Positions 1 through 64,000 of a stretch of 64,000 nt of DNA are shown here, piece by piece. The notes beneath the pieces are model-generated. The model saw only the letters and a program-made list of their open reading frames with translations, had not been told where the DNA came from and did no database searches. Position numbers and translations under genes: made by a program. Within the stretch, counting starts at the first letter, position 1, and each line of letters starts with the position of its first letter. This stretch comes from Arcobacter sp. LC1 (GTDB lineage Bacteria > Campylobacterota > Campylobacteria > Campylobacterales > Arcobacteraceae): NCBI GenBank assembly GCA_021378565.1, contig JAACJU010000001.1, forward strand, positions 62,001-126,000. Direction: 5' to 3'.

Positions 1-2
1 AT

Positions 3-365
3 GAAGCTGGAAGTATTTTTTCTTTACCCTCAGAGGCACTTTTAGATTTAGGAACATATAGAAAAACAGCTCATGAAGTTGAGATTGTAGAAATGCTTGA
101 AATTTGTTCAGTATTAGATAAATATGCAAAAGTTTTAGTGCTAGGAATTATACCAGATGATATTTTAAGTGTTGAAATAGGTTTAAGTAAAGCACTTGAG
201 CAAAGTTATCCAAATCTAGTCAATGAAGCCTTAAAAGAGATTGAAAAATTAGGTATAAGCATAAAGAAAAAATCATCTTCAAGTATTAGACAAACTGTCT
301 TGGATTTTATGGGAAGCTATAATGGTGAACATAGAGATAGAGTCCCAAGAAATGAGGCTTCTTAA
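3..365 (+). CDS. hydD: NiFe-hydrogenase maturation protease, C-terminal fragment
   Basis: The window opens inside this gene; the frame is open from base 3 to the stop at 365. The visible part ends with a region like HydD/HyaD/HybD endopeptidases: a VLVLGIIPDD strand-turn, then an IGLSKALEQSYP helix and a terminal EALKEIEKLGI helix. These proteases remove the C-terminal tail of the hydrogenase large subunit after nickel insertion. The N-terminal half with the metal-binding residues lies outside the window. The following HydE-like and HypF genes fit this role. The assignment rests on family resemblance and context. Confidence 0.7.
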   Translation, partial: EAGSIFSLPSEALLDLGTYRKTAHEVEIVEMLEICSVLDKYAKVLVLGIIPDDILSVEIGLSKALEQSYPNLVNEALKEIEKLGISIKKKSSSSIRQTVLDFMGSYNGEHRDRVPRNEAS

Positions 366-367
366 TT

Positions 368-1900
368 TTGCAATTATTATACAAAATGTCATTTTATTCC
401 CATAATTTTTTCTATCTTGACTTACTTAAAGTATACGCAAAATTATGCGAGTTAGAAGATATAAAAGTTACATCATTTAAAGACTTTATCTTGCTTGATA
501 TCAAAGATACAGATGAAAAAATAAAAGAATATTTCTCTTTTTTAGAAAATAATTTAGCCTTAAGTGTTTTTCTAGATAAAGGAAGTATTTTAAAGGAATA
601 TCCAAAAGAAGAAAATATTCCTTATAAAAAAAATTATCAAGATGAAGATTTTTTAGATAATTTAGAAATAAAAAATATTTTAAAAGATTTTGAAAATAGT
701 AAAAAGCATAAAAATAATGAGCAAAAAAATTATCTAAAACAATATGAAGAATTTTATAAAAATTTACAAGATAATAAAACAAAAGAATTTGGCGAAGTAA
801 TATTTTCTTTAGAGGCATTAGCCAAAGATTTTTCTAAAGAAAATAATTTTAAAAATCCTAGAATATTATTTATAAATTTAATAAATATTTCTAAATATTT
901 TAATATAAATAAAAAAGAAATAAATCTCTTATCATGTATTGAAAAACCATATATAAAATTAGCTTCGAATTATTTTAAAAAAGATATTTTTTTAAGATTA
1001 GCAAAAAATAAAGAAGAATTAAAACTTTGTGCTTTTCTAAAAACTAAAGGTTTAGATTTTATCTGGATTTTTGAAAAAAAATCAAAACCAAATCTTGAAG
1101 TTGCTTGTTTTAATCCAAGTCAAAATATTATTTTAAAAACTGATGAAAAAAATTTTTTAAGGTTTGAAAAAAATATAAACAATGAATTTACTTTTTATTC
1201 TGAGTATTCAAAATATCTTGATGACTTTGGAGGAATTTACAAAGCAATTTTAAGAGAAAAAAATCTAAGAATAAATCCAAGCATTGGAATTTATTTTTCA
1301 AGCTCTTCAAAAATAAGCACAATTAATATAAATATACCTTCAAAAGCAATCAAAGAAATAATAAGTATAGAAAATATTAATCCTAGTATAAAAAATATTC
1401 TAAAAGAGCTCGAAGCTTCAAATCAAAATGCTAAAAAACTAATAAAAAATTTTAAAGCAAAATTTGAACTTGATAAAGATTTTATTTGTGAAAATAAATT
1501 AGGAGGACTTGGTACTTTAGAAGAGATTTTGGCTTGGCTCTTAAAAATAAATGTTGATGAATTCTCTTACCTTGCAAAAGAGGGTAAAAATGCTTTAAAA
1601 ATAGATACAAAAATAAAAAAAATAAAAAATAAAAATCAACTTGACTATTTAAAAATCATTCAAGCTTTTATGAGTTATATTTTAGCAGGCATTGATAAGA
1701 CAGATTTAGCTTATTCTTATTATGTGGCCTTAGGTGAGTTTGTATATTCTAATATAGAAAAAATACATAAAGAAATCAAAACAAAAGATATTGTTATTTA
1801 TGGAGATATGCTTGCAAACAAGGTATTTTTAAAAACAATTCAAAAAAAATTCCTTAATTATAAACTTCATACTTCATCAGCCTTGCCTTTGGACTTATAA
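368..1900 (+). CDS. HydE-like hydrogenase accessory protein
   Basis: This 510-residue lysine- and asparagine-rich protein has no signal peptide or clear membrane segment. It sits two bases after hydD and ten before hypF, so it is probably cotranscribed. In Wolinella and Helicobacter the hyd operon ends with hydE, a protein of about this size needed for hydrogenase maturation; position and length suggest the same gene. The last 100 residues (a TDLAYSYYVALGEFVY helix and a VIYGDMLANKVFL strand-turn) resemble the end of the HypF Kae1-like domain. The start is uncertain: TTG at 368 has TGAGG about 10 bases upstream, while ATG at 386 has no obvious ribosome binding site. This is not the radical-SAM HydE of FeFe hydrogenases. 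Confidence 0.6.
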   Translation: MQLLYKMSFYSHNFFYLDLLKVYAKLCELEDIKVTSFKDFILLDIKDTDEKIKEYFSFLENNLALSVFLDKGSILKEYPKEENIPYKKNYQDEDFLDNLEIKNILKDFENSKKHKNNEQKNYLKQYEEFYKNLQDNKTKEFGEVIFSLEALAKDFSKENNFKNPRILFINLINISKYFNINKKEINLLSCIEKPYIKLASNYFKKDIFLRLAKNKEELKLCAFLKTKGLDFIWIFEKKSKPNLEVACFNPSQNIILKTDEKNFLRFEKNINNEFTFYSEYSKYLDDFGGIYKAILREKNLRINPSIGIYFSSSSKISTININIPSKAIKEIISIENINPSIKNILKELEASNQNAKKLIKNFKAKFELDKDFICENKLGGLGTLEEILAWLLKINVDEFSYLAKEGKNALKIDTKIKKIKNKNQLDYLKIIQAFMSYILAGIDKTDLAYSYYVALGEFVYSNIEKIHKEIKTKDIVIYGDMLANKVFLKTIQKKFLNYKLHTSSALPLDL

Positions 1901-1910
1901 AAAAATTACA

Positions 1911-4286
1911 ATGCAAAGTTTTTATATAGAAATAAAAGGTCTAGTTCAAGGAATTGGATTTCGTCCTTTTGTTGTAAGAATTGCAAAAAAATATAAGCTT
2001 AATGGTTGGGTTTGCAACGATAGTGCAGGGGTGCAAATACTATGCCAAGGACTTAAAAGCTCTAAAGAAAAAATATTCCTAGAGGAGCTACGCAAGAACT
2101 CTCCAAGCTTAGCAAAGATTACAAGTATCGATGCTAAAAAAATAGAACATAAAGATAAATATAAAGATTTTTTTGTAAAAAAAAGTAAAAATACAAGCTT
2201 TAAAAAAGTTTTAATCTCTCCTGATATCGGGATATGTCCAAGTTGCAAAAATGAGCTTAGGGATAAAAAAAATCCACGTTATGCCTATTCTTTGATAAAT
2301 TGTACAGCTTGTGGCCCTAGGTTTTCGATTATCAAATCTTTGCCTTATGACAGACAAAATACTTCAATGGACAAATTTGCAATGTGCAAGGCCTGTGACC
2401 AAGAATATCAAGATATAAATAACAAAAGATATCATGCCCAACCAATCTCTTGTGAAGCTTGTGGCCCTAATATAAATCTATATCAAAATTATAAAAAAAT
2501 CTCAAAAAATCTCAAAGCGATAGAAAAACTTGCCATGCTTATCAAAGAAGGTGAACTTGTGATAATAAAAGCTTATGGTGGCTACCAAATACTTTGCGAT
2601 AGTAAAAATGATGAATCTATTGCTAGACTTCGCACATTAAAGCAAAGACCTCTTAAACCCTTTGCTTTAATGTGCAAAAATCTAAAGCAAGCTAAAGACT
2701 TTACTTATATTTCAAAAGAAGAGGAAAATATTTCAGAGGCAAAAGAGGGCGCAATTGTCTTACTTAGGAATAAAGGAAATAATAAACTTTCAAATTTAAT
2801 AGCTCCAAATATCAAAAAACTTGGACTTTGCTTAGCTTATTCACCTATTTATATACTTTTATTTGATTATCTAGAAAGTCCTATCATTTTTACATCTGCT
2901 AATCTAAAATCTGAGCCCATAATATACGAATTCGATACTTTAAAAGAAAAATTTCAAAATAAAATTTCTTATATTTTAGATATAAATAGAGAAATAGTAA
3001 ATCCTTGCGATGATTCTGTGCTAATGACAGCGGCTACTAAAAAAATAATAAATATAAAACAAGAGCTAAGAAATCAAAATGAAAATAAAGAAGGAAATCA
3101 AAAAATCTTCCTAAGAATTTCTAGAGGTTTTGCGCCTTGTTTTCTAAATCTTAATATAAAAAATATTGAAAATTTTAAAAATAAAAATACTAAAAAAAAT
3201 ATTCTTAGTATTGGCGCAAACTCAAAACTTAGCATTTCTTTGGTCTTAGAAGACAAGTTATTAACTAGTGCTGAATTGGGTTCCATGAATAATCTGGATT
3301 CAAAAGAAAGATTTATTCAAAGCTTAGAAAATTTTATAAAACTTTATGATTTTAAGATTGAACTTATGCTTTGTGATATGCATCCAGATTATGAAAGTAC
3401 AAAATTTGCAAAACAATACTGCAAGAATAAAAATATTGATTTAATACAAGTGTATCATCATCATGCACATATTTTAGCTGTTATGGCTGAATATTCTTTG
3501 GATAAAAAAGTTTTAGGTATTGCTTTTGATGGTACGGGATACGGAGTTGATGGAAATATTTGGGGTGGGGAGTTCTTACTAAGCGACACTAAAAAATTCG
3601 AAAGAGTTTTTCATTTTAAATATTTTAAACTTCTTGGTAGTGAAAATGCCATAAAAGAACCACGAAGAATAGCTCTAGCTTTACTTTTTGAGAGCTTGAG
3701 TCTTGAAAAGATTCTTAAAATTAAAAATAATACTTGCCTGAACTCTTTTGAAATAAGCGAAATAAAAATTTATCACCTTATGTGGAAAAAAGGCATAAAT
3801 TCTCCACTTTGTTCTTCTGTTGGTAGGTTATTTGATGCTGTTTTTGCACTTGGAGGTTTTGCTATATCTGATTATTCTAAAAATTATGATAATTTTTTGT
3901 CTTATGAAGCACAAAGTGGACTAATGATAGAAAAATATTATGATGAAAATATTAATCAAGCCTATGAGTTTAATCTTGATGATGGAGAAATTAATTTAGA
4001 TAAAATGTTTTTAGAAATTTTAGAAGATAAAGAAAATAAAATAAAAATAGCAAGTAAATTTATAAACACCTTAGCTCTTGTTATATATAGAATATCTTTT
4101 CTTTTTGATTCTTATGACGTAGTTTTAGCTGGTGGAGTATTTCAAAATTCAAGTCTTTTAAAAGCAATATATAAAAAATTTTACAATGAAAAATCTTCAA
4201 AAAAAATATATTTCCCACAAAAAATATCTGTAAATGATAGCTCAATCTCAATAGGACAAGCTTATTTTGGCTTTTGTCAAAAATAA
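1911..4286 (+). CDS. hypF: Carbamoyltransferase HypF, NiFe-hydrogenase maturation
   Basis: HypF transfers the carbamoyl group from carbamoyl phosphate to the C-terminal cysteine of HypE, the precursor of the active-site cyanide ligands. At 791 residues it has normal family length. Domains in order: N-terminal acylphosphatase (GLVQGIGFRPF), two zinc-finger modules (CPSC with CTAC, then CKAC with CEAC), a YrdC-like nucleotide-binding domain (RLRTLKQRPLKPFALM), and a C-terminal Kae1-like domain with HHHAH, FDGTGYGVDG and GGVFQN. No key motif is missing. It follows hydD and the HydE-like gene on the same strand. Confidence 0.96.
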   Translation: MQSFYIEIKGLVQGIGFRPFVVRIAKKYKLNGWVCNDSAGVQILCQGLKSSKEKIFLEELRKNSPSLAKITSIDAKKIEHKDKYKDFFVKKSKNTSFKKVLISPDIGICPSCKNELRDKKNPRYAYSLINCTACGPRFSIIKSLPYDRQNTSMDKFAMCKACDQEYQDINNKRYHAQPISCEACGPNINLYQNYKKISKNLKAIEKLAMLIKEGELVIIKAYGGYQILCDSKNDESIARLRTLKQRPLKPFALMCKNLKQAKDFTYISKEEENISEAKEGAIVLLRNKGNNKLSNLIAPNIKKLGLCLAYSPIYILLFDYLESPIIFTSANLKSEPIIYEFDTLKEKFQNKISYILDINREIVNPCDDSVLMTAATKKIINIKQELRNQNENKEGNQKIFLRISRGFAPCFLNLNIKNIENFKNKNTKKNILSIGANSKLSISLVLEDKLLTSAELGSMNNLDSKERFIQSLENFIKLYDFKIELMLCDMHPDYESTKFAKQYCKNKNIDLIQVYHHHAHILAVMAEYSLDKKVLGIAFDGTGYGVDGNIWGGEFLLSDTKKFERVFHFKYFKLLGSENAIKEPRRIALALLFESLSLEKILKIKNNTCLNSFEISEIKIYHLMWKKGINSPLCSSVGRLFDAVFALGGFAISDYSKNYDNFLSYEAQSGLMIEKYYDENINQAYEFNLDDGEINLDKMFLEILEDKENKIKIASKFINTLALVIYRISFLFDSYDVVLAGGVFQNSSLLKAIYKKFYNEKSSKKIYFPQKISVNDSSISIGQAYFGFCQK

Positions 4287-4411
4287 AATAAATTTAAAAA
4301 AATACAATCTTTAAAACTAATTTATATATTTATTAAACTTATTTTATGTTTAATTTTTATAATAAATTTAATCTAATTCAAAATAACAATAGCATGCTTT
4401 AAAAATAGTAT

Positions 4412-4435
4412 TATAATTTACAAAATATAAGGAGG
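4412..4435 (+). promoter_or_regulatory. Promoter -10 box and strong ribosome binding site of the decayed transporter gene
   Basis: A perfect TATAAT at 4412-4417 is followed by AAGGAGG at 4429-4435, five bases before ATG 4441. There is no clear -35 box, as is usual in Campylobacter. The expression signals look intact although the gene behind them is broken, which suggests fairly recent decay. Confidence 0.55.
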
Positions 4436-4440
4436 AAAAT

Positions 4441-5668
4441 ATGTTTAGTAATATTAAGGAAGAAATGGGTGGAGCTTATGCTGACTCATTTGGGTTTTAG
4501 GAGTTATATTTGTAATTTTACTTTTTGGTATGCAAACAAGCTACGCAATATCTAGTCCATTTTTGCAAAAAAGTATTTCTTTAAATCTAGAGCAGATCGG
4601 TATAGCAGCTTCAATCTACACTTGAGTTTTCGCAGTATTTCAGTTTATGGGTGGAGCTTTGCTAGATAGGTTAGGACTTAAAAAAGTTCTTAGTGCTAGT
4701 GTTGCAATATTAAGTATTGGTATTTTTGTTTTTGCAAATGCAAATAGTCTTTATATGCTTATATTAGCACAAGTTTTGCTTGCTATTGGAGCTTGCACTG
4801 GTTTTGTAGGAGCTGGATTTATAGGTGGTGAATGGTTTGGTATAGCTAAATTTTCTTTTATGTTTGGTCTAGTTCAAGCTGTAGTTTCTTTATTTTCAGG
4901 ATTTTCACAAAATATGCTAAATCTTGTTTTGGATGATTCAAATTGGAGAAACACATTTAATTATTTCGGAATTTTTGGTATTGTTCTAACAATCTTATTT
5001 ATAATATTTGTTAAAAACAAAAATAAAATAGATATGCAAAAACATCAAGATAATATTTTGGTTGATTTAGTTAAAGAGATTTTAGATGTAGCAAAAAGAG
5101 GTCATGTTTGGTTAGCTTGTATTTCAGGTGGAATTTCTTTTGCTATTGTTTTATCTCTTGGTGCACTTTGGTTACCAAAAATAATAATGCCACACCAAAT
5201 AGGCCTATCTTAGGGGAATGCGTGAACTAGTTTTCTTTGGGTTTGGTCTAGCTTTTGGTAGTGTGGTGGTTACAAAAATATCAAATATTCTAAAAGGGCG
5301 AAAACTTATGATGCTTCTTACTAATATTGTAGCTTTTTTATCACTTTATTATTTAGTTTTTGTCAATACGCATTTTTTTCTATTTTATTAATCGCTTCAT
5401 TTGTTCTAGAATTCGCATCTGCTGGACATGTGCTAGCTTTTTCTATTTCAGCTGATGTTGTACCTGTCGAAGAAATAGGAGCTACGAGTGCTTTGGTAAA
5501 TGGTATTATGTTTATAGCAACAGGAATTTTAATTATCATTCCAAGTTTAAATACAAGTTTTGATTTGTATAATTTTACAAATATGGTTTTGCTTTCGCAC
5601 CATTTATTATATTTTTGTTTATTGCAATCATTGTCAACATAATTATAAAAGATACATATAGTTCATAA
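4441..5668 (+). pseudogene. MFS transporter pseudogene
   Basis: Joined across frames, this encodes most of a 12-helix major facilitator protein. Motif A is visible as GGALLDRLGLKKVL, preceded by FGMQTSYAISSPFLQKS. The reading frame is broken repeatedly. The start frame stops at 4498-4500. The transporter frame carries TGA at 4482-4484 and again at 4623-4625, where homologues would be expected to have Trp (YT-stop-VFAVFQF). It then needs a shift near 5205-5220, another in a T7 run at 5373-5379, and another near 5583-5590 to reach the stop at 5666-5668. It precedes the guanine deaminase pseudogene by 13 bases, so a purine substrate is a reasonable guess, but substrate cannot be read from sequence. 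Confidence 0.85.
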
Positions 5669-5681
5669 AATAAAGGAGAAA

Positions 5682-7027
5682 ATGAAAAAATATGCTTTAA
5701 GAGGACAATTCTTTACATTCAAAGAAGACCCTTTCAGAACAGAAAAAGGAAGTCACAGACATTTAAGCGATGGCTTAATGATAATAGAAAAAGGTAAAAT
5801 AATACAATTAGGTGAGTATAAAGATTTAGCACCAGCACTAGCTAAAGATGTAGAAATAAAAACTTATGATAAAAATCGTTATGTGATTATTCCAGGATTT
5901 TTAGATACCCATGTTCACTACCCACAAATTCCTATCGTAGGTGCTTATGGTAAGCAGTTGATTGATTGGTTAAATAACTATACTTTTGTTTTTGAACAAA
6001 ATTTAAGTTCTTACGAAATATCCAAAGAAGTTGCAAAAAGATTTTTAGCTCAAAGTATTAAAAATGGTGTTACAACATCATTTGTTTATTCTACTGTTTA
6101 CAAAAATTCAGTAGATGCTTTATTTGAAGAGGCACAAAAATTATCAATGCGCCTAGGAACAGGAAAAATTTTAATGGATAGAAATGCTCCTCCTAAGCTT
6201 TGCGATACACCTGAATCTTCTTATCAAGATAGCGAAGAACTTTTGCTTAAATGGCATAATAAAGATAGATTAATGTATGTAATTACTCCACGATTTGCTC
6301 CAACTTCTTCGCCTGAGCAACTAAAACTAGCTGGAGAGTTATGGAAAAAATATCCAGATGTTTATATTTAAACTCATTTAAGTGAAAACTTAGATGAAAT
6401 AGAATGGGTAAAATCTTTATATCCAAAACCAAAAAGTTATCTTGATGTTTATCATAATTATGGGCTAACAGGTAAAAAGCAATTTTTGGGCACTGCATAC
6501 ATTTAAATAAAGAAGAATTAGAAATAATGAGAGAAAGCGATTCTGTAATCTCACATTGTCCTACTTCAAACCAATTTTTAGGAAGTGGTTTATTTGACGC
6601 AAGAAAAGCTTATGAGGATAAAAATAATCTTATAAGAGTTGGACTTGGTTCTGACTTAGGTGCTGGTACTTCTTTTTCTCCCCTACAGACTTTGGGTGAG
6701 GCCTACAAGGTAGCTATGCTAAATTCTTGCTCTTGGCTTGATTCTTATCATAGTTTTTATATGGCTACCAAAGGTTCAGCTAAATCTTTATCTTTAGATG
6801 ACAAAATAGGTTCTTTAGAAGTTGGATTTGAGGCTGACTTTACAATTTTGGATTTAGAAGGTACTTCATTTTTAAAATACAGAAATAAATATGCTAAGGA
6901 TTTGAAAGAAGCTCTTTTTATACAAATGACTTGCGGAGACGATAGATCAATAAAAGCTACTTATATAAATGGTTCTTGTGTTTATGAAAAAACAGAAGAA
7001 CACCAAAATGGAATCTTCTTAAACTAA
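5682..7027 (+). pseudogene. guaD: Guanine deaminase pseudogene
   Basis: Guanine deaminase is a zinc amidohydrolase converting guanine to xanthine. Family motifs survive: HVHYPQIPIVGAYGKQLIDW, CPTSNQFLGSGLF and GSDLGAGTSFS. The frame is interrupted by TAA at 6369-6371, just before the THLSEN motif where the family has Gln (a CAA to TAA change would explain it). A frameshift lies in the A5 run at 6474-6478; past it the expected FGHCIHL zinc motif continues in another frame to the stop at 7025-7027. A good ribosome binding site precedes ATG 5682. The intact remainder is close to full family length. Confidence 0.88.
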
Positions 7028-7056
7028 GCTTCTTTTTTAAATTCTTTTTACTAAGA

Positions 7057-7085
7057 TTTCAATAAGGCACAAAGCCTTATTGAAA
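7057..7085. terminator. Hairpin between convergent genes, probable bidirectional terminator
   Basis: TTTCAATAAGGC at 7057-7068 pairs perfectly with GCCTTATTGAAA at 7074-7085 around an ACAAA loop. The A/T-rich stem ends would give U-rich tails in both directions. It lies between the end of the guaD pseudogene and the end of the yceI-like gene, where a shared terminator is expected. Confidence 0.75.
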
Positions 7086-7107
7086 AGTATTTATAAATAT
7101 CGTAAGT

Positions 7108-7626
7108 TTATTTTTTACTTGCAAATATATTTGCTTTTACATTTATATTATTATTTATAACTCCACTCATTGAACCATTTAACATAAAATCTTGTCTATT
7201 AACAGTTGAAGTCAATATAAAATTTACATTATCATTTACTATAGAGAATTTACTTATTTTAAAACTCAATTCTTTTTTAATGCCTTTTATATTTACTATT
7301 GCTTTTAGCAAATTTCGCTTTATTGATACTGAATCAAATAAAATTTTTGGAAACTTTGGCACATTAAAATAATCATCTGCTCTTAAATGTCTATCTCTTC
7401 TTTTCTCTTTTGAATTGATAGAATTTACAAAAATTACACCATTAATTTTAGATAACTTTTTATTATCAAGTGTAACTGTTCCTGCAAAATTTGAAAACTT
7501 TCCACTGACCCCTATAAATATAAATTTGGTCGCATGAAAATTTATGGATGATTTTTCTTTATTTACATTATATTGACTTGCAAAAAGTGATAAAGAAAGT
7601 GATAATACTAAAAATATTTTTTTCAT
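7108..7626 (-). CDS. YceI-family periplasmic protein
   Basis: A 172-residue protein with a Sec signal peptide (MKKIFLVLSLSLSLFAS) followed by a YceI lipocalin-like fold: YNVNKEKSSINFHATKF at the start, then GKFSNFAGTVTLD, RDRHLRADDYFNV and KFPKILFDS, all typical of the family. YceI proteins bind amphiphiles such as polyisoprenoids in the periplasm; the ligand here is unknown. Its start overlaps the stop of the EF-hand lipoprotein gene by four bases (ATGA), so the two are translationally coupled. Confidence 0.9.
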   Translation of the reverse strand: MKKIFLVLSLSLSLFASQYNVNKEKSSINFHATKFIFIGVSGKFSNFAGTVTLDNKKLSKINGVIFVNSINSKEKRRDRHLRADDYFNVPKFPKILFDSVSIKRNLLKAIVNIKGIKKELSFKISKFSIVNDNVNFILTSTVNRQDFMLNGSMSGVINNNINVKANIFASKK

Positions 7627-8141
7627 TTTTTATCCTTTGTATTTTTCAAATAGTAATTTGATTTTTTAAATTCATCTTTTGAGATTAGACCATCTTTATT
7701 TGTATCAAGGTAATTAAATCTCATTTGCATTCTAAAATTTTCTATCTCAGATAATGTTAGTTTATTATCTTTATTCTTATCTGCTTTTATAAAATCTTGA
7801 TTTGTTTGTTTTATTAATTCTTGTTTTTTAACAATTCCATCATGATTTAAATCATTTCTTTTAAAATAATTATCTACAAAGTTTGGCATAATTTTTGCGA
7901 ATCTATTGTTTTCTATCTCCTTTTTTGTAATCTTACCATCTTTATTTCTATCACTTCTATTGAATCTTTTTAAAGAAAGATTTAAATATTCCTTTTTATC
8001 CACATAGCCGTTTCCATTTGTGTCATATCTTGCATACATTTTTTTTGCAAAATCAATATGATAAAACCTTCCTGCACATCCCGTTGCTAAAAATACACTT
8101 AATGATAATAATATCCCTGAAATTAAAATCTGTCGATTCAT
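7623..8141 (-). CDS. EF-hand calcium-binding lipoprotein
   Basis: This 172-residue protein has a lipoprotein-type signal ending in LATGCAG and five EF-hand loops: DTNGNGYVDKKE, DRNKDGKITKKE, DLNHDGIVKKQE, DKNKDNKLTLSE and DTNKDGLISKDE. The fourth has Asn in place of the usual loop Gly and may bind weakly. Calcium binding in the periplasm is a family-based inference. It is the first gene of a two-gene operon with the YceI gene and diverges from marR. A TATACT -10-like box at 8173-8178 (minus strand) overlaps an operator-like repeat. Confidence 0.85.
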   Translation of the reverse strand: MNRQILISGILLSLSVFLATGCAGRFYHIDFAKKMYARYDTNGNGYVDKKEYLNLSLKRFNRSDRNKDGKITKKEIENNRFAKIMPNFVDNYFKRNDLNHDGIVKKQELIKQTNQDFIKADKNKDNKLTLSEIENFRMQMRFNYLDTNKDGLISKDEFKKSNYYLKNTKDKK

Positions 8142-8159
8142 TTTTTTATCCTTTTTATT

Positions 8160-8182
8160 CTTGTTAAAGACAAGTATACTTG
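8160..8182. promoter_or_regulatory. Operator-like repeat 1 for the MarR regulator
   Basis: CTTG-TTAAAGA-CAAG at 8160-8174 has the same CTTG-N7-CAAG layout as site 2. Its right arm is also part of a perfect 12-bp palindrome, CAAGTATACTTG (8171-8182). The site overlaps the likely -10 region of the EF-hand gene, so binding would block that promoter. Confidence 0.5.
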
Positions 8183-8196
8183 AGAGAAAATTAAAA

Positions 8197-8211
8197 CTTG
8201 CTTAAGACAAG
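8197..8211. promoter_or_regulatory. Operator-like repeat 2 for the MarR regulator
   Basis: CTTG-CTTAAGA-CAAG repeats site 1, 37 bases away. It lies just upstream of a TATATT box (8215-8220) that could be the -10 of marR, which fits autoregulation. Assignment to this MarR protein is inference from position and symmetry. Confidence 0.5.
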
Positions 8212-8240
8212 TATTATATTTATTTAGATAAAATAAATCT

Positions 8241-8666
8241 ATGAAAACTTTAGAATTAGATAATTTATTAGGATTTTTGTTTCATAATATTCATTTAACT
8301 ATGAGAAAAAGACTAGAAAATGATATAAAAAAATTTAATTTATTAACTGCGTATCAACTCGGGATGCTTATATTGCTATCAAAAAAGAGTATGTCTCAAA
8401 AAGAGATATCAAATATTACGTTAAAAGATGAGCCTTCCACAAAAAGAATGCTAGATAGAATGATAAAAAAAGATTTAATAGTTAAGCAAAGAAATTTAGA
8501 AGATAAAAGGAAACAAGTAGTTAGCCTTACAAATAAGGGCAAAAAACTTTTTGAGCAGATATTGCCAATAGTTTTAAAAAATAGTAAAAATACAGAAGAC
8601 CTTCTTAGTAAAAATGAGCTAGAAATACTTTTTAAATTGTTAAATAAAATAAACAATAATTTGTAG
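8241..8666 (+). CDS. MarR-family transcriptional regulator
   Basis: A 141-residue winged-helix regulator of normal MarR length. The recognition helix region reads SMSQKEISNITLKDEPSTKRMLDRMIKK, followed by the wing LIVKQRNLEDKRKQVVSLTNKGKKL. MarR proteins are usually dimeric repressors released by small ligands. Divergence from the EF-hand/YceI operon and the two similar inverted repeats between them suggest it controls that operon and itself. The inducer is unknown. Confidence 0.9.
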   Translation: MKTLELDNLLGFLFHNIHLTMRKRLENDIKKFNLLTAYQLGMLILLSKKSMSQKEISNITLKDEPSTKRMLDRMIKKDLIVKQRNLEDKRKQVVSLTNKGKKLFEQILPIVLKNSKNTEDLLSKNELEILFKLLNKINNNL

Positions 8667-8818
8667 TTTCCAATAAAATACTTGATATTTTTTATGCAAA
8701 AACTAATATCTCAAATAAGACCCAACTTTTTTAGAAAAATAATTTAATTTTTATCGATAATTATAACATTTATTATAATTTTAAAATAATAAAAGATACA
8801 ATACAAAAAAGGGTTATT

Positions 8819-9670
8819 TTGAAAACAAGAGAACTTATAAGAGAGTATTCCAAAAATTTAGAAAAAATTACAGATACCCCCAGTAAAGAAATAGAAAAAT
8901 TACTTTGTTATGTACTTAAAATTGATTTAATTTATTTGCATTTAAATTATGATAAGGATTTATTTATAAATAAATTTAAAGAATTTAGACTCTTTGAAAG
9001 TCTCATTAAAAAAAGAGAAACTTCTTATCCTTTAGAATATATTTTAAAAAAAGTTGACTTCTATGGTTTGGATTTTAAAATTTATGAAAATGTTTTAATA
9101 CCTAGACCAGAAACTGAAATATTAGTAAAAACCTGTCTTGAGATAATTGCTAAAAATTTTAATAAAGATAAAAAAATTAAAGTTTTAGAACTTGGTTTTG
9201 GTTCAGGAATAATCTCTATTTGTCTTGCAAGGTTTATAGATAATATAGAAATTTTAGCTATTGACATAAATGATAGTGCAATAAATCTTGCTAAGGAAAA
9301 TGCAATTTTACATAAAGTTGAAAGTAAAATAAATTTTAAGAAGTCAGATTTATTTGAAAAAATTTCTAAAGAAGAAAAATTTGATATTTGTATTTCAAAC
9401 CCACCCTACATTGCAAATTCTTACCCTTTGCCAGATTGCGTAAAGTATGAACCAAGTACTGCACTTTTTGGAGGAGATATTGGAGATGAATTTTTGAAAG
9501 AAATCATAGGTGAGGCTTGCGAAAGGAAAATTAAATTTTTACTTTGTGAAATAGGGTATAATCAAAAAAAATCTTTAAGCAAGTTTTTGGACTCTTTGGA
9601 ACAAAATGCTTATAAATTTTATAAAGATTATTCAGGTTTTGATAGAGGTTTTGTTTTAGAAGTCTTATGA
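8819..9670 (+). CDS. prmC: Peptide chain release factor N5-glutamine methyltransferase PrmC
   Basis: PrmC methylates the glutamine of the GGQ motif in release factors RF1 and RF2. The 283-residue protein has an N-terminal helical domain and a Rossmann methyltransferase domain with ELGFGSGIISICLA (SAM binding) and the catalytic NPPYIANS motif. The start codon is TTG at 8819. The gene precedes the M3 oligopeptidase by 56 bases on the same strand. Confidence 0.94.
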   Translation: MKTRELIREYSKNLEKITDTPSKEIEKLLCYVLKIDLIYLHLNYDKDLFINKFKEFRLFESLIKKRETSYPLEYILKKVDFYGLDFKIYENVLIPRPETEILVKTCLEIIAKNFNKDKKIKVLELGFGSGIISICLARFIDNIEILAIDINDSAINLAKENAILHKVESKINFKKSDLFEKISKEEKFDICISNPPYIANSYPLPDCVKYEPSTALFGGDIGDEFLKEIIGEACERKIKFLLCEIGYNQKKSLSKFLDSLEQNAYKFYKDYSGFDRGFVLEVL

Positions 9671-9726
9671 AATATCAAGATGATTAAAATATTAAACTAA
9701 AGAATAAATTCAAAAAAAGGAAAAAT

Positions 9727-11700
9727 ATGTTTACAGAATTTGATACTAAGAATCTAAAAGATTCAAAGGAAAATTTAAAAAGTTTATTAAAACTAAGCCG
9801 AGATAAAATAAATATTTTATTAGAGCTTGAGGATAAAACTTTTAATAATTTTATGAAACCTTATCAAGAGGTTTCCGAGAAAATAGGGGAGTTTGTTTGT
9901 CCAATTTTTCATATTGATTCAGTATGTAATAGCGATGAAACAAAAAAAGTTCAAGAGGAATGTATACCTTTAATCTCCCTTTATGAAACAGAGTTGGGAC
10001 AAAATGAAAATATTTATAAGTCTATTAAATATATACAATATAATCATAATAAGTCTTTAATGCCTATACAAAATCTAATTTTAGAAAACGAGCTAAAAGA
10101 CTTTACACTACAAGGCTGTTCTTTAGAAAAAGAAAAAAAAGAACAACTGAAAGAAATAAATATCAAACTAAGCGAAGCTAGCAATAAGTTTTCTCAAAAT
10201 CTAATTGAAGCAACAAATGCTTATGAAATGATTATTGAAGATTTTGATGATGTAAAAGAAATACCAAAATCAGATTTGCAATTTGCAAGTTTTAAAGATA
10301 AAGATGGAAAAGAAAAATATAAATTCACTTTACAAAGTCCTTCTTATATTTCTTATATGGCTCACGGTACTAATAGAAAAAAAAGAGAAGAATTAAACCG
10401 AGCATATACTTCAAGAGCTAGCAACAATGAAGAAGTGAGTGAAGAAATTTTAAGACTAGAAAAACAAAAAGCAAATCTTCTTGGCTTTAAATCTTATGCA
10501 GAGTTGAGCATAGAGAAAAAAATGGCAAAATCTTGCGATGAAGTTTTAGAGTTTTTAAATCATTTTGTTTTAAAGGCAAATAAATCAGCAAAACAAGAGC
10601 TAGAAACTATTAGAAACTATGCTAAGAAACTCGATAATATCGACAATCTCCAAAGTTACGACTTGAGTTTTTATAGTCAAAAATATAAAAAAGAATATTA
10701 TGATATTGATGAAGAATTTTATAGACAATATTTTGAAGAAGAAAGTATGCTTGAGGGATTTTTTAACTTTTTAAATAAATTTCTTGATATTAGTTTTGAA
10801 AGAATTAAAACAAAAACTTGGGATGTAAAAGTAAAGACTTACGATGTCTTAGATAAAAATAAAAAAATTATAGCTAGAATATATTTAGATTTAGAAGCTA
10901 GAAAAAATAAAAGAGCAGGGGCTTGGATGAATGATTGGTGCACAAGGTATAAAGATGAAAATTCAAATATTCATTTACCAAGTGCTTTTGTCATTTGTAA
11001 TTTTCCACCCTCAAAAAAAGGAATTAAGTCTTTACTAAGACATAGTGATGTGGTTACTTTTTTCCATGAAATGGGACATGCCTTGCATCACCTTTTAAGT
11101 AAAGAAGATGAGATTTTTGTTTCAGGGGTAAATGGGGTTTCTTGGGATGTAATTGAATTCCCTTCCCAATTTTTGGAGTACTTTGCCTACGAAGAAGAGG
11201 TACTGAAAATTTTTGCTAAGCATAATATTACAGGAAAAGTTTTAGATGATAAGTCAATTAAGAGTCTGAAAAAAGCTAGAAATTTTCAATCAGCTATGGC
11301 TACTTTAAGACAAGTTGAGTTTGCACTTTTTGATTTTAAATTGTTTATGAGTAATATCTCAAAACCTAATGATGTTCAAAAGCTTTTAGATGACGTTAGA
11401 GCAAAGATTGACTTATTACCAGTGCCAGCATATAATAAGTTCCAAAATGGCTTCTCACATATATTTGCAGGCGGTTATAGTGCAGGGTACTATTCTTATA
11501 AATGGGCCGAAGTTTTAAGCGCAGATGCTTTCTATTGCTTCTTAGAAAAAGGTATTTTTTGCAAAGAATTGGCAAATAAATATAAAAATACTATTTTAGC
11601 AAAAGGTGGAAGTGAGCATATGGACAAATTATTCTATGAATTTGCAAATAAAAATCCAAATATTGATTCCTTGCTTAAGATTGATGAAATTATCAGTTAA
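9727..11700 (+). CDS. M3-family oligopeptidase (oligopeptidase A type)
   Basis: A 657-residue cytosolic metallopeptidase expected to degrade short peptides. The zinc motif HEMGH is at about residues 447-451, within FFHEMGHALHHLL. A third-ligand region follows in SWDVIEFPSQFLEYF, and the substrate-loop signature near the end reads FSHIFAGGYSAGYYSYKWAEVLSADAF when joined across the loop. Length and motifs fit the M3A group (PrlC/OpdA) better than PepF. An AGGAAAAAT site precedes ATG 9727. Confidence 0.9.
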   Translation: MFTEFDTKNLKDSKENLKSLLKLSRDKINILLELEDKTFNNFMKPYQEVSEKIGEFVCPIFHIDSVCNSDETKKVQEECIPLISLYETELGQNENIYKSIKYIQYNHNKSLMPIQNLILENELKDFTLQGCSLEKEKKEQLKEINIKLSEASNKFSQNLIEATNAYEMIIEDFDDVKEIPKSDLQFASFKDKDGKEKYKFTLQSPSYISYMAHGTNRKKREELNRAYTSRASNNEEVSEEILRLEKQKANLLGFKSYAELSIEKKMAKSCDEVLEFLNHFVLKANKSAKQELETIRNYAKKLDNIDNLQSYDLSFYSQKYKKEYYDIDEEFYRQYFEEESMLEGFFNFLNKFLDISFERIKTKTWDVKVKTYDVLDKNKKIIARIYLDLEARKNKRAGAWMNDWCTRYKDENSNIHLPSAFVICNFPPSKKGIKSLLRHSDVVTFFHEMGHALHHLLSKEDEIFVSGVNGVSWDVIEFPSQFLEYFAYEEEVLKIFAKHNITGKVLDDKSIKSLKKARNFQSAMATLRQVEFALFDFKLFMSNISKPNDVQKLLDDVRAKIDLLPVPAYNKFQNGFSHIFAGGYSAGYYSYKWAEVLSADAFYCFLEKGIFCKELANKYKNTILAKGGSEHMDKLFYEFANKNPNIDSLLKIDEIIS

Positions 11701-11742
11701 ATTTTGCAATAATATGACAAAACAAAAATAAGGATAATTATT

Positions 11743-12279
11743 ATGGATAATAATGACACTATAAGACAATTAAGCGAAGCTTTAAACACTTTAATTTCTA
11801 AATATGAAGTTATCAGTGATGAAAACAATAAACTTAAAGATGATATTAAATCTTTGCAAGGTGATAGAGAAAAATTGCAAGATGAAATAAGCAAAGGAGA
11901 TGATGCTTCAAAAGAGCAAAATGTAAATATCGATTCTATGCTTGGTAAAATTGAGGCATTGTTTGATAGCAAAACAGGCGTAAAAAAAGAAAGTTCTTAT
12001 AACCCTAAAAGAGATTTAAACGCAAATGAAAAAAAAGATTCTTTGTATAACTCTAATGAGTTCAACAATACAGAAAAATCAGCAAAAAAAGAGGGAATTA
12101 GCTCTAAAAATTTGTATAAGACAAATTTAACTAATTCTCTGAATGAAACAAAAGAAGATAAAGATAAATCATCTCTAGATATCTTATCAAGCACGAGTAA
12201 TACAGTAAAAAATGAAGATAAAAAAACAGATAAAGAAAAAGATGCTGACAGAATTGCATCTTTGCTAAACGGGCTATAA
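11743..12279 (+). CDS. Hypothetical protein with N-terminal coiled coil
   Basis: I do not recognise this 178-residue hydrophilic protein. Residues 5-60 form a heptad-rich coiled coil (ALNTLISKYEVISDENNKLK). The middle is a low-complexity Lys/Asn/Ser/Glu linker, and the end has a conserved-looking helix, DADRIASLLNGL. There is no signal peptide or membrane segment. It follows the oligopeptidase after 42 bases with an AAGGATAATT site and may share its transcript. Confidence 0.7.
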   Translation: MDNNDTIRQLSEALNTLISKYEVISDENNKLKDDIKSLQGDREKLQDEISKGDDASKEQNVNIDSMLGKIEALFDSKTGVKKESSYNPKRDLNANEKKDSLYNSNEFNNTEKSAKKEGISSKNLYKTNLTNSLNETKEDKDKSSLDILSSTSNTVKNEDKKTDKEKDADRIASLLNGL

Positions 12280-12327
12280 GATAGTCCATTTAGTAATTTT
12301 ATTTTTAAAATATTAAAAAGTGATTTA

Positions 12328-12627
12328 ATGCTTATACAAATTCAAAAAAATATATTATATTCATATTTAAAAGTTGATTCTTTTATTTTTTTAGAAGAGG
12401 CTATCGATAGCATAGCTCCTTCAAATTTAGAGTATTATTTAAATGATTTAATAAATATTGGTAATAATAGCTTGAATGATAATTTTTTGGATCTAAGATT
12501 TTCAAAAAATAATATAAAGGATTTTTTAAATCTTGGAGACTTTGTTTTATATCTTGATTTTGAAGATGAAATATATTTGGAAAAATTTACTTCTTATGAT
12601 AATGACCATACCAATTCTCTGTGGTAA
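12328..12627 (+). CDS. Small hypothetical protein
   Basis: A 99-residue acidic protein (FVLYLDFEDEIYLEKF near the end) with no recognised domain. The ribosome binding site is weak. It is kept because nothing overlaps it, composition is protein-like, and it follows the coiled-coil gene by 48 bases on the same strand. Confidence 0.5.
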   Translation: MLIQIQKNILYSYLKVDSFIFLEEAIDSIAPSNLEYYLNDLINIGNNSLNDNFLDLRFSKNNIKDFLNLGDFVLYLDFEDEIYLEKFTSYDNDHTNSLW

Positions 12628-12715
12628 ATTTTTATAGTAGGGCTAATTAAGTAGGCTCTAATTTTAATTTTTATTAGATTTATTAATTATCTTCTTAGAT
12701 ACTGTTCTAAATAAT

Positions 12716-12743
12716 AACTGTGAAAATTTATGTTTTCACAAAT
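12716..12743. other. Candidate difH chromosome-dimer resolution site
   Basis: TGTGAAAA (12719-12726) and TTTTCACA (12733-12740) are perfect inverted arms around a six-base centre, TTTATG. Extended to 11 bases per arm, the layout is 11-6-11, as in classical dif sites, with the outer arm bases diverging. The site lies about 250 bases upstream of xerH; in XerH- and XerS-type systems the site is often beside the recombinase gene. I did not compare it with a verified difH sequence. Confidence 0.5.
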
Positions 12744-12930
12744 TAGAATAAACTATTTTAGACTATTATGCTTTTGTATGCAAATTTTAATTCATCCCAT
12801 ATTTTATAATACTCATAAGCTATTTATAATAAAGCATTTATGTATGGATTTTATTCTTCAATAAATTTTGCCAATATAATCCTAAATATTATCAAAGCTT
12901 CCTCTCTTGCCTTTATTATAAGTTTGAATA

Positions 12931-12980
12931 AGAAGTATAAGGAAGTATAAATATGTTAAAATACAGATAAGAAGTATTAT
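12931..12980 (+). repeat. Short direct repeats upstream of xerH
   Basis: AGAAGTATAA and GGAAGTATAA stand in tandem at 12931-12950, and a third related unit, GAAGTATTAT, is at 12971-12980, close to the xerH start. They could be regulator half-sites or accessory recombinase sites, or arise by chance in AT-rich DNA. Confidence 0.4.
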
Positions 12981-12995
12981 TTTGTAAGGACTTTT

Positions 12996-14045
12996 ATGAG
13001 ATATCCAATAGATTTTTTAGATAATTTTGATAAAAATTTTTTATTTTGGATACAAAGTTTTATAAAGATGAAATTAACTAGTCTTTCGAATAGGCAAGTT
13101 GAAGATATAGAAAAATTCCAAGAAATACTAGCAAAATTTAGACATGATATTTCTAGTATGCAAGAACTCAAAAGTCTAGCTAAGCAGGCAAGGCAGTGTG
13201 GTTTAATAGGTATAAATATTTTTATTAATCCAATAGAAAAATTATACAACTATGCAGTCTTGCAAGGTTTTGCCTCAATTAAAGAAATTGATGAGGAATT
13301 TCTTCGTGATTTTTTGGCAATTCATACATCTTCTTTGGCTGATGCTACGAAGAAAAATTATAAAATGTCAATTTTATCACTTTTTAAATTTATAGATAAG
13401 CAAAATGAAGATGATGAGCAAAAATCATATGTTTTTGGAATTGAACTTAAAAATTGGGAAGGTCTGAACTCAAAAACAGGCAATAAATTGCCATCTTATA
13501 TGAATGATGAAGAGGTAGCTAAATTTTTAAAAGCTATTGAAGAAACTGAATTTAAATCTTATGCTAAAGCTAAAAATCGTTTGCTTATTAAGTTGATTTT
13601 ATATACTGGCATGAGAGTTAGTGAGGCTCTGGGTATCAAACTAAATGATATGAGTGAAGACAAAAATCTTTTAATTTTTAAAATAACTGGCAAAGGCAAT
13701 AAACAAAGAATTGCAATGATACAAAAAAAATACATAGAAACTGACTTAGAAAAATGGCTAGAGATAAACAAACACCCTAGTTTGCTTTTTTCAAGTAGAA
13801 GTGCCAAGAAACTATCGCAATCTTATGTTTCTTATGTTATGGATAAAATATTAAAAACTGCAGGTATTAGAAAAGATAAAAACGGTGCCCATATGCTTCG
13901 TCATACTTTTGGCACAAAGCTATATCAAAAAAATAAAGATTTAATTTTGGTTCAAGAAGCTCTTGGCCATGCTGACATAAATACTTCTAGAATCTATACG
14001 CATTTTGACAAAGATAGACTGAAAAAAGCTACAGACATTTTTTAG
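12996..14045 (+). CDS. xerH: Tyrosine recombinase XerH
   Basis: A 349-residue phage-integrase-family recombinase. The C-terminal catalytic residues are visible in order: Arg in TGMRVSEALG, Lys in ITGKGNKQR, HxxR in HMLRHTFGTKL, His in LGHADINTSRIYTHF, and Tyr in that same motif. Campylobacter and Helicobacter use one such XerH, acting at difH with FtsK, to resolve chromosome dimers. Length and the long N-terminal core-binding region fit XerH better than XerC/XerD. FtsK is also in this window. The stop overlaps the convergent small membrane-protein gene by four bases. Confidence 0.9.
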   Translation: MRYPIDFLDNFDKNFLFWIQSFIKMKLTSLSNRQVEDIEKFQEILAKFRHDISSMQELKSLAKQARQCGLIGINIFINPIEKLYNYAVLQGFASIKEIDEEFLRDFLAIHTSSLADATKKNYKMSILSLFKFIDKQNEDDEQKSYVFGIELKNWEGLNSKTGNKLPSYMNDEEVAKFLKAIEETEFKSYAKAKNRLLIKLILYTGMRVSEALGIKLNDMSEDKNLLIFKITGKGNKQRIAMIQKKYIETDLEKWLEINKHPSLLFSSRSAKKLSQSYVSYVMDKILKTAGIRKDKNGAHMLRHTFGTKLYQKNKDLILVQEALGHADINTSRIYTHFDKDRLKKATDIF

Positions 14046-14398
14046 TTAAGATTTATTTTTACTTTAATTGGAATTTTTTTAGTATTATTATAGCTAGAAT
14101 TAGAAGTAATGTTTTTATCCCCTATTTTTACAAGTATATGCTTGCTAACAGGTGCTATATTGTTTTTTGTAAAATTACTATCTTTATTTGCTGTATTGTT
14201 ATTATCTATATTATTTGCTTTTGTGATATTGATATCATCAAATGAAGTATTGTTTTCTGAACTTAAAGAGCTATTGTTTTCTTGCTCCATAAGGTAAGAA
14301 TAAATTTTTTTATTTTTTTCATTTCTAATATAAGCAAAAACAATAAAAACTACTACAATAATAAATAAAAAAATAAAAACCATTTTAATTTTTGACAA
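14042..14398 (-). CDS. Small single-pass membrane protein, Asn/Ser-rich
   Basis: This 118-residue protein is unrecognised. Residues 6-24 are one membrane helix (MVFIFLFIIVVVFIVFAYI) followed by a charged stretch and an Asn/Ser/Thr-rich tail, probably outside the cytoplasm. The start is TTG 14398, with a GAGG ribosome binding site about seven bases upstream. It follows cheB by 54 bases on the same strand, so it may be the last gene of the chemosensory operon. Its stop overlaps the end of xerH. Confidence 0.6.
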   Translation of the reverse strand: MSKIKMVFIFLFIIVVVFIVFAYIRNEKNKKIYSYLMEQENNSSLSSENNTSFDDINITKANNIDNNNTANKDSNFTKNNIAPVSKHILVKIGDKNITSNSSYNNTKKIPIKVKINLN

Positions 14399-14452
14399 AA
14401 TATACCTCAGTATGAAACATTAATTTATTCTTAAATATTAGCGCAATTATTT

Positions 14453-15568
14453 TTAGTTTTTACTTAAAATATGTTTTTTATGTTTATTTTGTGAAAAATC
14501 TATAATATATTCATAGATTTCATCAAGAGGAGCTACAACTTTTATCGCCCCTATTTCGATAGCTTTTGCAGGCATACCAAAAACTACACAAGAATTTTTA
14601 TCTTGCGCTAGAGTAAAACCACCTGAATCAAAAATTTCTTTAATTCCAATTGAGCCATCATCACCCATACCTGTTAGCATTATGGCCATCGCTCCTCCAC
14701 CCACAGCATTGTTTAAACTTCTTAGCATAATATCAACACTAGGTTTGTGTCTACTAACTTTTTTTGCATCTAAAAGATTAATTTTTAGATTAGCATTTGG
14801 ATTGTCTCTTTTTAAACAAAGATGAATATTGCCAGGCGCTAAATAAGCATGAGATTTTTCAAGTATATCACCATCTTCAGCCTCTTTTACATCAACTTGC
14901 GAATTATCATTTAGTCTTTGTGCAAATGAATTAGAAAAACCATAAGGAATATGCTGACTGATTATAATCGGTGGTAAATCTTTTGGCAAATTTTTGAATA
15001 TTTTAAGTAAGGCCTCTATTCCTCCTGTTGATGAGCCTATACCTATTATCTTTTGCCCAGGCAACAAAGCAGGCTCACTTTTTAAAACTTCATCAGGATG
15101 GACTCTTAACTCAACCCCATTAACAAATTGATTTGCTTTTTTTAATACTGGTTTTTGCAATGCTTTTGGTTTTGTAAGCGTATATCTTTTTAATAAAAAT
15201 TCTAGATTCATTATGGTATTTTTAATATTTTTTGCAAATATTTGTATGCTTTGGCTTGCTTCTGGTTTTGGTATAAAACCAACTGCTCCATCATCAAAAA
15301 TATCATTCCCTCTTACACTTTCACCCGAAATAACCACAGCTGGCATAGGATGCAGTCGCATAAGGTTCCTTAGAAAGGTCACTCCGTTCATTTTTGGCAT
15401 ATTTATATCAATGGTTACCAAATCTGGTTCATGTAATTTTATTTTTTCTCTAGCTTCATAAGCATCACTAGCTAAATCAATTACTTCAAAATCTTCAAGT
15501 TCATTAATAAAATCTTGAATGATTCTTCTCATAGAAATCGAGTCATCAATTACTAAAACTGTATACAT
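14453..15568 (-). CDS. cheB: Chemotaxis protein-glutamate methylesterase CheB, full length
   Basis: CheB removes methyl groups from chemoreceptors when phosphorylated by CheA. The 371-residue protein has an N-terminal receiver domain (VLVIDDS, phosphoacceptor D54 in TIDINMP, Lys in GFIPKPE) and a C-terminal esterase with the triad in IGSSTGGIEAL (Ser), SQHIPYGF (His) and GMGDDGSIG (Asp). C. jejuni CheB lacks the receiver domain, so this is a fuller version. It lies downstream of cheD. Confidence 0.95.
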   Translation of the reverse strand: MYTVLVIDDSISMRRIIQDFINELEDFEVIDLASDAYEAREKIKLHEPDLVTIDINMPKMNGVTFLRNLMRLHPMPAVVISGESVRGNDIFDDGAVGFIPKPEASQSIQIFAKNIKNTIMNLEFLLKRYTLTKPKALQKPVLKKANQFVNGVELRVHPDEVLKSEPALLPGQKIIGIGSSTGGIEALLKIFKNLPKDLPPIIISQHIPYGFSNSFAQRLNDNSQVDVKEAEDGDILEKSHAYLAPGNIHLCLKRDNPNANLKINLLDAKKVSRHKPSVDIMLRSLNNAVGGGAMAIMLTGMGDDGSIGIKEIFDSGGFTLAQDKNSCVVFGMPAKAIEIGAIKVVAPLDEIYEYIIDFSQNKHKKHILSKN

Positions 15569-15592
15569 ATTTTTATCCTAGCCTTTATAATT

Positions 15593-16270
15593 TTAAAATA
15601 ATTCTATCTCCATATTTTTTTCTAATTTTTTATCTAAATCAAATAAATCAACACCATTAACATATTCTTTAATAGCAGGAGCTTTTGATATTTCATTTCT
15701 AAGTTTATCTTCTTGACTTAGTATTTTTTCATCTGTGCTATAAGCTTGTGTTACCTTGATAAAGGTTTGAAAACCATTTGCAAGTAAAATAAGCCTAGAA
15801 TGCTCTCCTCTTGTATGCTCTGAGATTAGAGGTATGCCCTCCTCTTTGCAAAAATCTTTTGCAAATTCTACATTTCTAGAACCTATGCTATTTAGTCTTT
15901 TTGAACTTAGTTTAATGATATCAGCACCACCTGAAATTTTAGCACTAAGGTTTGTTCTGAGCGAGCCTAATTTATACATTTCATTTAGCATAGCCTCAAC
16001 AGAATATAGCCCATATTTCATATCATCACCCTTGTCTTCCATAGTTGGCAATAAAAAGTGATTCATACATTTTATTTTATTTATTTTATCATAAAACATA
16101 ATAGCTACACAAGAACCCAATAAAGTTTTAAAAGCAATATTATCTTCATCTGTGCCAACAGCGAATTCACCACCTATGATAGTATGGGTTGGGAGATTCT
16201 TCGTAGTTTCATTAAAAGAAGTATTTGATTTTTTCTCTATATCTCCATCCTTATGCCCTATAATTATCAA
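15593..16270 (-). CDS. cheD: Chemoreceptor glutamine deamidase CheD
   Basis: CheD deamidates chemoreceptor glutamines. The catalytic Cys lies in LLGSCVAIMFYD, His in CMNHFLLP, and the family Thr region in SEHTRGEHSR. At 225 residues it is a little longer than typical. Its start overlaps the cheR stop by four bases, so the two are coupled. Confidence 0.92.
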   Translation of the reverse strand: MIIIGHKDGDIEKKSNTSFNETTKNLPTHTIIGGEFAVGTDEDNIAFKTLLGSCVAIMFYDKINKIKCMNHFLLPTMEDKGDDMKYGLYSVEAMLNEMYKLGSLRTNLSAKISGGADIIKLSSKRLNSIGSRNVEFAKDFCKEEGIPLISEHTRGEHSRLILLANGFQTFIKVTQAYSTDEKILSQEDKLRNEISKAPAIKEYVNGVDLFDLDKKLEKNMEIELF

Positions 16271-17115
16271 ATGTATTCCTTGATTTTCAGAAAAATATTC
16301 TGCCCTATTCGCTCAACATGTTTTGTAAGAATTCTAGGACTTTCAGAATGCCCTATATATAAAGTACCCCCCATTTTTAGCTTTTTAAATAGCTTTACTA
16401 AGATTTTATTTTGATCATCTTCATTGAAATATATTAAAACATTTCTACAAAAAATAACATCAAAAAAATCATCTTCAAAAGGGTAACGCTCATCAGTTAA
16501 ATTTATTTTTTGAAAAGTTATAAGCCTCTTGAGCTCATCTTTTGCTTTTATGAAAACTTCTTCACTATAAGCATCTTTTTGCACACGTCTTTTAAAATAT
16601 TTTGCTGGACTTATCCATGTTGGAAATTCTTTTCCACTTTTTGAAAAACCATAAATACCTTCACTAGCTTGCTTTAAAACATTTGTATCTATGTCACTTG
16701 CGATTATTGATGTTTTAATTTTATTTATATATTTTATTTCAGCTTCTTTTATCGTCATTGCTATCGAATAAGGCTCTTCACCCGTAGAAGATGCGCAACA
16801 ATATATATTTATTCTTGGAGCATCAAAAGAAGCAAATTTAGGCAATACTCTAGTAATTAAATCATTGAAATGAAATTCTTCTCTAAAAAAATTTGTTTTA
16901 TTTGTAGTAAAAGTATTGATAAATTGAGTGCTTAGTTCTTTATCATTTTCAATGCTGGCTAATAAATCATCAATATCACCATGATAATTTAAATTTCTTC
17001 TTAGCTTTTGTAATCTATTTGAAATCATAATGTCTTTATTGTCAACCAAGCTAATACCTGTTAGTTTATAAAGAATTTTTTTTACATTTTCATTTCTTTG
17101 ATTTTGGCTAATCAT
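16267..17115 (-). CDS. cheR: Chemoreceptor methyltransferase CheR
   Basis: CheR methylates receptor glutamates using SAM, opposing CheB. The 282-residue protein has the N-terminal helical domain (TTNKTNFFREEFHF) and a methyltransferase domain with CASSTGEEPYSIAM and FCRNVLIYF. It lies 12 bases after cheA and overlaps cheD. Confidence 0.95.
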   Translation of the reverse strand: MISQNQRNENVKKILYKLTGISLVDNKDIMISNRLQKLRRNLNYHGDIDDLLASIENDKELSTQFINTFTTNKTNFFREEFHFNDLITRVLPKFASFDAPRINIYCCASSTGEEPYSIAMTIKEAEIKYINKIKTSIIASDIDTNVLKQASEGIYGFSKSGKEFPTWISPAKYFKRRVQKDAYSEEVFIKAKDELKRLITFQKINLTDERYPFEDDFFDVIFCRNVLIYFNEDDQNKILVKLFKKLKMGGTLYIGHSESPRILTKHVERIGQNIFLKIKEYI

Positions 17116-17127
17116 AATTTAAACTTA

Positions 17128-19131
17128 TTAAGATGCTTCTACTTTTGCTTTAAAAATGTTTTTTTCTACCATTTTTTGCGCTTCGATTATTCCTAGAACA
17201 TCCAAAATAAGCCCTATACTGCCATCACCTCTTACTGTTGCAGCTCCAATCCCTTCAACTGCTCTAAAATTCTTATCCAAAGGTTTTACAACTACTTGAT
17301 GTTGTGTTAAAAATTCATCAATAAAAATAGCAATTTTTGTAGTACCTGATTGCACAACTATAAGCATTCCATCTATAAGTTCTGTACATTTTGGTTCTAC
17401 ATCAAAAAGTCTGTATAGTCTAACCACAGGAATAAATTCTTCTCTTAGCATAAGTAAATCTTGACTACCATCACCAATATTTTTAACCATAGCTTTTTTT
17501 GGCTGTAAAGATTCAATTATTGAGCTAAGTGGCAGTATATATTTTGTGTCTCCTACTGCAATATCAAGTCCATCAAGAATAGCTAGAGTAAGTGGCAACA
17601 TAATAGTAATAGTTGTACCAATCCCTAATCCAGTATCTAGTTTGATTATTCCTCCTAGTTTGGTAATATTTGTTTTAACAACATCCATACCAACACCTCG
17701 TCCTGAGATGTCCGTAACTTTTTCAGACGTGCTAATTCCCGCACCAAAAATAAGCATCGCCTTTTCATTGTCATTCATAGCAGCTAAAGTTGCATTGTCA
17801 ATTTGCCCTTCTTTCAGGGCTTTTTCTACCACTTTATCAGTATTAATTCCAGCACCATCATCTTTTATAGTTATAACCATTTGCCCATTTGCTTGTTCTG
17901 CACTTATAACTATTAAGCCCACTTCACTTTTATTTACTCTAAGTCGTTCTTCAGGCGTTTCAAGTCCGTGGTCTAAAGAATTTCTGATTATATGCATCAA
18001 AGGATCAGTCAAACCCTCAATCATAGCTTTGTCAATCTCTACATTGTCACCTTGATGTTTGAATTCAACTTTTTTATTAAGTTTTTTTGAAATATCACGA
18101 ACAATTTTTGGAAATTTTGAATATATTGACTCCATCGGTACCATTCTAATACTCATAATAGAATCTTGCATTTCTCTAATATGACGCTCAAGTAAATCAA
18201 GTCTTTCTACTACAGAGTTACTAATCTTCGTATCTTCAATAGAATTAGCAAATTGTGTTAACATTGCATTAGTGATTACTAAATCCCCAACATTGTTCAT
18301 AAGTAAATCAATTTTATCAAGATTTACTCTTATATTATTTGAAGCTGAAACTTTACTTTTGATATGATCATTAACTGCTTTAGTATTTGTCTTAATATTT
18401 GTTTTAGTGCTTGCTTTGTTTGGTATTATTTCTTGGCTTGGTTGTGTTACTTGGTTTGCTTGTATTTCATCTTTTTTTATTTCTTTAGTAGGTTCAGGTT
18501 CTTCATCAAAAAAGCCAAAATTTTCATTTTCTCCTGAGACGTTAGCAGAATTGTTATTTTGTTCATCATCATTAAAAATACCATAAGGTTTAGAAAAGAT
18601 ATTTTGATTAGTATTTATTTCTTGATTGGATGATTTTTGGCTAATATTCTCTTGACTGGAAATTCCTTGACCAGAACTTTTTTGATTTATATTTCCTTGA
18701 CTCAGAGTTTCTTGAGGTTCTTTTTGCTCATCTAAACAATGCTCTTTTATATCTTCTAGCAAGTCTTTTGTTTTTTCATCAAAAATCTCTTGCGTCATGG
18801 CATCTTCCATATCCAAATCCAAGATTTCTTTCATTACATCAAGAGCATCTATTAAAGTTGTGGCTATAGGTATAGTAAAAGTCATTTCGTGGTTTCTAAG
18901 TTTATCCATCATATTTTCGACTTCATGGGTAAACTTAGCAAACCAACTTAGCTCAACAGAAGCACCACTCCCTTTTAAGGTGTGCACATCTCTAAAAAGT
19001 TGTCCCATTTCTTCATCTGTTAAACTTCCTGTAGTTTCAGTTTCTAATAATACATTATCAGCTGACTCAAAAAGTTCCTCAGCCTCCTCTAGAAACATTT
19101 CTCTATATTTAGTCATATCAAAACCAGACAT
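17128..19131 (-). CDS. cheA: Chemotaxis histidine kinase CheA without fused receiver
   Basis: A 667-residue CheA. P1 carries the phosphorylated His50 in DVHTLKGSGA. Residues about 130-260 are a Gln/Asn/Ser-rich linker with imperfect SSQ/NQ repeats instead of a clear P2 domain. Then come the dimerisation helices, the ATP-binding domain (N box IIRNSLDHGLE, G1 KDDGAGI, G2 DISGRGVGMDVVK) and a CheW-like C-terminal domain. The protein stops after the CheW domain, unlike C. jejuni CheA, which carries a receiver domain. The cheY-like gene lies directly upstream. Confidence 0.95.
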   Translation of the reverse strand: MSGFDMTKYREMFLEEAEELFESADNVLLETETTGSLTDEEMGQLFRDVHTLKGSGASVELSWFAKFTHEVENMMDKLRNHEMTFTIPIATTLIDALDVMKEILDLDMEDAMTQEIFDEKTKDLLEDIKEHCLDEQKEPQETLSQGNINQKSSGQGISSQENISQKSSNQEINTNQNIFSKPYGIFNDDEQNNNSANVSGENENFGFFDEEPEPTKEIKKDEIQANQVTQPSQEIIPNKASTKTNIKTNTKAVNDHIKSKVSASNNIRVNLDKIDLLMNNVGDLVITNAMLTQFANSIEDTKISNSVVERLDLLERHIREMQDSIMSIRMVPMESIYSKFPKIVRDISKKLNKKVEFKHQGDNVEIDKAMIEGLTDPLMHIIRNSLDHGLETPEERLRVNKSEVGLIVISAEQANGQMVITIKDDGAGINTDKVVEKALKEGQIDNATLAAMNDNEKAMLIFGAGISTSEKVTDISGRGVGMDVVKTNITKLGGIIKLDTGLGIGTTITIMLPLTLAILDGLDIAVGDTKYILPLSSIIESLQPKKAMVKNIGDGSQDLLMLREEFIPVVRLYRLFDVEPKCTELIDGMLIVVQSGTTKIAIFIDEFLTQHQVVVKPLDKNFRAVEGIGAATVRGDGSIGLILDVLGIIEAQKMVEKNIFKAKVEAS

Positions 19132-19144
19132 TATATCTTCCTTC

Positions 19145-19513
19145 TTATCTGTTTAAAACTATATTTATAGCCTTCAATAATTGATCAGGGATAAAAGGCT
19201 TTACTACCCAACCAGTTGCCCCAGCTGCTTTACCTCTAACCTTCATCGAATCGCTTCGTTCAGTTGTTAGGACTAAAATTGGAGTTTTCATATAATGAGG
19301 TACTTTTCTTAAATTTTCTATTAAAACAAGTCCATCCATTTGGGGCATATTTATATCAGTAATAATTAAATCAAAAACTGCATTGTTTGCTTGTTTTAAA
19401 CCATCTAAGCCATCAATACCCTCAACAATATCTTCATAACCACCCTCATTTAAAGCATACCTTAACATATCCCTTAACATTTTAGAATCGTCTACAATTA
19501 AAATTTTTGCCAT
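19145..19513 (-). CDS. CheY-like single-domain response regulator
   Basis: A 122-residue receiver domain: acidic pocket DD at 8-9, phosphoacceptor D53 in ITDINMP, Thr in VLTTERSD and Lys in VVKPF. The start chosen is the ATG at 19513, with AAGGAAGG just upstream; the open frame continues further upstream but without a better start. It is the first gene of the che operon and probably the partner of this CheA. It may drive the flagellar motor or act as a phosphate sink. Confidence 0.9.
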   Translation of the reverse strand: MAKILIVDDSKMLRDMLRYALNEGGYEDIVEGIDGLDGLKQANNAVFDLIITDINMPQMDGLVLIENLRKVPHYMKTPILVLTTERSDSMKVRGKAAGATGWVVKPFIPDQLLKAINIVLNR

Positions 19514-19609
19514 AACCTTCCTTAGAGCATTTAAAATAAACAAATATTTCTCAATTATCTTAGCTAAAATTAGCTTCAATAACTTATAAAAATTTTGTTT
19601 TAGAAAAAT

Positions 19610-21781
19610 TTATAATTTTGCTAGTGCTAGCTCTATTCGCTCTTTTTGCACTTTTAAAACTTTTATTTCAACAATCTGACCTAAGCTTAGTACATCATTA
19701 ACATCATTTACTCTTTGCTTAGATAATTTTGAAATATGAAGCAAGCCTTCTCCACCTTTTGGCAAGGCTAAAAATGCTCCAAAATCTACTATCTTTTCTA
19801 CCTTAGCTTCTAGAACTTCATCTACTTTATAAGTTTTTTCAAAATCAATACTAGGCTTTTTACCTGCACCATTACTTGAAATCGTTTTGATGTGTTCGCA
19901 AGCATCTAAAATAGCATTTTTATTAGAACCACTTACTTTAACATTTCCACTATTTCTATCTAAATCAATAGAAACATCAAATTTTTTAATAATATCTTTA
20001 ATAGTTGCACCAGCCTTACCGATTACAACCATAATCTTACTAGGATCAATAATAAACTGCTCAATCAAAGGCAAAGATTTACTAGGAACAATCTGCTCAG
20101 CAGCTTTTTCCATAAGTACTAGAATATGCTCTCTCGCAGTTTTTGCTTGTTTTAAAGCTTTTTTTAAAATATCAAGTTCTATACCACCAAGTTTTATATC
20201 CATTTGTAAAGCAGTTATCCCATCTTTTGTGCCTGCTACTTTAAAATCCATATCTCCATCATGGTCTTCAAGCCCCATAATATCAGTCAAAATTGCATAA
20301 GAATCTCCTGAACTAACTAATCCCATAGCAACTCCAGCTGTAAGTTTAGCAATAGGAACTCCAGCAGCTTTTAGCGCAAGTGAGCCAGCACAAACACTAG
20401 CCATAGAAGAAGAACCATTTGATTCTAAAATTTCAGAAACTAAACGAATACTTTCTCCAAAATTTTTATCTATTGTAGCTTCGAGTGCTTTTTTTGCAAG
20501 ATTACCATGCCCAAGTTCTCTACGTCCTACTCCAAAAATTGGCTTAGCCTCACCTACACAAAATCCTGGGAAATTATAATGAAACATAAATCTTTCTATT
20601 GAAGCTGATTTTTCACTTAATCTTTCATACATTTGTCCATCTTTTGCTCCAGCTAAAGTAGCAACTACTAAAGCTTGTGTTTGCCCTCTTGTAAAAAGAC
20701 ATGAACTATGTGCTTGTGGTAAGATATTTGTCTCAATTTCAATATTTCTCACTTCATCAAGTTTTCTTCCATCAGCTCTAATATTATCATCCAAAATCAT
20801 ACTTCTCACAAATTCTTTTTTAAGCACAGATACAAGCTCATAAACTTTTGCAAAGTCTATATTTTCATTATCAGCAAAATCATTAGCTAAGATTTTTTCA
20901 GATAATTCCTTTAATTGGTTTGCTCTTTCACTTTTTGCTAGTTTAGCTAAAGCGTCTTTGATTTCTTTTCCATATTTTTTTCTAAGATTTTCAAGTATTT
21001 TTTCATCAACACCATTGCTATCTAAATCTAGCTCTTTTGGATCTTTTGCTATAGTTGAAAAAGCTTCTTCATAGCTTATGTTCGCTTCTTTTAAAGCCTC
21101 GTTTGCTGCTTCGATAGCTTCAATCAATTCATCTTCATTTAATTCATTATTTGAATGTGTTTTTGAAAAAGCTTCTATGTCTATTTCTATAATTTCTTCA
21201 GAAGAGATAGCTTTCATTTCAATCATCAAAATTTCATCTTTTGTGCCTGCTAAAAAAAGTTCAAGCGTGGATTGTCCCATTTGACTTGAAGATGGATTAA
21301 CTACAAATTTTCCAGCTATTTTTGCTAGTTTTATTCCACAAACAGATTTATTAATTGGTAAATCAGAATAAAATAAGGATGCCGAAGCTGCATTTAGTGC
21401 TATACTTTGTAAATCTATTTCTTTATCAGCACTTAAAACCATAACAGTTATAGTAGTTGGGTAATTATAGCCTTTTGGAAATAAAGGTCTTAGACTTCTA
21501 TCTATTATTCTTGAAGTAAGAGTTTCAAAATCACTTGGTTTACCTTCTCTTTTTATAAATCCACCTGGTAATTTTGCACCTGCATAGTATTTTTCTATAT
21601 ATTGAACCGTTAAAGGTGTAAAATCTTCAGAGCTTGGATTATCAAATTCACTTACAACTGTTGCTAAAATAACACAGTCTTCAACTTGTAATAATACTGA
21701 GCCATTAGCCTGCTTTGCTAACTTTCCAAATTCATAACTTTCTATTTTTCCATTTAATTCAAATTCAAACAATGTCGACAT
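19610..21781 (-). CDS. pnp: Polyribonucleotide nucleotidyltransferase (PNPase)
   Basis: A phosphorolytic 3'-5' exoribonuclease of the RNA decay machinery. The 723-residue protein has two RNase PH-like domains (FTPLTVQYIEKYYAGAKLPGG and the second core with GGRREL-like GVGRRELGHGNLA), then a KH domain (VVIGKAGATIKDI) and an S1 domain (EAKVEKIVDFGAFLAL). Full length for the family. Confidence 0.97.
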   Translation of the reverse strand: MSTLFEFELNGKIESYEFGKLAKQANGSVLLQVEDCVILATVVSEFDNPSSEDFTPLTVQYIEKYYAGAKLPGGFIKREGKPSDFETLTSRIIDRSLRPLFPKGYNYPTTITVMVLSADKEIDLQSIALNAASASLFYSDLPINKSVCGIKLAKIAGKFVVNPSSSQMGQSTLELFLAGTKDEILMIEMKAISSEEIIEIDIEAFSKTHSNNELNEDELIEAIEAANEALKEANISYEEAFSTIAKDPKELDLDSNGVDEKILENLRKKYGKEIKDALAKLAKSERANQLKELSEKILANDFADNENIDFAKVYELVSVLKKEFVRSMILDDNIRADGRKLDEVRNIEIETNILPQAHSSCLFTRGQTQALVVATLAGAKDGQMYERLSEKSASIERFMFHYNFPGFCVGEAKPIFGVGRRELGHGNLAKKALEATIDKNFGESIRLVSEILESNGSSSMASVCAGSLALKAAGVPIAKLTAGVAMGLVSSGDSYAILTDIMGLEDHDGDMDFKVAGTKDGITALQMDIKLGGIELDILKKALKQAKTAREHILVLMEKAAEQIVPSKSLPLIEQFIIDPSKIMVVIGKAGATIKDIIKKFDVSIDLDRNSGNVKVSGSNKNAILDACEHIKTISSNGAGKKPSIDFEKTYKVDEVLEAKVEKIVDFGAFLALPKGGEGLLHISKLSKQRVNDVNDVLSLGQIVEIKVLKVQKERIELALAKL

Positions 21782-21823
21782 TTTTTTATCCTTTATTGAT
21801 TATAACTAATCTTTGATTTTGTT

Positions 21824-23965
21824 TTAATTTAATTCAGTATTTTTTAACGAATATTCTTGTTTTAGAGTGACAAAAGGTTTCAGCTCTAAAGTAAAATATA
21901 AAATATTTTGTGTTAAGGCTTTATTGTCTACGTTTGAACTAGTGCTTAGCCCTCTTTCTATCTTAAAATTTAGGTTCCAGCATTTGTTGTTTATCCCAAC
22001 ACTTAAAGCTTCTTGACTTTTTATATTTTCCAAAAGATTGTAATTTCGATAATAAGATAAAGAATAATTTTTATCAAAAGTATATCCTATATCAAAGGTA
22101 TAAGATTTTGCATCATCATAATCTGAATGTTTCGTTTTTTTGCTTAAATAATATGTGCTTTTTAAGTAAACATTGTCATAAGTAAAATCAATATTAGTTG
22201 AAGATAAAACTTGTTTTTCATCTATTTGATTATAGATTATTTGATTACTTAAACCAAAAGGACTATAATTTAACTCAAGTTCATTTTCTACATTATTTAA
22301 TCTTAACTTATTGTTTTCATCATAATCAAGTTCTTGGTCTAGTGTATCTCTTAAAATTTCTTGTAAACTAGATTTTGAGTAAAATGATTGTTGCATTTCA
22401 AAAGATACATTTTTTTTCATTTCATTAGTAGGAAAATAATCCAAGTTCGAATCATCATTACTTAGTTTATAAATATCGCCTTGCATTTTAATAGTATTTG
22501 GCATATTATACTTAGCAGATATTCTTAGTGAATGCACGAAGCTACTATATGGTTTAATCAAGTCCGTACTTAAAGAAATTTGATGTTCATTTTGCACAAG
22601 AAGTGCATTTTTATATTTATCTTTTGTATCCATATTATAATAATCAATATATGAAGCATCTATTATTTCACTAAAGTTAAAATTTAGATAATTATTAAAA
22701 AGTGAAGTAGAATAAGTCAAAGGAATATTCCCATCATACCTATAAGCTGAAACTCCTTCTTGTCTTTGGTAATTTGTAGCACTAGTATCCACAGAAAGAG
22801 ATAAAAAATTATCTAGAAAAGATTTTTTAAAACTATGAAATTGCAAAGAAGGAAGCTCTTGCATGGTATTTGTATTTGTTGTTTGGCTCAAATCTTCATA
22901 ATATTTTGCATAAGTTCCTATATAGAAAGTTGGAGTATTAAAGAAATAATTAATTTTTGATTCAATTTTTTTGCCATAGTCTTCATCACCATTTATATTA
23001 CTTGAGCTATTAACATAAGAATAATTATCATCTTGTAAATTTTTATAATCTATATCATTAAGCCAGTGTAAGGAAACAAAAGCCGCATCTTGATGTGAAG
23101 TATTATTTGAAAATAAATTACTTCTGTCATAAACTAAATCTGCCCCATAATGCTCTTCATTTTTTAAATCATAATTCTTATAATAAGAGCCTTTTTCTTC
23201 AAAATATCCAGTCTTAAACTTTAAGGTTGAATAAGCAGAATCAGCATATCTATAATAAGCATAAATACCATTTCCTCTATTAGTTCTAATTTGTGGTATA
23301 AATTCAAAATCATAGTTTTTACTTGGTGCTATAAAAATAGGTTGTGTATAAATAAAACCCTCAGCTTGTGATAAACCAAAACTTGGAGCTAGAATTCCCG
23401 TTCTTCTTTGCGTATTGGTTGGAAATCCAAAATAAGGGGTATATAAAATAGGAATAGATTTAAAATACATTCTTGTATTAAAAGTATTTATCCATTTGCT
23501 TTTTGTGTTGTAAGTTCCACTTGTGAAACGAAAACTCCAATCAGGATCTTCGCAATTGCAAGATGAAAGAATAGAGTCCTTGAGCTCAATATATTTTGCT
23601 TTTTTATTTCCTTCTGAGCTATTAATCCACATGCCATTTGTTGTGTAGTACATCAAAAATGGACTTAAAATCCCATTTTCGATATCTAAATCAATTTTTG
23701 CTTTTTTGCTTATTAATTCGATTTGATTATTATTCATAATAAATACATTGCCATCTAAATTTAATAGTTTTTTCTTTGAGTCATAAATCGCTTTGTCAGC
23801 TGTAATATAATGTGAATTTGAAAAAATAACAACATTTCCACTAGCATAAATAATATTATTTTTGCTATGTAAGTTTTTTGCAACTATTTCAAAATGTTTA
23901 TCAGTTTTGCTTTCTTTAGCAAAAGCAATATTACAAAGTACTAGAAGTATGAGAAGTTTATACAT
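21824..23965 (-). CDS. lptD: LPS-assembly outer-membrane protein LptD
   Basis: LptD is the outer-membrane barrel that inserts lipopolysaccharide into the outer leaflet. The 713-residue protein has a signal peptide (MYKLLILLVLCNIAFA), an OstA/LptA-like N-terminal domain (ASGNVVIFSNSHYITADKAIYD) and a long C-terminal barrel rich in alternating aromatic strands (GILAPSFGLSQAEGFIYTQP). Cys pairs are visible in SSCNCEDP and near the C-terminus. Its start overlaps the RDD gene by eight bases. LptA, LptC, LpxD, LpxK and KdsC are also in the window. Confidence 0.92.
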   Translation of the reverse strand: MYKLLILLVLCNIAFAKESKTDKHFEIVAKNLHSKNNIIYASGNVVIFSNSHYITADKAIYDSKKKLLNLDGNVFIMNNNQIELISKKAKIDLDIENGILSPFLMYYTTNGMWINSSEGNKKAKYIELKDSILSSCNCEDPDWSFRFTSGTYNTKSKWINTFNTRMYFKSIPILYTPYFGFPTNTQRRTGILAPSFGLSQAEGFIYTQPIFIAPSKNYDFEFIPQIRTNRGNGIYAYYRYADSAYSTLKFKTGYFEEKGSYYKNYDLKNEEHYGADLVYDRSNLFSNNTSHQDAAFVSLHWLNDIDYKNLQDDNYSYVNSSSNINGDEDYGKKIESKINYFFNTPTFYIGTYAKYYEDLSQTTNTNTMQELPSLQFHSFKKSFLDNFLSLSVDTSATNYQRQEGVSAYRYDGNIPLTYSTSLFNNYLNFNFSEIIDASYIDYYNMDTKDKYKNALLVQNEHQISLSTDLIKPYSSFVHSLRISAKYNMPNTIKMQGDIYKLSNDDSNLDYFPTNEMKKNVSFEMQQSFYSKSSLQEILRDTLDQELDYDENNKLRLNNVENELELNYSPFGLSNQIIYNQIDEKQVLSSTNIDFTYDNVYLKSTYYLSKKTKHSDYDDAKSYTFDIGYTFDKNYSLSYYRNYNLLENIKSQEALSVGINNKCWNLNFKIERGLSTSSNVDNKALTQNILYFTLELKPFVTLKQEYSLKNTELN

Positions 23966-24419
23966 TAACTACTAAAGTTTTCGCTATTTTATCGTGCAAG
24001 GTTTGTCTTGAATTATTAAAAAATGCTAGAAAAAATCCAAAATAAAAAAACATTTCACTAAAAATTCTCATGGCTGAACGTAGACTTGCATTCATTAGGG
24101 AAACTCTACCAAAGTGGTTGTAATCAATTACTTTTATTTTAGCTACCAATTTTCCAATAGTAGCGCCAAAATACCAGATAAAAAATGCTTGATAGATGAA
24201 TTTTATAAAAATTATTTCCATAAGATATTTATTCATAATAACTAAAACTGATACCAAATTTCCATTGCTTGTATTCAATTCAGTCCAAAAAATAACGGAA
24301 ATTAATAAAGTTATTAGTATATCATCAATCATAAATGCTATAAATCTAGCTCCATAAGAAGCCAATTTTAAATCTTGATTATTATCTGTCATATAAAAAA
24401 TCTTTGTTATTTTTTTCAT
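23958..24419 (-). CDS. RDD-family membrane protein
   Basis: A 153-residue membrane protein with the RDD pattern: ASYGARFIAFMIDDILITLLISVIF for the first helix and its Arg/Asp residues when read together, then GATIGKLVAKIKVID. RDD function is unsettled. ATG 24419 overlaps the stop of the small hydrophobic ORF (ATGA), which supports this start. ATG 24392 (MTDNNQDLK) is an alternative closer to usual RDD N-termini. The open frame continues upstream of 24419 without a good ribosome binding site. Confidence 0.8.
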   Translation of the reverse strand: MKKITKIFYMTDNNQDLKLASYGARFIAFMIDDILITLLISVIFWTELNTSNGNLVSVLVIMNKYLMEIIFIKFIYQAFFIWYFGATIGKLVAKIKVIDYNHFGRVSLMNASLRSAMRIFSEMFFYFGFFLAFFNNSRQTLHDKIAKTLVVNV

Positions 24420-24514
24420 ACCCAAGTTACCGTTAACCATTTAAGTAGCCCTAAAAAAGCCAAAGTTAGCCATAAGAAGTAAGCTTTAGGAACACAAAAA
24501 GCGTTACACACCAC
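24416..24514 (-). CDS. Putative 32-residue hydrophobic small protein
   Basis: GTG at 24514 opens a 32-codon frame ending in TGA 24416-24418. The peptide has two Cys near the start (VVCNAFCVPK) and a hydrophobic, Trp-rich segment (AYFLWLTLAFLGLLKWL). The TGA overlaps the ATG of the RDD gene. TAAGTAAG just upstream is a weak ribosome binding site. The stretch looks more GC-rich than its neighbours. Coding status is inferred only from composition and the stop/start overlap; it could be an untranslated leader. Confidence 0.35.
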   Translation of the reverse strand: MVCNAFCVPKAYFLWLTLAFLGLLKWLTVTWV

Positions 24515-24530
24515 TTACTTACATATTAGC

Positions 24531-24579
24531 AAAAAAAGAGTATTCGGACCCTCATATTCATGGAAATCCCGTATAACTC
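24531..24579 (-). terminator. Rho-independent terminator after hemD
   Basis: On the minus strand an imperfect hairpin (GAGT...ACGGG pairing with TCCG...ACTC, 24579-24538) is followed by seven T (24537-24531). It starts about 60 bases after the hemD stop and would end the der-hemD transcript. A -10-like TTAAAAT lies just upstream near 24598, so a short separate RNA is also possible. Confidence 0.6.
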
Positions 24580-24641
24580 AGGTACTTTTGTATTTTAACA
24601 AAGAGCTAGTAAATACTTCTTTAAATATTCACTTTTTGCGC

Positions 24642-25289
24642 TTAAATTTGGTATTTTTTAGCCATTTCAATGCAAGAAGCAAAACTTGGCTCCAAACTTA
24701 GCTTAAATTTTACATCTTTTTTAAGTACAGATTTTGTATGTTCACCTATACAAATTGCTAGCATATCACTTCTCCATTTATAAAGTTTAAAAAAATACTT
24801 TACTCTTAGAGCAGAAGTAAAAATAACTATATCATTTTTATCAAAAATAACCTTTTTATAATCTTTTTTTAGCTTACTTTCATAGATAATTTCTTCATGA
24901 AAATCAACATTTGATTCAAGCAAAATTTTAAGATTAGTCGCTATTTTATTTGCTCTTAGGTATAAAACTTTTTTATTCTTTATTCCACTCTTTAATTTAT
25001 TTTTTATTTTTTCTGCAAAATCTTTAGCATTTTTTGCTTTTGCGTCAAGTGCGAGTTTTCCCCCATGCTTTTCTAGGGTTTTTGAAGTTTGCGAAGATAT
25101 ACAAAGGCAAGGAATTTTTTTCCAAGAAATGCAATAAGAATCAAGTGCTTTAATAGCATTTTTTGAGGTAAATATCAGATAAGAAAATATACTAAAATCT
25201 ATATCCCTTTTAAAAAAAATCAGTTCCAAAAAATCAAGATTTTTTATGCCTAATATTTTTTTTTCATTTGTTATATAAATATTGGACAT
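24642..25289 (-). CDS. hemD: Uroporphyrinogen-III synthase
   Basis: HemD cyclises hydroxymethylbilane to uroporphyrinogen III in haem synthesis. The family is poorly conserved. The 215-residue length, the two-domain layout and the motifs YLIFTSKNAIKALDSY, IVIFTSALRVKYFF and AICIGEHTKSVL fit. It begins one base after the der stop. Confidence 0.8.
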   Translation of the reverse strand: MSNIYITNEKKILGIKNLDFLELIFFKRDIDFSIFSYLIFTSKNAIKALDSYCISWKKIPCLCISSQTSKTLEKHGGKLALDAKAKNAKDFAEKIKNKLKSGIKNKKVLYLRANKIATNLKILLESNVDFHEEIIYESKLKKDYKKVIFDKNDIVIFTSALRVKYFFKLYKWRSDMLAICIGEHTKSVLKKDVKFKLSLEPSFASCIEMAKKYQI

Positions 25290-25290
25290 T

Positions 25291-26691
25291 TTAAGAATCT
25301 TCTTTATTTTCTAGATTATCACTTTTCCCCCTAGCAATTATATGAATAGGAGTTCCATTGAAATCTATTTGTTCTCTTAAAAAATTTACTAAATATCTTT
25401 TATAGCTAAAGTGAAGTAACTTTGGTTTGTTCATAATCATAGCAATTTGTGGAGGTCTAGTTTTGAATTGCGTAGCATAATAAATTCTCAAATAAGAGCC
25501 ATTTGGACTTGGCAATTTATGTCTTTTTGTAGCTTCTTCAATAAGTCTATTTAATTTTGCAGTAGGAATTCTTTGAGAATAGTTATCATAAATTTTTAAA
25601 ATATCTGTTTTTAATTTATCAATATTTCTTTTAGTTACAGCAGATACTGCAATAATAGGTGCATAATGTAAGAATTTAAATCTTATTCTGAATTCAGCCT
25701 CTGTTTTTTTAAAAGTTTCCATATTCTCATCCCACTTATTAAAAACAATAATCACGCCAAGCCCATAAGTGTCAGCCAAACCAGCAATTTTTTCATCTAA
25801 GTCTGTAAATTTTTTACTAGCATCTAAAATAAGAAGTGCAATACTTGCCTTTTCAAGCATTTTTTTAGTTCGCATTAAGGCATATTTTTCTAAACCTTCA
25901 ATCTTACCTCTTTTTCTAAGTCCAGCTGTGTCAACAAAAGTAACTTCTCTGTCTCCAAGCATAGATTTTTCATCTACTGTGTCAATAGTAGTTCCAGCTA
26001 TTTCACTAACAACACTACGCTCTTTGCCAACCAAGGCATTTAAGATTGAGCTTTTACCTACATTAACTCTTCCAATAATACCAATTTTAATATCATCTTC
26101 AAGCTCTAAATCTTCATTAACATCTTTAGGAGGATTAAGAAAATCTTCTAAGGATTCATCTTCATCCTCACTTATTATAAGTTCTTGTTCTTTTTCCTCA
26201 AGCAAGGCATCAAGCCAAGCAAACAGCTTTTTTGTGCCTCTATTGTGTGAAACTGACATAGTAAGAATATTTTCTTTGGCAATTCCAAATTCATAAAAAG
26301 CCCAAAGATTTTCTTCTTCTTTGTTATTGTCAATTTTATTAACAACAAGAGCAATATCTTTACCCATTTTTTCTAATTCATGAAATAAAATCTTATCATC
26401 AGCATGGGGAGCTTGCTTACCATCAACCATATATAAAATAATATCAGCTTCTTTGGCTTTCTTTATGGCATTATTCTTTACTTGAGAAAAAATAACATCT
26501 GTGCTTTTGTCAATCCCACCAGTATCAATCAAAAGAGCTTCTTTTTCTAAAATATCTACAAGTAGCTCTTTTGTATCTCTTGTTGTGCCAGACACTTCAC
26601 TAATAATTGCAAGTCTTTGTCTAGCAATTCTATTAAATAAAGAACTTTTACCAACATTTGGTTGTCCTATTAGGGCAATTGTTTTTAGCAA
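25291..26691 (-). CDS. der: Ribosome assembly GTPase Der (EngA)
   Basis: Der assists 50S subunit maturation. The 466-residue protein has two tandem GTPase domains, each with a P-loop (GQPNVGKSSLFN, then GRVNVGKSSILN), DTGG/DTAGLRKRG and NKID/NKWD motifs, separated by an acidic linker (ISEDEDESLEDF), then a C-terminal KH-like domain. It is upstream of hemD on the same strand. Confidence 0.97.
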   Translation of the reverse strand: MLKTIALIGQPNVGKSSLFNRIARQRLAIISEVSGTTRDTKELLVDILEKEALLIDTGGIDKSTDVIFSQVKNNAIKKAKEADIILYMVDGKQAPHADDKILFHELEKMGKDIALVVNKIDNNKEEENLWAFYEFGIAKENILTMSVSHNRGTKKLFAWLDALLEEKEQELIISEDEDESLEDFLNPPKDVNEDLELEDDIKIGIIGRVNVGKSSILNALVGKERSVVSEIAGTTIDTVDEKSMLGDREVTFVDTAGLRKRGKIEGLEKYALMRTKKMLEKASIALLILDASKKFTDLDEKIAGLADTYGLGVIIVFNKWDENMETFKKTEAEFRIRFKFLHYAPIIAVSAVTKRNIDKLKTDILKIYDNYSQRIPTAKLNRLIEEATKRHKLPSPNGSYLRIYYATQFKTRPPQIAMIMNKPKLLHFSYKRYLVNFLREQIDFNGTPIHIIARGKSDNLENKEDS

Positions 26692-26718
26692 GTTCCAGCC
26701 TTATGCTTTAAAAATATT

Positions 26719-27261
26719 CTAATAAAGTCCAAATTTATTGTCTTCTTTCATTTTATACAAAACTCTCAAATTGTAGTCTTTATCATAAAAAACTTTAAAT
26801 ATATTGCCATTATCTTTTATTGCATTTAAAGCTTCTTGAATATCAATAGGTTTATACGATTCTAATTTAATAGGCATAATATTATTTTCCATTCTTTCAA
26901 GTTCAAGTGCTACTTTATCTTCAATTTCATTTGCTTCAAGTTCAGATAGTTTAGTAGCTTTATGTGAGCTTACCTTATCGTGGTGCCGTCTTAAAATTTT
27001 ACTTGCTCTATCAACTGCTATATCTATACCACTGTACAAATCTTTATCGATTTGCTTAACAACAATAGTGTCTAGATTGGCAATATTTATTGTAAATTCA
27101 AAGCTAAAAATAGTTTTCTTATTTTTATTTTCTTTGCTAACAATAGCAGAAATTGAAATAATATCTAAATTAAATTTAGTTAAAATATCCATAGAACCAT
27201 TAATGTAATCTTTTATAGCCTGAGTTAATTCTATATGTCTTCCTACAATACTTGTATTCAC
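26719..27261 (-). CDS. hpf: Long-form ribosome hibernation promoting factor
   Basis: The 180-residue length fits long HPF. The N-terminal S30AE domain starts SIVGRHIELTQAIKDYI and contains YSGIDIAVDRASKILRRHHDK. After a charged linker, the C-terminal dimerisation domain contains VFYDKDYNLRVLYKMKEDNKFGLY when read across the turn. It inactivates 70S ribosomes, usually as 100S dimers, in stationary phase or stress. Confidence 0.92.
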   Translation of the reverse strand: MNTSIVGRHIELTQAIKDYINGSMDILTKFNLDIISISAIVSKENKNKKTIFSFEFTINIANLDTIVVKQIDKDLYSGIDIAVDRASKILRRHHDKVSSHKATKLSELEANEIEDKVALELERMENNIMPIKLESYKPIDIQEALNAIKDNGNIFKVFYDKDYNLRVLYKMKEDNKFGLY

Positions 27262-27310
27262 AGTAAATCCTTTAAAGTTTCATAATTTATATTCTATATT
27301 TTAGCAAAAA

Positions 27311-29536
27311 TTACATTAATATTTCACGAGCGCCTCTAGTATTTGGTGCAGATAAAATACCAGATTCCTCTAATTGCTCTACTATAGTCGCTGCTCTATT
27401 GTATCCTATGTTCAATCTTCTTTGAATATAAGAAATTGAGCTTTTCTTCTCATTTAATACTATACTTTTTGCATCTTCAAAAAGCTTATCAAATTGTCCC
27501 GTGTCAGTTCCATTTATATTTTTTGAGTTTTTTGCTTCACCTTGTTTTAAAAAATCAAGATTATAATTAGGTGCTCTTTGTGCTTTTAAAAAATCAACTA
27601 CTTTTTGTATTTCTTCTTCACTACTCCAAGGCGCATGCAATCGTACAAGCCCAGAGGTTCCAGGAGGAGTAAATAACATATCGCCTCTACCAAGTAAGGA
27701 TTCTGCACCCATCGAGTCTAAAATAATCTTACTATCAACTTTTTGCCCTACTTTATAGCTTATTCTTGAAGGAAGATTTGCTTTAATAAGTCCAGTTACA
27801 ACATCAACTGAAGGTCTTTGGGTGGCAACTATTAGGTGTATTCCACTAGCTCTTGCCATTTGAGCCAACCTTGCAATAGAGAGTTCAACATCTTTTCCAC
27901 TTGTCATCATTAAATCAGCCAATTCATCTATTATGATTACGATATAAGGAAAAGCTTCAAAGCCATCTTTTTTAGCCTTTTCATTGTAAGTTTCAATACT
28001 TTTTGTTTTCGTTTGACTCATTAAATTATATCTTTTTTCCATTTCTAATACCATATTAGCAAGAGCATTTATGGCTTCAGTTGCTTTTGTAATAACAGGT
28101 GTTAGAAGGTGTGGGATGTCATTATACATAGAAAACTCAAGCATTTTTGGATCTATCATAATGAGCTTTAGATTATCAGGCGAATTTTTATATAAAAGTG
28201 ACAAAATCATAGCATTAAGTCCAACAGATTTACCACTTCCTGTTGTTCCTGCGATTAATAAATGTGGAAGCTTTTTAAGGTCTGTCACGAAAGGTTTACC
28301 CACTATATCTTTACCTAAAATCATAGTAAGTGGTGACTTTGAATTTTGAAAAAGCTCACTATCTAATATTTCTTTTAAATAAATAGTCTGCACGACATGG
28401 TTTGGCACTTCGATACCCACAACATCTTTGCCAGGGATTGGTGCTTGGATTCTTATCGTTTGTGCTTTTAACGCCATTGCTAAATCATCTTGGAGATTAA
28501 GAATTTTTGATACTTTAACATTTGGTGCAGGTTTAAATTCAAAAGTAGTAACCACAGGGCCTGTATATGTTCTTATAACATCGCCTTCTATTTTAAACAT
28601 AAGTAATTTTTTTAGCAAATCTGCTATTTTTTTATCAATTATGCCTTCATTCACTTTGGTTTTATTCTCTTTTGGTGCTTTTGAAAAAAAGCTTGAAGGC
28701 GGAAGTTTGAAATCAAGTGGTTTTTCACTAGCCCCTACTTCTATATCATCAAGAAGTTTTTTATTTTCTTCTAATTCATCTACGATAACTGAAATTTTTT
28801 CTTCAATTTTAGGCTTATATTTTTCTTTTTTTGCATTTTTCTCTTCATTTATTATATCTGCTTCTAGAATATTTTCTTTTTTTGTATTATCTTCAACTTC
28901 AAAACTAATCTGTGCAGTATCTCCAATTTCTTTGACTACTACTTTTGGTTTTTTTATTTCTTCTTTGTTTTTTTTATTTTTAAGTTCAATTTTTCTTCTT
29001 TCAATTTTTTCTTGAATTTTCCTTAGACTTTTTTCCTTAGGCTTAATATAACTTAAGAGTTTGTATATATTTCTAGGGCTAGTATCTCTTTCTTCTTTTT
29101 CTTCAAAAAATATAAACAATGAAATGACAAATCCTGTTAAAACAAAAATCCAAAGCCCGATATTTCCAATGAATGGATCCAAAGAACTTGTTATAAAAAA
29201 ACCAATTTTTCCTTCAAATGCACCATTTGTTGTTAAAGCTTGAAAAATCAAAAAAGTAAAAACTAGCAAAATCCATGTTAAGGTTTGCAAAATGCTTTGT
29301 TTTCCTTCTTTAAAGCCATAATTATATAATAAATACATAAATAAAAATGGATATAAGTAAGCAATTAGCCCAAAATACTCTTTTGAATAAATAGCAAAAT
29401 AAAAACCAAGAGAACCCACAATATTTGGAACACTTGCGATAGTTGAAATTTCTAAGTAAAAAATTATAAAAATAAAAATTAGTGATATGATTTTTTTTAG
29501 TATTTTAAAGCCTTTAGAGTCTTGAAATTTTTGCAA
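27311..29536 (-). CDS. ftsK: DNA translocase FtsK
   Basis: FtsK pumps chromosomal DNA at the division septum and activates Xer recombination. The 741-residue protein has N-terminal membrane helices, a charged Lys/Glu-rich linker (short for the family), the motor with Walker A GTTGSGKSVGLN and Walker B IVIIIDELADLMM, and a C-terminal gamma winged helix (SISYIQRRLNIGYNRAATIVEQLEE across the helix pair). XerH is encoded about 13 kb away. Its start overlaps lpxD by 23 bases. Confidence 0.95.
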   Translation of the reverse strand: MQKFQDSKGFKILKKIISLIFIFIIFYLEISTIASVPNIVGSLGFYFAIYSKEYFGLIAYLYPFLFMYLLYNYGFKEGKQSILQTLTWILLVFTFLIFQALTTNGAFEGKIGFFITSSLDPFIGNIGLWIFVLTGFVISLFIFFEEKEERDTSPRNIYKLLSYIKPKEKSLRKIQEKIERRKIELKNKKNKEEIKKPKVVVKEIGDTAQISFEVEDNTKKENILEADIINEEKNAKKEKYKPKIEEKISVIVDELEENKKLLDDIEVGASEKPLDFKLPPSSFFSKAPKENKTKVNEGIIDKKIADLLKKLLMFKIEGDVIRTYTGPVVTTFEFKPAPNVKVSKILNLQDDLAMALKAQTIRIQAPIPGKDVVGIEVPNHVVQTIYLKEILDSELFQNSKSPLTMILGKDIVGKPFVTDLKKLPHLLIAGTTGSGKSVGLNAMILSLLYKNSPDNLKLIMIDPKMLEFSMYNDIPHLLTPVITKATEAINALANMVLEMEKRYNLMSQTKTKSIETYNEKAKKDGFEAFPYIVIIIDELADLMMTSGKDVELSIARLAQMARASGIHLIVATQRPSVDVVTGLIKANLPSRISYKVGQKVDSKIILDSMGAESLLGRGDMLFTPPGTSGLVRLHAPWSSEEEIQKVVDFLKAQRAPNYNLDFLKQGEAKNSKNINGTDTGQFDKLFEDAKSIVLNEKKSSISYIQRRLNIGYNRAATIVEQLEESGILSAPNTRGAREILM

Positions 29537-30455
29537 GAGTTTTTAACCACTCTTTTCTTAATCTTGCAGGAAATCCTGCATAAGTTTGCCCAGATTTAGT
29601 CACAGATTTAGTTAAGCCACTTCTAGCTGCAATTGTAGTAAAAGCCGCAACTTTTAAGTGTCCAGCTATTCCACTTTGCCCACCAATTACAATATTTCTA
29701 CCAAGTGTAGTGGAGCCTGCAATTCCAACTTGCCCTGTAATGATAACATTTTCATCCAAAACACAGTTGTGTCCAATTTGTACTAAATTATCTATTTTCG
29801 TACCAGATTTTATCAAAGTTGAACCAAAAGCTGCCCTATCAACCGTCGTATTTGCTCCAATTTCAATATCATTTTCTAAAATAACATTTCCATTTTGATA
29901 GATTTTTATATGTTTTCCCTCTTTTGTATGTGCAAATCCAAAACCATCACTTCCAATTACTGCCCCAGCTTGGATAATACAAGAATTACCCAAAACACAA
30001 TCTCTATAAATTACAGAATTTGGATACATCACACAAGAGTCACCAATACTAACATTGTCTCCTATAAAAACACCGCTCATCAAAATACAATTATTTCCAA
30101 TTTTTGTATTTTTACCTACATAAGCATTTGGCATAATTTTAGTTTTATCTCCAATTTGAGGCTCTTCTCCCTCATCTTCTATATGCTTTGGAGCAAAAAA
30201 CTTTGACGCAATAGCTAGTTTTAAATATGGCTCATTATCAACAAGAGCTAAAACTCCTTTTGGAACAAAAGAGCTAAATTCTTCATGCACTAAAACAGCG
30301 GCAGCTTTTGTGTGTTTTAGTTCATCTAGATATTTTTTATTTTCAAAAAAACTAAGATTATTTTTTTTTGCATCTTTTAAAGTATTTAAGCCTGTAATTT
30401 CTATTTCACTTTGGCAATCTAAGCCCAAGTTTTTCGCTAAATCTTTTAATTTCAT
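29514..30455 (-). CDS. lpxD: UDP-3-O-acylglucosamine N-acyltransferase LpxD
   Basis: LpxD adds the N-linked acyl chain in lipid A synthesis. The 313-residue protein has an N-terminal uridine-binding domain and a left-handed beta helix of hexapeptide repeats. The catalytic His region reads SDGFGFAHTKEGKHIKI, and the TTVDRAAFGSTLI motif follows. It overlaps ftsK at its 3' end. Confidence 0.96.
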   Translation of the reverse strand: MKLKDLAKNLGLDCQSEIEITGLNTLKDAKKNNLSFFENKKYLDELKHTKAAAVLVHEEFSSFVPKGVLALVDNEPYLKLAIASKFFAPKHIEDEGEEPQIGDKTKIMPNAYVGKNTKIGNNCILMSGVFIGDNVSIGDSCVMYPNSVIYRDCVLGNSCIIQAGAVIGSDGFGFAHTKEGKHIKIYQNGNVILENDIEIGANTTVDRAAFGSTLIKSGTKIDNLVQIGHNCVLDENVIITGQVGIAGSTTLGRNIVIGGQSGIAGHLKVAAFTTIAARSGLTKSVTKSGQTYAGFPARLRKEWLKTLAKISRL

Positions 30456-30558
30456 ATTTTACGCCTATTTTTTAAGAGTATTTTAGCAAAGCCTTGATAA
30501 ATAAGCATTTAAACGCCTATTTATTTTTAAATTTTATTATCTATTTATTCGCCAATTT

Positions 30559-31059
30559 TCATCTTTCTATGGCAATTGAACCACTTCTCACAACTTCAAT
30601 AGGCTTAAATCTTTGAATAGCTTTTATCAAATTTTTTATACGCACAGGATTATCAGTTGCACTCAATATAATAGCAGTATCAGTTATAGTTTGGATTATG
30701 CCATTAAAAGTTTTGGCTACCACATTCAAATCACTTAAATTCTGCCCTATTGGAATTTTGATTAAAACTGTATCTTTTTCTATAAAATTTACATGTTCAT
30801 TTACTCTTAAAACTGGTATTAGCTTATTTAGTTGTTTAGTAATTTGGTCGATTATTCTTTTATCGCCTTTAGTAACTATGGTAATTCTTGAATATTTTTT
30901 ATTTTCATCAATTGGTGCAACTGTAAGAGAATGGATATTGTATCCTCTAGCTGAGAATAGTCCAGAGATTCTTGAAAGCACTGAGTCTTCATTTAAAACA
31001 ACAACAGAAACTACTCTTCTTATTTCCTCGCTATCATAGTAGTGATTTAAATTATTCAT
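30559..31059 (-). CDS. ilvH: Acetolactate synthase small (regulatory) subunit
   Basis: The 166-residue protein has an N-terminal ACT domain (VVLNEDSVLSRISGLFSARGYNIHSLTVAP across the fold) followed by the IlvH C-terminal domain ending EVVRSGSIAIER. It activates IlvI and confers valine feedback. It overlaps the ilvI stop by four bases (ATGA). Confidence 0.96.
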   Translation of the reverse strand: MNNLNHYYDSEEIRRVVSVVVLNEDSVLSRISGLFSARGYNIHSLTVAPIDENKKYSRITIVTKGDKRIIDQITKQLNKLIPVLRVNEHVNFIEKDTVLIKIPIGQNLSDLNVVAKTFNGIIQTITDTAIILSATDNPVRIKNLIKAIQRFKPIEVVRSGSIAIER

Positions 31060-32747
31060 TTCTCTTCTCCTAGCAGTGTCATTTCATCTAAGGCATGTCC
31101 ATTTGGAACCATAGGATATACATTTTCATCTTTATAAACTAACACTTCAATAAGCGCTACTTTTTTTGCTTTTATAGCTTCTTTTAAAGCTTTATCAAAT
31201 TCTTCTTTAGTTTTAACTTGAAAAGCAATCCCCCTTAAGCCTTGCGTTAATTTTATAAAATCAGGGCCAAAACTCAAATCAGTTTCCGAAATTCTATTTT
31301 CATAAAATAAGCTTTGCCATTGTTTTACCATGCCTAAATAGTTGTTATTTAAAACTATATTAATAACAGGCAAATCATACTCAGCACAGGTTAAAATCTC
31401 TTGAATATTCATCAAAATTGAGCCATCTCCTGTAATATTTACTGATACCTTATCTTTGCAAGCTCTAGCTGCTCCCATAGCAGCAGGAAGTCCAAAGCCC
31501 ATAGTTCCTAGCCCACCTGAGCTAAGCCATTGTCTAGGATAAGAAAAGGGATAAAATTGTGCAGTCCACATTTGATGTTGTCCAACATCTGATGAAATAA
31601 TAGCTTTATCACCTAAAATTTGCCCAATTCGCTCTACTACCCATTGGGGTTTTAATGCTTTTTTGTTATCAAAATATTTTAAAGGCTCTTTTTTTCTATT
31701 TTCTCTTAATTGCTCAAGCCAAGGGCTATAATCTTGCAAATTATATTTATGAAGGCAAGCTAAAATATCATTTACAACATATTTCAAATCTCCAACGATA
31801 GGAAAATCAGGTCTTACAATTTTGTCAATACTAGCTGGATCAATATCAATATGCACTACTTTTGCGCGCTTAGCAAATTCATCAAGTCGTCCAGTTACCC
31901 TATCATCAAATCTAGCACCTAAAGAAATTATGATATCAGCTTCATGTATTGCCATATTTGCTGCATATTCTCCGTGCATTCCAAGCATTCCAAAAAGCAA
32001 AGGATTATCATGCCCCATAACTCCTCTAGCCATTAGTGTTTCAACTACGGGAATATTTGCTTTTTTGGCTAACTCTTTAATTTCGCTAGCACATGAGCTT
32101 AAAATTGCGCCTCCTCCTACATAAAAAATAGGTTTTTTAGCAGAGCAAAGTGCATCAAGAAATTTTCTTATTTGATTTTTATTGCCCTTAATTGTAGGTC
32201 TATAAGTAGGAATATCTATAAAATCTGGATAAACAAACTCAGCCTCATCAACTGTAACATCTTTTGGAATATCAATATGCACAGGGCCTGGTCTTCCAGT
32301 TGAAGCTATATAAAAGGCTTCTTTTATTATTTTCGGTATTTCCTTAACATCTCTTACTAAAAAATTATGTTTTGTACATGGTCTTGCAATCCCCACTGCA
32401 TCCACTTCTTGAAAACCATCTGTTCCTATTATTTCTTTTGCTACTTGTCCGCTTATCAAAACCAAAGGAATTGAGTCCAAGTAAGCAGTTGCAAGCCCTG
32501 TAACTGCGTTTGTAAAGCCAGGTCCAGAAGTTACAATAGCAACTCCCACCTTACCACTAGCTCTAGCATAACCATCAGCTGCGTGTAAAGCTGCTTGTTC
32601 ATGTCTTACCAAGATATGTTGAAAATGATTTTGTTTATAAATTTCATCGTAAATATTCATAACAGCGCCACCTGGGTAACCAAATACTACTTCAACATTT
32701 TCTTCTTTCAGGGATTCGATAACCATTTTAGCACCATTAATTTTCAA
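31056..32747 (-). CDS. ilvI: Acetolactate synthase large (catalytic) subunit
   Basis: A 563-residue thiamine-diphosphate enzyme making acetolactate or acetohydroxybutyrate for valine, leucine and isoleucine. Visible motifs: FGYPGGAVMNIYD, the catalytic Glu in RHEQAALHAADGYARASG, and the ThDP motif GDGSILMN...NN. The start is TTG 32747, with AAGGA six bases upstream. No leader peptide or attenuator was seen upstream. Confidence 0.97.
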   Translation of the reverse strand: MKINGAKMVIESLKEENVEVVFGYPGGAVMNIYDEIYKQNHFQHILVRHEQAALHAADGYARASGKVGVAIVTSGPGFTNAVTGLATAYLDSIPLVLISGQVAKEIIGTDGFQEVDAVGIARPCTKHNFLVRDVKEIPKIIKEAFYIASTGRPGPVHIDIPKDVTVDEAEFVYPDFIDIPTYRPTIKGNKNQIRKFLDALCSAKKPIFYVGGGAILSSCASEIKELAKKANIPVVETLMARGVMGHDNPLLFGMLGMHGEYAANMAIHEADIIISLGARFDDRVTGRLDEFAKRAKVVHIDIDPASIDKIVRPDFPIVGDLKYVVNDILACLHKYNLQDYSPWLEQLRENRKKEPLKYFDNKKALKPQWVVERIGQILGDKAIISSDVGQHQMWTAQFYPFSYPRQWLSSGGLGTMGFGLPAAMGAARACKDKVSVNITGDGSILMNIQEILTCAEYDLPVINIVLNNNYLGMVKQWQSLFYENRISETDLSFGPDFIKLTQGLRGIAFQVKTKEEFDKALKEAIKAKKVALIEVLVYKDENVYPMVPNGHALDEMTLLGEEK

Positions 32748-32908
32748 AACTTTTCCTTAATCTTATAAAAATATATTATTTTACTTATTTTTCTATTAAG
32801 TTTATATTAAAATTAGATTTATTTTTTAAACTTATTTACTTTTTTTAATTTTCTAAAGCATTTTATGGTATGATATCGTTCTTAATATTTGTTATAAGGT
32901 TTTTAAAA

Positions 32909-33715
32909 ATGGATGAAGAATTAGGTAAAAAATTTGCTATATTTGGCTCAAATGTGAAACACTCAAAGTCTCCTGTGATGCAAGAAGCAGCTTTTAAGTA
33001 TAAAAACATAAATGCAACTTATGTAAGACATAATTTAAAAGATGGAACTAAGATAAAAGAAGAGTTTTTAAAAGGAGAGTATGATGGCGCAAACATTACA
33101 ACTCCTTATAAAGAGATAGCTTTTGAGTTAGCTGATGAAGTAAGAGGTATCGCTAAAAAAATTGGCGCAGTAAATACTTACATCAAAGAAGAAGACAAAG
33201 TTGTAGGATTTAACACAGATGCAGATGGATTTATGCGTGCTATTGAAGATTTTGGAACTGTTGAAGATGTTCTTATTATCGGAGCTGGTGGTACTGCAAA
33301 AGCTTTAGCTGTAGTTCTTAAAAAAGCCAAAAAAAGAGTATCAATTGTAAATAGAAGTGCTGATAAACTAAAATTTTTTAAAGAACTTGGTTGCAAAGTA
33401 AATTCTTGGAAAAATTACCATCTTGATGCTTATGATTTAATAATAAATGCTACAAGTATAGGTTTTAAAGAAGATGAATACCCTTTTAAAAAATCAAAGT
33501 TAGAAAATATTTTTATAAATTCTTCTTTTGCTTTTGATTGTGTATATGCAACAGAAACTCCTTTTTTGATTTTGGCTAAAGAAGAAGGATTAAAAACTAA
33601 AAATGGTGAAGATATGCTAGTTTATCAAGGTGCTTTAGCTCTTGAGCATTTTATAGATATTAAAATTGATAAAAATCTTATTGAAGTTATGAAAGATTCT
33701 TTAGGCGAAGACTAA
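32909..33715 (+). CDS. aroE: Shikimate dehydrogenase
   Basis: AroE reduces 3-dehydroshikimate with NADPH in aromatic amino-acid synthesis. The 268-residue protein shows SKSPVMQEAAF, ANITTPYKE with catalytic Lys, GAVNTYI, NTDADGF and the nucleotide-binding GAGGTAKALA followed by NRS. The ATG at 32909 was chosen because ATAAGG lies upstream and the protein begins in the normal place; an in-frame ATG at 32870 would overlap a TATGAT -10-like box. Confidence 0.95.
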   Translation: MDEELGKKFAIFGSNVKHSKSPVMQEAAFKYKNINATYVRHNLKDGTKIKEEFLKGEYDGANITTPYKEIAFELADEVRGIAKKIGAVNTYIKEEDKVVGFNTDADGFMRAIEDFGTVEDVLIIGAGGTAKALAVVLKKAKKRVSIVNRSADKLKFFKELGCKVNSWKNYHLDAYDLIINATSIGFKEDEYPFKKSKLENIFINSSFAFDCVYATETPFLILAKEEGLKTKNGEDMLVYQGALALEHFIDIKIDKNLIEVMKDSLGED

Positions 33716-33791
33716 AAATTAAGGGCTTTGAAGAAGTTTAGAAGTACTAATTTAGCATTTTTATCTAGCTTCTAAAAAAGTCCTAAGCAAA

Positions 33792-34790
33792 TCAACTTAA
33801 GCTTGCAAAAGGCTCTTTTTGTAAAAAGTCATTTCTTATCAACTCAAGTTCTAAATCCATACTATAAATATTCCGTTTATTAAAAAAGAAAATATGTTTT
33901 TCAAGCTTAACCAAATCTTTTTGCGTGCAAAATATATTAAAATTATCATATTTTAATAAAATATCACTTAATTCATTTTTTGTAAAATCGTGATGATCGG
34001 GAAAAAATTCGCACTCTAATTCCACATTTTTAGGAAAAAATTCAAGTAGCCTTTTTGGTTTTGAAATTGCACTTAACAAAAGATTTTTTTTTGTAAAATC
34101 TTTGCTAAATTCATTAATATTTACCTCTTTTTTGAAGTCATTTTTTTCTAGATGTTTAAAACTAACTATTCTTTTAAAATCCTCATTTTCCTTTAAAACT
34201 AGAGTTGCATATTTATAAAATGATTTTGGTATCCTATAAGCCCCACTTGGAAGGCAAAAGTCATGTTTTGGTTCTTCTTCTGAACGAAGTAATATATCAA
34301 ATTTTTTTATATTATACTTAGAAAAACCATCATCTAAAAAAATCACTTTTGCACCAAGAGTTTTTGCTTTTTTTATTGCTTTTACCCTATCCTCACCAAC
34401 TATAACAGATGCTTTTTTTAGACTTTTCGCTAAAAGCATAGCCTCGTCTCCACTAATATTTATATCGCTTTTAATTTCTCCATTTAAAGAGATTATTTGT
34501 AAACCTTTTGAATCTCTTTTGTAACCCCTTAAAATAATAAAAACTTTTTCATATCTTTTGGCTAATTCAATAGTTAAAGGAGTTTTTCCACTACCTCCTA
34601 CTACTAAATTTCCAACACTAATGATAGGTATATTAAAATTTACAGGTTTAGAATAAAATTTTTTTACCTTACAGATATTTGAATATATAAAACTTAGAGG
34701 AGATAGGAAGTAAGCTAAAATTGTTTGCAAGGAATTTGGATAAAAAAGATAATTTTCTATCCAAAATGCAAAGGTTTTTTTCAAACCCAA
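33792..34790 (-). CDS. lpxK: Tetraacyldisaccharide 4'-kinase LpxK
   Basis: LpxK phosphorylates the 4' position of the lipid A disaccharide at the inner membrane. The 332-residue protein has a modified P-loop, VGNLVVGGSGKTPLT, then ILRGYKR and VIFLDDGFSKYNI (family DDGFQH-like). The start (TTG 34790 or TTG 34784) overlaps the end of the DegT-family gene. Confidence 0.94.
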   Translation of the reverse strand: MGLKKTFAFWIENYLFYPNSLQTILAYFLSPLSFIYSNICKVKKFYSKPVNFNIPIISVGNLVVGGSGKTPLTIELAKRYEKVFIILRGYKRDSKGLQIISLNGEIKSDINISGDEAMLLAKSLKKASVIVGEDRVKAIKKAKTLGAKVIFLDDGFSKYNIKKFDILLRSEEEPKHDFCLPSGAYRIPKSFYKYATLVLKENEDFKRIVSFKHLEKNDFKKEVNINEFSKDFTKKNLLLSAISKPKRLLEFFPKNVELECEFFPDHHDFTKNELSDILLKYDNFNIFCTQKDLVKLEKHIFFFNKRNIYSMDLELELIRNDFLQKEPFASLS

Positions 34791-35926
34791 GTGCTCGCAA
34801 TTTCAATTATAGTATCGCAAATATAATTAACTTCTTCATCAGTTAAAGAAGCATAAATTGGGATTGACAAGATTTGTGAATAAGAATTTAGAGCTACAGA
34901 AAAAGTAGTGATTTTTAAATTATATTTTTGTTTATAGTAGCTTAGTAAATGCAGTGGAATATAATTTAGCCCTGTAGAAATACCTTTCTCTTTTAATGCT
35001 CTTGCAAAAGCATCTCTATTTCTATCAATTTTGATAATATACTGAGTAAAAATATGTTCATCATTATGTTTAGGAGTAGTAATATGTTTGATATTTGCTA
35101 ATCTTTGTTCATAGATTTTAGCTATATCTTTCCTTCTTTTTATAAGCTTGTTCACTTTTTTTAGTTGCGCTAGTGCAAAAGAAGCATCAAGTTCTGAAAT
35201 GTCATATTTATACCCAATATCCACAACATCATAAATATAATCTAAGTTTCCATAGTCATCATAAGTGGTTGTAATTGCATGGTTTCTTAGCAGTCTTGCT
35301 CTTGTAGCTAACTCATCATTATTTGTTACAATTCCACCAGCTAGAGATATAGCATGTGAAGAATTTGAAGGGTTTGTATAAAAAATTGTCATATCAGCAC
35401 CCAAAGATCCAATAGGCTCATTTTTATATGTCACTCCCAAAGCACAAGTTGCATCTTCAATCAAAAGCACGCCATATTTTTTTACGATAGAATATAATCG
35501 TTCTAAATCAGGAGTTTGCCCAGCTACAAAAGATATAATCGCACCTCTTAATTTTTTGGTTGTATTTTCTTTCAAAGCAAGCTCAAACTTATCTAAGTCA
35601 ATATTCATATCATCAGGATTAATATCAATAAAAATTGGTTCAGCATCAAAATGACGAACTACTTCAGGCACATTTACAAAAGAATTAACACTCATAAGAA
35701 TCTTATCACCTCTTTTAAGCTCAATCGCACTCATAGCAAGATGCAAGGCAGTAGTACCATTACAAGTAGCTATTGCGTGGTCTGCACCTATAAACTTTGC
35801 AACTTGTTCTTCAAATTCTTCTACTTTTGTCATTTCTTTTTTTATATTTACATTATGCAATACAGATGTAACTTCTTTTATTTCATCTTCACCGACCGTA
35901 GGTTTGTAAAATGGTATTTCTCTCAT
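34781..35926 (-). CDS. DegT/DnrJ/EryC1/StrS-family protein lacking the PLP lysine
   Basis: A 381-residue PLP-fold protein of the sugar aminotransferase family: ATCNGTTALHLAM phosphate cup, the Asp of LLIEDATCALG that contacts the pyridine nitrogen, and GYKYDISELDASFALAQL at the dimer interface. At the place of the usual lysine (family pattern like ANKNITTGEGG) it reads NPSNSSHAISLAGG, with S190-H191 and no Lys. ColD-type 3-dehydratases also have His there, so a deoxysugar dehydratase is possible. ATG 35926, with GGAG upstream, overlaps the nadE stop. It lies between nadE and lpxK. Confidence 0.85.
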   Translation of the reverse strand: MREIPFYKPTVGEDEIKEVTSVLHNVNIKKEMTKVEEFEEQVAKFIGADHAIATCNGTTALHLAMSAIELKRGDKILMSVNSFVNVPEVVRHFDAEPIFIDINPDDMNIDLDKFELALKENTTKKLRGAIISFVAGQTPDLERLYSIVKKYGVLLIEDATCALGVTYKNEPIGSLGADMTIFYTNPSNSSHAISLAGGIVTNNDELATRARLLRNHAITTTYDDYGNLDYIYDVVDIGYKYDISELDASFALAQLKKVNKLIKRRKDIAKIYEQRLANIKHITTPKHNDEHIFTQYIIKIDRNRDAFARALKEKGISTGLNYIPLHLLSYYKQKYNLKITTFSVALNSYSQILSIPIYASLTDEEVNYICDTIIEIASTWV

Positions 35927-36687
35927 TTTTTGCTCCAATTTATTTTAGCAATTTTAGGAAGTTTTCCCTTAAAAGCATTGATTTTTATTTTGTTTTCTAT
36001 TGTATCAATCATATCTTTATCAAAACCTAGATTAATCAGCTCTTGCCTAGATTTTTTTTCATCAACTAGTTTTTTTGCCAAGGCATCTATTTGCTTATAG
36101 CTAAATCCAAGTTCATCTTCATCATTTTGCCCTTCGTATAAATCAGCACTTGGTTTTTTATTTAAAATGCACTCAGGTACATCTAAATATTTAGCAAAAG
36201 CATATTCATCACTTTTGTATATTTCACCAATAGGATTCAAAGCACAAGCAATATCCCCAAAAATAGTCCCATAACCTAGCAAAAGCTCACTTTTATTGCT
36301 TGTTCCAATTACCAAAGATTTTTGTCTAGCTGAAATATCATACAAGACACTCATTCTAGCTCTTGCACTGAAATTGCCAATTCTAAGCTTATCATCTTGC
36401 ATATTTTCAAGATAAGAGCTAATCATGGGACTTACGGGAATAATCTCATAAGCAATATCAAATTTTTCACAAAGAATTTTTGCATCTTCGACACTTGAAG
36501 CACTAGAAAATTGTGAAGGCATCATTATAGCCAAAGCATTTTCGCCAAAGGCTTTTTTGCACAATACCGCAACAAGTGCAGAATCAAGCCCTCCACTTAA
36601 ACCAAATACTACACTTTTAAAACCAGCTTTTTTAACTTCTGTTTTTAAAAAATCAAGCAGTTGATTAGCAATAATTTCCCAGTTCAT
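35923..36687 (-). CDS. nadE: NAD synthetase (ammonia-dependent)
   Basis: NadE amidates nicotinic acid adenine dinucleotide to NAD. The 254-residue protein has the PP-loop GLSGGLDSALVAVLC, GTSNKSELLLGYGT and the KPSADLYEGQNDEDELGFSY region when read across the loop. It lacks the glutaminase domain of long forms, as expected for the short type. The stop overlaps the start of the DegT-family gene. Confidence 0.95.
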   Translation of the reverse strand: MNWEIIANQLLDFLKTEVKKAGFKSVVFGLSGGLDSALVAVLCKKAFGENALAIMMPSQFSSASSVEDAKILCEKFDIAYEIIPVSPMISSYLENMQDDKLRIGNFSARARMSVLYDISARQKSLVIGTSNKSELLLGYGTIFGDIACALNPIGEIYKSDEYAFAKYLDVPECILNKKPSADLYEGQNDEDELGFSYKQIDALAKKLVDEKKSRQELINLGFDKDMIDTIENKIKINAFKGKLPKIAKINWSKK

Positions 36688-36714
36688 TATTTCTACCTTT
36701 AAAACAAAAATTAA

Positions 36715-36930
36715 TTATATCTTATCTTTTGTTGTTTTTTGATAAATCTCTTCTAAAAAATTAAAATTTTCTTCACTTTTTTGCATTTTTTTGTTCTTAA
36801 GGTTAATAGAAATTTCTTCTAGCTCTTCTAGGCTTAGATACTCTTGCAATTCTTTGCTTAAAAAAGTTTCTTTTTCTTTATATCCAACTTCAGCCTTTAT
36901 TTCTTTTAAGATTTGTTCTTTTTCATCCAA
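36715..36930 (-). CDS. Small hypothetical helical protein
   Basis: A 71-residue highly charged, helical protein (EQILKEIKAEVGYKEKETF) with no recognised domain. It lies four bases after the BFD-like gene and 27 before nadE on the same strand, which supports it being real. Confidence 0.6.
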   Translation of the reverse strand: MDEKEQILKEIKAEVGYKEKETFLSKELQEYLSLEELEEISINLKNKKMQKSEENFNFLEEIYQKTTKDKI

Positions 36931-36934
36931 AATA

Positions 36935-37165
36935 TTATTCCTTCATTAAAATTTTATCAAGAATTTCATCAATATATAACTTTTTTTCTTTTGAGAAGTC
37001 ATTATTTTTACTTTTACAACAAGTGCAAACACTTCCCGCATCAGTAAATCTCTCAATTTGTGCAAGACTTTTAGCATTTTTCTTTTTTATCGCAAAAATA
37101 ATTTCAGCTAAACTTACATGCTTACAAGTGCAAACTTCATAAGTTTTTGAAAATTTCTTACTCAA
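36935..37165 (-). CDS. BFD-like [2Fe-2S]-binding protein
   Basis: A 76-residue protein with four Cys in the Bfd/Fer2_BFD pattern: CTCKHVSLAEI near the start, then GSVCTCCKSK, giving CxC plus CxxC spacing. Such domains transfer electrons or sense iron. It overlaps the djlA-like stop by four bases. Confidence 0.8.
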   Translation of the reverse strand: MSKKFSKTYEVCTCKHVSLAEIIFAIKKKNAKSLAQIERFTDAGSVCTCCKSKNNDFSKEKKLYIDEILDKILMKE

Positions 37166-37926
37166 AGGTTTCTAACTCCTTTTTCTTTTTTTATTACTTC
37201 GTAAGCAGCATTTATAATTTGTAATTTTTCTGTAGCCTTTGAAATCATATCAGCATCTCCACCTTTTGCAGTTATTATATCGGGGTGATTTTTCTTAACT
37301 AAGTCCCTATAATGCTTTTTTATTTCGCTTAAACTTGCATTTTGGTTAAGACCCAAGGTTTTATAGGCATCTTCGAGACTTTCTTTTCCTTGGTTTTTAA
37401 CATTTTGATAGAAATTCTCAAATCCTCTTACTAGATTTTTATAATCACTTGGTCTAATCTCTAAAGCTTTTGCTATATCTTCATTTATCATTTGCTCAGG
37501 TTTAGAAAAATCTCCATCAATAAAGGCAAGATTTAACAAATACTGCATTAATTGCACTCTTTTTTGATAATCATATTTTGAAAGTCTTAAAAACTTATTG
37601 GCAATATCTACAGTATTTGTAAAATTATTTTTTTCTTCTTCATAAATTTGCTTTAATTTTTCTCTAATTTGGGCAGAATTTTCAAAATGTGAAGATAAAT
37701 CATCAAAAGTATTTTCTAAAATCTGTGCTTCAAGTTCACCTACTTTGCCATCTGCTTTTGCAACTTTTGCCATTAACGATACTAAAATTCCAGCTTCATG
37801 CTCTCTTAAATCCCCATCGAATACTTCTTTATAGTTAAATTTAATATTTTGAAAATTTTGTGTCTTGTAAGACCTTGAGATAAGGTATAAAATTATTGCT
37901 ACAATAAGTATAATAAGTGTTTTCAT
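37162..37926 (-). CDS. TerB/DnaJ-domain membrane protein (DjlA-like)
   Basis: A 254-residue protein with one N-terminal membrane helix (LIILIVAIILYLI), a TerB-like domain (LMAKVAKADGKV and AFIDGDFSKPE acidic loops) and a C-terminal J domain (DAYKTLGLNQNASLSEIKKHYRDLVKKNHPD when read across, with the HPD motif). This matches DjlA-type DnaK cochaperones. It is the first gene of the operon leading to nadE and lpxK. Confidence 0.85.
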   Translation of the reverse strand: MKTLIILIVAIILYLISRSYKTQNFQNIKFNYKEVFDGDLREHEAGILVSLMAKVAKADGKVGELEAQILENTFDDLSSHFENSAQIREKLKQIYEEEKNNFTNTVDIANKFLRLSKYDYQKRVQLMQYLLNLAFIDGDFSKPEQMINEDIAKALEIRPSDYKNLVRGFENFYQNVKNQGKESLEDAYKTLGLNQNASLSEIKKHYRDLVKKNHPDIITAKGGDADMISKATEKLQIINAAYEVIKKEKGVRNL

Positions 37927-38023
37927 TTAAGCTCCTAAGTTTTGTGTATTTTATTAAAATAAATATTAGATTTTTATAAAATTTTGGCTAGAATATCAAC
38001 TTAATCAAATTTTGGAGAAATAA

Positions 38024-38611
38024 ATGTTTGGAATGGGTTTTTTTGAGATAGTTATGATAGCTGTAGTTGCTGTAATAGCCCTTGGTCCTGAAAAGTTACC
38101 AAGTGCCATGGTAGATATCGCTAGATTTATGAAAAAAGTTAAAAAAGGTATAGATGATGCCAAAGAAACTATTGAGCAAGAATTAACAATAACAGAGTTA
38201 AAAGAAGAAGCAAGAAAGTTTAAAGCGCAAATAGAAGATGTCAAAGCTTACGCTAGCATTGATGAAGATGATTTAAATATTAAAGATATTTTAGGTGATG
38301 ATTTAGAAGAAGTTTCAAAAAAATCTTCTCCTAAGAAAATAGCCAAAAAAGCTCCAGCTAAAACTAGAAAAAAAGCTACGAAGCCTAAAGAGCTTAAAGA
38401 AGTTGAGAAAAATACAGAAAAAAGTATCAGCAATGTAGCAAAAAAAGTTACTAACAAAACAAAAACTGCTGAAAAGAATGTAAAATCTAAAGTTAGTGTA
38501 AAAAAAGATGAAAAAGATGAAAAAGATGCTAACGAAGATAAATTTAGGGTAAAAACTAAAAAAGTGCCTAGTATGAATACACGAAAAAATCAAAAAAAAG
38601 ATGAGAAATAA
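38024..38611 (+). CDS. tatB: Sec-independent translocase subunit TatB
   Basis: The 195-residue protein starts MFGMGFFEIVMIAVVAVIALGPEKLP in register with TatB: a short membrane helix, the GPEKLP hinge, then an amphipathic helix. A long Lys/Glu-rich tail (KKAPAKTRKKATKP) follows. TatC starts two bases downstream. The tail length and the GPEKLP motif favour TatB over TatA; no separate tatA is in the window. Confidence 0.88.
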   Translation: MFGMGFFEIVMIAVVAVIALGPEKLPSAMVDIARFMKKVKKGIDDAKETIEQELTITELKEEARKFKAQIEDVKAYASIDEDDLNIKDILGDDLEEVSKKSSPKKIAKKAPAKTRKKATKPKELKEVEKNTEKSISNVAKKVTNKTKTAEKNVKSKVSVKKDEKDEKDANEDKFRVKTKKVPSMNTRKNQKKDEK

Positions 38612-38613
38612 TA

Positions 38614-39357
38614 ATGTTAGAAGATTTTAGACCACACTTAATTGACTTAAGAAAGAGATTAGTTATTTCTGCATTGACTGTCATTGTTGCATTTTTTATT
38701 TGCTTTACTTTTTATCAGCCAATATTAAATTGGATGATGATGCCTGTTGAAGCAGTTTTACCAAAAGGCTCACACATGGTAGCAGTAGAAGTCCAAGAGA
38801 CTTTTTTTACTGCTTTAAAGGTTTCTTTTTTTACAGGTTTTGTATTTTCTGTACCTGTCATTTTATGGCAAGTCTGGAAATTTTTAGCACCTGGTTTATA
38901 TGACCATGAAAAAAAGCTAATTTTCCCTTTTGTGTTTTTTGCAACATTAATGTTTGTAGTTGGCGGAGCTTTTGCTTATTACGCTGTTATTCCTTTTGGA
39001 TTTAAATTTTTGATAAATTTTGGTTCTCAAGTTGTTACAGTTTTGCCTAGTATTGGAAAATATGTAGGATTTTTTACTAAGCTTTTAGTAGGCTTTGGAA
39101 TAGCTTTTGAGCTTCCTGTTGCTACTTTTTTCTTAGCTAAAATTGGTTTGGTAAATGATGCAATGCTAAAATCATATTTTAAGTACGCTATTGTTGCTAT
39201 TTTTATAGTCTCAGCATTACTTACTCCACCTGATGTCTTAACTCAGATGCTGATGGTCGTGCCTTTGACGCTTCTTTACTTAGCTTCAATACTTATAGCA
39301 AAAATCTTTAATCCAGCGCCAAAAGAAGACGAAGAAGAAGATGAAGAAGACGAATAA
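38614..39357 (+). CDS. tatC: Sec-independent translocase subunit TatC
   Basis: A 247-residue six-helix membrane protein that recognises twin-arginine signal peptides with TatB. HLIDLRKRL at the start and PVILWQVWKFLAPGLYDHEKK are family signatures. It ends in an acidic tail. It is two bases after tatB. Confidence 0.95.
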   Translation: MLEDFRPHLIDLRKRLVISALTVIVAFFICFTFYQPILNWMMMPVEAVLPKGSHMVAVEVQETFFTALKVSFFTGFVFSVPVILWQVWKFLAPGLYDHEKKLIFPFVFFATLMFVVGGAFAYYAVIPFGFKFLINFGSQVVTVLPSIGKYVGFFTKLLVGFGIAFELPVATFFLAKIGLVNDAMLKSYFKYAIVAIFIVSALLTPPDVLTQMLMVVPLTLLYLASILIAKIFNPAPKEDEEEDEEDE

Positions 39358-39412
39358 GAAAATAGAAAAAGAAATCTAGGGCTAGGACTTGTGAAATATG
39401 ACAAGGAATGAT

Positions 39413-40456
39413 ATGCTAGATCCTTTAAAAACACAAAGTTATAATTATGCCTTACCTCAAGAATTGATAGCTAAAAGCCCTGTGAGTCCACCTGACTCTG
39501 CAAAGCTTTTAGTTTATGAAAGAGCAAGTAAGAAAATAACACACGCTATTTTTAAAAATATTTTAGATTTCATACCAAAAAATACAAATATATATCTAAA
39601 TGATACTAAAGTAATAAAAGCTAGAATTTTCGGCAAAAAAAGCACAGGTGGCAAAATAGAATTATTATTTAATAAAGCTTTAGAAAATAATATTCATTTA
39701 GTTATGATAAAAGGTAAAGTTAAAATATCTAGTATTTTATATTTTTCTAATAATCTAAATGCGAAGGTACTTAGCATCAATCTCGATGGAAGCAAAGAAG
39801 TCATATTTTTTGAAAATGAGAAAATAAATAACACGCTTAATTTTTTAGAACTTAATGACATTTTAGAAAAAATAGGACATGTGCCCTTGCCTCCTTATAT
39901 TCAAAGAGAAGATAAAAAATCAGATGAAGTAGATTATCAAAGTCTTTTTGCGAAAAATATTGGCGCTGTAGCGTCCCCTACTGCATCTTTGCATTTTACT
40001 AAAGAGCTTTTAAAAACCATGCAAGAAAATTTTAATACCTATTATCTTACCTTACATATTGGCGCAGGTACTTTTAAACCAATCGACAAAGAAGATATTT
40101 TAAAACATCAAATTCATAGTGAATATTTTAACTTGCCAAAGATAAGTGAAGCAAGTTTAAAAGAAGCCAAGAATGAAAGCAGAAAAATAATGGCAGTTGG
40201 AACAACAGTTACAAGGGTACTCGAATATTATAAAAGAACTTCGAAAACTTCTGGAACTTGTGATTTATTTTTACATCCAAATTCTACTCCAAAATTAGTT
40301 GATTTTTTACTTACAAATTTTCACTTGCCAAAATCAACTCTTATAATGCTTGTGAGTTCTTTTATTGGACTTGAAGAAACATTAAAAATTTATGAAAGTG
40401 CAATTAGTAATAAATATAGATTTTATTCTTATGGTGATGCTATGCTTATTTTATGA
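39413..40456 (+). CDS. queA: tRNA preQ1(34) S-adenosylmethionine ribosyltransferase-isomerase
   Basis: QueA transfers and isomerises the ribosyl moiety of SAM to preQ1 in tRNA, giving epoxyqueuosine. The 347-residue protein has YALPQELIAKSPVSPPDSAKLLV near the start (read across), VPLPPYI, GAVASPTASLHFT and LHIGAGTFKPI, and ends FYSYGDAMLI. ATG 39413 has AAGGA five bases upstream; ATG 39398 is an alternative adding five residues. Confidence 0.95.
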   Translation: MLDPLKTQSYNYALPQELIAKSPVSPPDSAKLLVYERASKKITHAIFKNILDFIPKNTNIYLNDTKVIKARIFGKKSTGGKIELLFNKALENNIHLVMIKGKVKISSILYFSNNLNAKVLSINLDGSKEVIFFENEKINNTLNFLELNDILEKIGHVPLPPYIQREDKKSDEVDYQSLFAKNIGAVASPTASLHFTKELLKTMQENFNTYYLTLHIGAGTFKPIDKEDILKHQIHSEYFNLPKISEASLKEAKNESRKIMAVGTTVTRVLEYYKRTSKTSGTCDLFLHPNSTPKLVDFLLTNFHLPKSTLIMLVSSFIGLEETLKIYESAISNKYRFYSYGDAMLIL

Positions 40457-40554
40457 ATTTTATTTCATAAGATTTATAAGTTTCTAAAAGAATAAATTAT
40501 ATACTTTTAAAACATAAAAAAATGCCAAAATTTAGGCATAGTAAAGGCAAAATA

Positions 40555-41283
40555 ATGACAAATTATATACTTTTTGATACCGAGACAACAGGAACAAAAC
40601 CTGAAGATAGGATTATACAAATAGGGGCTATGATTTTTGCTAACAAAGAAATTGAAGTTTATGATGAGCTTTGTTCTTGCGATGAGCCTATAAAGATTGA
40701 AGCTATGGAAATACATAATATAGTTGAAGATGATTTGTTAGCTAAGCCAAGTTTTCAAGCCAGTAAATTTTATACAAGATTAAATGAGCTAAACAAGAAA
40801 GAAAATTTTCTAATAGCGCATAATATTAAATTTGATTTAGCTATGATTGAAAAAGAAGATTTCACTTCAAATTATTCGCTAATTGATACCTTAAAATGCT
40901 CAAGACATCTTTTTCCCGAACTACCCTTCCATAGATTGCAATATCTTAGATATGCACTTGAACTCTATAAAGATGAAAAAGAAGAAGCAAAAAAACACAA
41001 TCTTGTAATAAAAGCTCATGACGCCATAGGTGATGTGCTTGTTATGAAACTTTTTTTGAGTAAATTAGTAGCTAGAGCAAAAAATCTTTATCCAAAAGAT
41101 AATCCTATGCTAAAACTTTGCGAATTAAGCACCTTGTCACTAGATATAAAAGTTTTTACTTTTGGAAAATATAAAGGCAAAGAGATTGCGATTGTTGCTA
41201 AAGAAGATTTATCCTATTTAAAATGGTTAAGAAGTACAAGTAAAGATGAAGATATTTGTTATAATTTGGATAAGTATATTTAA
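40555..41283 (+). CDS. DEDDh exonuclease, DnaQ-like
   Basis: A 242-residue 3'-5' exonuclease-fold protein: FDTETTG (Exo I), AHNIKFDLAMIE (Exo II) and HDAIGDVLVMK (Exo III). The C-terminal 45 residues (FGKYKGKEIAIVAKEDLSYLKWL) resemble a DUF3820-like putative nucleic-acid-binding module. ATG 40555, with AAAGG upstream, was chosen over ATG 40522, which lacks a ribosome binding site. Confidence 0.85.
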   Translation: MTNYILFDTETTGTKPEDRIIQIGAMIFANKEIEVYDELCSCDEPIKIEAMEIHNIVEDDLLAKPSFQASKFYTRLNELNKKENFLIAHNIKFDLAMIEKEDFTSNYSLIDTLKCSRHLFPELPFHRLQYLRYALELYKDEKEEAKKHNLVIKAHDAIGDVLVMKLFLSKLVARAKNLYPKDNPMLKLCELSTLSLDIKVFTFGKYKGKEIAIVAKEDLSYLKWLRSTSKDEDICYNLDKYI

Positions 41284-41295
41284 ACTCTTGAATAA

Positions 41296-42330
41296 TTAAA
41301 AAGAATAGTCTAAGTCAAAAGAGCCATCAAAGTTTTTATTTATCTTATCGCCAATTTGATATGTAATTTTTGCTTGAAGACCTAAAACTTTACTTACTGT
41401 ATATTTTAATCCTAGCATACAGTCAGCTTGTACATTATTATCTTTAAAACCATCCATTGAAGAGCTTATGCTATCTTTAGTGTTAGTGTAAGTTTCTAGC
41501 TTCAATGCACCATAAGGATTAATCAAATTTGCACTTAGTTTAACTTGAAGCTTAACTTGCAAAGAAGATGCCTTGCTCTCAAGAAAATCTTTTTCTAAGG
41601 CTAAAGAAAAATCTGGAATTAAAGAAAAAGAGTTTTGTTGTTTCGCAACCTGTACAGAATTTGTTTGATTGTATTCTACTACATTATCTTGACAGAGATA
41701 GTAAAATCTAAAAGCAACTTTTGGGATTACCTGTAATGCAAGAAAATTATAAGTTTTGCTTACTCCACTTTGAATACCCATAAAATAATTTGAAAAATTT
41801 GCTTTATCATTTGAACTTGTCAAAACATCATTTAATGAACTATTATCAATGCCTAAAAAGAACAAACTTTCATAAGTAGTATTATTTAAAGTTGTAGAAT
41901 TAACTAAAAAGCCTAATTGATAGTATTCATCATCTCTATTATTTGAATTGCTATCAAAATCAGTATTAGATTTTGCATAAAGTCCAAGTACAGCTATATT
42001 TGAATTATCTTTAATTTTTTTATTCATGCCATAATAAGCTGAGGATACATTTAGATTGTAATGACTTGAGCTTAGATTGCTAAAAATATTATAAGCGCCA
42101 TAATTAGCTCCTGTCAAAGAAGAAGGTGAAGAACTTAAGTCAATTGCCCCTAAAATATTAATAGAATTGTCAATTAAAGTATTTCCTTGTTTGGTAAGTG
42201 TAGGAAGAAAATTTTTATTTCCAGAGCTTTTTAGTATACCAAAGCCTGTATTCGTATTAGAAGCAAAAAGAGAAGTTGTAAAAGTTAAAAATATAGAATA
42301 AAGAATAAAATATTTTTTAATTTTTCCCAC
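41296..42330 (-). CDS. Putative outer-membrane beta-barrel protein (autotransporter-like)
   Basis: From GTG 42330 (TGAGG eight bases upstream) the 344-residue protein starts with a signal peptide ending FTTSLFAS. The rest alternates polar and hydrophobic residues in strands, resembles an autotransporter translocator domain, and ends in Phe (SFDLDYSF), a C-terminal barrel signature. No passenger domain is present. Role unknown. An earlier in-frame TTG lacks a ribosome binding site. Confidence 0.7.
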   Translation of the reverse strand: MGKIKKYFILYSIFLTFTTSLFASNTNTGFGILKSSGNKNFLPTLTKQGNTLIDNSINILGAIDLSSSPSSLTGANYGAYNIFSNLSSSHYNLNVSSAYYGMNKKIKDNSNIAVLGLYAKSNTDFDSNSNNRDDEYYQLGFLVNSTTLNNTTYESLFFLGIDNSSLNDVLTSSNDKANFSNYFMGIQSGVSKTYNFLALQVIPKVAFRFYYLCQDNVVEYNQTNSVQVAKQQNSFSLIPDFSLALEKDFLESKASSLQVKLQVKLSANLINPYGALKLETYTNTKDSISSSMDGFKDNNVQADCMLGLKYTVSKVLGLQAKITYQIGDKINKNFDGSFDLDYSF

Positions 42331-42486
42331 AAAAAATGCCTCAATACTTATTTTAAACTTAAAAAATTTTTTTATACTAAAAATCAAGTTGTAAATAAAA
42401 CTTTAACAAAATATTTCTTAACTTTAGATTAAATATTGCAAAAATTCTCAAATTAAATGTAAAATATAAAATTTATTTATTAATCC

Positions 42487-43734
42487 TTATAAATAAAAGC
42501 ATAAAAATCCAAATATAATAAATAAAATATTTATCCCCATAAAGGCTTTTTTTGAAAATATTGACAAAGAGGATAAAAATAAACAAAAATATAAAAAGAT
42601 TGAATTCGTTTTAAAATTCCAAGTATGCATATGCAAAGAAAATAAAAATAAAAGATATTTATCAAATAAATCCCCAAGACCTATGAAATGTAAAATTAAG
42701 CTCAAAGGATAAAAAATTATAAACATCAAAGAAAATAATGGCGATAATAACTGATAAAATGAACTTACAGTAAAAAAATAATGTATTATAGGAAGCAAAG
42801 ATAGAAAAATCCAAATATTAAAAAATACTAAATGATATATTTTTTTAAGTTTTGAAAAGTATTTTAGATATAAAAATATATAAAATACACCTGCATAAGA
42901 AAAAAATAACGAAAGTGAAAAAATATATTTAGGAAAGAATGCTAAGATTAAAAGCAAACTTAGCCCAAGATTTCCAAAGGATAATATTTTTATATTTCTT
43001 CTAAAAAAGAAAAATGCCAAAATATACATTATGAAAGCTCTTAAAAAAGAAGGGGCAAAATCAATAAAATAAAGGTAAGAAAAACAAAACAAAATAACAC
43101 CCATGCCTAAATCGAAAGTTTTATTTCTAAATGGGAAATACTTTTTATGAAAAAAACTATAAAAAATATTTAGAATAAAATAAACAAAAATTGCGATAAT
43201 TCCCAGATGAAAACCAGATAAAGCAAGTAGATGAGCTAAAGCAAAATCGGAGCTAAATACTCTAACATTGTGAGTAACTCCAAGTCCTAAAAAAATGGCT
43301 GAATATAGACTACTTACATCTTTATTATTATGTTCTTTTGATATAATATTTTTAAGATGATTTTTAAATGTTAGTTTTTCTTTTACTTTGAATACGTTTA
43401 AACTTTGCAAGAATGGATTTTTTAAAAACTGAATAAAACTAATATTTTTAGTAAGCACTAAAATTCTTATTAAGTCACCTTGCTTGAAGCTATTCTTTTT
43501 TAAGCGAGTAAAAAATACAAAGTTTTTTGTTTTTAGTTTAGCAAAATCATAATTTTTCTTTGTATAAATATTCTCAACTCGTGGAAAAAGTTCTTGTAAT
43601 TCTTCTTGTCTAAAGTTTTCATATTTAAAAAATAAGTGTAAAATATTGAAAACAAAAACTAAGATAACGATTGATAAAAATATAAAATATTCTTTTTTTG
43701 TATAAAAGATTTTTAAAGGAAGCATACTATCCAT
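42487..43734 (-). CDS. comEC: ComEC/Rec2-family competence membrane protein, short form
   Basis: A 415-residue multi-helix membrane protein containing the Competence domain, recognised by LAHLLALSGFHLGIIAIF. ComEC forms the inner-membrane channel for single-stranded DNA uptake. It lacks the metallo-beta-lactamase C-terminal domain of full ComEC, which is common in short forms. Its start overlaps the GGDEF-like gene by eight bases. Confidence 0.82.
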   Translation of the reverse strand: MDSMLPLKIFYTKKEYFIFLSIVILVFVFNILHLFFKYENFRQEELQELFPRVENIYTKKNYDFAKLKTKNFVFFTRLKKNSFKQGDLIRILVLTKNISFIQFLKNPFLQSLNVFKVKEKLTFKNHLKNIISKEHNNKDVSSLYSAIFLGLGVTHNVRVFSSDFALAHLLALSGFHLGIIAIFVYFILNIFYSFFHKKYFPFRNKTFDLGMGVILFCFSYLYFIDFAPSFLRAFIMYILAFFFFRRNIKILSFGNLGLSLLLILAFFPKYIFSLSLFFSYAGVFYIFLYLKYFSKLKKIYHLVFFNIWIFLSLLPIIHYFFTVSSFYQLLSPLFSLMFIIFYPLSLILHFIGLGDLFDKYLLFLFSLHMHTWNFKTNSIFLYFCLFLSSLSIFSKKAFMGINILFIIFGFLCFYL

Positions 43735-44557
43735 CTAAATTTTTACCATTTTGCTTTTCTTTTGACTGCATTAAATGTGTACTGTAAGTTTTTTGCAAAA
43801 AAGTATTAAGATTCATATCCTTAGAGTAAAAATCAAAGCTAGTATAAATACTAATATAAAAAATATCATCTTCTTTTGGACTAAAGTTGATATTTTCTAT
43901 ATTTGTCTTGGCCAATATAAGACTTTGTTTTAATAGTTCTTTCCCCTGCTTTGCTGATACCAAAAAAGTATTATCACTATATCTATAAATACTAGCTTGA
44001 AGTATTTGAGAATATTTTTTAAGTTTATCCCCTATATTTTTTAAGATATTTTTTGCCATAAAAAAAGAAAGAGAGTTAAAGTTGTTTATGCTTATAAAAG
44101 AAAAAGAAAAGTCTTCAAAATCCATATTTTTTTCTAACTCTTGCATATCATTTTGAAATTTTTTAAGATTGTAAACTCCACTTAAGTCATCTATATATAT
44201 TCGTTCTTCAAGTTTATTCTTTTCTTTTTGTAGTTCCTCTATAAGTTCTTCTTGGGAAGTTTTATAAATGATATTTCTTTTTTCATTAATATCACCCAAA
44301 TAAAAGGTAAAAATATCTATTTTTTTATCATAAGTAGTTTTTTTTACTTCTATAAGCATGCTAGGAGCATCTTTTGCTAGTCCATTGCAAATCTCTATAT
44401 TTTTATAGTTTTTAATTCCATAGAATATTTTATTATGCACCAATATTGGGTTTATAAGTTTTGCTTTGTAAAATTTGCTTGCTTTTTTTTGCAGTTTATC
44501 TGTATTTTTTGAATAAATATTATTAAAAATTCCCTTGTCTACAGATATTTTAAGCAA
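43727..44557 (-). CDS. Degenerate GGDEF-domain protein
   Basis: A 276-residue soluble protein. Residues about 120-250 keep the GGDEF fold entry (YIDDLSGVYNLKKFQNDM), but the active-site loop reads RYSDNTFLV instead of GGDEF, so cyclase activity is unlikely. The N-terminal 100 residues resemble no domain I can name; a coiled-coil segment (EELIEELQKEKNKLEER) links the two. TTG 44557 has AGGAG upstream. It overlaps comEC and may act with it. Confidence 0.7.
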   Translation of the reverse strand: MLKISVDKGIFNNIYSKNTDKLQKKASKFYKAKLINPILVHNKIFYGIKNYKNIEICNGLAKDAPSMLIEVKKTTYDKKIDIFTFYLGDINEKRNIIYKTSQEELIEELQKEKNKLEERIYIDDLSGVYNLKKFQNDMQELEKNMDFEDFSFSFISINNFNSLSFFMAKNILKNIGDKLKKYSQILQASIYRYSDNTFLVSAKQGKELLKQSLILAKTNIENINFSPKEDDIFYISIYTSFDFYSKDMNLNTFLQKTYSTHLMQSKEKQNGKNLDG

Positions 44558-44639
44558 TATTTTTTCTCCTAAATAAATTTTTACTGGCTTGATTTTATTT
44601 TAATAATTATAACATTTAATATATTAAATATTTTCTTGC

Positions 44640-44662
44640 TATAATTGTGCACCAAGAGGTGG
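44640..44662 (+). promoter_or_regulatory. Promoter -10 and ribosome binding site of the NlpC/P60 lipoprotein gene
   Basis: TATAAT at 44640-44645 is followed by AAGAGGTGG at 44654-44662, ending four bases before ATG 44667. This implies a very short leader. Confidence 0.5.
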
Positions 44663-44666
44663 TTTA

Positions 44667-45965
44667 ATGAGTATTTTTTTTTCAGTATTAGTTTTTTTCA
44701 GTATTTTTTTCTCTTCCTGTGCAAGTAAATATGAAAAAAGCGGAGTTCCTATTTATGATTTAAGCCACTTGAAGCAAATACCTTATATCTATACAAGAAA
44801 AATCCAAGGCATCACTTACCAAAAACAAACTCGCTTAAAAAATGAATTTTTATGGCAATTTTTTCGTCCTTGGAATATTGAAAGTTCGACTTACACATTA
44901 AAAGAAGTCACATGGGGAAATCTGTATTCTCATATGAAAGTTTATTCTGAAAATCTACGCCCTATTTCCAAAAAATGGTTTATAAAAGTCATAAATAATT
45001 CAAATTTTTCAAATTTTGATACTTTTAGAAAAAAGGCAATCACTACTAGCGATTCTTATTTAAAAGTTTTTCCTACTATTGCTAAAATATTTAAAAATCC
45101 AAAAAAAGATGGAGAAGGTTTTCCTTTTGACTACAATCAAAATTCAGCAATCAAAATTAACACTCCTATTTTTATAACGCATTTATCAAAAGATAAATTA
45201 TGGGCATTTGTTCAATCTAGTGTTGCACTTGGATGGATGCCTGTAAAAGATTTAGCTTATGTGGATTCAGATTTTATCAAAGCTTTTGAAAATGGAGATT
45301 ATTATATTTGTTTAAAAGATAATACTAAAATATATAAAAATGGCTATCTTCAAGGCTCTATAAGTATGGGTACTATTTTCCCAAAGGCTAAATACCATAG
45401 AGGCTTTGTAGCTGCGGGTAAAAATTACAGAAATCAAGCTCATCTCAAAATAATAGATTTTTCAAAAAACTTTGAAAAGTTAGGTATAAAATTTGATTAT
45501 AACAACATCAAAAAAGTTTCAGATGAATTAATAGGTAGAAAATATGGTTGGGGAGGAATACTTGGAAACAGAGACTGTTCATCTACTATGAAGGATTTTT
45601 TTGCGCCTTTTGGAATATTTTTACCAAGAAACTCTGCATCTCAAAAAAATATTGGTAAAGTTTATGATGTGAGTCATTTTACAAATAATCAAAAAATGAA
45701 ATTTATCATAAAGTATGGTGTTGCCTTCAAAACCCTAGTCTACCTAAAGGGCCATATTATGCTCTATATTGGCAGTAAGAACTCTGAGCCTTTAGTTCTT
45801 CACGATATGTGGGGTGTTAAGGTAATAAAAGATGGTAAAGTATTTAGAAAAATTATAGGTAAAACGATAGTAAGCACTTTACATCCTGGAAGTGAACTAG
45901 ATAATTATTATAACAAAGGTTCAATTCTATCAAAAGTTTTGTCTATTAATATAGTAGATGAATAA
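44667..45965 (+). CDS. NlpC/P60-family peptidoglycan hydrolase lipoprotein with SH3 domains
   Basis: A 432-residue lipoprotein (lipobox FFSSCAS near residue 18). The middle has SH3b-like segments (LWAFVQSSVALGWMPVKDLAYV), and the C-terminal domain is NlpC/P60: catalytic Cys in GNRDCSSTMKDFF, His in LKGHIMLYIG, third polar residue near LVLHDMWG. It probably cleaves peptide cross-links in murein near the outer membrane. The gene stands alone on its strand. Confidence 0.85.
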   Translation: MSIFFSVLVFFSIFFSSCASKYEKSGVPIYDLSHLKQIPYIYTRKIQGITYQKQTRLKNEFLWQFFRPWNIESSTYTLKEVTWGNLYSHMKVYSENLRPISKKWFIKVINNSNFSNFDTFRKKAITTSDSYLKVFPTIAKIFKNPKKDGEGFPFDYNQNSAIKINTPIFITHLSKDKLWAFVQSSVALGWMPVKDLAYVDSDFIKAFENGDYYICLKDNTKIYKNGYLQGSISMGTIFPKAKYHRGFVAAGKNYRNQAHLKIIDFSKNFEKLGIKFDYNNIKKVSDELIGRKYGWGGILGNRDCSSTMKDFFAPFGIFLPRNSASQKNIGKVYDVSHFTNNQKMKFIIKYGVAFKTLVYLKGHIMLYIGSKNSEPLVLHDMWGVKVIKDGKVFRKIIGKTIVSTLHPGSELDNYYNKGSILSKVLSINIVDE

Positions 45966-45983
45966 TTTTTGGGCTCTTAAATT

Positions 45984-46247
45984 CTATTTTATACTTTGAT
46001 ATTTATAGTTTAACATCAAAGAATCCATAATTTGATTTTTAAATTTCATATCTTCAAGCTGTTGTTTGAGAAATTTATTTTCTTCTTTTAAAGCGATTTC
46101 ATGAGAATCAAGTTTATCAATAGTTTTACTAAGGTAATAAATATTATTTCTTAAATATATTTTTGGTAAATAAAGTGCAAACATTATGCCCATAAAAGCA
46201 AAAACTATGAGTAAAGAAGTTTTGGCATTTAGCTCAAATTTATTCAA
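45984..46247 (-). CDS. ftsL: FtsL-like cell-division protein
   Basis: An 87-residue protein with one membrane helix (LLIVFAFMGIMFALYL) followed by a periplasmic coiled coil (EIALKEENKFLKQQLEDMKF). Size, topology and overlap with rsmH match FtsL, whose sequence is barely conserved. FtsL bridges FtsB/FtsQ to FtsWI at the septum. Confidence 0.7.
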   Translation of the reverse strand: MNKFELNAKTSLLIVFAFMGIMFALYLPKIYLRNNIYYLSKTIDKLDSHEIALKEENKFLKQQLEDMKFKNQIMDSLMLNYKYQSIK

Positions 46248-47145
46248 AATAAAATACCCTCATTTTAGCAGACCTACTTCTCGGATTTTGTTTTAATTCA
46301 TCAACTTTAGCAAGAAAAGGTTTTTTGCTTATTACTCGCCCAAGTTTATGGTTTTTTCCACAAGTGCATTTCATAGCTTCTTTAGGACAAATACAAGCCT
46401 TACTCCATTTTTTAAAGTAATTTTTTACAATTCTATCTTCAAGCGAATGAAAAGAGATAAGCACAAGTTTACAATCTTTAAATTTTTGATTTTCTATACT
46501 TTCTAATAGTTTTTTTAAAACTTCTAATTCATCGTTAACTTCTATCCTAAGTGCTTGAAAAACCAAAGTAGCACTATGAATTTTTTTAGTTTTCCTAAGA
46601 TTTTTTGCTAAAAAGTCTGCAAGTTCTTTAGCAGTTTGAAATGGCCTATTTTCACAAAGCAAATCTGCCACTTTTTTTGCTTCTGCGATTTCTCCAAAGT
46701 TACTTAGAATTTCTTCAAGTTTTTCTTTCGGATATTCATTTAATACCAAAGCTGCATCTTTTTTTTGGGAGCTATTCATCCGCATATCTAAGGTTTCACT
46801 TTTAAAGCTAAATCCTCTTTCTTTTTTGTCAAGCTGTAAAGATGATACTCCAATATCTGCTAAAATACCTTTGATGTCATAATCTTTAAATTTTCCAATA
46901 ATATGCTCAAAATTATCTTGATTAAAAATAATCCTTGATTTATAGTCTTTTAGATATTCTTTACTAAAGTTCAATGCTTCTTCATCTTGGTCATTAGCAA
47001 TAAGTTTAATATTTGGATTTTGCTTTAAAATACCTATTGAATGCCCACCATAACCTAGTGTGCAATCAAGTAGATAGCCACTTCTTATGTCTTTAAATTC
47101 TTCTAAGACTTCATCTAAAAGTACAGGAGTATGAGGGCTTTGCAT
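46240..47145 (-). CDS. rsmH: 16S rRNA (cytosine-1402-N4)-methyltransferase RsmH
   Basis: A 301-residue methyltransferase of family length: HTPVLLDEVLE at the start, LLDCTLGYGGHS for SAM binding, GILADIGVSSLQLD and FKSETLDMRM. It modifies the ribosomal decoding centre. It overlaps the ftsL-like gene by eight bases. Confidence 0.96.
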   Translation of the reverse strand: MQSPHTPVLLDEVLEEFKDIRSGYLLDCTLGYGGHSIGILKQNPNIKLIANDQDEEALNFSKEYLKDYKSRIIFNQDNFEHIIGKFKDYDIKGILADIGVSSLQLDKKERGFSFKSETLDMRMNSSQKKDAALVLNEYPKEKLEEILSNFGEIAEAKKVADLLCENRPFQTAKELADFLAKNLRKTKKIHSATLVFQALRIEVNDELEVLKKLLESIENQKFKDCKLVLISFHSLEDRIVKNYFKKWSKACICPKEAMKCTCGKNHKLGRVISKKPFLAKVDELKQNPRSRSAKMRVFYFE

Positions 47146-47207
47146 ATCTTAAAATACCTTTGTGCCTTAAAATTTTTATTATTAGCTAAAATTTGTTACA
47201 ATAATTT

Positions 47208-48143
47208 ATGAAAATAGCAAATCTTGGTCTAAAAAATTCAGAAAATCCAAAACTTGACTTAGATGAGAAAAAAACTGCCAAAATTACACCTTCTAAAGAA
47301 CAAAAGATATCAAAAAAAAGTATAAATCTAGCTAAAATCAAAGAAAAATCTTTTAAAAATATACTAAAAATTTTAGCTAATGACAAAAACTTAACAAGCA
47401 AAGAAGATATTTCAAAAGCGATTGTTGAGTTAAAAAATATTATTTTAGCCCAAGGTTTCGATGATATGAATCTAAAATTAAAAAATTTGCTAGACTTATT
47501 AGCAGGACAAAAAAATCTAAATAAAGAATACAATTTTCTAAAAAATTTATTGCAAAATCCCAAAATAGACATAAAGCAAGGGCTTTTATCTTCAGGTATA
47601 TTTTTAGAATCCAAGCTTTTAAAAGCACTAAAAAATAAAGATACTAATAATTTAGAAAAACTATCAAAAGACCTAAAATTTATTTTATTAAATATAAAAA
47701 CAAAAACTTCAGATGATGGAATAAAAATATTGAATACAAATATACTAAACCAAATAGATGCTTTTGGACTTTTATCATTGCTTAGTTCTTCAAGTTGGAC
47801 TTTTTTGAATTTTTTTTATAAGGATTTTAAAAATATCAGCATTAAAATCAACAAAGAAGATGAAGATAAGATTTTTTGTAAACTTGAACTTGATGTTGAA
47901 AAATATTCTAAGCTCAATTTTGAGTTATTTTTACACACTAAAAATAAAGTTTTAGATATTTTGATAGATACAAAATCCAAAGAATTTAAGGAAATTTTCT
48001 TAAAAAATAAAAAAATATTAGAAAAATCACTAAGTCACATTAATATTCATGCACATATAATTTTTAAAAAACCTTATGAAAAAAAAGAAAATCTTTATTT
48101 GAAAACATATTATGATGGTTTTGGTTTGGATATAAAAGTATGA
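47208..48143 (+). CDS. Hypothetical protein upstream of flhX, possibly FliK-like
   Basis: A 311-residue Lys-rich protein without signal or membrane segment. The C-terminal 110 residues alternate strands and helix (FCKLELDVEKYSKLNFELF, INIHAHIIFKKPY), which recalls the FliK hook-length-control C-terminal domain, but I see no diagnostic motif. It overlaps the flhX gene by four bases, and an unknown gene beside flhX also occurs in C. jejuni as I recall. Confidence 0.65.
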   Translation: MKIANLGLKNSENPKLDLDEKKTAKITPSKEQKISKKSINLAKIKEKSFKNILKILANDKNLTSKEDISKAIVELKNIILAQGFDDMNLKLKNLLDLLAGQKNLNKEYNFLKNLLQNPKIDIKQGLLSSGIFLESKLLKALKNKDTNNLEKLSKDLKFILLNIKTKTSDDGIKILNTNILNQIDAFGLLSLLSSSSWTFLNFFYKDFKNISIKINKEDEDKIFCKLELDVEKYSKLNFELFLHTKNKVLDILIDTKSKEFKEIFLKNKKILEKSLSHINIHAHIIFKKPYEKKENLYLKTYYDGFGLDIKV

Positions 48144-48412
48144 AAAAAAATACAAAAAAAGCAGTAGCTTTAAAATATGATAAAAACATTCAAAAAACGC
48201 CAAAATTATTGGCAAAAGGAAATGACAAATTAGCCCAAGAAATAATAAAACTTGCAAAGGAAAATAATATTTTTATAAAAAATGATGCTCTTTTAGTTGA
48301 TATGCTAAGCAAGCTTGAACTTGACGTTGAAATCCCCCAAGAATTATACCAAGCTGTGGCAGAAATTTTTGCTTTCATATATAAATTGGCGAACGAAAAG
48401 GAGCCCACTTAA
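48140..48412 (+). CDS. flhX: FlhB C-terminal homologue (FlhX type)
   Basis: A 90-residue protein matching the cytoplasmic end of FlhB/YscU (AVALKYDKNIQKTPKLLAKG and IPQELYQAVAEIFAFIYKL) without the membrane part or the autocleaved NPTH site. FlhX can substitute for the cleaved FlhB fragment in Campylobacter flagellar export. It overlaps the upstream gene by four bases. Confidence 0.85.
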   Translation: MKKNTKKAVALKYDKNIQKTPKLLAKGNDKLAQEIIKLAKENNIFIKNDALLVDMLSKLELDVEIPQELYQAVAEIFAFIYKLANEKEPT

Positions 48413-48446
48413 TAGATAAAGGTAATTTTAAGTATAATACTTTTCA

Positions 48447-48893
48447 ATGAATGAAAGCACTCTAGATAAACCCATAAATATTTTAATATTAGCTATTATA
48501 ATAATTGCAGTAAATATTATTTCATCCGTACATTTTATGCCTATAATGCTTTGTGGACTTATGCTATTTTTAACTATTAGGTGCTTAGAAAAACAATATT
48601 ATTATTCTTTATTTATTTTAATAGTAGCTTTTGTGATGATAGAACACAGCATAGGCTTAATTCCTCTATCTTTATTTTTATTATCATTTTTTATATATAT
48701 ATTTACTCTTGAATACTTTAAAAATACTTTTTCTTCGCCTTTACTCATAAAATCTGCTTTAATTAGTTTTTTTTATTTTATTCTTTTTATAGTTTTCATT
48801 TTTCTTAATGGTTTTGATTTTAAATTAATCAGTATTATTTTGATAAATATTTTAATTGATATTGCCCTTACGGGAGTATTTTTTGAGATATAA
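48447..48893 (+). CDS. MreD-like membrane protein
   Basis: A 148-residue protein with about five hydrophobic helices (LILAIIIIAVNIISS, FFYFILFIVFIFL) and few charged residues. It directly precedes and overlaps the PBP2 gene, the place of mreD in rod-shape operons. The link to MreD rests on position and topology only. Confidence 0.65.
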   Translation: MNESTLDKPINILILAIIIIAVNIISSVHFMPIMLCGLMLFLTIRCLEKQYYYSLFILIVAFVMIEHSIGLIPLSLFLLSFFIYIFTLEYFKNTFSSPLLIKSALISFFYFILFIVFIFLNGFDFKLISIILINILIDIALTGVFFEI

Positions 48894-50655
48894 AATTTCA
48901 GTTATTTTTATCATTTCAGTTATGCTTATTCTACTCGCTAGAGTATATTTTCTTAGTATAAAATCAAACACTTATTATGAAGAATTATCAAAACAAAACT
49001 ATATTAGAAGAATTTACGAAGAACCATCAAGGGGAATTATTGAAGATAGAAATGGAATAGCACTTGCAGTTAATAAACTAGGATTTAGCATAAGCCTTGA
49101 GCCACATTTAACAAACCATAAAGATGGGGCAGATTTATTAAAAATTTGTACTTTAATTTCCAAGGAGTTTCCAAGTTATAGTTTAAAATACTTATTAAAA
49201 AAATATACAAAGTTAGATTCTCCTTATAATCATGATTATATAAAAATAATATCTTATATTCCTTACAAAGATTTTTTTTCCAAGCATGATGTATTTTTAG
49301 GTTTTAAGGACATGAAAATCAAATCTGCATTAAAACGATTTTATCCCTTTGGCAAAATTGGTGCGCATGTCATAGGCTATGTAGGGCGAGCTAGTAAAAG
49401 TGATGAAGCTACTAATAATATATCAAGATATACAGAGATTGTAGGAAAAAATGGACTTGAGAAGTATTACAACGAGCTTCTTCAAGGAAAACTAGGTTAT
49501 AAAGATGTCAAAGTAAATGCCTTAAATAAAGATATAGGCACTCTAGCATATGAGCCTGCAAAAAGTAATAATATATTAAAAACTACTCTTGATATTCGCT
49601 TACAAAAATATATAGAAAGAGAGTTTAAAGCTAAGGGTGGCGCTGTTATTGTAATGAATGCAAATACTGGAGCTATCTTAGCAGCGGCTTCTTTTCCTGA
49701 GTTTAATAATAATATTTTTGTTGATGGCATCAGCACCAAAGAATGGCAAAAACTAAGAAACAATTTTAACCACCCTTTTACAAATAAGCTCACAAATGGG
49801 CTATATCCTCCAGGTTCTGTCATAAAAATGGGAGTTGCAACTTCTTTTTTGGAAAATGGTCTACCCCGTGATTATCATATTTATTGTAAGGGTTATATAA
49901 AAATAGCTAAAAGGTATTTTAGATGTTGGAAACGAACTGGGCATGGGCGTGTAGGATTTAGAAAGGCACTTAGAGAGTCTTGCGATGTCTTTTTTTATGA
50001 TGGAAGCCTCAAAGTTGGAATTAATAAAATATCAAAAACTCTATCCACTTTTGGCTTTGGAGAAAAAACAGGTGTTGACCAAGTTGATGAATTTGTAGGA
50101 AACAACCCAAACAAAGTCTGGAAAAGAAATAAATATCATAGACCTTGGTATATAGGTGAAACAGTTATTTCAGCTATAGGACAAGGGTATACTTTAGTAA
50201 CTCCTATGCAAATAGCAAGATACACAGCAGGAATTGCTACAAATAAATTGCCAAGACCACATTTTTCTGTCCTTGACTATGCTGAGCCTAAAGATTTAAA
50301 TATTCCAAAAAAAGATTTAAAGCTTATCCAAGAAGGTATGTATGATGTCGCAAATGTTGTCCATGGAACAGCATTTTATCATATACACTCAAAAGTGACT
50401 ATTGCAGCAAAAACAGGGACAGCACAAGTAGTAGGAATACCTCAAGAAGAAAAGAAAAGAATGTACGAGAACCAATTAGAATATTATCATAAGTCCCATG
50501 CTTGGCTTACAAGTTACGGCCCTTATGAGAATCCTAAATATGTAGTCACAGTTATTGTTGAACATGGTGGACATGGTGGGGTAGCAGCTGGTAAATTAGT
50601 AAGTAAAATTTATGATAAATTATACTATCTTGGATATATCAAAAAAAGAAGATAA
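48883..50655 (+). CDS. mrdA: Penicillin-binding protein 2, rod-shape transpeptidase
   Basis: A 590-residue class B PBP: N-terminal membrane anchor, PBP dimerisation domain (EEPSRGIIEDRNGIALA), and transpeptidase motifs SVIK (in YPPGSVIKMGV), SCD (RESCDVFFYD) and KTG (AAKTGTAQV). It synthesises lateral-wall cross-links with RodA. TTG 48883, with GGGAG six bases upstream, was chosen; an upstream in-frame TTG 48856 lacks a ribosome binding site. Confidence 0.94.
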   Translation: MRYKISVIFIISVMLILLARVYFLSIKSNTYYEELSKQNYIRRIYEEPSRGIIEDRNGIALAVNKLGFSISLEPHLTNHKDGADLLKICTLISKEFPSYSLKYLLKKYTKLDSPYNHDYIKIISYIPYKDFFSKHDVFLGFKDMKIKSALKRFYPFGKIGAHVIGYVGRASKSDEATNNISRYTEIVGKNGLEKYYNELLQGKLGYKDVKVNALNKDIGTLAYEPAKSNNILKTTLDIRLQKYIEREFKAKGGAVIVMNANTGAILAAASFPEFNNNIFVDGISTKEWQKLRNNFNHPFTNKLTNGLYPPGSVIKMGVATSFLENGLPRDYHIYCKGYIKIAKRYFRCWKRTGHGRVGFRKALRESCDVFFYDGSLKVGINKISKTLSTFGFGEKTGVDQVDEFVGNNPNKVWKRNKYHRPWYIGETVISAIGQGYTLVTPMQIARYTAGIATNKLPRPHFSVLDYAEPKDLNIPKKDLKLIQEGMYDVANVVHGTAFYHIHSKVTIAAKTGTAQVVGIPQEEKKRMYENQLEYYHKSHAWLTSYGPYENPKYVVTVIVEHGGHGGVAAGKLVSKIYDKLYYLGYIKKRR

Positions 50656-50691
50656 AATATTGTTATACTTTCGCAAGTATTAGGAGTTTGT

Positions 50692-51426
50692 TTGAAAAAA
50701 GTTTTTATTAGTTTGTTTTTTCTAGGTTTATTTACCCTAGCATTTGGAGCAAGTGCTCCTATGATTGATTTATCTATTGCGCCCCTAACACAGCCTGCGC
50801 AATTTGTAAAAACTATAAATATAGCTATAATTCTAGCTCTTATCGTTCTAGCTCCAACTTTACTTTTGATGGTTACCTCTTTTACCAGACTTATTATTGT
50901 TTTTGGTTTTTTAAGACAAGCTCTTGGTATGCAACAAAGCCCACCAAACCAAATACTAATCTCACTAGCACTTATTATGACTATTTTTATTATGGAGCCT
51001 TACGCTAAGAAATCGTATAATAACGCCATAGTTCCTTATATGAATAAAAAAATATCTTATGAAGTTGCTTTTAAAAGAGGCTCAGAACCTTTTAAAAAAT
51101 TTATGTTAAAAAATACAAGAGAAAAAGATTTGGCTTTATTTTATAGGATTAAAAAAGAAAAAAATCCAAAAAATATACAAGCAGTTTCACTTACAGTTTT
51201 AATGCCTGCTTTTATGGTTTCAGAACTTCGAACTGCTTTTGAGATAGGTTTCTTAATATTTTTGCCTTTTTTGGTTATTGATATAGTTGTTGCATCTATT
51301 TTGATGAGCCTTGGTATGATGATGTTGCCCCCTGTCATGATATCCTTACCTATAAAAATAATATTTTTTATAATCATAGACGGATGGAGCTTAGTTATTG
51401 GAAATCTTGCCCAAAGTTTTAAATAA
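50692..51426 (+). CDS. fliP: Flagellar export apparatus protein FliP
   Basis: A 244-residue inner-membrane component of the type III export gate. It has a signal peptide (FLGLFTLAFGASAP) and family motifs TSFTRLIIVFGFLRQALGMQQSPPNQ (read across) and FLPFLVIDIVVASILMSLGMMMLPP. TTG 50692 has TAGGAG five bases upstream. Confidence 0.96.
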   Translation: MKKVFISLFFLGLFTLAFGASAPMIDLSIAPLTQPAQFVKTINIAIILALIVLAPTLLLMVTSFTRLIIVFGFLRQALGMQQSPPNQILISLALIMTIFIMEPYAKKSYNNAIVPYMNKKISYEVAFKRGSEPFKKFMLKNTREKDLALFYRIKKEKNPKNIQAVSLTVLMPAFMVSELRTAFEIGFLIFLPFLVIDIVVASILMSLGMMMLPPVMISLPIKIIFFIIIDGWSLVIGNLAQSFK

Positions 51427-51551
51427 AATAACTTAGTTTTTTAAAAGAGCATCTTTTTGATAGCTTCTTTTGCTTTTATACTCTATGCCCTACTTTTAAG
51501 ATAAAAATCATAAATTAAAAAATCAAATAAAATCATATCCTTAGTACAAAA

Positions 51552-51569
51552 AATCTAATATTTTAGATT
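51552..51569. promoter_or_regulatory. Operator-like palindrome A upstream of the XRE gene
   Basis: AATCTAATATTTTAGATT is an 18-base palindrome with 16 of 18 matching positions. It lies about 57 bases upstream of the regulator's ATG. Confidence 0.5.
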
Positions 51570-51605
51570 GTTAAAATCATCTCATAATATTAAACTCAAA
51601 ATAAA

Positions 51606-51619
51606 TCTAATATACTAGG
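51606..51619. promoter_or_regulatory. Operator-like palindrome B at the XRE gene start
   Basis: TCTAATATACTAGG resembles site A with a degenerate right arm. It ends six bases before ATG 51626, where binding would hinder transcription or translation of the regulator. Confidence 0.4.
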
Positions 51620-51625
51620 TAAAAT

Positions 51626-51880
51626 ATGAGAGATATTGATAATTTAGAAGATAACTTTTGTGAAAATTTACATAAAACAATAGGAATAAATGTTAAAAGA
51701 ATAAGAAAAACTAAAAATATCTCTCAGCTTAAACTAGCTTATGCCTTAGGTTATAAATCTGTATCTCCAATTTCAGGTGCTGAAATTTACTATAATAAAA
51801 TTCATTTTAATATTGAAAATCTTGCAAAAATCGCTTATATTTTAGAAGTTAATATAAGCGATTTTTTTATAGGAGTTTAG
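51626..51880 (+). CDS. XRE-family small transcriptional regulator
   Basis: An 84-residue protein consisting almost only of a helix-turn-helix domain: IGINVKRIRKTKNISQLKLAYALGY for helices 1-3 (read across), then IENLAKIAYILEVNISDFF. The recognition helix region reads KSVSPISGAEI. No effector domain. Palindromic sites flank its promoter, and similar ones lie upstream of the two nearest barrel genes, so it may regulate itself and them. Confidence 0.85.
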   Translation: MRDIDNLEDNFCENLHKTIGINVKRIRKTKNISQLKLAYALGYKSVSPISGAEIYYNKIHFNIENLAKIAYILEVNISDFFIGV

Positions 51881-51904
51881 TTATAAAAACAATATTTTAC
51901 TTAA

Positions 51905-52753
51905 CTAAAAAATATATGAAATATCAACATATCCTTTAGTCATATCATTAAGTTTAAAATCACTTTTTAGTTTATCACCTTTAATGTCGATGGTATCATA
52001 TTTTTTTTCACCATCTAAAAACATATAGCGTACACCAAGGTCTACAGAAAGATTTTTAAGACTTAGATTATCAAATTCTAGACCAGCATCTAGCATTGTA
52101 CCAAAACTGCTTAAATCTATTTTATTTTTTATGCCATAGTTTTTGATACCGTCTACTGTATAATCAGTATTACCTATACCTACTCCTAAGTATGGTCTTA
52201 TAATATCGGCCTTATTTCTAAATAAATAATCATATTTAAGTGAATAAGAATCAATGTTAAATCCATCATCAGTCAAATAAGAATTATAAGTAATTGTAAA
52301 TTTATGGTTATCTTTGTAATACAAACCACCTACTAAGCCATAGGTACTTGCTGTACCACTAGAAATATCTCCGCCAAGTTTATTAGCTGAATTAACTGCT
52401 GTGTAATGATCATTAATAGAAGCATACCCCAAATCTAAACCAAGAAAATATCTAAAACTACTTTTAGATACACTTCTATTTAAAGTTTCTTCTTTAAAAA
52501 CTCTTCTTTTAGGAACTATATTTTCCTTTTTTACGGTTACTTTCTTCGGAGACTTTTTTTCTAATTTAGATAATTTATTTTCTAAATTATTTATTTCATC
52601 TTTCTTTTTCATATTTGACAATTTTTTTTCTAATTTAGCAATTTTAGCGGATTCTTTTTGTGCATTAGTAGAATTTGCATTATTAAGAGTATTCGCACCA
52701 AGGAAACAAAAGCAAAAAGCACAACAAAAAACAAGAACAGATATTTTTTTCAT
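51905..52753 (-). CDS. Outer-membrane beta-barrel protein with coiled-coil N-terminus (family member 1)
   Basis: A 282-residue protein from ATG 52753 (AAAGG six bases upstream). After the signal peptide (ending CFLGANT) come a Lys/Glu coiled coil (AKIAKLEKKLSNMKKK) and a basic linker, then about 185 residues of barrel strands: YFLGLDLGYASI, KFTITYNSYL, KYDYLFR, IRPYLGVGIG, ending VDISYIF. It is similar throughout to the next gene. An OmpA-like or Opa-like eight-strand barrel is likely; function unknown. Confidence 0.78.
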   Translation of the reverse strand: MKKISVLVFCCAFCFCFLGANTLNNANSTNAQKESAKIAKLEKKLSNMKKKDEINNLENKLSKLEKKSPKKVTVKKENIVPKRRVFKEETLNRSVSKSSFRYFLGLDLGYASINDHYTAVNSANKLGGDISSGTASTYGLVGGLYYKDNHKFTITYNSYLTDDGFNIDSYSLKYDYLFRNKADIIRPYLGVGIGNTDYTVDGIKNYGIKNKIDLSSFGTMLDAGLEFDNLSLKNLSVDLGVRYMFLDGEKKYDTIDIKGDKLKSDFKLNDMTKGYVDISYIF

Positions 52754-52798
52754 ATTCAACCTTTAAAGAAATTTAAACTAATATAAAAAGTAAAACAC

Positions 52799-52812
52799 TC
52801 TAATATATTAGA
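52799..52812. promoter_or_regulatory. Operator-like palindrome C, barrel gene 1
   Basis: TCTAATATATTAGA is a perfect 14-base palindrome, 46 bases upstream of the start codon and just downstream of a TACAAT -10-like box on the minus strand. Confidence 0.55.
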
Positions 52813-52840
52813 TTTTATAAATTGTATCATAGTTAATCTT

Positions 52841-52858
52841 AATCTAAAATTCTAGATT
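52841..52858. promoter_or_regulatory. Operator-like palindrome D, barrel gene 1
   Basis: AATCTAAAATTCTAGATT matches its reverse complement at 16 of 18 positions and lies upstream of the -10 box, near the expected -35. With site C it brackets the promoter, 44 bases centre to centre. Confidence 0.5.
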
Positions 52859-52956
52859 AAATAGATAAATAAAAAATAAGTTTATTCTTGAGATTGTATT
52901 TTGGTATCTAAGACAAATAAAAATGCTTGCCCTAGATTGTGCTATATTTTACTTAA

Positions 52957-53856
52957 TTAAAATACGTATGATATATCCAAATAGACTTTAGGCATGTTGT
53001 CAAGCTCAAAGGTTGCTGTCTTTCCAGATGGATAGTCAAGCTCTTCTATATTTGCACTATAAGTGTACATTTCTCGAATTCCTAAATCTATACTAGTAGT
53101 ATTATTTTTACTCGCTAGGTTAGAAAACTCTAAACCAGCATCTAATACTATATTAAACATAGAACTCAGGGCGACCTTATTAACGCCAAAAGAATTTTGT
53201 ATATTTTTACCAGATACAGTATAATGTATACCACCTAACCCCAAACCTATATAAGGTCTGAAAATATCATCCTTATCCCTAAATAAATAAGTATCTTTAG
53301 CTGAAAAAGATTCTATATCTATTCCATTATTAGCTTTGTATTTATTATATGTAATAGTAAATTTAACTTTATCAATAAGATAAAAACCGCCCACTATTCC
53401 ATAGGTGCTAGCCGTATTGCTAGTTAAAGCACCTTTTGCTATATTATTACCATTTGCATCATTTATTTTATAGCTATTATCAAATGAACCTTGTCCATAT
53501 TCTAAGCCAAGAAAATATTTAATATTAAAAAGTTTAATAATAGCTTTGTTTTTAGCAATAACAGTCATCTCCTTTTTGCTAGTCTTTATCTTAGTATTTT
53601 GGATTGGGCTTTTTGGGGAGCCTTCTTCTTTTTTAGGCTTATTTTCTAACTTAGATAATTTTTCTTCTAAGCTTTTTATCTTATCTTCTTTTTTTATACT
53701 AGATATTTTATTTTCTAAACCTTGTATTTCAGCAGAAGCATTATTATCTAAATTTGCATTTCTTGCCTTGGCAGTTTGAGCAGAGGTAAAAGTATTTGCA
53801 CCCAGCAAAACAAGACTGAAACTTAAACAAATAAATATAAGGGAGATTTTTTTCAC
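52957..53856 (-). CDS. Outer-membrane beta-barrel protein with coiled-coil N-terminus (family member 2)
   Basis: A 299-residue paralogue of the preceding entry with the same layout: signal peptide (LVLLGANT), coiled coil (GLENKISSIKKEDKIKSLEEKL across), basic linker, then barrel (YFLGLEYGQG, KFTITYNKYK, FRPYIGLGLGG, ending LDISYVF). GTG 53856, with AAAAGG six bases upstream, was chosen because the signal peptide follows at once; the frame stays open upstream but begins with non-signal sequence. Confidence 0.78.
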   Translation of the reverse strand: MKKISLIFICLSFSLVLLGANTFTSAQTAKARNANLDNNASAEIQGLENKISSIKKEDKIKSLEEKLSKLENKPKKEEGSPKSPIQNTKIKTSKKEMTVIAKNKAIIKLFNIKYFLGLEYGQGSFDNSYKINDANGNNIAKGALTSNTASTYGIVGGFYLIDKVKFTITYNKYKANNGIDIESFSAKDTYLFRDKDDIFRPYIGLGLGGIHYTVSGKNIQNSFGVNKVALSSMFNIVLDAGLEFSNLASKNNTTSIDLGIREMYTYSANIEELDYPSGKTATFELDNMPKVYLDISYVF

Positions 53857-53902
53857 ACATAGCCTTTTAGGAGAATGATATTTAATATAAAAAGCAAAAT
53901 AC

Positions 53903-53916
53903 TCAAATATATTAGA
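53903..53916. promoter_or_regulatory. Operator-like palindrome E, barrel gene 2
   Basis: TCAAATATATTAGA matches site C with one half-site altered. The following 28 bases, with the -10 region, are nearly identical to those after site C. Confidence 0.45.
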
Positions 53917-53945
53917 TTTTATAAATTGTATCATAGCTAATCTTT

Positions 53946-53966
53946 ATTTAATATATTATATTAAAT
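53946..53966. promoter_or_regulatory. Palindrome F, barrel gene 2
   Basis: ATTTAATATA and TATATTAAAT form a perfect inverted repeat around one T. It takes the same position relative to the promoter as site D, though its core differs from the TCTAATA consensus. Confidence 0.4.
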
Positions 53967-54056
53967 AAGTAAACCAAAAATAAGATAATTATTTAGTGAG
54001 ATTATAAGAGCATAAAAATAGCATTAAATAGTTTTTATTTTTGACTTTTTGTGTGA

Positions 54057-54719
54057 TTATCTATCTTGAATTATATTGTCAGGGTTGTAATTATCTTTTT
54101 GTGCTGTATTTTTACCAAAAACATAAGAAAGTGAGATTAAAAATTTATAAGAAATATTATTTTGATTTGTGGCTATATCGAACATTTCATCGCTAGCATT
54201 AGTGACTGTCACACCATATTCATAAGCTAAACTTGCAAATAAACTAGGGTTTAGGTAAAAATCAAAGCCAAAATCAGCCAAAATCGAAGTTCCACCAGTT
54301 TCTACTTTTGCATCTTTTTTTAAAAAGTTTTCATAATCACCAATATCACTTGTTTTATTGTTTAAAACTAAACCAAGTCCTAAAAAAGGCTGAAATTTTG
54401 AATAAGTTCTAAACAAGTAATCATATTTTATATCAAGAGATTTGTGAACTGCAAGTAAATCACTTGCATAAGCTGAATACCTTAAAGTGAATTTATGGTT
54501 TTTATTTAGTATAGCTCCAGCTTGTAAAAACCCTAAAAATCCATTTTCTGGTATGGATAAATCTCTGCTTGGCATATTTGGAATAGTGACATCTAATTTA
54601 ACGACAGAAGTTCCACCACCAATACCAAGACCTACGAAATAGTTTGTATTTAGTGCAAAAAGAATATTTTGACTTAAAAAACCTAATAAAAAAATACATA
54701 AAAAGATTTTTTTAGACAA
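54057..54719 (-). CDS. Outer-membrane beta-barrel protein (family member 3)
   Basis: A 220-residue barrel protein with signal peptide (GFLSQNILFA), strands YFVGLGIGGGTS, HKFTLRYSAYA, IKYDYLFRTY, FQPFLGLGLV and a LSYVF strand near the end, but followed by a 16-residue polar tail. It lacks the coiled-coil insert of members 1 and 2. TTG 54719 has AAGGA six bases upstream; a TATAAT -10 lies at 54767-54772. Confidence 0.75.
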   Translation of the reverse strand: MSKKIFLCIFLLGFLSQNILFALNTNYFVGLGIGGGTSVVKLDVTIPNMPSRDLSIPENGFLGFLQAGAILNKNHKFTLRYSAYASDLLAVHKSLDIKYDYLFRTYSKFQPFLGLGLVLNNKTSDIGDYENFLKKDAKVETGGTSILADFGFDFYLNPSLFASLAYEYGVTVTNASDEMFDIATNQNNISYKFLISLSYVFGKNTAQKDNYNPDNIIQDR

Positions 54720-54843
54720 GCTTATCCTTAGAAGAATTTTTAAAAATATTTAAAAAATTAAGTACTATTATAGCTTAAATAAAATAAAAGCTCTAATAAT
54801 AAATAAAGCTTAGGTAAATATTTTTTATAAAGTCTTAAGAGTT

Positions 54844-55257
54844 TTAAAATTCAAAATTTGCTGAGATTCCTAATAAATCAAGATTGCTTCCTAGACTTAT
54901 AAAAAGTTTTCTGCTAACCGTATAATCTACTCCAAAATTTAATGCAACACCATTGTTGAACCAAGAAATTGTATTTTCATTAAAATGGACATAAGAAAGT
55001 CCTAAAAAAGGTTTTATATTTCTCATTGTAAAGTCAAGGTCAAACAAATAACTATAACCAACAGCGTAAGATGTCCCTGCTCCAAAATCGTTTGAATAAG
55101 ATGCTGAAATTTTATGTTTACCACTCATAATGTCCCCACCTTGAATAGACACGGTCGAACCAACTCCAAGACCTACAAAATATTTATCATAAACTTGTCC
55201 AAAAGCCAAACTCATACTTAGAAAAATCCCAAGTATAGCTATCGTTATTTTATTCAT
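54844..55257 (-). CDS. Small outer-membrane beta-barrel protein (family member 4)
   Basis: A 137-residue protein: signal peptide (FLSMSLAFGQ), strands YFVGLGVGSTVS, KISASYSNDF, GYSYLFDL, IKPFLGLSYVHF and a C-terminal ISANFEF ending in Phe. It is closest to member 5. The size suits a small eight-strand barrel. Confidence 0.72.
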   Translation of the reverse strand: MNKITIAILGIFLSMSLAFGQVYDKYFVGLGVGSTVSIQGGDIMSGKHKISASYSNDFGAGTSYAVGYSYLFDLDFTMRNIKPFLGLSYVHFNENTISWFNNGVALNFGVDYTVSRKLFISLGSNLDLLGISANFEF

Positions 55258-55365
55258 TATTTCTCCTTGAAATTATATTGTAAAATACTATAAATTTATA
55301 TCAAAAGTCTTTAGAATAATATTTTTTATTTTTTATTTAATTTTAGAATAAGTTTTTATAGATTT

Positions 55366-55794
55366 TTAATTAAAAACATAATTTATACTTATTCCAAATA
55401 AATCAAACTGAGTACCCATACTTACAAAAAGTTTTTTATTAAATGAATAGTCAAGCCCTGCATTTATTCCAGTATCATTTGAAAATCTTTTATCTTCAGA
55501 TTTAACACCAAAATGATGCACATAATAAACACCTAAAAATGGTTTAAAGCTATCAAAAAAAGGACTTAAATCAAATAAATAACTATAGCCTATAGCAAGA
55601 GATAAATCATCATCATAATTTGCTGATAAAGATGTAGATAATTTATGCTTTTCATCTGCAATAACCCCTAGAGTCGCACTAACCTCAGTACCTATTCCTA
55701 CACCACCAAAAACCTTATTTTCAGCCATTATATTATTAGCTAATAAATTAGTACTTGCAAAAAATAAAAACACAATAAAGATAACTTTTTTCAT
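55366..55794 (-). CDS. Small outer-membrane beta-barrel protein (family member 5)
   Basis: A 142-residue protein from ATG 55794 with GAGGAG upstream (an in-frame ATG 55821 is less likely). Signal peptide VFLFFASTNLLA, then GGVGIGTEVSATLG, HKLSTSLSANY, GYSYLFDL, FKPFLGVYYVHHFG, KKLFVSMGTQFDLFGISINYVFN read across the last strands. About the same length and layout as member 4. Confidence 0.72.
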   Translation of the reverse strand: MKKVIFIVFLFFASTNLLANNIMAENKVFGGVGIGTEVSATLGVIADEKHKLSTSLSANYDDDLSLAIGYSYLFDLSPFFDSFKPFLGVYYVHHFGVKSEDKRFSNDTGINAGLDYSFNKKLFVSMGTQFDLFGISINYVFN

Positions 55795-55877
55795 TTTTCT
55801 CCTCTTTCTTTTTTTAGCCATAATTTCAAATATTAAAATACAATATATTTTTATATAATAGCTTAAAATTTAAATTA

Positions 55878-56354
55878 TTATTTGATTTTATCCACTATTT
55901 TATAAATTAATGCAATTTCATCACAAATTGGAAAATGCTTACATCTACTACAATCTGCCCAAACTTTATGTTCAGGTAAATCTTTTTTTGAAATTTCAAT
56001 AAATCCTAAGTTTTCAAATAGTTTTTTTTGATAAGTCAAAGAAAGTAATGTTTTAATCTCAAGCTCTTTGGCTTCTTCTTTGCAAGACTCTATAAGTTTT
56101 TTGCCTAAGCCTTTTTTCCTATAATCTTTTGATACTACCAAGCTTCTAACTTCAGCTAAGTTTTGACTATAAATATGCAAAGATACAAAACCAACCAAAG
56201 TATTCCCAATAAATGCCAAAGTATAAGCACGGATACTAGTAGCCATCTCATCAGCACTTCTAGCTAAAATAAGCCCAGATTCGACTTCGTTTTTTACTAA
56301 TTCTTGCATAGATTTTATATGATATAATTTTGCTCTTTTTAATTCAACTTGCAA
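55878..56354 (-). CDS. N-acetyltransferase, short ArgA type
   Basis: A 158-residue GNAT protein: acetyl-CoA loop DYRKKGLGKKLIES, EVRSLVVS before it, and a C-terminal HKVWADCSRCKHFPICDE motif typical of short N-acetylglutamate synthases. The likely role is the first step of arginine synthesis. It overlaps engB by 11 bases. Confidence 0.82.
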   Translation of the reverse strand: MQVELKRAKLYHIKSMQELVKNEVESGLILARSADEMATSIRAYTLAFIGNTLVGFVSLHIYSQNLAEVRSLVVSKDYRKKGLGKKLIESCKEEAKELEIKTLLSLTYQKKLFENLGFIEISKKDLPEHKVWADCSRCKHFPICDEIALIYKIVDKIK

Positions 56355-56982
56355 ATAAATACTCCGAAATTCTTTTTTCTAAAGATTCAAATCCTATTTT
56401 TTTAAGATTTGATATAAAGATACCATTAGGACACTCTTTTTTTAGCTGTGCTATTTCATTTTGTTTTAATTTATCAATTTTTGTAAAAACATTTAAAATA
56501 AGTTGGTCTGCTCTTTTTATCCCCTCTAAATATTCATCTAGCTTTTTATCTATTTCTAAATTTTTATGTCTTGCATCTATTAAATGTACAAAAATTTGCA
56601 GATTTACTCTTTTTTCTAAAAAATTACTTAGATTTTTATTCCATTCATTTTTGATACTTTTAGAAACTTTTGCATAACCAAAACCTGGTAAATCTACAAA
56701 TCTACAATAAAAATCTTCAATTTTCTTTTCTTGATTTTTTACTTTATCTTCTTCGTTTTCTTTATTATAAAGTCTAAAGGTTATTTCAAAATGATTTATT
56801 AATTGAGTTTTTCCAGGAGTTGAAGAAGATTTAGCCAAAGATTTTCTTCTTGTTAGGGTATTTAGTAATGATGATTTTCCTACATTACTTCGCCCTAAAA
56901 ATGCAACTTCAGCTACATTAGGACTAGGAGCATCACTTATACTTTGTGAAGACTTCAAAAAACTAGCATTGATAATTTTCAT
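56344..56982 (-). CDS. engB: Ribosome biogenesis GTPase EngB (YsxC/YihA)
   Basis: A 212-residue single-domain GTPase: G1 GRSNVGKSSLLN, the Thr-containing GKTQLINHF region, G3 DLPGFGYA, G4 TKIDKL. Family length. It begins one base after the lptA stop. Confidence 0.95.
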   Translation of the reverse strand: MKIINASFLKSSQSISDAPSPNVAEVAFLGRSNVGKSSLLNTLTRRKSLAKSSSTPGKTQLINHFEITFRLYNKENEEDKVKNQEKKIEDFYCRFVDLPGFGYAKVSKSIKNEWNKNLSNFLEKRVNLQIFVHLIDARHKNLEIDKKLDEYLEGIKRADQLILNVFTKIDKLKQNEIAQLKKECPNGIFISNLKKIGFESLEKRISEYLFAS

Positions 56983-57621
56983 TTATTCGCTAAAGCTCCC
57001 AATATCACTATTTGAATCATTCGTAATATTTTTATCTAGCATTTTATTGCTAGTATTATTATCAATTTTATTAGAAGTAATATTTTTATCTAATATTTTT
57101 TTGCTAGCATTGCTAGTGTTGTTATTTTTATCTTTATTATCGCCTAGGTTCATTATAAATCTTACAGGTTTATTCTCACTTCCTTCAACCTTGGCTTCCC
57201 CAGTTGTTTGGTTTATTGTTATTTTATCACCATACAAAGTCTTGTTTTGAGCGTCTTGCTTTAACATACAATTTCCTATAATTGTATATATTAAAAGTTT
57301 AGGATTATAAGTCAAAGTGTTACCTTTTCCAGTATATTCTTTCCCTTTAGTTTTAATATCAAACCTTACATGTCCGCTTGCTACGTATTTTAAAGGTTTA
57401 ACTTTTCGTTTTTTTACTTTTAAGGAATTTTTTTGTATGAAAATTTCTAATTTATCAGCTTTTAATATATCTCCCATTCTATAAACTTTGACTTTACCAG
57501 TAAAAACACTTAGCCCTGCTTTATCATCAGCTTTAAATCTATTAGCATCAATTATTAGTTTATTTTCACTTGCATAAAGTAAATAAAAAGTAATCGAAAT
57601 TAAAAAAAATATTTTTTTCAT
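56983..57621 (-). CDS. lptA: LPS transport periplasmic protein LptA
   Basis: A 212-residue periplasmic OstA-fold protein with signal peptide (FLISITFYLLYAS) and core strands (VFTGKVKVYRMGDILKADKLEIF across, ASGHVRFD, TYNPKLLIYTIIGN). It bridges LptC to LptD. The last 45 residues are a low-complexity Asn/Asp/Lys tail (NNNTSNASKKILDKNITSNK) not typical of LptA. It overlaps lptC by four bases. Confidence 0.88.
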   Translation of the reverse strand: MKKIFFLISITFYLLYASENKLIIDANRFKADDKAGLSVFTGKVKVYRMGDILKADKLEIFIQKNSLKVKKRKVKPLKYVASGHVRFDIKTKGKEYTGKGNTLTYNPKLLIYTIIGNCMLKQDAQNKTLYGDKITINQTTGEAKVEGSENKPVRFIMNLGDNKDKNNNTSNASKKILDKNITSNKIDNNTSNKMLDKNITNDSNSDIGSFSE

Positions 57622-58148
57622 TTGTTCTTATCCTTGGTGTCTGCGGGAAGCTCAAAATGCACATGTGCAGCTCTGATTATATCATTTTTAGTATCTATAT
57701 GTAGGGATATGCCATTAAAGATATAATTATAATAATGCCCTGAAAAATAATCATAATTATAAGCAAGTCCTGTTCGTATTTTATAAAAAAGTCGTTTTGT
57801 TTTAAATTTTACAAAATCACCTCTAGAAGCAAGAACATTATTTTTAAATATTATAAAGCTACTACTTAGATAAACATTGTCTGAATCTATTTTATCAACA
57901 GTATTTTGTTTATTTTTTATTAAAGTATTTACTTGATATAGTTCACTTCTGTATTTAAATTTTTTTGCTTTAACCGAATACATCATTTGGGTTATTTTGT
58001 TATTTTTAAAAGTATAGAGCGTAGAATTATCAAAAACAAAAAGTGGTCTTTCTATCTTTGAATATTTTAAACTTTTAGTATTTTGATTTGCAAAATAGCC
58101 TAAAACACATAAAGCAAGTATGCCTAAAAAAAAATACCTTATTGCCAT
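57618..58148 (-). CDS. lptC: LPS export protein LptC
   Basis: A 176-residue protein with one N-terminal membrane helix (YFFLGILALCVLGYF) and a periplasmic beta-jellyroll (VKAKKFKYRSELYQV, GDFVKFKTKRLFYKI). LptC passes LPS from LptBFG to LptA. It overlaps kdsC and lptA, in the usual gene order. Confidence 0.85.
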   Translation of the reverse strand: MAIRYFFLGILALCVLGYFANQNTKSLKYSKIERPLFVFDNSTLYTFKNNKITQMMYSVKAKKFKYRSELYQVNTLIKNKQNTVDKIDSDNVYLSSSFIIFKNNVLASRGDFVKFKTKRLFYKIRTGLAYNYDYFSGHYYNYIFNGISLHIDTKNDIIRAAHVHFELPADTKDKNK

Positions 58149-58636
58149 AAACTTAGAAATTCCTCTTCAAGATTTTCTTTTTTAAAAATATTTTCTATCA
58201 TCTCTCTTACCGCACCTTCTCCACCATTACTTTTGCAAACTACATTTACTAAGTCTTTTATATAATGCGAAGCATCAGCTGGGCAAAAAGAAAGCCCAGC
58301 TTTTTTAAGCATTGCATAATCGTTTAAATCATCTCCAATGCAAGCAATCTCATCCCAAGAAATATTATTTTTTTTTAAGAAATCATCCAAAACATAAACT
58401 TTATCTTTTATGCCTTGAAAAACATATTTAATACCTAAATCTTGAGCCCTTCTGTCTGTAATTTGTGAGCTTCGTCCTGTGATTATAATTGCTTTTTTAC
58501 CAAAGCTTTTTGTCCAACAAGCAAGCGCTAGTCCATCTTTTACATTAAAAGCTTTTGACTCTTTATTTTCATCTGTATAAATTATTTTTCCATCACTTAA
58601 AGTGCCATCCACATCAAGCACTACAAGCTTTATCAT
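58139..58636 (-). CDS. kdsC: 3-deoxy-D-manno-octulosonate 8-phosphate phosphatase KdsC
   Basis: A 165-residue HAD phosphatase: DVDGTLSDG (nucleophile Asp), ITGRSS, and IGDDLNDYAML. It dephosphorylates KDO-8-phosphate for the LPS inner core. It overlaps hisB and lptC. Confidence 0.94.
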   Translation of the reverse strand: MIKLVVLDVDGTLSDGKIIYTDENKESKAFNVKDGLALACWTKSFGKKAIIITGRSSQITDRRAQDLGIKYVFQGIKDKVYVLDDFLKKNNISWDEIACIGDDLNDYAMLKKAGLSFCPADASHYIKDLVNVVCKSNGGEGAVREMIENIFKKENLEEEFLSLWQ

Positions 58637-59205
58637 AAAACTCCCTTAGTGCTTGGAATTCCTACTTTATTATTTTCGTTCAATGCTCTTCTTAGGGCGA
58701 TTGCAAAGGCTTTAAAACAAGATTCAATAATATGGTGCTTATTTGTTCCTCTTTGCTTTATTAAGTGGCAAGTTAAGCCAGCATTACTAATAAGTGCTTT
58801 GAAAAATTCTTCTACTAATTCCACATCAAAATCGCCAACTTTTCCGCAAAGCTCTACCTCAAAAACTAAAAAGGCTCTATTGCTTAAATCAAGTATGCAA
58901 GTTGTAGCTGCTTCATCCATTGCTATGCAAACATCTGAAAAACGCTCACAATTTTTTATAGGAAAAATCGCTTTTTTAAGTGCTTTACCTAAAACAATTC
59001 CACAATCTTCAACACTATGGTGAAAATCTACATGAATATCTCCATCACATTTTAAAACTATATCAATACCACTATGTTTAGAAAAAGACTCAAGCATGTG
59101 ATCGAAAAAACCAATTTTTGTATCAATTTTATAATTGCCTTTTCCTTCTAGAGTCACTTCACAGATAATATCAGTTTCATTTGTTTTCCTACTTATCTTT
59201 GTCAT
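58633..59205 (-). CDS. hisB: Imidazoleglycerol-phosphate dehydratase
   Basis: A 190-residue single-function HisB: FDHMLESFSKHSGID, DVHVDFHH-like HVDFHHSVEDCGI, and TCHLIKQRGTNKHHIIES near the end. It carries out the sixth step of histidine synthesis. No phosphatase domain is fused. It is the only his gene in the window and is translationally coupled to kdsC. Confidence 0.95.
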   Translation of the reverse strand: MTKISRKTNETDIICEVTLEGKGNYKIDTKIGFFDHMLESFSKHSGIDIVLKCDGDIHVDFHHSVEDCGIVLGKALKKAIFPIKNCERFSDVCIAMDEAATTCILDLSNRAFLVFEVELCGKVGDFDVELVEEFFKALISNAGLTCHLIKQRGTNKHHIIESCFKAFAIALRRALNENNKVGIPSTKGVL

Positions 59206-59222
59206 ATTGTGCCCCTTTTTCT

Positions 59223-60017
59223 TTACTGGGCAATTACCGAAGCAGATTTTAAATCAAATTTATTTTTGAAATCTTGTGCTTCATCAGCGCTTCTGAATCC
59301 ACTTACCCAAACTCTATTTAATGTTTTGCCAAGATATTGCTCTTGTTTTATTATAACATTATATTGTCCTCGTGCTAGTAAAAGGAATTTTTTTCTTGTT
59401 ACAACTGCACCCTCATATACCCTAAAAGCTCCAACTTGTAAATAATATTTATTTAAGCTTTGAATCTCAGATTTTTCTTTTTTAGTTGTTGCTATTTTTC
59501 CATGAAAGCCTAAAACAACAAGTCTTACTTTGGCAGTTCCTTTTTTGACCATAGCTATAGTTCTTGCCGCTTTATTTGATAAATCAATTATTCTACCATT
59601 TACAAAAGGACCTCTATCGTTTATTCTAACAACTACACTTTTTCCATTTTCTAAGTCGTAAACTCTTACCACGGTATTCATGGGCAAGGTTTTTGAAGCT
59701 GCTGTTAGGGCAAACATATTATATGTTTCTCCATTGCTTGTTTTTTTGGAATGAAAATTTGGACCATACCATGATGCAATACCTGTAAATTTCTCATTTA
59801 CTTTAGCCAAAGTCGGATAATACCATTTTCCAGCTACTTTATAGGGTCTCATGGTTGCTCTTTGAACAGCTGCTGAGTTTCTTATCTTTTGTGGTCCAAC
59901 ATCAGCGTAATAGTTACCACCATAATAAGTTTCATTTGCACAAGAATTTAAAAAAAGAATTAAAAATATAAATAATAAGAAATAATTGAAAAAAGTCTTA
60001 CCTACCTTTAATGACAA
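59223..60017 (-). CDS. rlpA: RlpA septal-ring lytic transglycosylase lipoprotein with SPOR domain
   Basis: A 264-residue lipoprotein (lipobox LFLNSCAN). The double-psi beta-barrel reads GIASWYGPNFHSKKTSNGE and RINDRGPFVNGRIIDLS; the C-terminal SPOR domain (YYLQVGAFRVYEGAV) binds denuded septal glycan. It overlaps mltD by 20 bases. Confidence 0.93.
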   Translation of the reverse strand: MSLKVGKTFFNYFLLFIFLILFLNSCANETYYGGNYYADVGPQKIRNSAAVQRATMRPYKVAGKWYYPTLAKVNEKFTGIASWYGPNFHSKKTSNGETYNMFALTAASKTLPMNTVVRVYDLENGKSVVVRINDRGPFVNGRIIDLSNKAARTIAMVKKGTAKVRLVVLGFHGKIATTKKEKSEIQSLNKYYLQVGAFRVYEGAVVTRKKFLLLARGQYNVIIKQEQYLGKTLNRVWVSGFRSADEAQDFKNKFDLKSASVIAQ

Positions 60018-61362
60018 TTTTATCTCCTATTTTAATAAAAGTTGTTTTGAGATTATTATCGTGCATTAAAGTAGCTATATCCATTGAATGACTATGAGCT
60101 ATTTTTTCCAAGGTATCGCCACTTTTTATAACATAATCAGCATTAGCTCTTGGCATTCGTTGGTGTAATGCTATGGGAATTAGTATTTTTTCATTTAAAG
60201 TTAGCATATTATTTTTTAAACCATTAAAGTCTTTAATGATTGCATAATTTACGCCATATCTTTTTCCAATTTTTTCCAAAGTATCGCCACTTGCTACTCT
60301 ATGGATTAAATATCTAGTATTATCAAGATTTTCTTTGTTCATATTATAAGTTACTAGATTTGGATAAGGGATATAAACATCATAGCTTTTAACATGTGGA
60401 GAAATGATAGCTTGTTTTAATTGTCTGTTTAGTTCTCTGAGCTGTTTATAGCTAAGACCTGAGCATTTTGCTATACTTCTTATTAGAGTTCCACCTTTTA
60501 CTTTAATAGTTGCTATTGAAGCTGAAGTTCCTATATTTAATAAATGTGAATCATCTAAAATAAAATTTCTATTACTCATAAGTGCATAAGAAACTATTTT
60601 TCTAATATATTCTCTGCTTTCACTTGGCAAATACTGTCTTCTAAACTTTGTTTGAACAGTAAGAAGTGTGTTAATACTTGGATCTATTCCCCATTTTTGA
60701 ATTTTTCTATAAGTTCTCAATAAGTGGTAGTAAGAAGTTCTTTTTGATTGATAATCTCTTATTATTTTTCTGTCTCTTAAAACAGTCATAGTAACTCCGT
60801 GTTCTCTTGCATAAATATCAACACTAGCTCTTGCCATAGCTTCGATTAATCTACCTTCACCGCAATTATAGGCAATAGCAGCTAAATACCATTTTCCAAA
60901 TTCACCATGAAGATATTTTAAGTATTTACTAGCAGCCTTAGTTGATTTTACTATATCAAAACGCTCATCAACATACATATTTTTTTTAAGTCCGTATCTT
61001 TTTGCAGTTCCTGACATAAACTGCCAAAGTCCGATAGCTTTCATATTTGATTTAGCATCAAGTGAATAATTTGATTCAGCCATAACTAAAAACAAAAAAG
61101 GAGATGGAATTCCTTCTTTTTTTAATATGTCTTTTATTTTTGGTAAAAATAAAGAAGCTTCATTTAAATGTTCTATAAATTTTGTTTTTCTATATTTAAG
61201 AAATTTTGAGTAAGTTCTTTGAAGTTTGTAGTCTGTTATATAAGATGCTGGTATATCCATCTCTTTCAAAATTTGTAAGTCTCTTTGATTAAAATTGGTA
61301 CCTATCAAATTTGCAAAGCCAAAATCGGCAAGCATTAAAATCACAAAAAATAATCTAAACAA
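59998..61362 (-). CDS. mltD: Membrane-bound lytic transglycosylase MltD with LysM repeats
   Basis: A 454-residue secreted hydrolase: signal peptide, SLT domain with catalytic Glu in VMAESNYSLDAKSN and GLWQFMSGTAKRYGL, YNCGEGRL, then two LysM domains (VASGDTLEKIGKRYGV and VIKSGDTLEKIAHSHS). No lipobox Cys is seen at the signal end. Confidence 0.93.
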   Translation of the reverse strand: MFRLFFVILMLADFGFANLIGTNFNQRDLQILKEMDIPASYITDYKLQRTYSKFLKYRKTKFIEHLNEASLFLPKIKDILKKEGIPSPFLFLVMAESNYSLDAKSNMKAIGLWQFMSGTAKRYGLKKNMYVDERFDIVKSTKAASKYLKYLHGEFGKWYLAAIAYNCGEGRLIEAMARASVDIYAREHGVTMTVLRDRKIIRDYQSKRTSYYHLLRTYRKIQKWGIDPSINTLLTVQTKFRRQYLPSESREYIRKIVSYALMSNRNFILDDSHLLNIGTSASIATIKVKGGTLIRSIAKCSGLSYKQLRELNRQLKQAIISPHVKSYDVYIPYPNLVTYNMNKENLDNTRYLIHRVASGDTLEKIGKRYGVNYAIIKDFNGLKNNMLTLNEKILIPIALHQRMPRANADYVIKSGDTLEKIAHSHSMDIATLMHDNNLKTTFIKIGDKIVIKGR

Positions 61363-61405
61363 GTTTTTATCCTATTACATTAGTCTCACATTTTTATCAT
61401 TATAT

Positions 61406-62194
61406 CTAAGATAAGCTAGAAAAAACTTTAAATATTCTCTTTGTGTTCAAAATTATTAAATCTTTAAGTTCTTTTTCGTCTAAATTTAACAATTCAGACA
61501 TTTTTGAAGCAATTTGAACACAATATTTTGGCTCATTTCTTGAGCCTCTAAAAGGCTCAGGAGTTAAATAAGGACTATCTGTTTCTATTAAAATTCTATT
61601 TTTTGGGATTTTTGGAAAAATATCAACAAGCTTTTTAGCATTTTTAAATGTTAATACCCCGCCAATTCCATAATAAAAACTTTCACTTAAACTAAGTAAA
61701 CATTCATCAGCATTAAAACAATGCAAAATTCCACCAACTTTTGGATCTGCATATTTAATAAGTAAATCTTTTGCATCTTGCGAAGCATCTCTAATATGAA
61801 CAATCAAAGGTTTTCCTACTTCTTTTGCAAATTTAATTTGCGATATAAATACCTCTTTTTGCTTATCTTTATATTTTTCTTTTTCAGTTTCATCTTGTGG
61901 TAAGCGAAAATAATCAAGCCCACATTCGCCTATGGCTACACATTTTTTATGATTTACAAATTCTTTCATTGTTTCAATATTATATTCTTCTGCATCATAA
62001 GGATGAACCCCAACAGCAAAATAAATATTTTCATATTTTTCAACTAATTTAATAGCTTGAGGCAAGTCTGAAAAACTAGCTCCTGGAATAACAAAGCCTT
62101 TTAAGCCTGCATCCACAGCTCTTTGTATAACTTTTTCAATATCTTCATAGAATGCACTATTATCAAGGTGGCAGTGTGTATCTATTATTATAAT
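61406..62194 (-). CDS. tatD: TatD-family metal-dependent hydrolase, apparently with an ATT start
   Basis: A 262-residue deoxyribonuclease-fold protein with IIDTHCHLDNSAF, AVGVHPYDAEEY, GECGLDY, VHIRDA, LHCFNA and ETDSPYLTP. The metal-binding HCH lies upstream of the first usual start (GTG 62116), and no ATG, GTG or TTG precedes it in frame after the TGA at 62195-62197. ATT 62194 has AAAAAGG five bases upstream and would overlap the end of the preceding gene by seven bases. Starting at GTG 62116 would delete essential residues. Confidence 0.9.
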   Translation of the reverse strand: MIIIDTHCHLDNSAFYEDIEKVIQRAVDAGLKGFVIPGASFSDLPQAIKLVEKYENIYFAVGVHPYDAEEYNIETMKEFVNHKKCVAIGECGLDYFRLPQDETEKEKYKDKQKEVFISQIKFAKEVGKPLIVHIRDASQDAKDLLIKYADPKVGGILHCFNADECLLSLSESFYYGIGGVLTFKNAKKLVDIFPKIPKNRILIETDSPYLTPEPFRGSRNEPKYCVQIASKMSELLNLDEKELKDLIILNTKRIFKVFSSLS

Positions 62195-62493
62195 TCAAAC
62201 CTTTTTTTAAGAACTTCAATAAGCTCATTTATTTTATCTAAATCATCTCTTTTTATCCAAGAATCTAAACCAAAGTTTTTGAAAGCATCATAATCACTTA
62301 GTTCATCTAAAATCGCTATTGATATAAACTTTTCTTTGCAAGATTTGTGTTTATTTTCTTCATAATCAAAAATAGTATCTATATCAACTAAGCAGATATC
62401 AGCTTTCTCTTCTTTTAGGTCTGCTAGATTGTAAAAATTATGTTCTTTCGAAAATAAATTTTTATCAACTTCACAAAAAGCTACTATGCTCAT
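62188..62493 (-). CDS. Small hypothetical protein, receiver-like
   Basis: A 101-residue acidic protein with strands and helices loosely like a receiver domain (KADICLVDIDTIFD, ISIAILDEL, GLDSWIKRDDLDKI). No conserved phosphorylation set is convincing. ATG 62493 has AAGGGGACAGG upstream; an in-frame ATG 62526 is an alternative. It lies between hslU and tatD. Confidence 0.6.
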   Translation of the reverse strand: MSIVAFCEVDKNLFSKEHNFYNLADLKEEKADICLVDIDTIFDYEENKHKSCKEKFISIAILDELSDYDAFKNFGLDSWIKRDDLDKINELIEVLKKRFEL

Positions 62494-62548
62494 AGCCTGT
62501 CCCCTTTTATTTACTCTAATAACCATTGTAACTAACTTTTACCAAATA

Positions 62549-63880
62549 TCACAATATATATCTAGCAATATCTTCATCTTCCACGATATTTTTAAGTTTT
62601 GCTATAACCAATTCTTTTGTAACTTTAAACTTCTCTCCTTTATGCTCATCAGCCGTATAAGAAATATCTTCTAAGACTTTTTCAATAACCGTATGCAAGC
62701 GTCTAGCCCCTATATCTTCAGTTTTTTCATTTGCACTGACTGAGAGTTTAGCAAATTCTCTTATAGCTTCATCACTAAATTCCAAGTCCACACCCTCAAC
62801 TCCTAGAAGTGCTTTATATTGTTTCAATAAAGAGTTTTTAGTATTTGTTAAAATTTTATATAAAGCCTCTTCATCTAGCGAAGATAACTCAACTCTCAAA
62901 GGAAATCTACCTTGTAATTCAGGAAGTAAATCACTAGGCTTGCTTATATGAAAAGCTCCAGCAGCAATAAATAAAATATGGTCTGTTTTGATTTGTCCAT
63001 ATTTTGTATGAACTGAACTTCCTTCAACAATAGGAAGTAAATCTCTTTGCACCCCTTCTTTGCTTGGGTCTTGATTTCCTTTTGAGCTTTTTCCTGAAGC
63101 TATTTTGTCAATCTCATCTAAAAATATAATCCCACCATCTTGGGCTCTTTTTAATGCCTCTTGCTTCACGCTTTCTTGGTCTAGAATTTTTTCACTAACT
63201 CCATCTCTTAAAAGAGTTTTTGCGATTTTTATTTTAACTTCTTTTTTGATTTTTTCTTTATTCATTCCATTTATCATTTTATTTAAACTATCTTGCATAG
63301 AAGACATATCTATGGGCAAGTTTGAATCAAGTACTTCAACTTTTGTTTTTTTAGGTAATTCAAGCTCTATTACGGTTTCATCCATTTTGCCACTTACAAC
63401 TTTTTCTTCCATTTTATTATAAGCATTTATAAAAGATTTTTGACTAGGCTCACTTGCGCCTTTTGGTAAAGGAGGAATTAATTTTTCAACTATTATTTTT
63501 ATAACTTCACTATCAATTTGCTTTGAGATTTTCTTTTTATATTCTTTATTAACTAAGCTGATTGATTCATAAACCAAATCCCTAACCATAGATTCAACAT
63601 CACGTCCAACAAATCCAACTTCAGTGTATTTGCTAGCTTCTACTTTAACAAAAGGCAAGTTCATCATTTTTGCAAGTCTTCGTGCAATCTCAGTTTTACC
63701 AACGCCTGTACTTCCTATCATCAAAATATTTTTTGGCATAATCTCTTCTTGCATTTCAGCACTTAATTGCATTCTTCTATATCTATTTCTTAAAGCAAGG
63801 GCTATGACTTTTTTTGCTTCATCTTGCCCTATAATATAGTCATCTAAATGCTTTACTATTTCTTTTGGCAACATATTCAT
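62549..63880 (-). CDS. hslU: ATP-dependent protease ATPase subunit HslU
   Basis: A 443-residue AAA+ unfoldase: [19 protein letters not shown], Walker [26 protein letters not shown], Walker [13 protein letters not shown], and the C-terminal tail ending ARYIL that docks on HslV. The start overlaps the hslV stop. Confidence 0.97.
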
Positions 63881-64000
63881 TTTTCGTCATCCTTGTCTTT
63901 TGTACTAAGTATTTTAATATTTTTATTTGTATAAATGCAAAGTTCACTTGCTACAAGCAAGGATTCTTTTACTAAAACTTTGGGTTTTAAATCTGCAAAC
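63877..64000 (-). CDS. hslV: ATP-dependent protease peptidase subunit HslV, C-terminal fragment
   Basis: The frame entering from the right edge encodes [20 protein letters not shown] and ends TKDKDDEK at TGA 63877-63879, overlapping the hslU ATG. The sequence matches the HslV C-terminus (IYTN). The active-site Thr lies outside the window. Confidence 0.85.

Follow-up and report, generated by a model that had tools for sequence, protein, structure and literature searches.

A probable clade-specific difH site beside xerH in an Arcobacter-like bacterium suggests that recombinase and target are exchanged together

The window, a 64,000-nucleotide stretch of the draft genome of Arcobacter sp. LC1, carries a xerH gene between a conserved 99-aa ORF and a block of chemotaxis genes that includes pnp (Table 1). 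The xerH product matches H. pylori XerH over its full length (E 7.5e-97), possesses all six catalytic residues (R-K-H-R-H-Y) and scores 328 bits against the solved structure of XerH and 80 bits against that of XerD. Matches to the XerC, XerD and XerS models fall far below the cut-offs. By these comparisons the gene encodes a true XerH, and the genome has no other strong XerH. The stretch beside xerH that a preliminary description of this DNA had called gene-free indeed contains no credible ORF within 12628-12995. An inverted repeat lies in this stretch, approximately 255 bp upstream of xerH; the site is intergenic and low in G+C, as for difH. Additionally, an FtsK with a gamma domain is encoded 14.6 kb from the site and would be the translocase expected to activate XerH.

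Table 1. Features of the putative xerH/difH locus, in window coordinates.
Feature	Position	Strand	Basis
Conserved 99-aa ORF, which bounds the xerH/dif slot of relatives on the left	12328..12627	+	Locus comparison
difH, published positions 10-38 (p = 12755 - p), TAATTTGTGAAAACATAAATTTTCACAGT	12717..12745	-	15 invariants, unique, conserved versus flanks in 11 distinct relatives
Perfect 8-6-8 inverted repeat of the preliminary description	12719..12740		Pattern search, genome-unique at 0 mismatches
Left XerH-binding arm, positions 12-22, T13 at 12742, inner TGAAAA 12733-12738	12733..12743	-	Homology (PMC3325230, PMC5241119); binding predicted
Six-base centre CATAAA between predicted strand-exchange points	12727..12732	-	Predicted from H. 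pylori difH geometry
Right XerH-binding arm, positions 29-38, TTTTCACAGT	12717..12726	-	Homology; binding predicted
xerH, 349 aa, catalytic R207 K233 H299 R302 H325 Y334, recognition N74 and Y280 (H. pylori 73 and 290)	12996..14045	+	Similarity search, alignment
Cumulative GC skew peak of the 474 kb contig	14270..14270 (C1:76270)		Skew positive before, negative after
cheB-cheD-cheR-cheA-cheY-pnp block, which bounds the xerH/dif slot of relatives on the right	14453..21781	-	Locus comparison
FtsK gamma domain within a 743-aa open frame	27314..27493 (C1:89314-89493)	-	PF09397, 88.5 bits

The repeat, TGTGAAAA-TTTATG-TTTTCACA, is a perfect 8-6-8 palindrome, and its 11-6-11 extension (12716-12743) is paired at 9 of 11 arm positions, which reproduces the coordinates and symmetry first recorded for it. 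Inverted repeats with at most two mismatches number two in the window, versus 0.18 expected from dinucleotide shuffles, and the 8-6-8 repeat is the sole perfect copy both in the window and in the 1,858,382-base genome. When up to three mismatches are allowed, the genome contains 48 palindromes, versus 53 for a reversed control pattern. Since loose palindromes are this common in an AT-rich genome, the palindrome by itself is little proof of a dif site.

Debowski et al. tabulated 24 difH sites with 15 invariant positions, namely T10, T14, TGAAAAC at 17-23 and TTTTCA at 29-34 (PMC3325230). Read on the minus strand, from 12745 to 12717, the site is TAATTTGTGAAAACATAAATTTTCACAGT and carries all 15 of them. 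The plus-strand reading adopted in the preliminary description misses T14 and C23 and was rejected; the dif geometry seen there stands, with the functional orientation being minus rather than plus. In a scan of the genome with the 15 invariants, the window's site is the sole match and the reversed control pattern gives none, and the consensus difH of Campylobacter, Arcobacter and Helicobacter has no match in the whole genome with up to three mismatches. The site is therefore unique in the genome, as one perfect palindrome and as one invariant match, no better difH lies elsewhere, and there is a single copy per chromosome in this draft of 99.78% completeness. Compared with the difH sites of C. 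jejuni and H. pylori, the site shares the invariants but differs in the outer arms and the centre, as a clade-specific version. We consider it very probable that the palindrome serves this Arcobacter-like bacterium as difH, the site of chromosome dimer resolution, in such a clade-specific version.

The same site occupies the same place in 14 loci (11 distinct) of the nearest XerH clade, which was defined by at least 66% XerH identity and includes uncultured Arcobacter, Arcobacteraceae and Campylobacterales genomes. Across the 11 distinct relatives, the mean relative entropy of the site reaches 1.50 bits per column, versus 0.33 and 0.24 in the two flanks. Where dif adjoins xerH in relatives, it nearly always points opposite to the direction of xerH, as in the window. 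Perfect arm symmetry, which the preliminary description had pointed out, was rejected as a defining trait, because the arms are asymmetric in most relatives, in which an ATGAAAA arm is paired with a GTGAAAA arm; the perfect symmetry of the window's site is incidental.

The position upstream of xerH, in a gene-free stretch, would also suit an operator or a terminator-like hairpin in the xerH promoter region with no role in recombination, and a dimeric regulator could bind an eight-base palindrome with a short centre. Such a function is very unlikely, however, since the site matches the asymmetric difH invariants T10, T14 and C23, which would be superfluous for a symmetric operator, the homologous site of a Sulfurospirillum-like genome (G055) stands 27 kb from xerH, and the site is single-copy in each genome. 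That the repeat is a chance palindrome or a relic, with the working dif elsewhere, is scarcely credible and already largely refuted: imperfect palindromes are plentiful in AT-rich intergenic DNA, as the 48 against the control's 53 illustrate, but the genome has neither a second invariant match nor a consensus difH within three mismatches, and the site is conserved across diverged species far beyond its flanks.

Over the 474 kb contig, cumulative GC skew reaches its maximum 1.5 kb from the presumed difH, so that the change of sign anticipated in the preliminary description, from positive to negative, is present. This peak coincides with the convergent gene boundary at 14045, at which a block of plus-strand genes ends. 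The contig skew is a good but local indicator of the terminus, and the earlier placement of the replication terminus here holds as far as one contig of a 26-contig draft reaches. In a relative with a complete genome (G001), the site is offset from the skew peak by 49 kb and from the point opposite dnaA by approximately 120 kb; the 49 kb falls inside the range of 0.8 to 90 kb published for dif to skew-peak distances in other species (PMC2731167). Elsewhere in the window, between 38000 and 54000, the negative GC skew trend is lost, unlike in the flanking DNA, and this stretch may be foreign or rearranged. Taken together, the invariants, the neighbouring xerH, the skew switch and the lack of a better site bear out the difH interpretation, which is strongly supported within the limits of a draft assembly and of a gap to xerH longer than the spacing in relatives.

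In the mechanism that we propose, two XerH monomers would bind the two arms of difH, FtsK would unite the pair of difH copies carried by a chromosome dimer at the division septum and activate XerH, and XerH would cleave and exchange strands at both edges of the six-base centre, yielding two monomers. The difH of this clade combines the usual inner TGAAAA with a changed outer arm and centre that match a changed XerH recognition helix, in which Tyr stands at the position of H. pylori K290.

Three dif versions exist in Arcobacteraceae, each of which tracks XerH phylogeny; beside that of the window's clade, the remaining family members have either the ordinary difH TTAGTATTGAAAACTATAATTTTCAAACT or a GG-type dif, TGGAAAC...TTTCCA, which is present in 22 of 120 genomes and breaks the published invariants in both arms. 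All versions occupy one slot, bounded by the 99-aa ORF at one end and by cheB-cheD-cheR-cheA-cheY-pnp at the other. On the XerH tree the dif version changes only twice over 71 labelled rows (shuffled mean 31.4) and thus co-segregates with XerH type. On the tree of polynucleotide phosphorylase (pnp) it changes 11 times where 2 are possible, and the dif version therefore does not follow species. Specifically, sister species with chemotaxis and pnp flanks that are 80-98% identical have different xerH+dif modules at the locus. In the pairs G004/G022 and G013/G030, identity is mostly 80-98% across the chemotaxis genes and pnp and 62-64% in XerH; in G001/G020 the respective values are 74-93% and 51%; and in G014/G031, with only the left side on the contig, prmC is 72%, an M3 peptidase 79% and XerH 52% identical. 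Several of the compared genomes are metagenome bins, and G004, G013 and G001 are single-contig. The xerH gene and dif act as a linked unit in a fixed slot at the terminus, in which versions of differing specificity have probably replaced one another in related species, and the comparison suggests that the enzyme and the DNA sequence that it recognises change as a pair and are exchanged as a pair between species. Among plasmid and phage records, none matched XerH with at least 60% identity as a mobile carrier. In the open-access literature searched, only two papers name Arcobacter together with XerH, and none that we consulted reports a GG-type dif or xerH/dif module exchange.

The slot of one genome, G068 (L291:5728-8065), holds xerH genes and dif sites of two types each, in the order ordinary xerH, left half of an ordinary dif, GG-dif, GG-type xerH and complete ordinary dif. 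The left half-site, TTAGTCTTGAAAAC, lies 51 bp from the start of the ordinary xerH, compared with 53 bp in G004, and 1212 bp from the full site. This arrangement, a single case, suggests the leftover expected of a small element integrated into dif. At the window's own locus, a search for relics of canonical or GG half-sites gave no canonical half-site within 11601-16000; the sole fragment, TTTCCAAA at 12576, was rejected as a candidate, as it falls within the 99-aa ORF and was attributed to chance. In the slots of G013 and G030 (L293, L296), 33 kb and 9 kb separate xerH from dif, and dif is inverted relative to cheB when compared with G004; the two gaps are possibly insertions at dif.

The three xerH/dif versions might instead be old paralogues that coexisted in an ancestor and were differentially lost, with no exchange between lineages. 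Such a history would account for the one slot used by all versions and for the two versions retained in G068, and the conflict between the Pnp and XerH trees arises either way. Nevertheless, we regard it as rather unlikely, because the second module of G068 sits insertion-like inside the resident dif, where it leaves a left half-site whose distance from xerH is unchanged and is followed at its distal end by a full dif, and because G068 alone, of the genomes examined, was recognised as carrying two full modules.

Structural work on H. pylori XerH assigns the reading of the inner base pairs to the N-terminal helices (residues 12-88) and that of the outer arm to helix K (285-299), in which K290 contacts T4 and perhaps G3, corresponding to positions 14 and 13 (PMC5241119). 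In all 99 of 99 XerH-site pairs, residue 73 (H. pylori numbering, as for residue 290) accords with base 19, with H:G in 26 and N, A or S with A in 73, and it is the only XerH column that predicts this base without error. Residue 290 tops the normalised mutual information with base 13, where R or K accompanies G in 45 pairs and A in 9, S accompanies C in 13 and A in 1, and Y accompanies T in 31; for base 13, some other XerH columns make about as many errors or slightly fewer, and 16 of the Y:T pairs are Sulfurospirillaceae sequences of shared ancestry that were obtained after the rule had been framed. The window's XerH carries N74 and Y280 at the corresponding positions, in agreement with A19 and T13 of its site. 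The outer-arm AGT read by K/R290 is absent from the window's site, which has T13 with Tyr instead; this pair replaces AGT with K/R290 throughout the clade and is not among the difH invariants. Residue 73 may contact base 19, a contact not named in the text of the H. pylori XerH structure paper (PMC5241119). The XerH of G013, which falls in the GG clade, has S73 and has lost the SHV signature, and its genome has an ordinary difH, with no GG-type site found; this exception fits the residue-73 rule. As phylogenetically independent switches amount to 1-2 pairs, with which a sign test cannot reach significance, we put forward the code of residues 73 and 290 for dif bases as a hypothesis. On this footing, we tentatively suggest that self-contained xerH+dif modules, their specificity set largely by these two residues, may replace one another in place at the terminus via recombination into the resident dif, a process that G068 would show half-way; the window's site would be one of these versions.

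Further dif-like sites and XerH-like proteins were observed in other genomes. Contigs C1, C9 and C43 of G077 and contig C44 of G069 carry dif-like TTACTCTTGAAAACCT(TA/AG)ATTTTCA, in several copies on separate contigs and besides or instead of an ordinary dif; these are possibly mobile elements that use XerH. Two small contigs of G068 have extra dif-like sites with a shared flank (L305:9355 and L306:482), one immediately following the last CRISPR repeat and the other near HipA-like genes, which look like ends of dif-using mobile elements. A complete genome has a second difH-like site with the centre CTATTC (G083:C1:1249129), approximately 318 kb from the first, and G074 encodes a second full-length XerH-like protein (G074:C15:161353-162333, L212), 41% identical to the window's XerH, beside its clade I copy.

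A dimer resolution site is hard to change, since every division depends on a match between the enzyme and its site. The present comparison shows that such a change occurred more than once in Campylobacterota; it suggests that enzyme and site arrived jointly in this slot, probably by way of the old dif, and it points to the XerH residues that may re-specify dif. Given the GG-type form, TGAAAAC...TTTTCA can no longer be taken as invariant in XerH sites, as had been published, and knowledge of the versions lets dif be located in genomes where a consensus search fails.

The H. pylori difH/XerH pair is the biochemically and structurally characterised system. Like it, the window has a single recombinase with catalytic R-K-H-R-H-Y, two arms around a six-base centre, the inner TGAAAAC...TTTTCA with T10 and T14, a recombinase gene near the site, a terminus location and an FtsK. 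The two differ in the outer left arm (TAATTTG in the window versus TTAGTTA in H. pylori), the right arm (TTTTCACAGT versus TTTTCAAACT), the centre (CATAAA versus CTGCAC) and XerH position 290 (Tyr versus Lys), and the inner eight arm bases are perfectly symmetric in the window genome, unlike in H. pylori difH. With the Campylobacter, Arcobacter and Helicobacter consensus, the site shares the full set of invariants, whereas the consensus itself is absent from the window genome. The difH of Sulfurospirillum deleyianum and other Sulfurospirillaceae, like that of the window, has T13 in the outer arm (TAATTATTGAAAAC), and the Sulfurospirillaceae XerH proteins, a sister group of the window clade in the XerH tree, likewise have Tyr at position 290 in the relatives examined; their difH differs in the right arm and in the spacing to xerH, from which it can be tens of kb away. 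The GG-type dif of other Arcobacteraceae, Sulfurospirillum cavolei and S. arcachonense resembles the window's site in slot, geometry, orientation rules and adjacent XerH, and is distinct in having G as base 19, His at XerH position 73 and broken published invariants. Finally, difSL/XerS and dif/XerCD share the function and the general 11-6-11 plan, with different recombinases.
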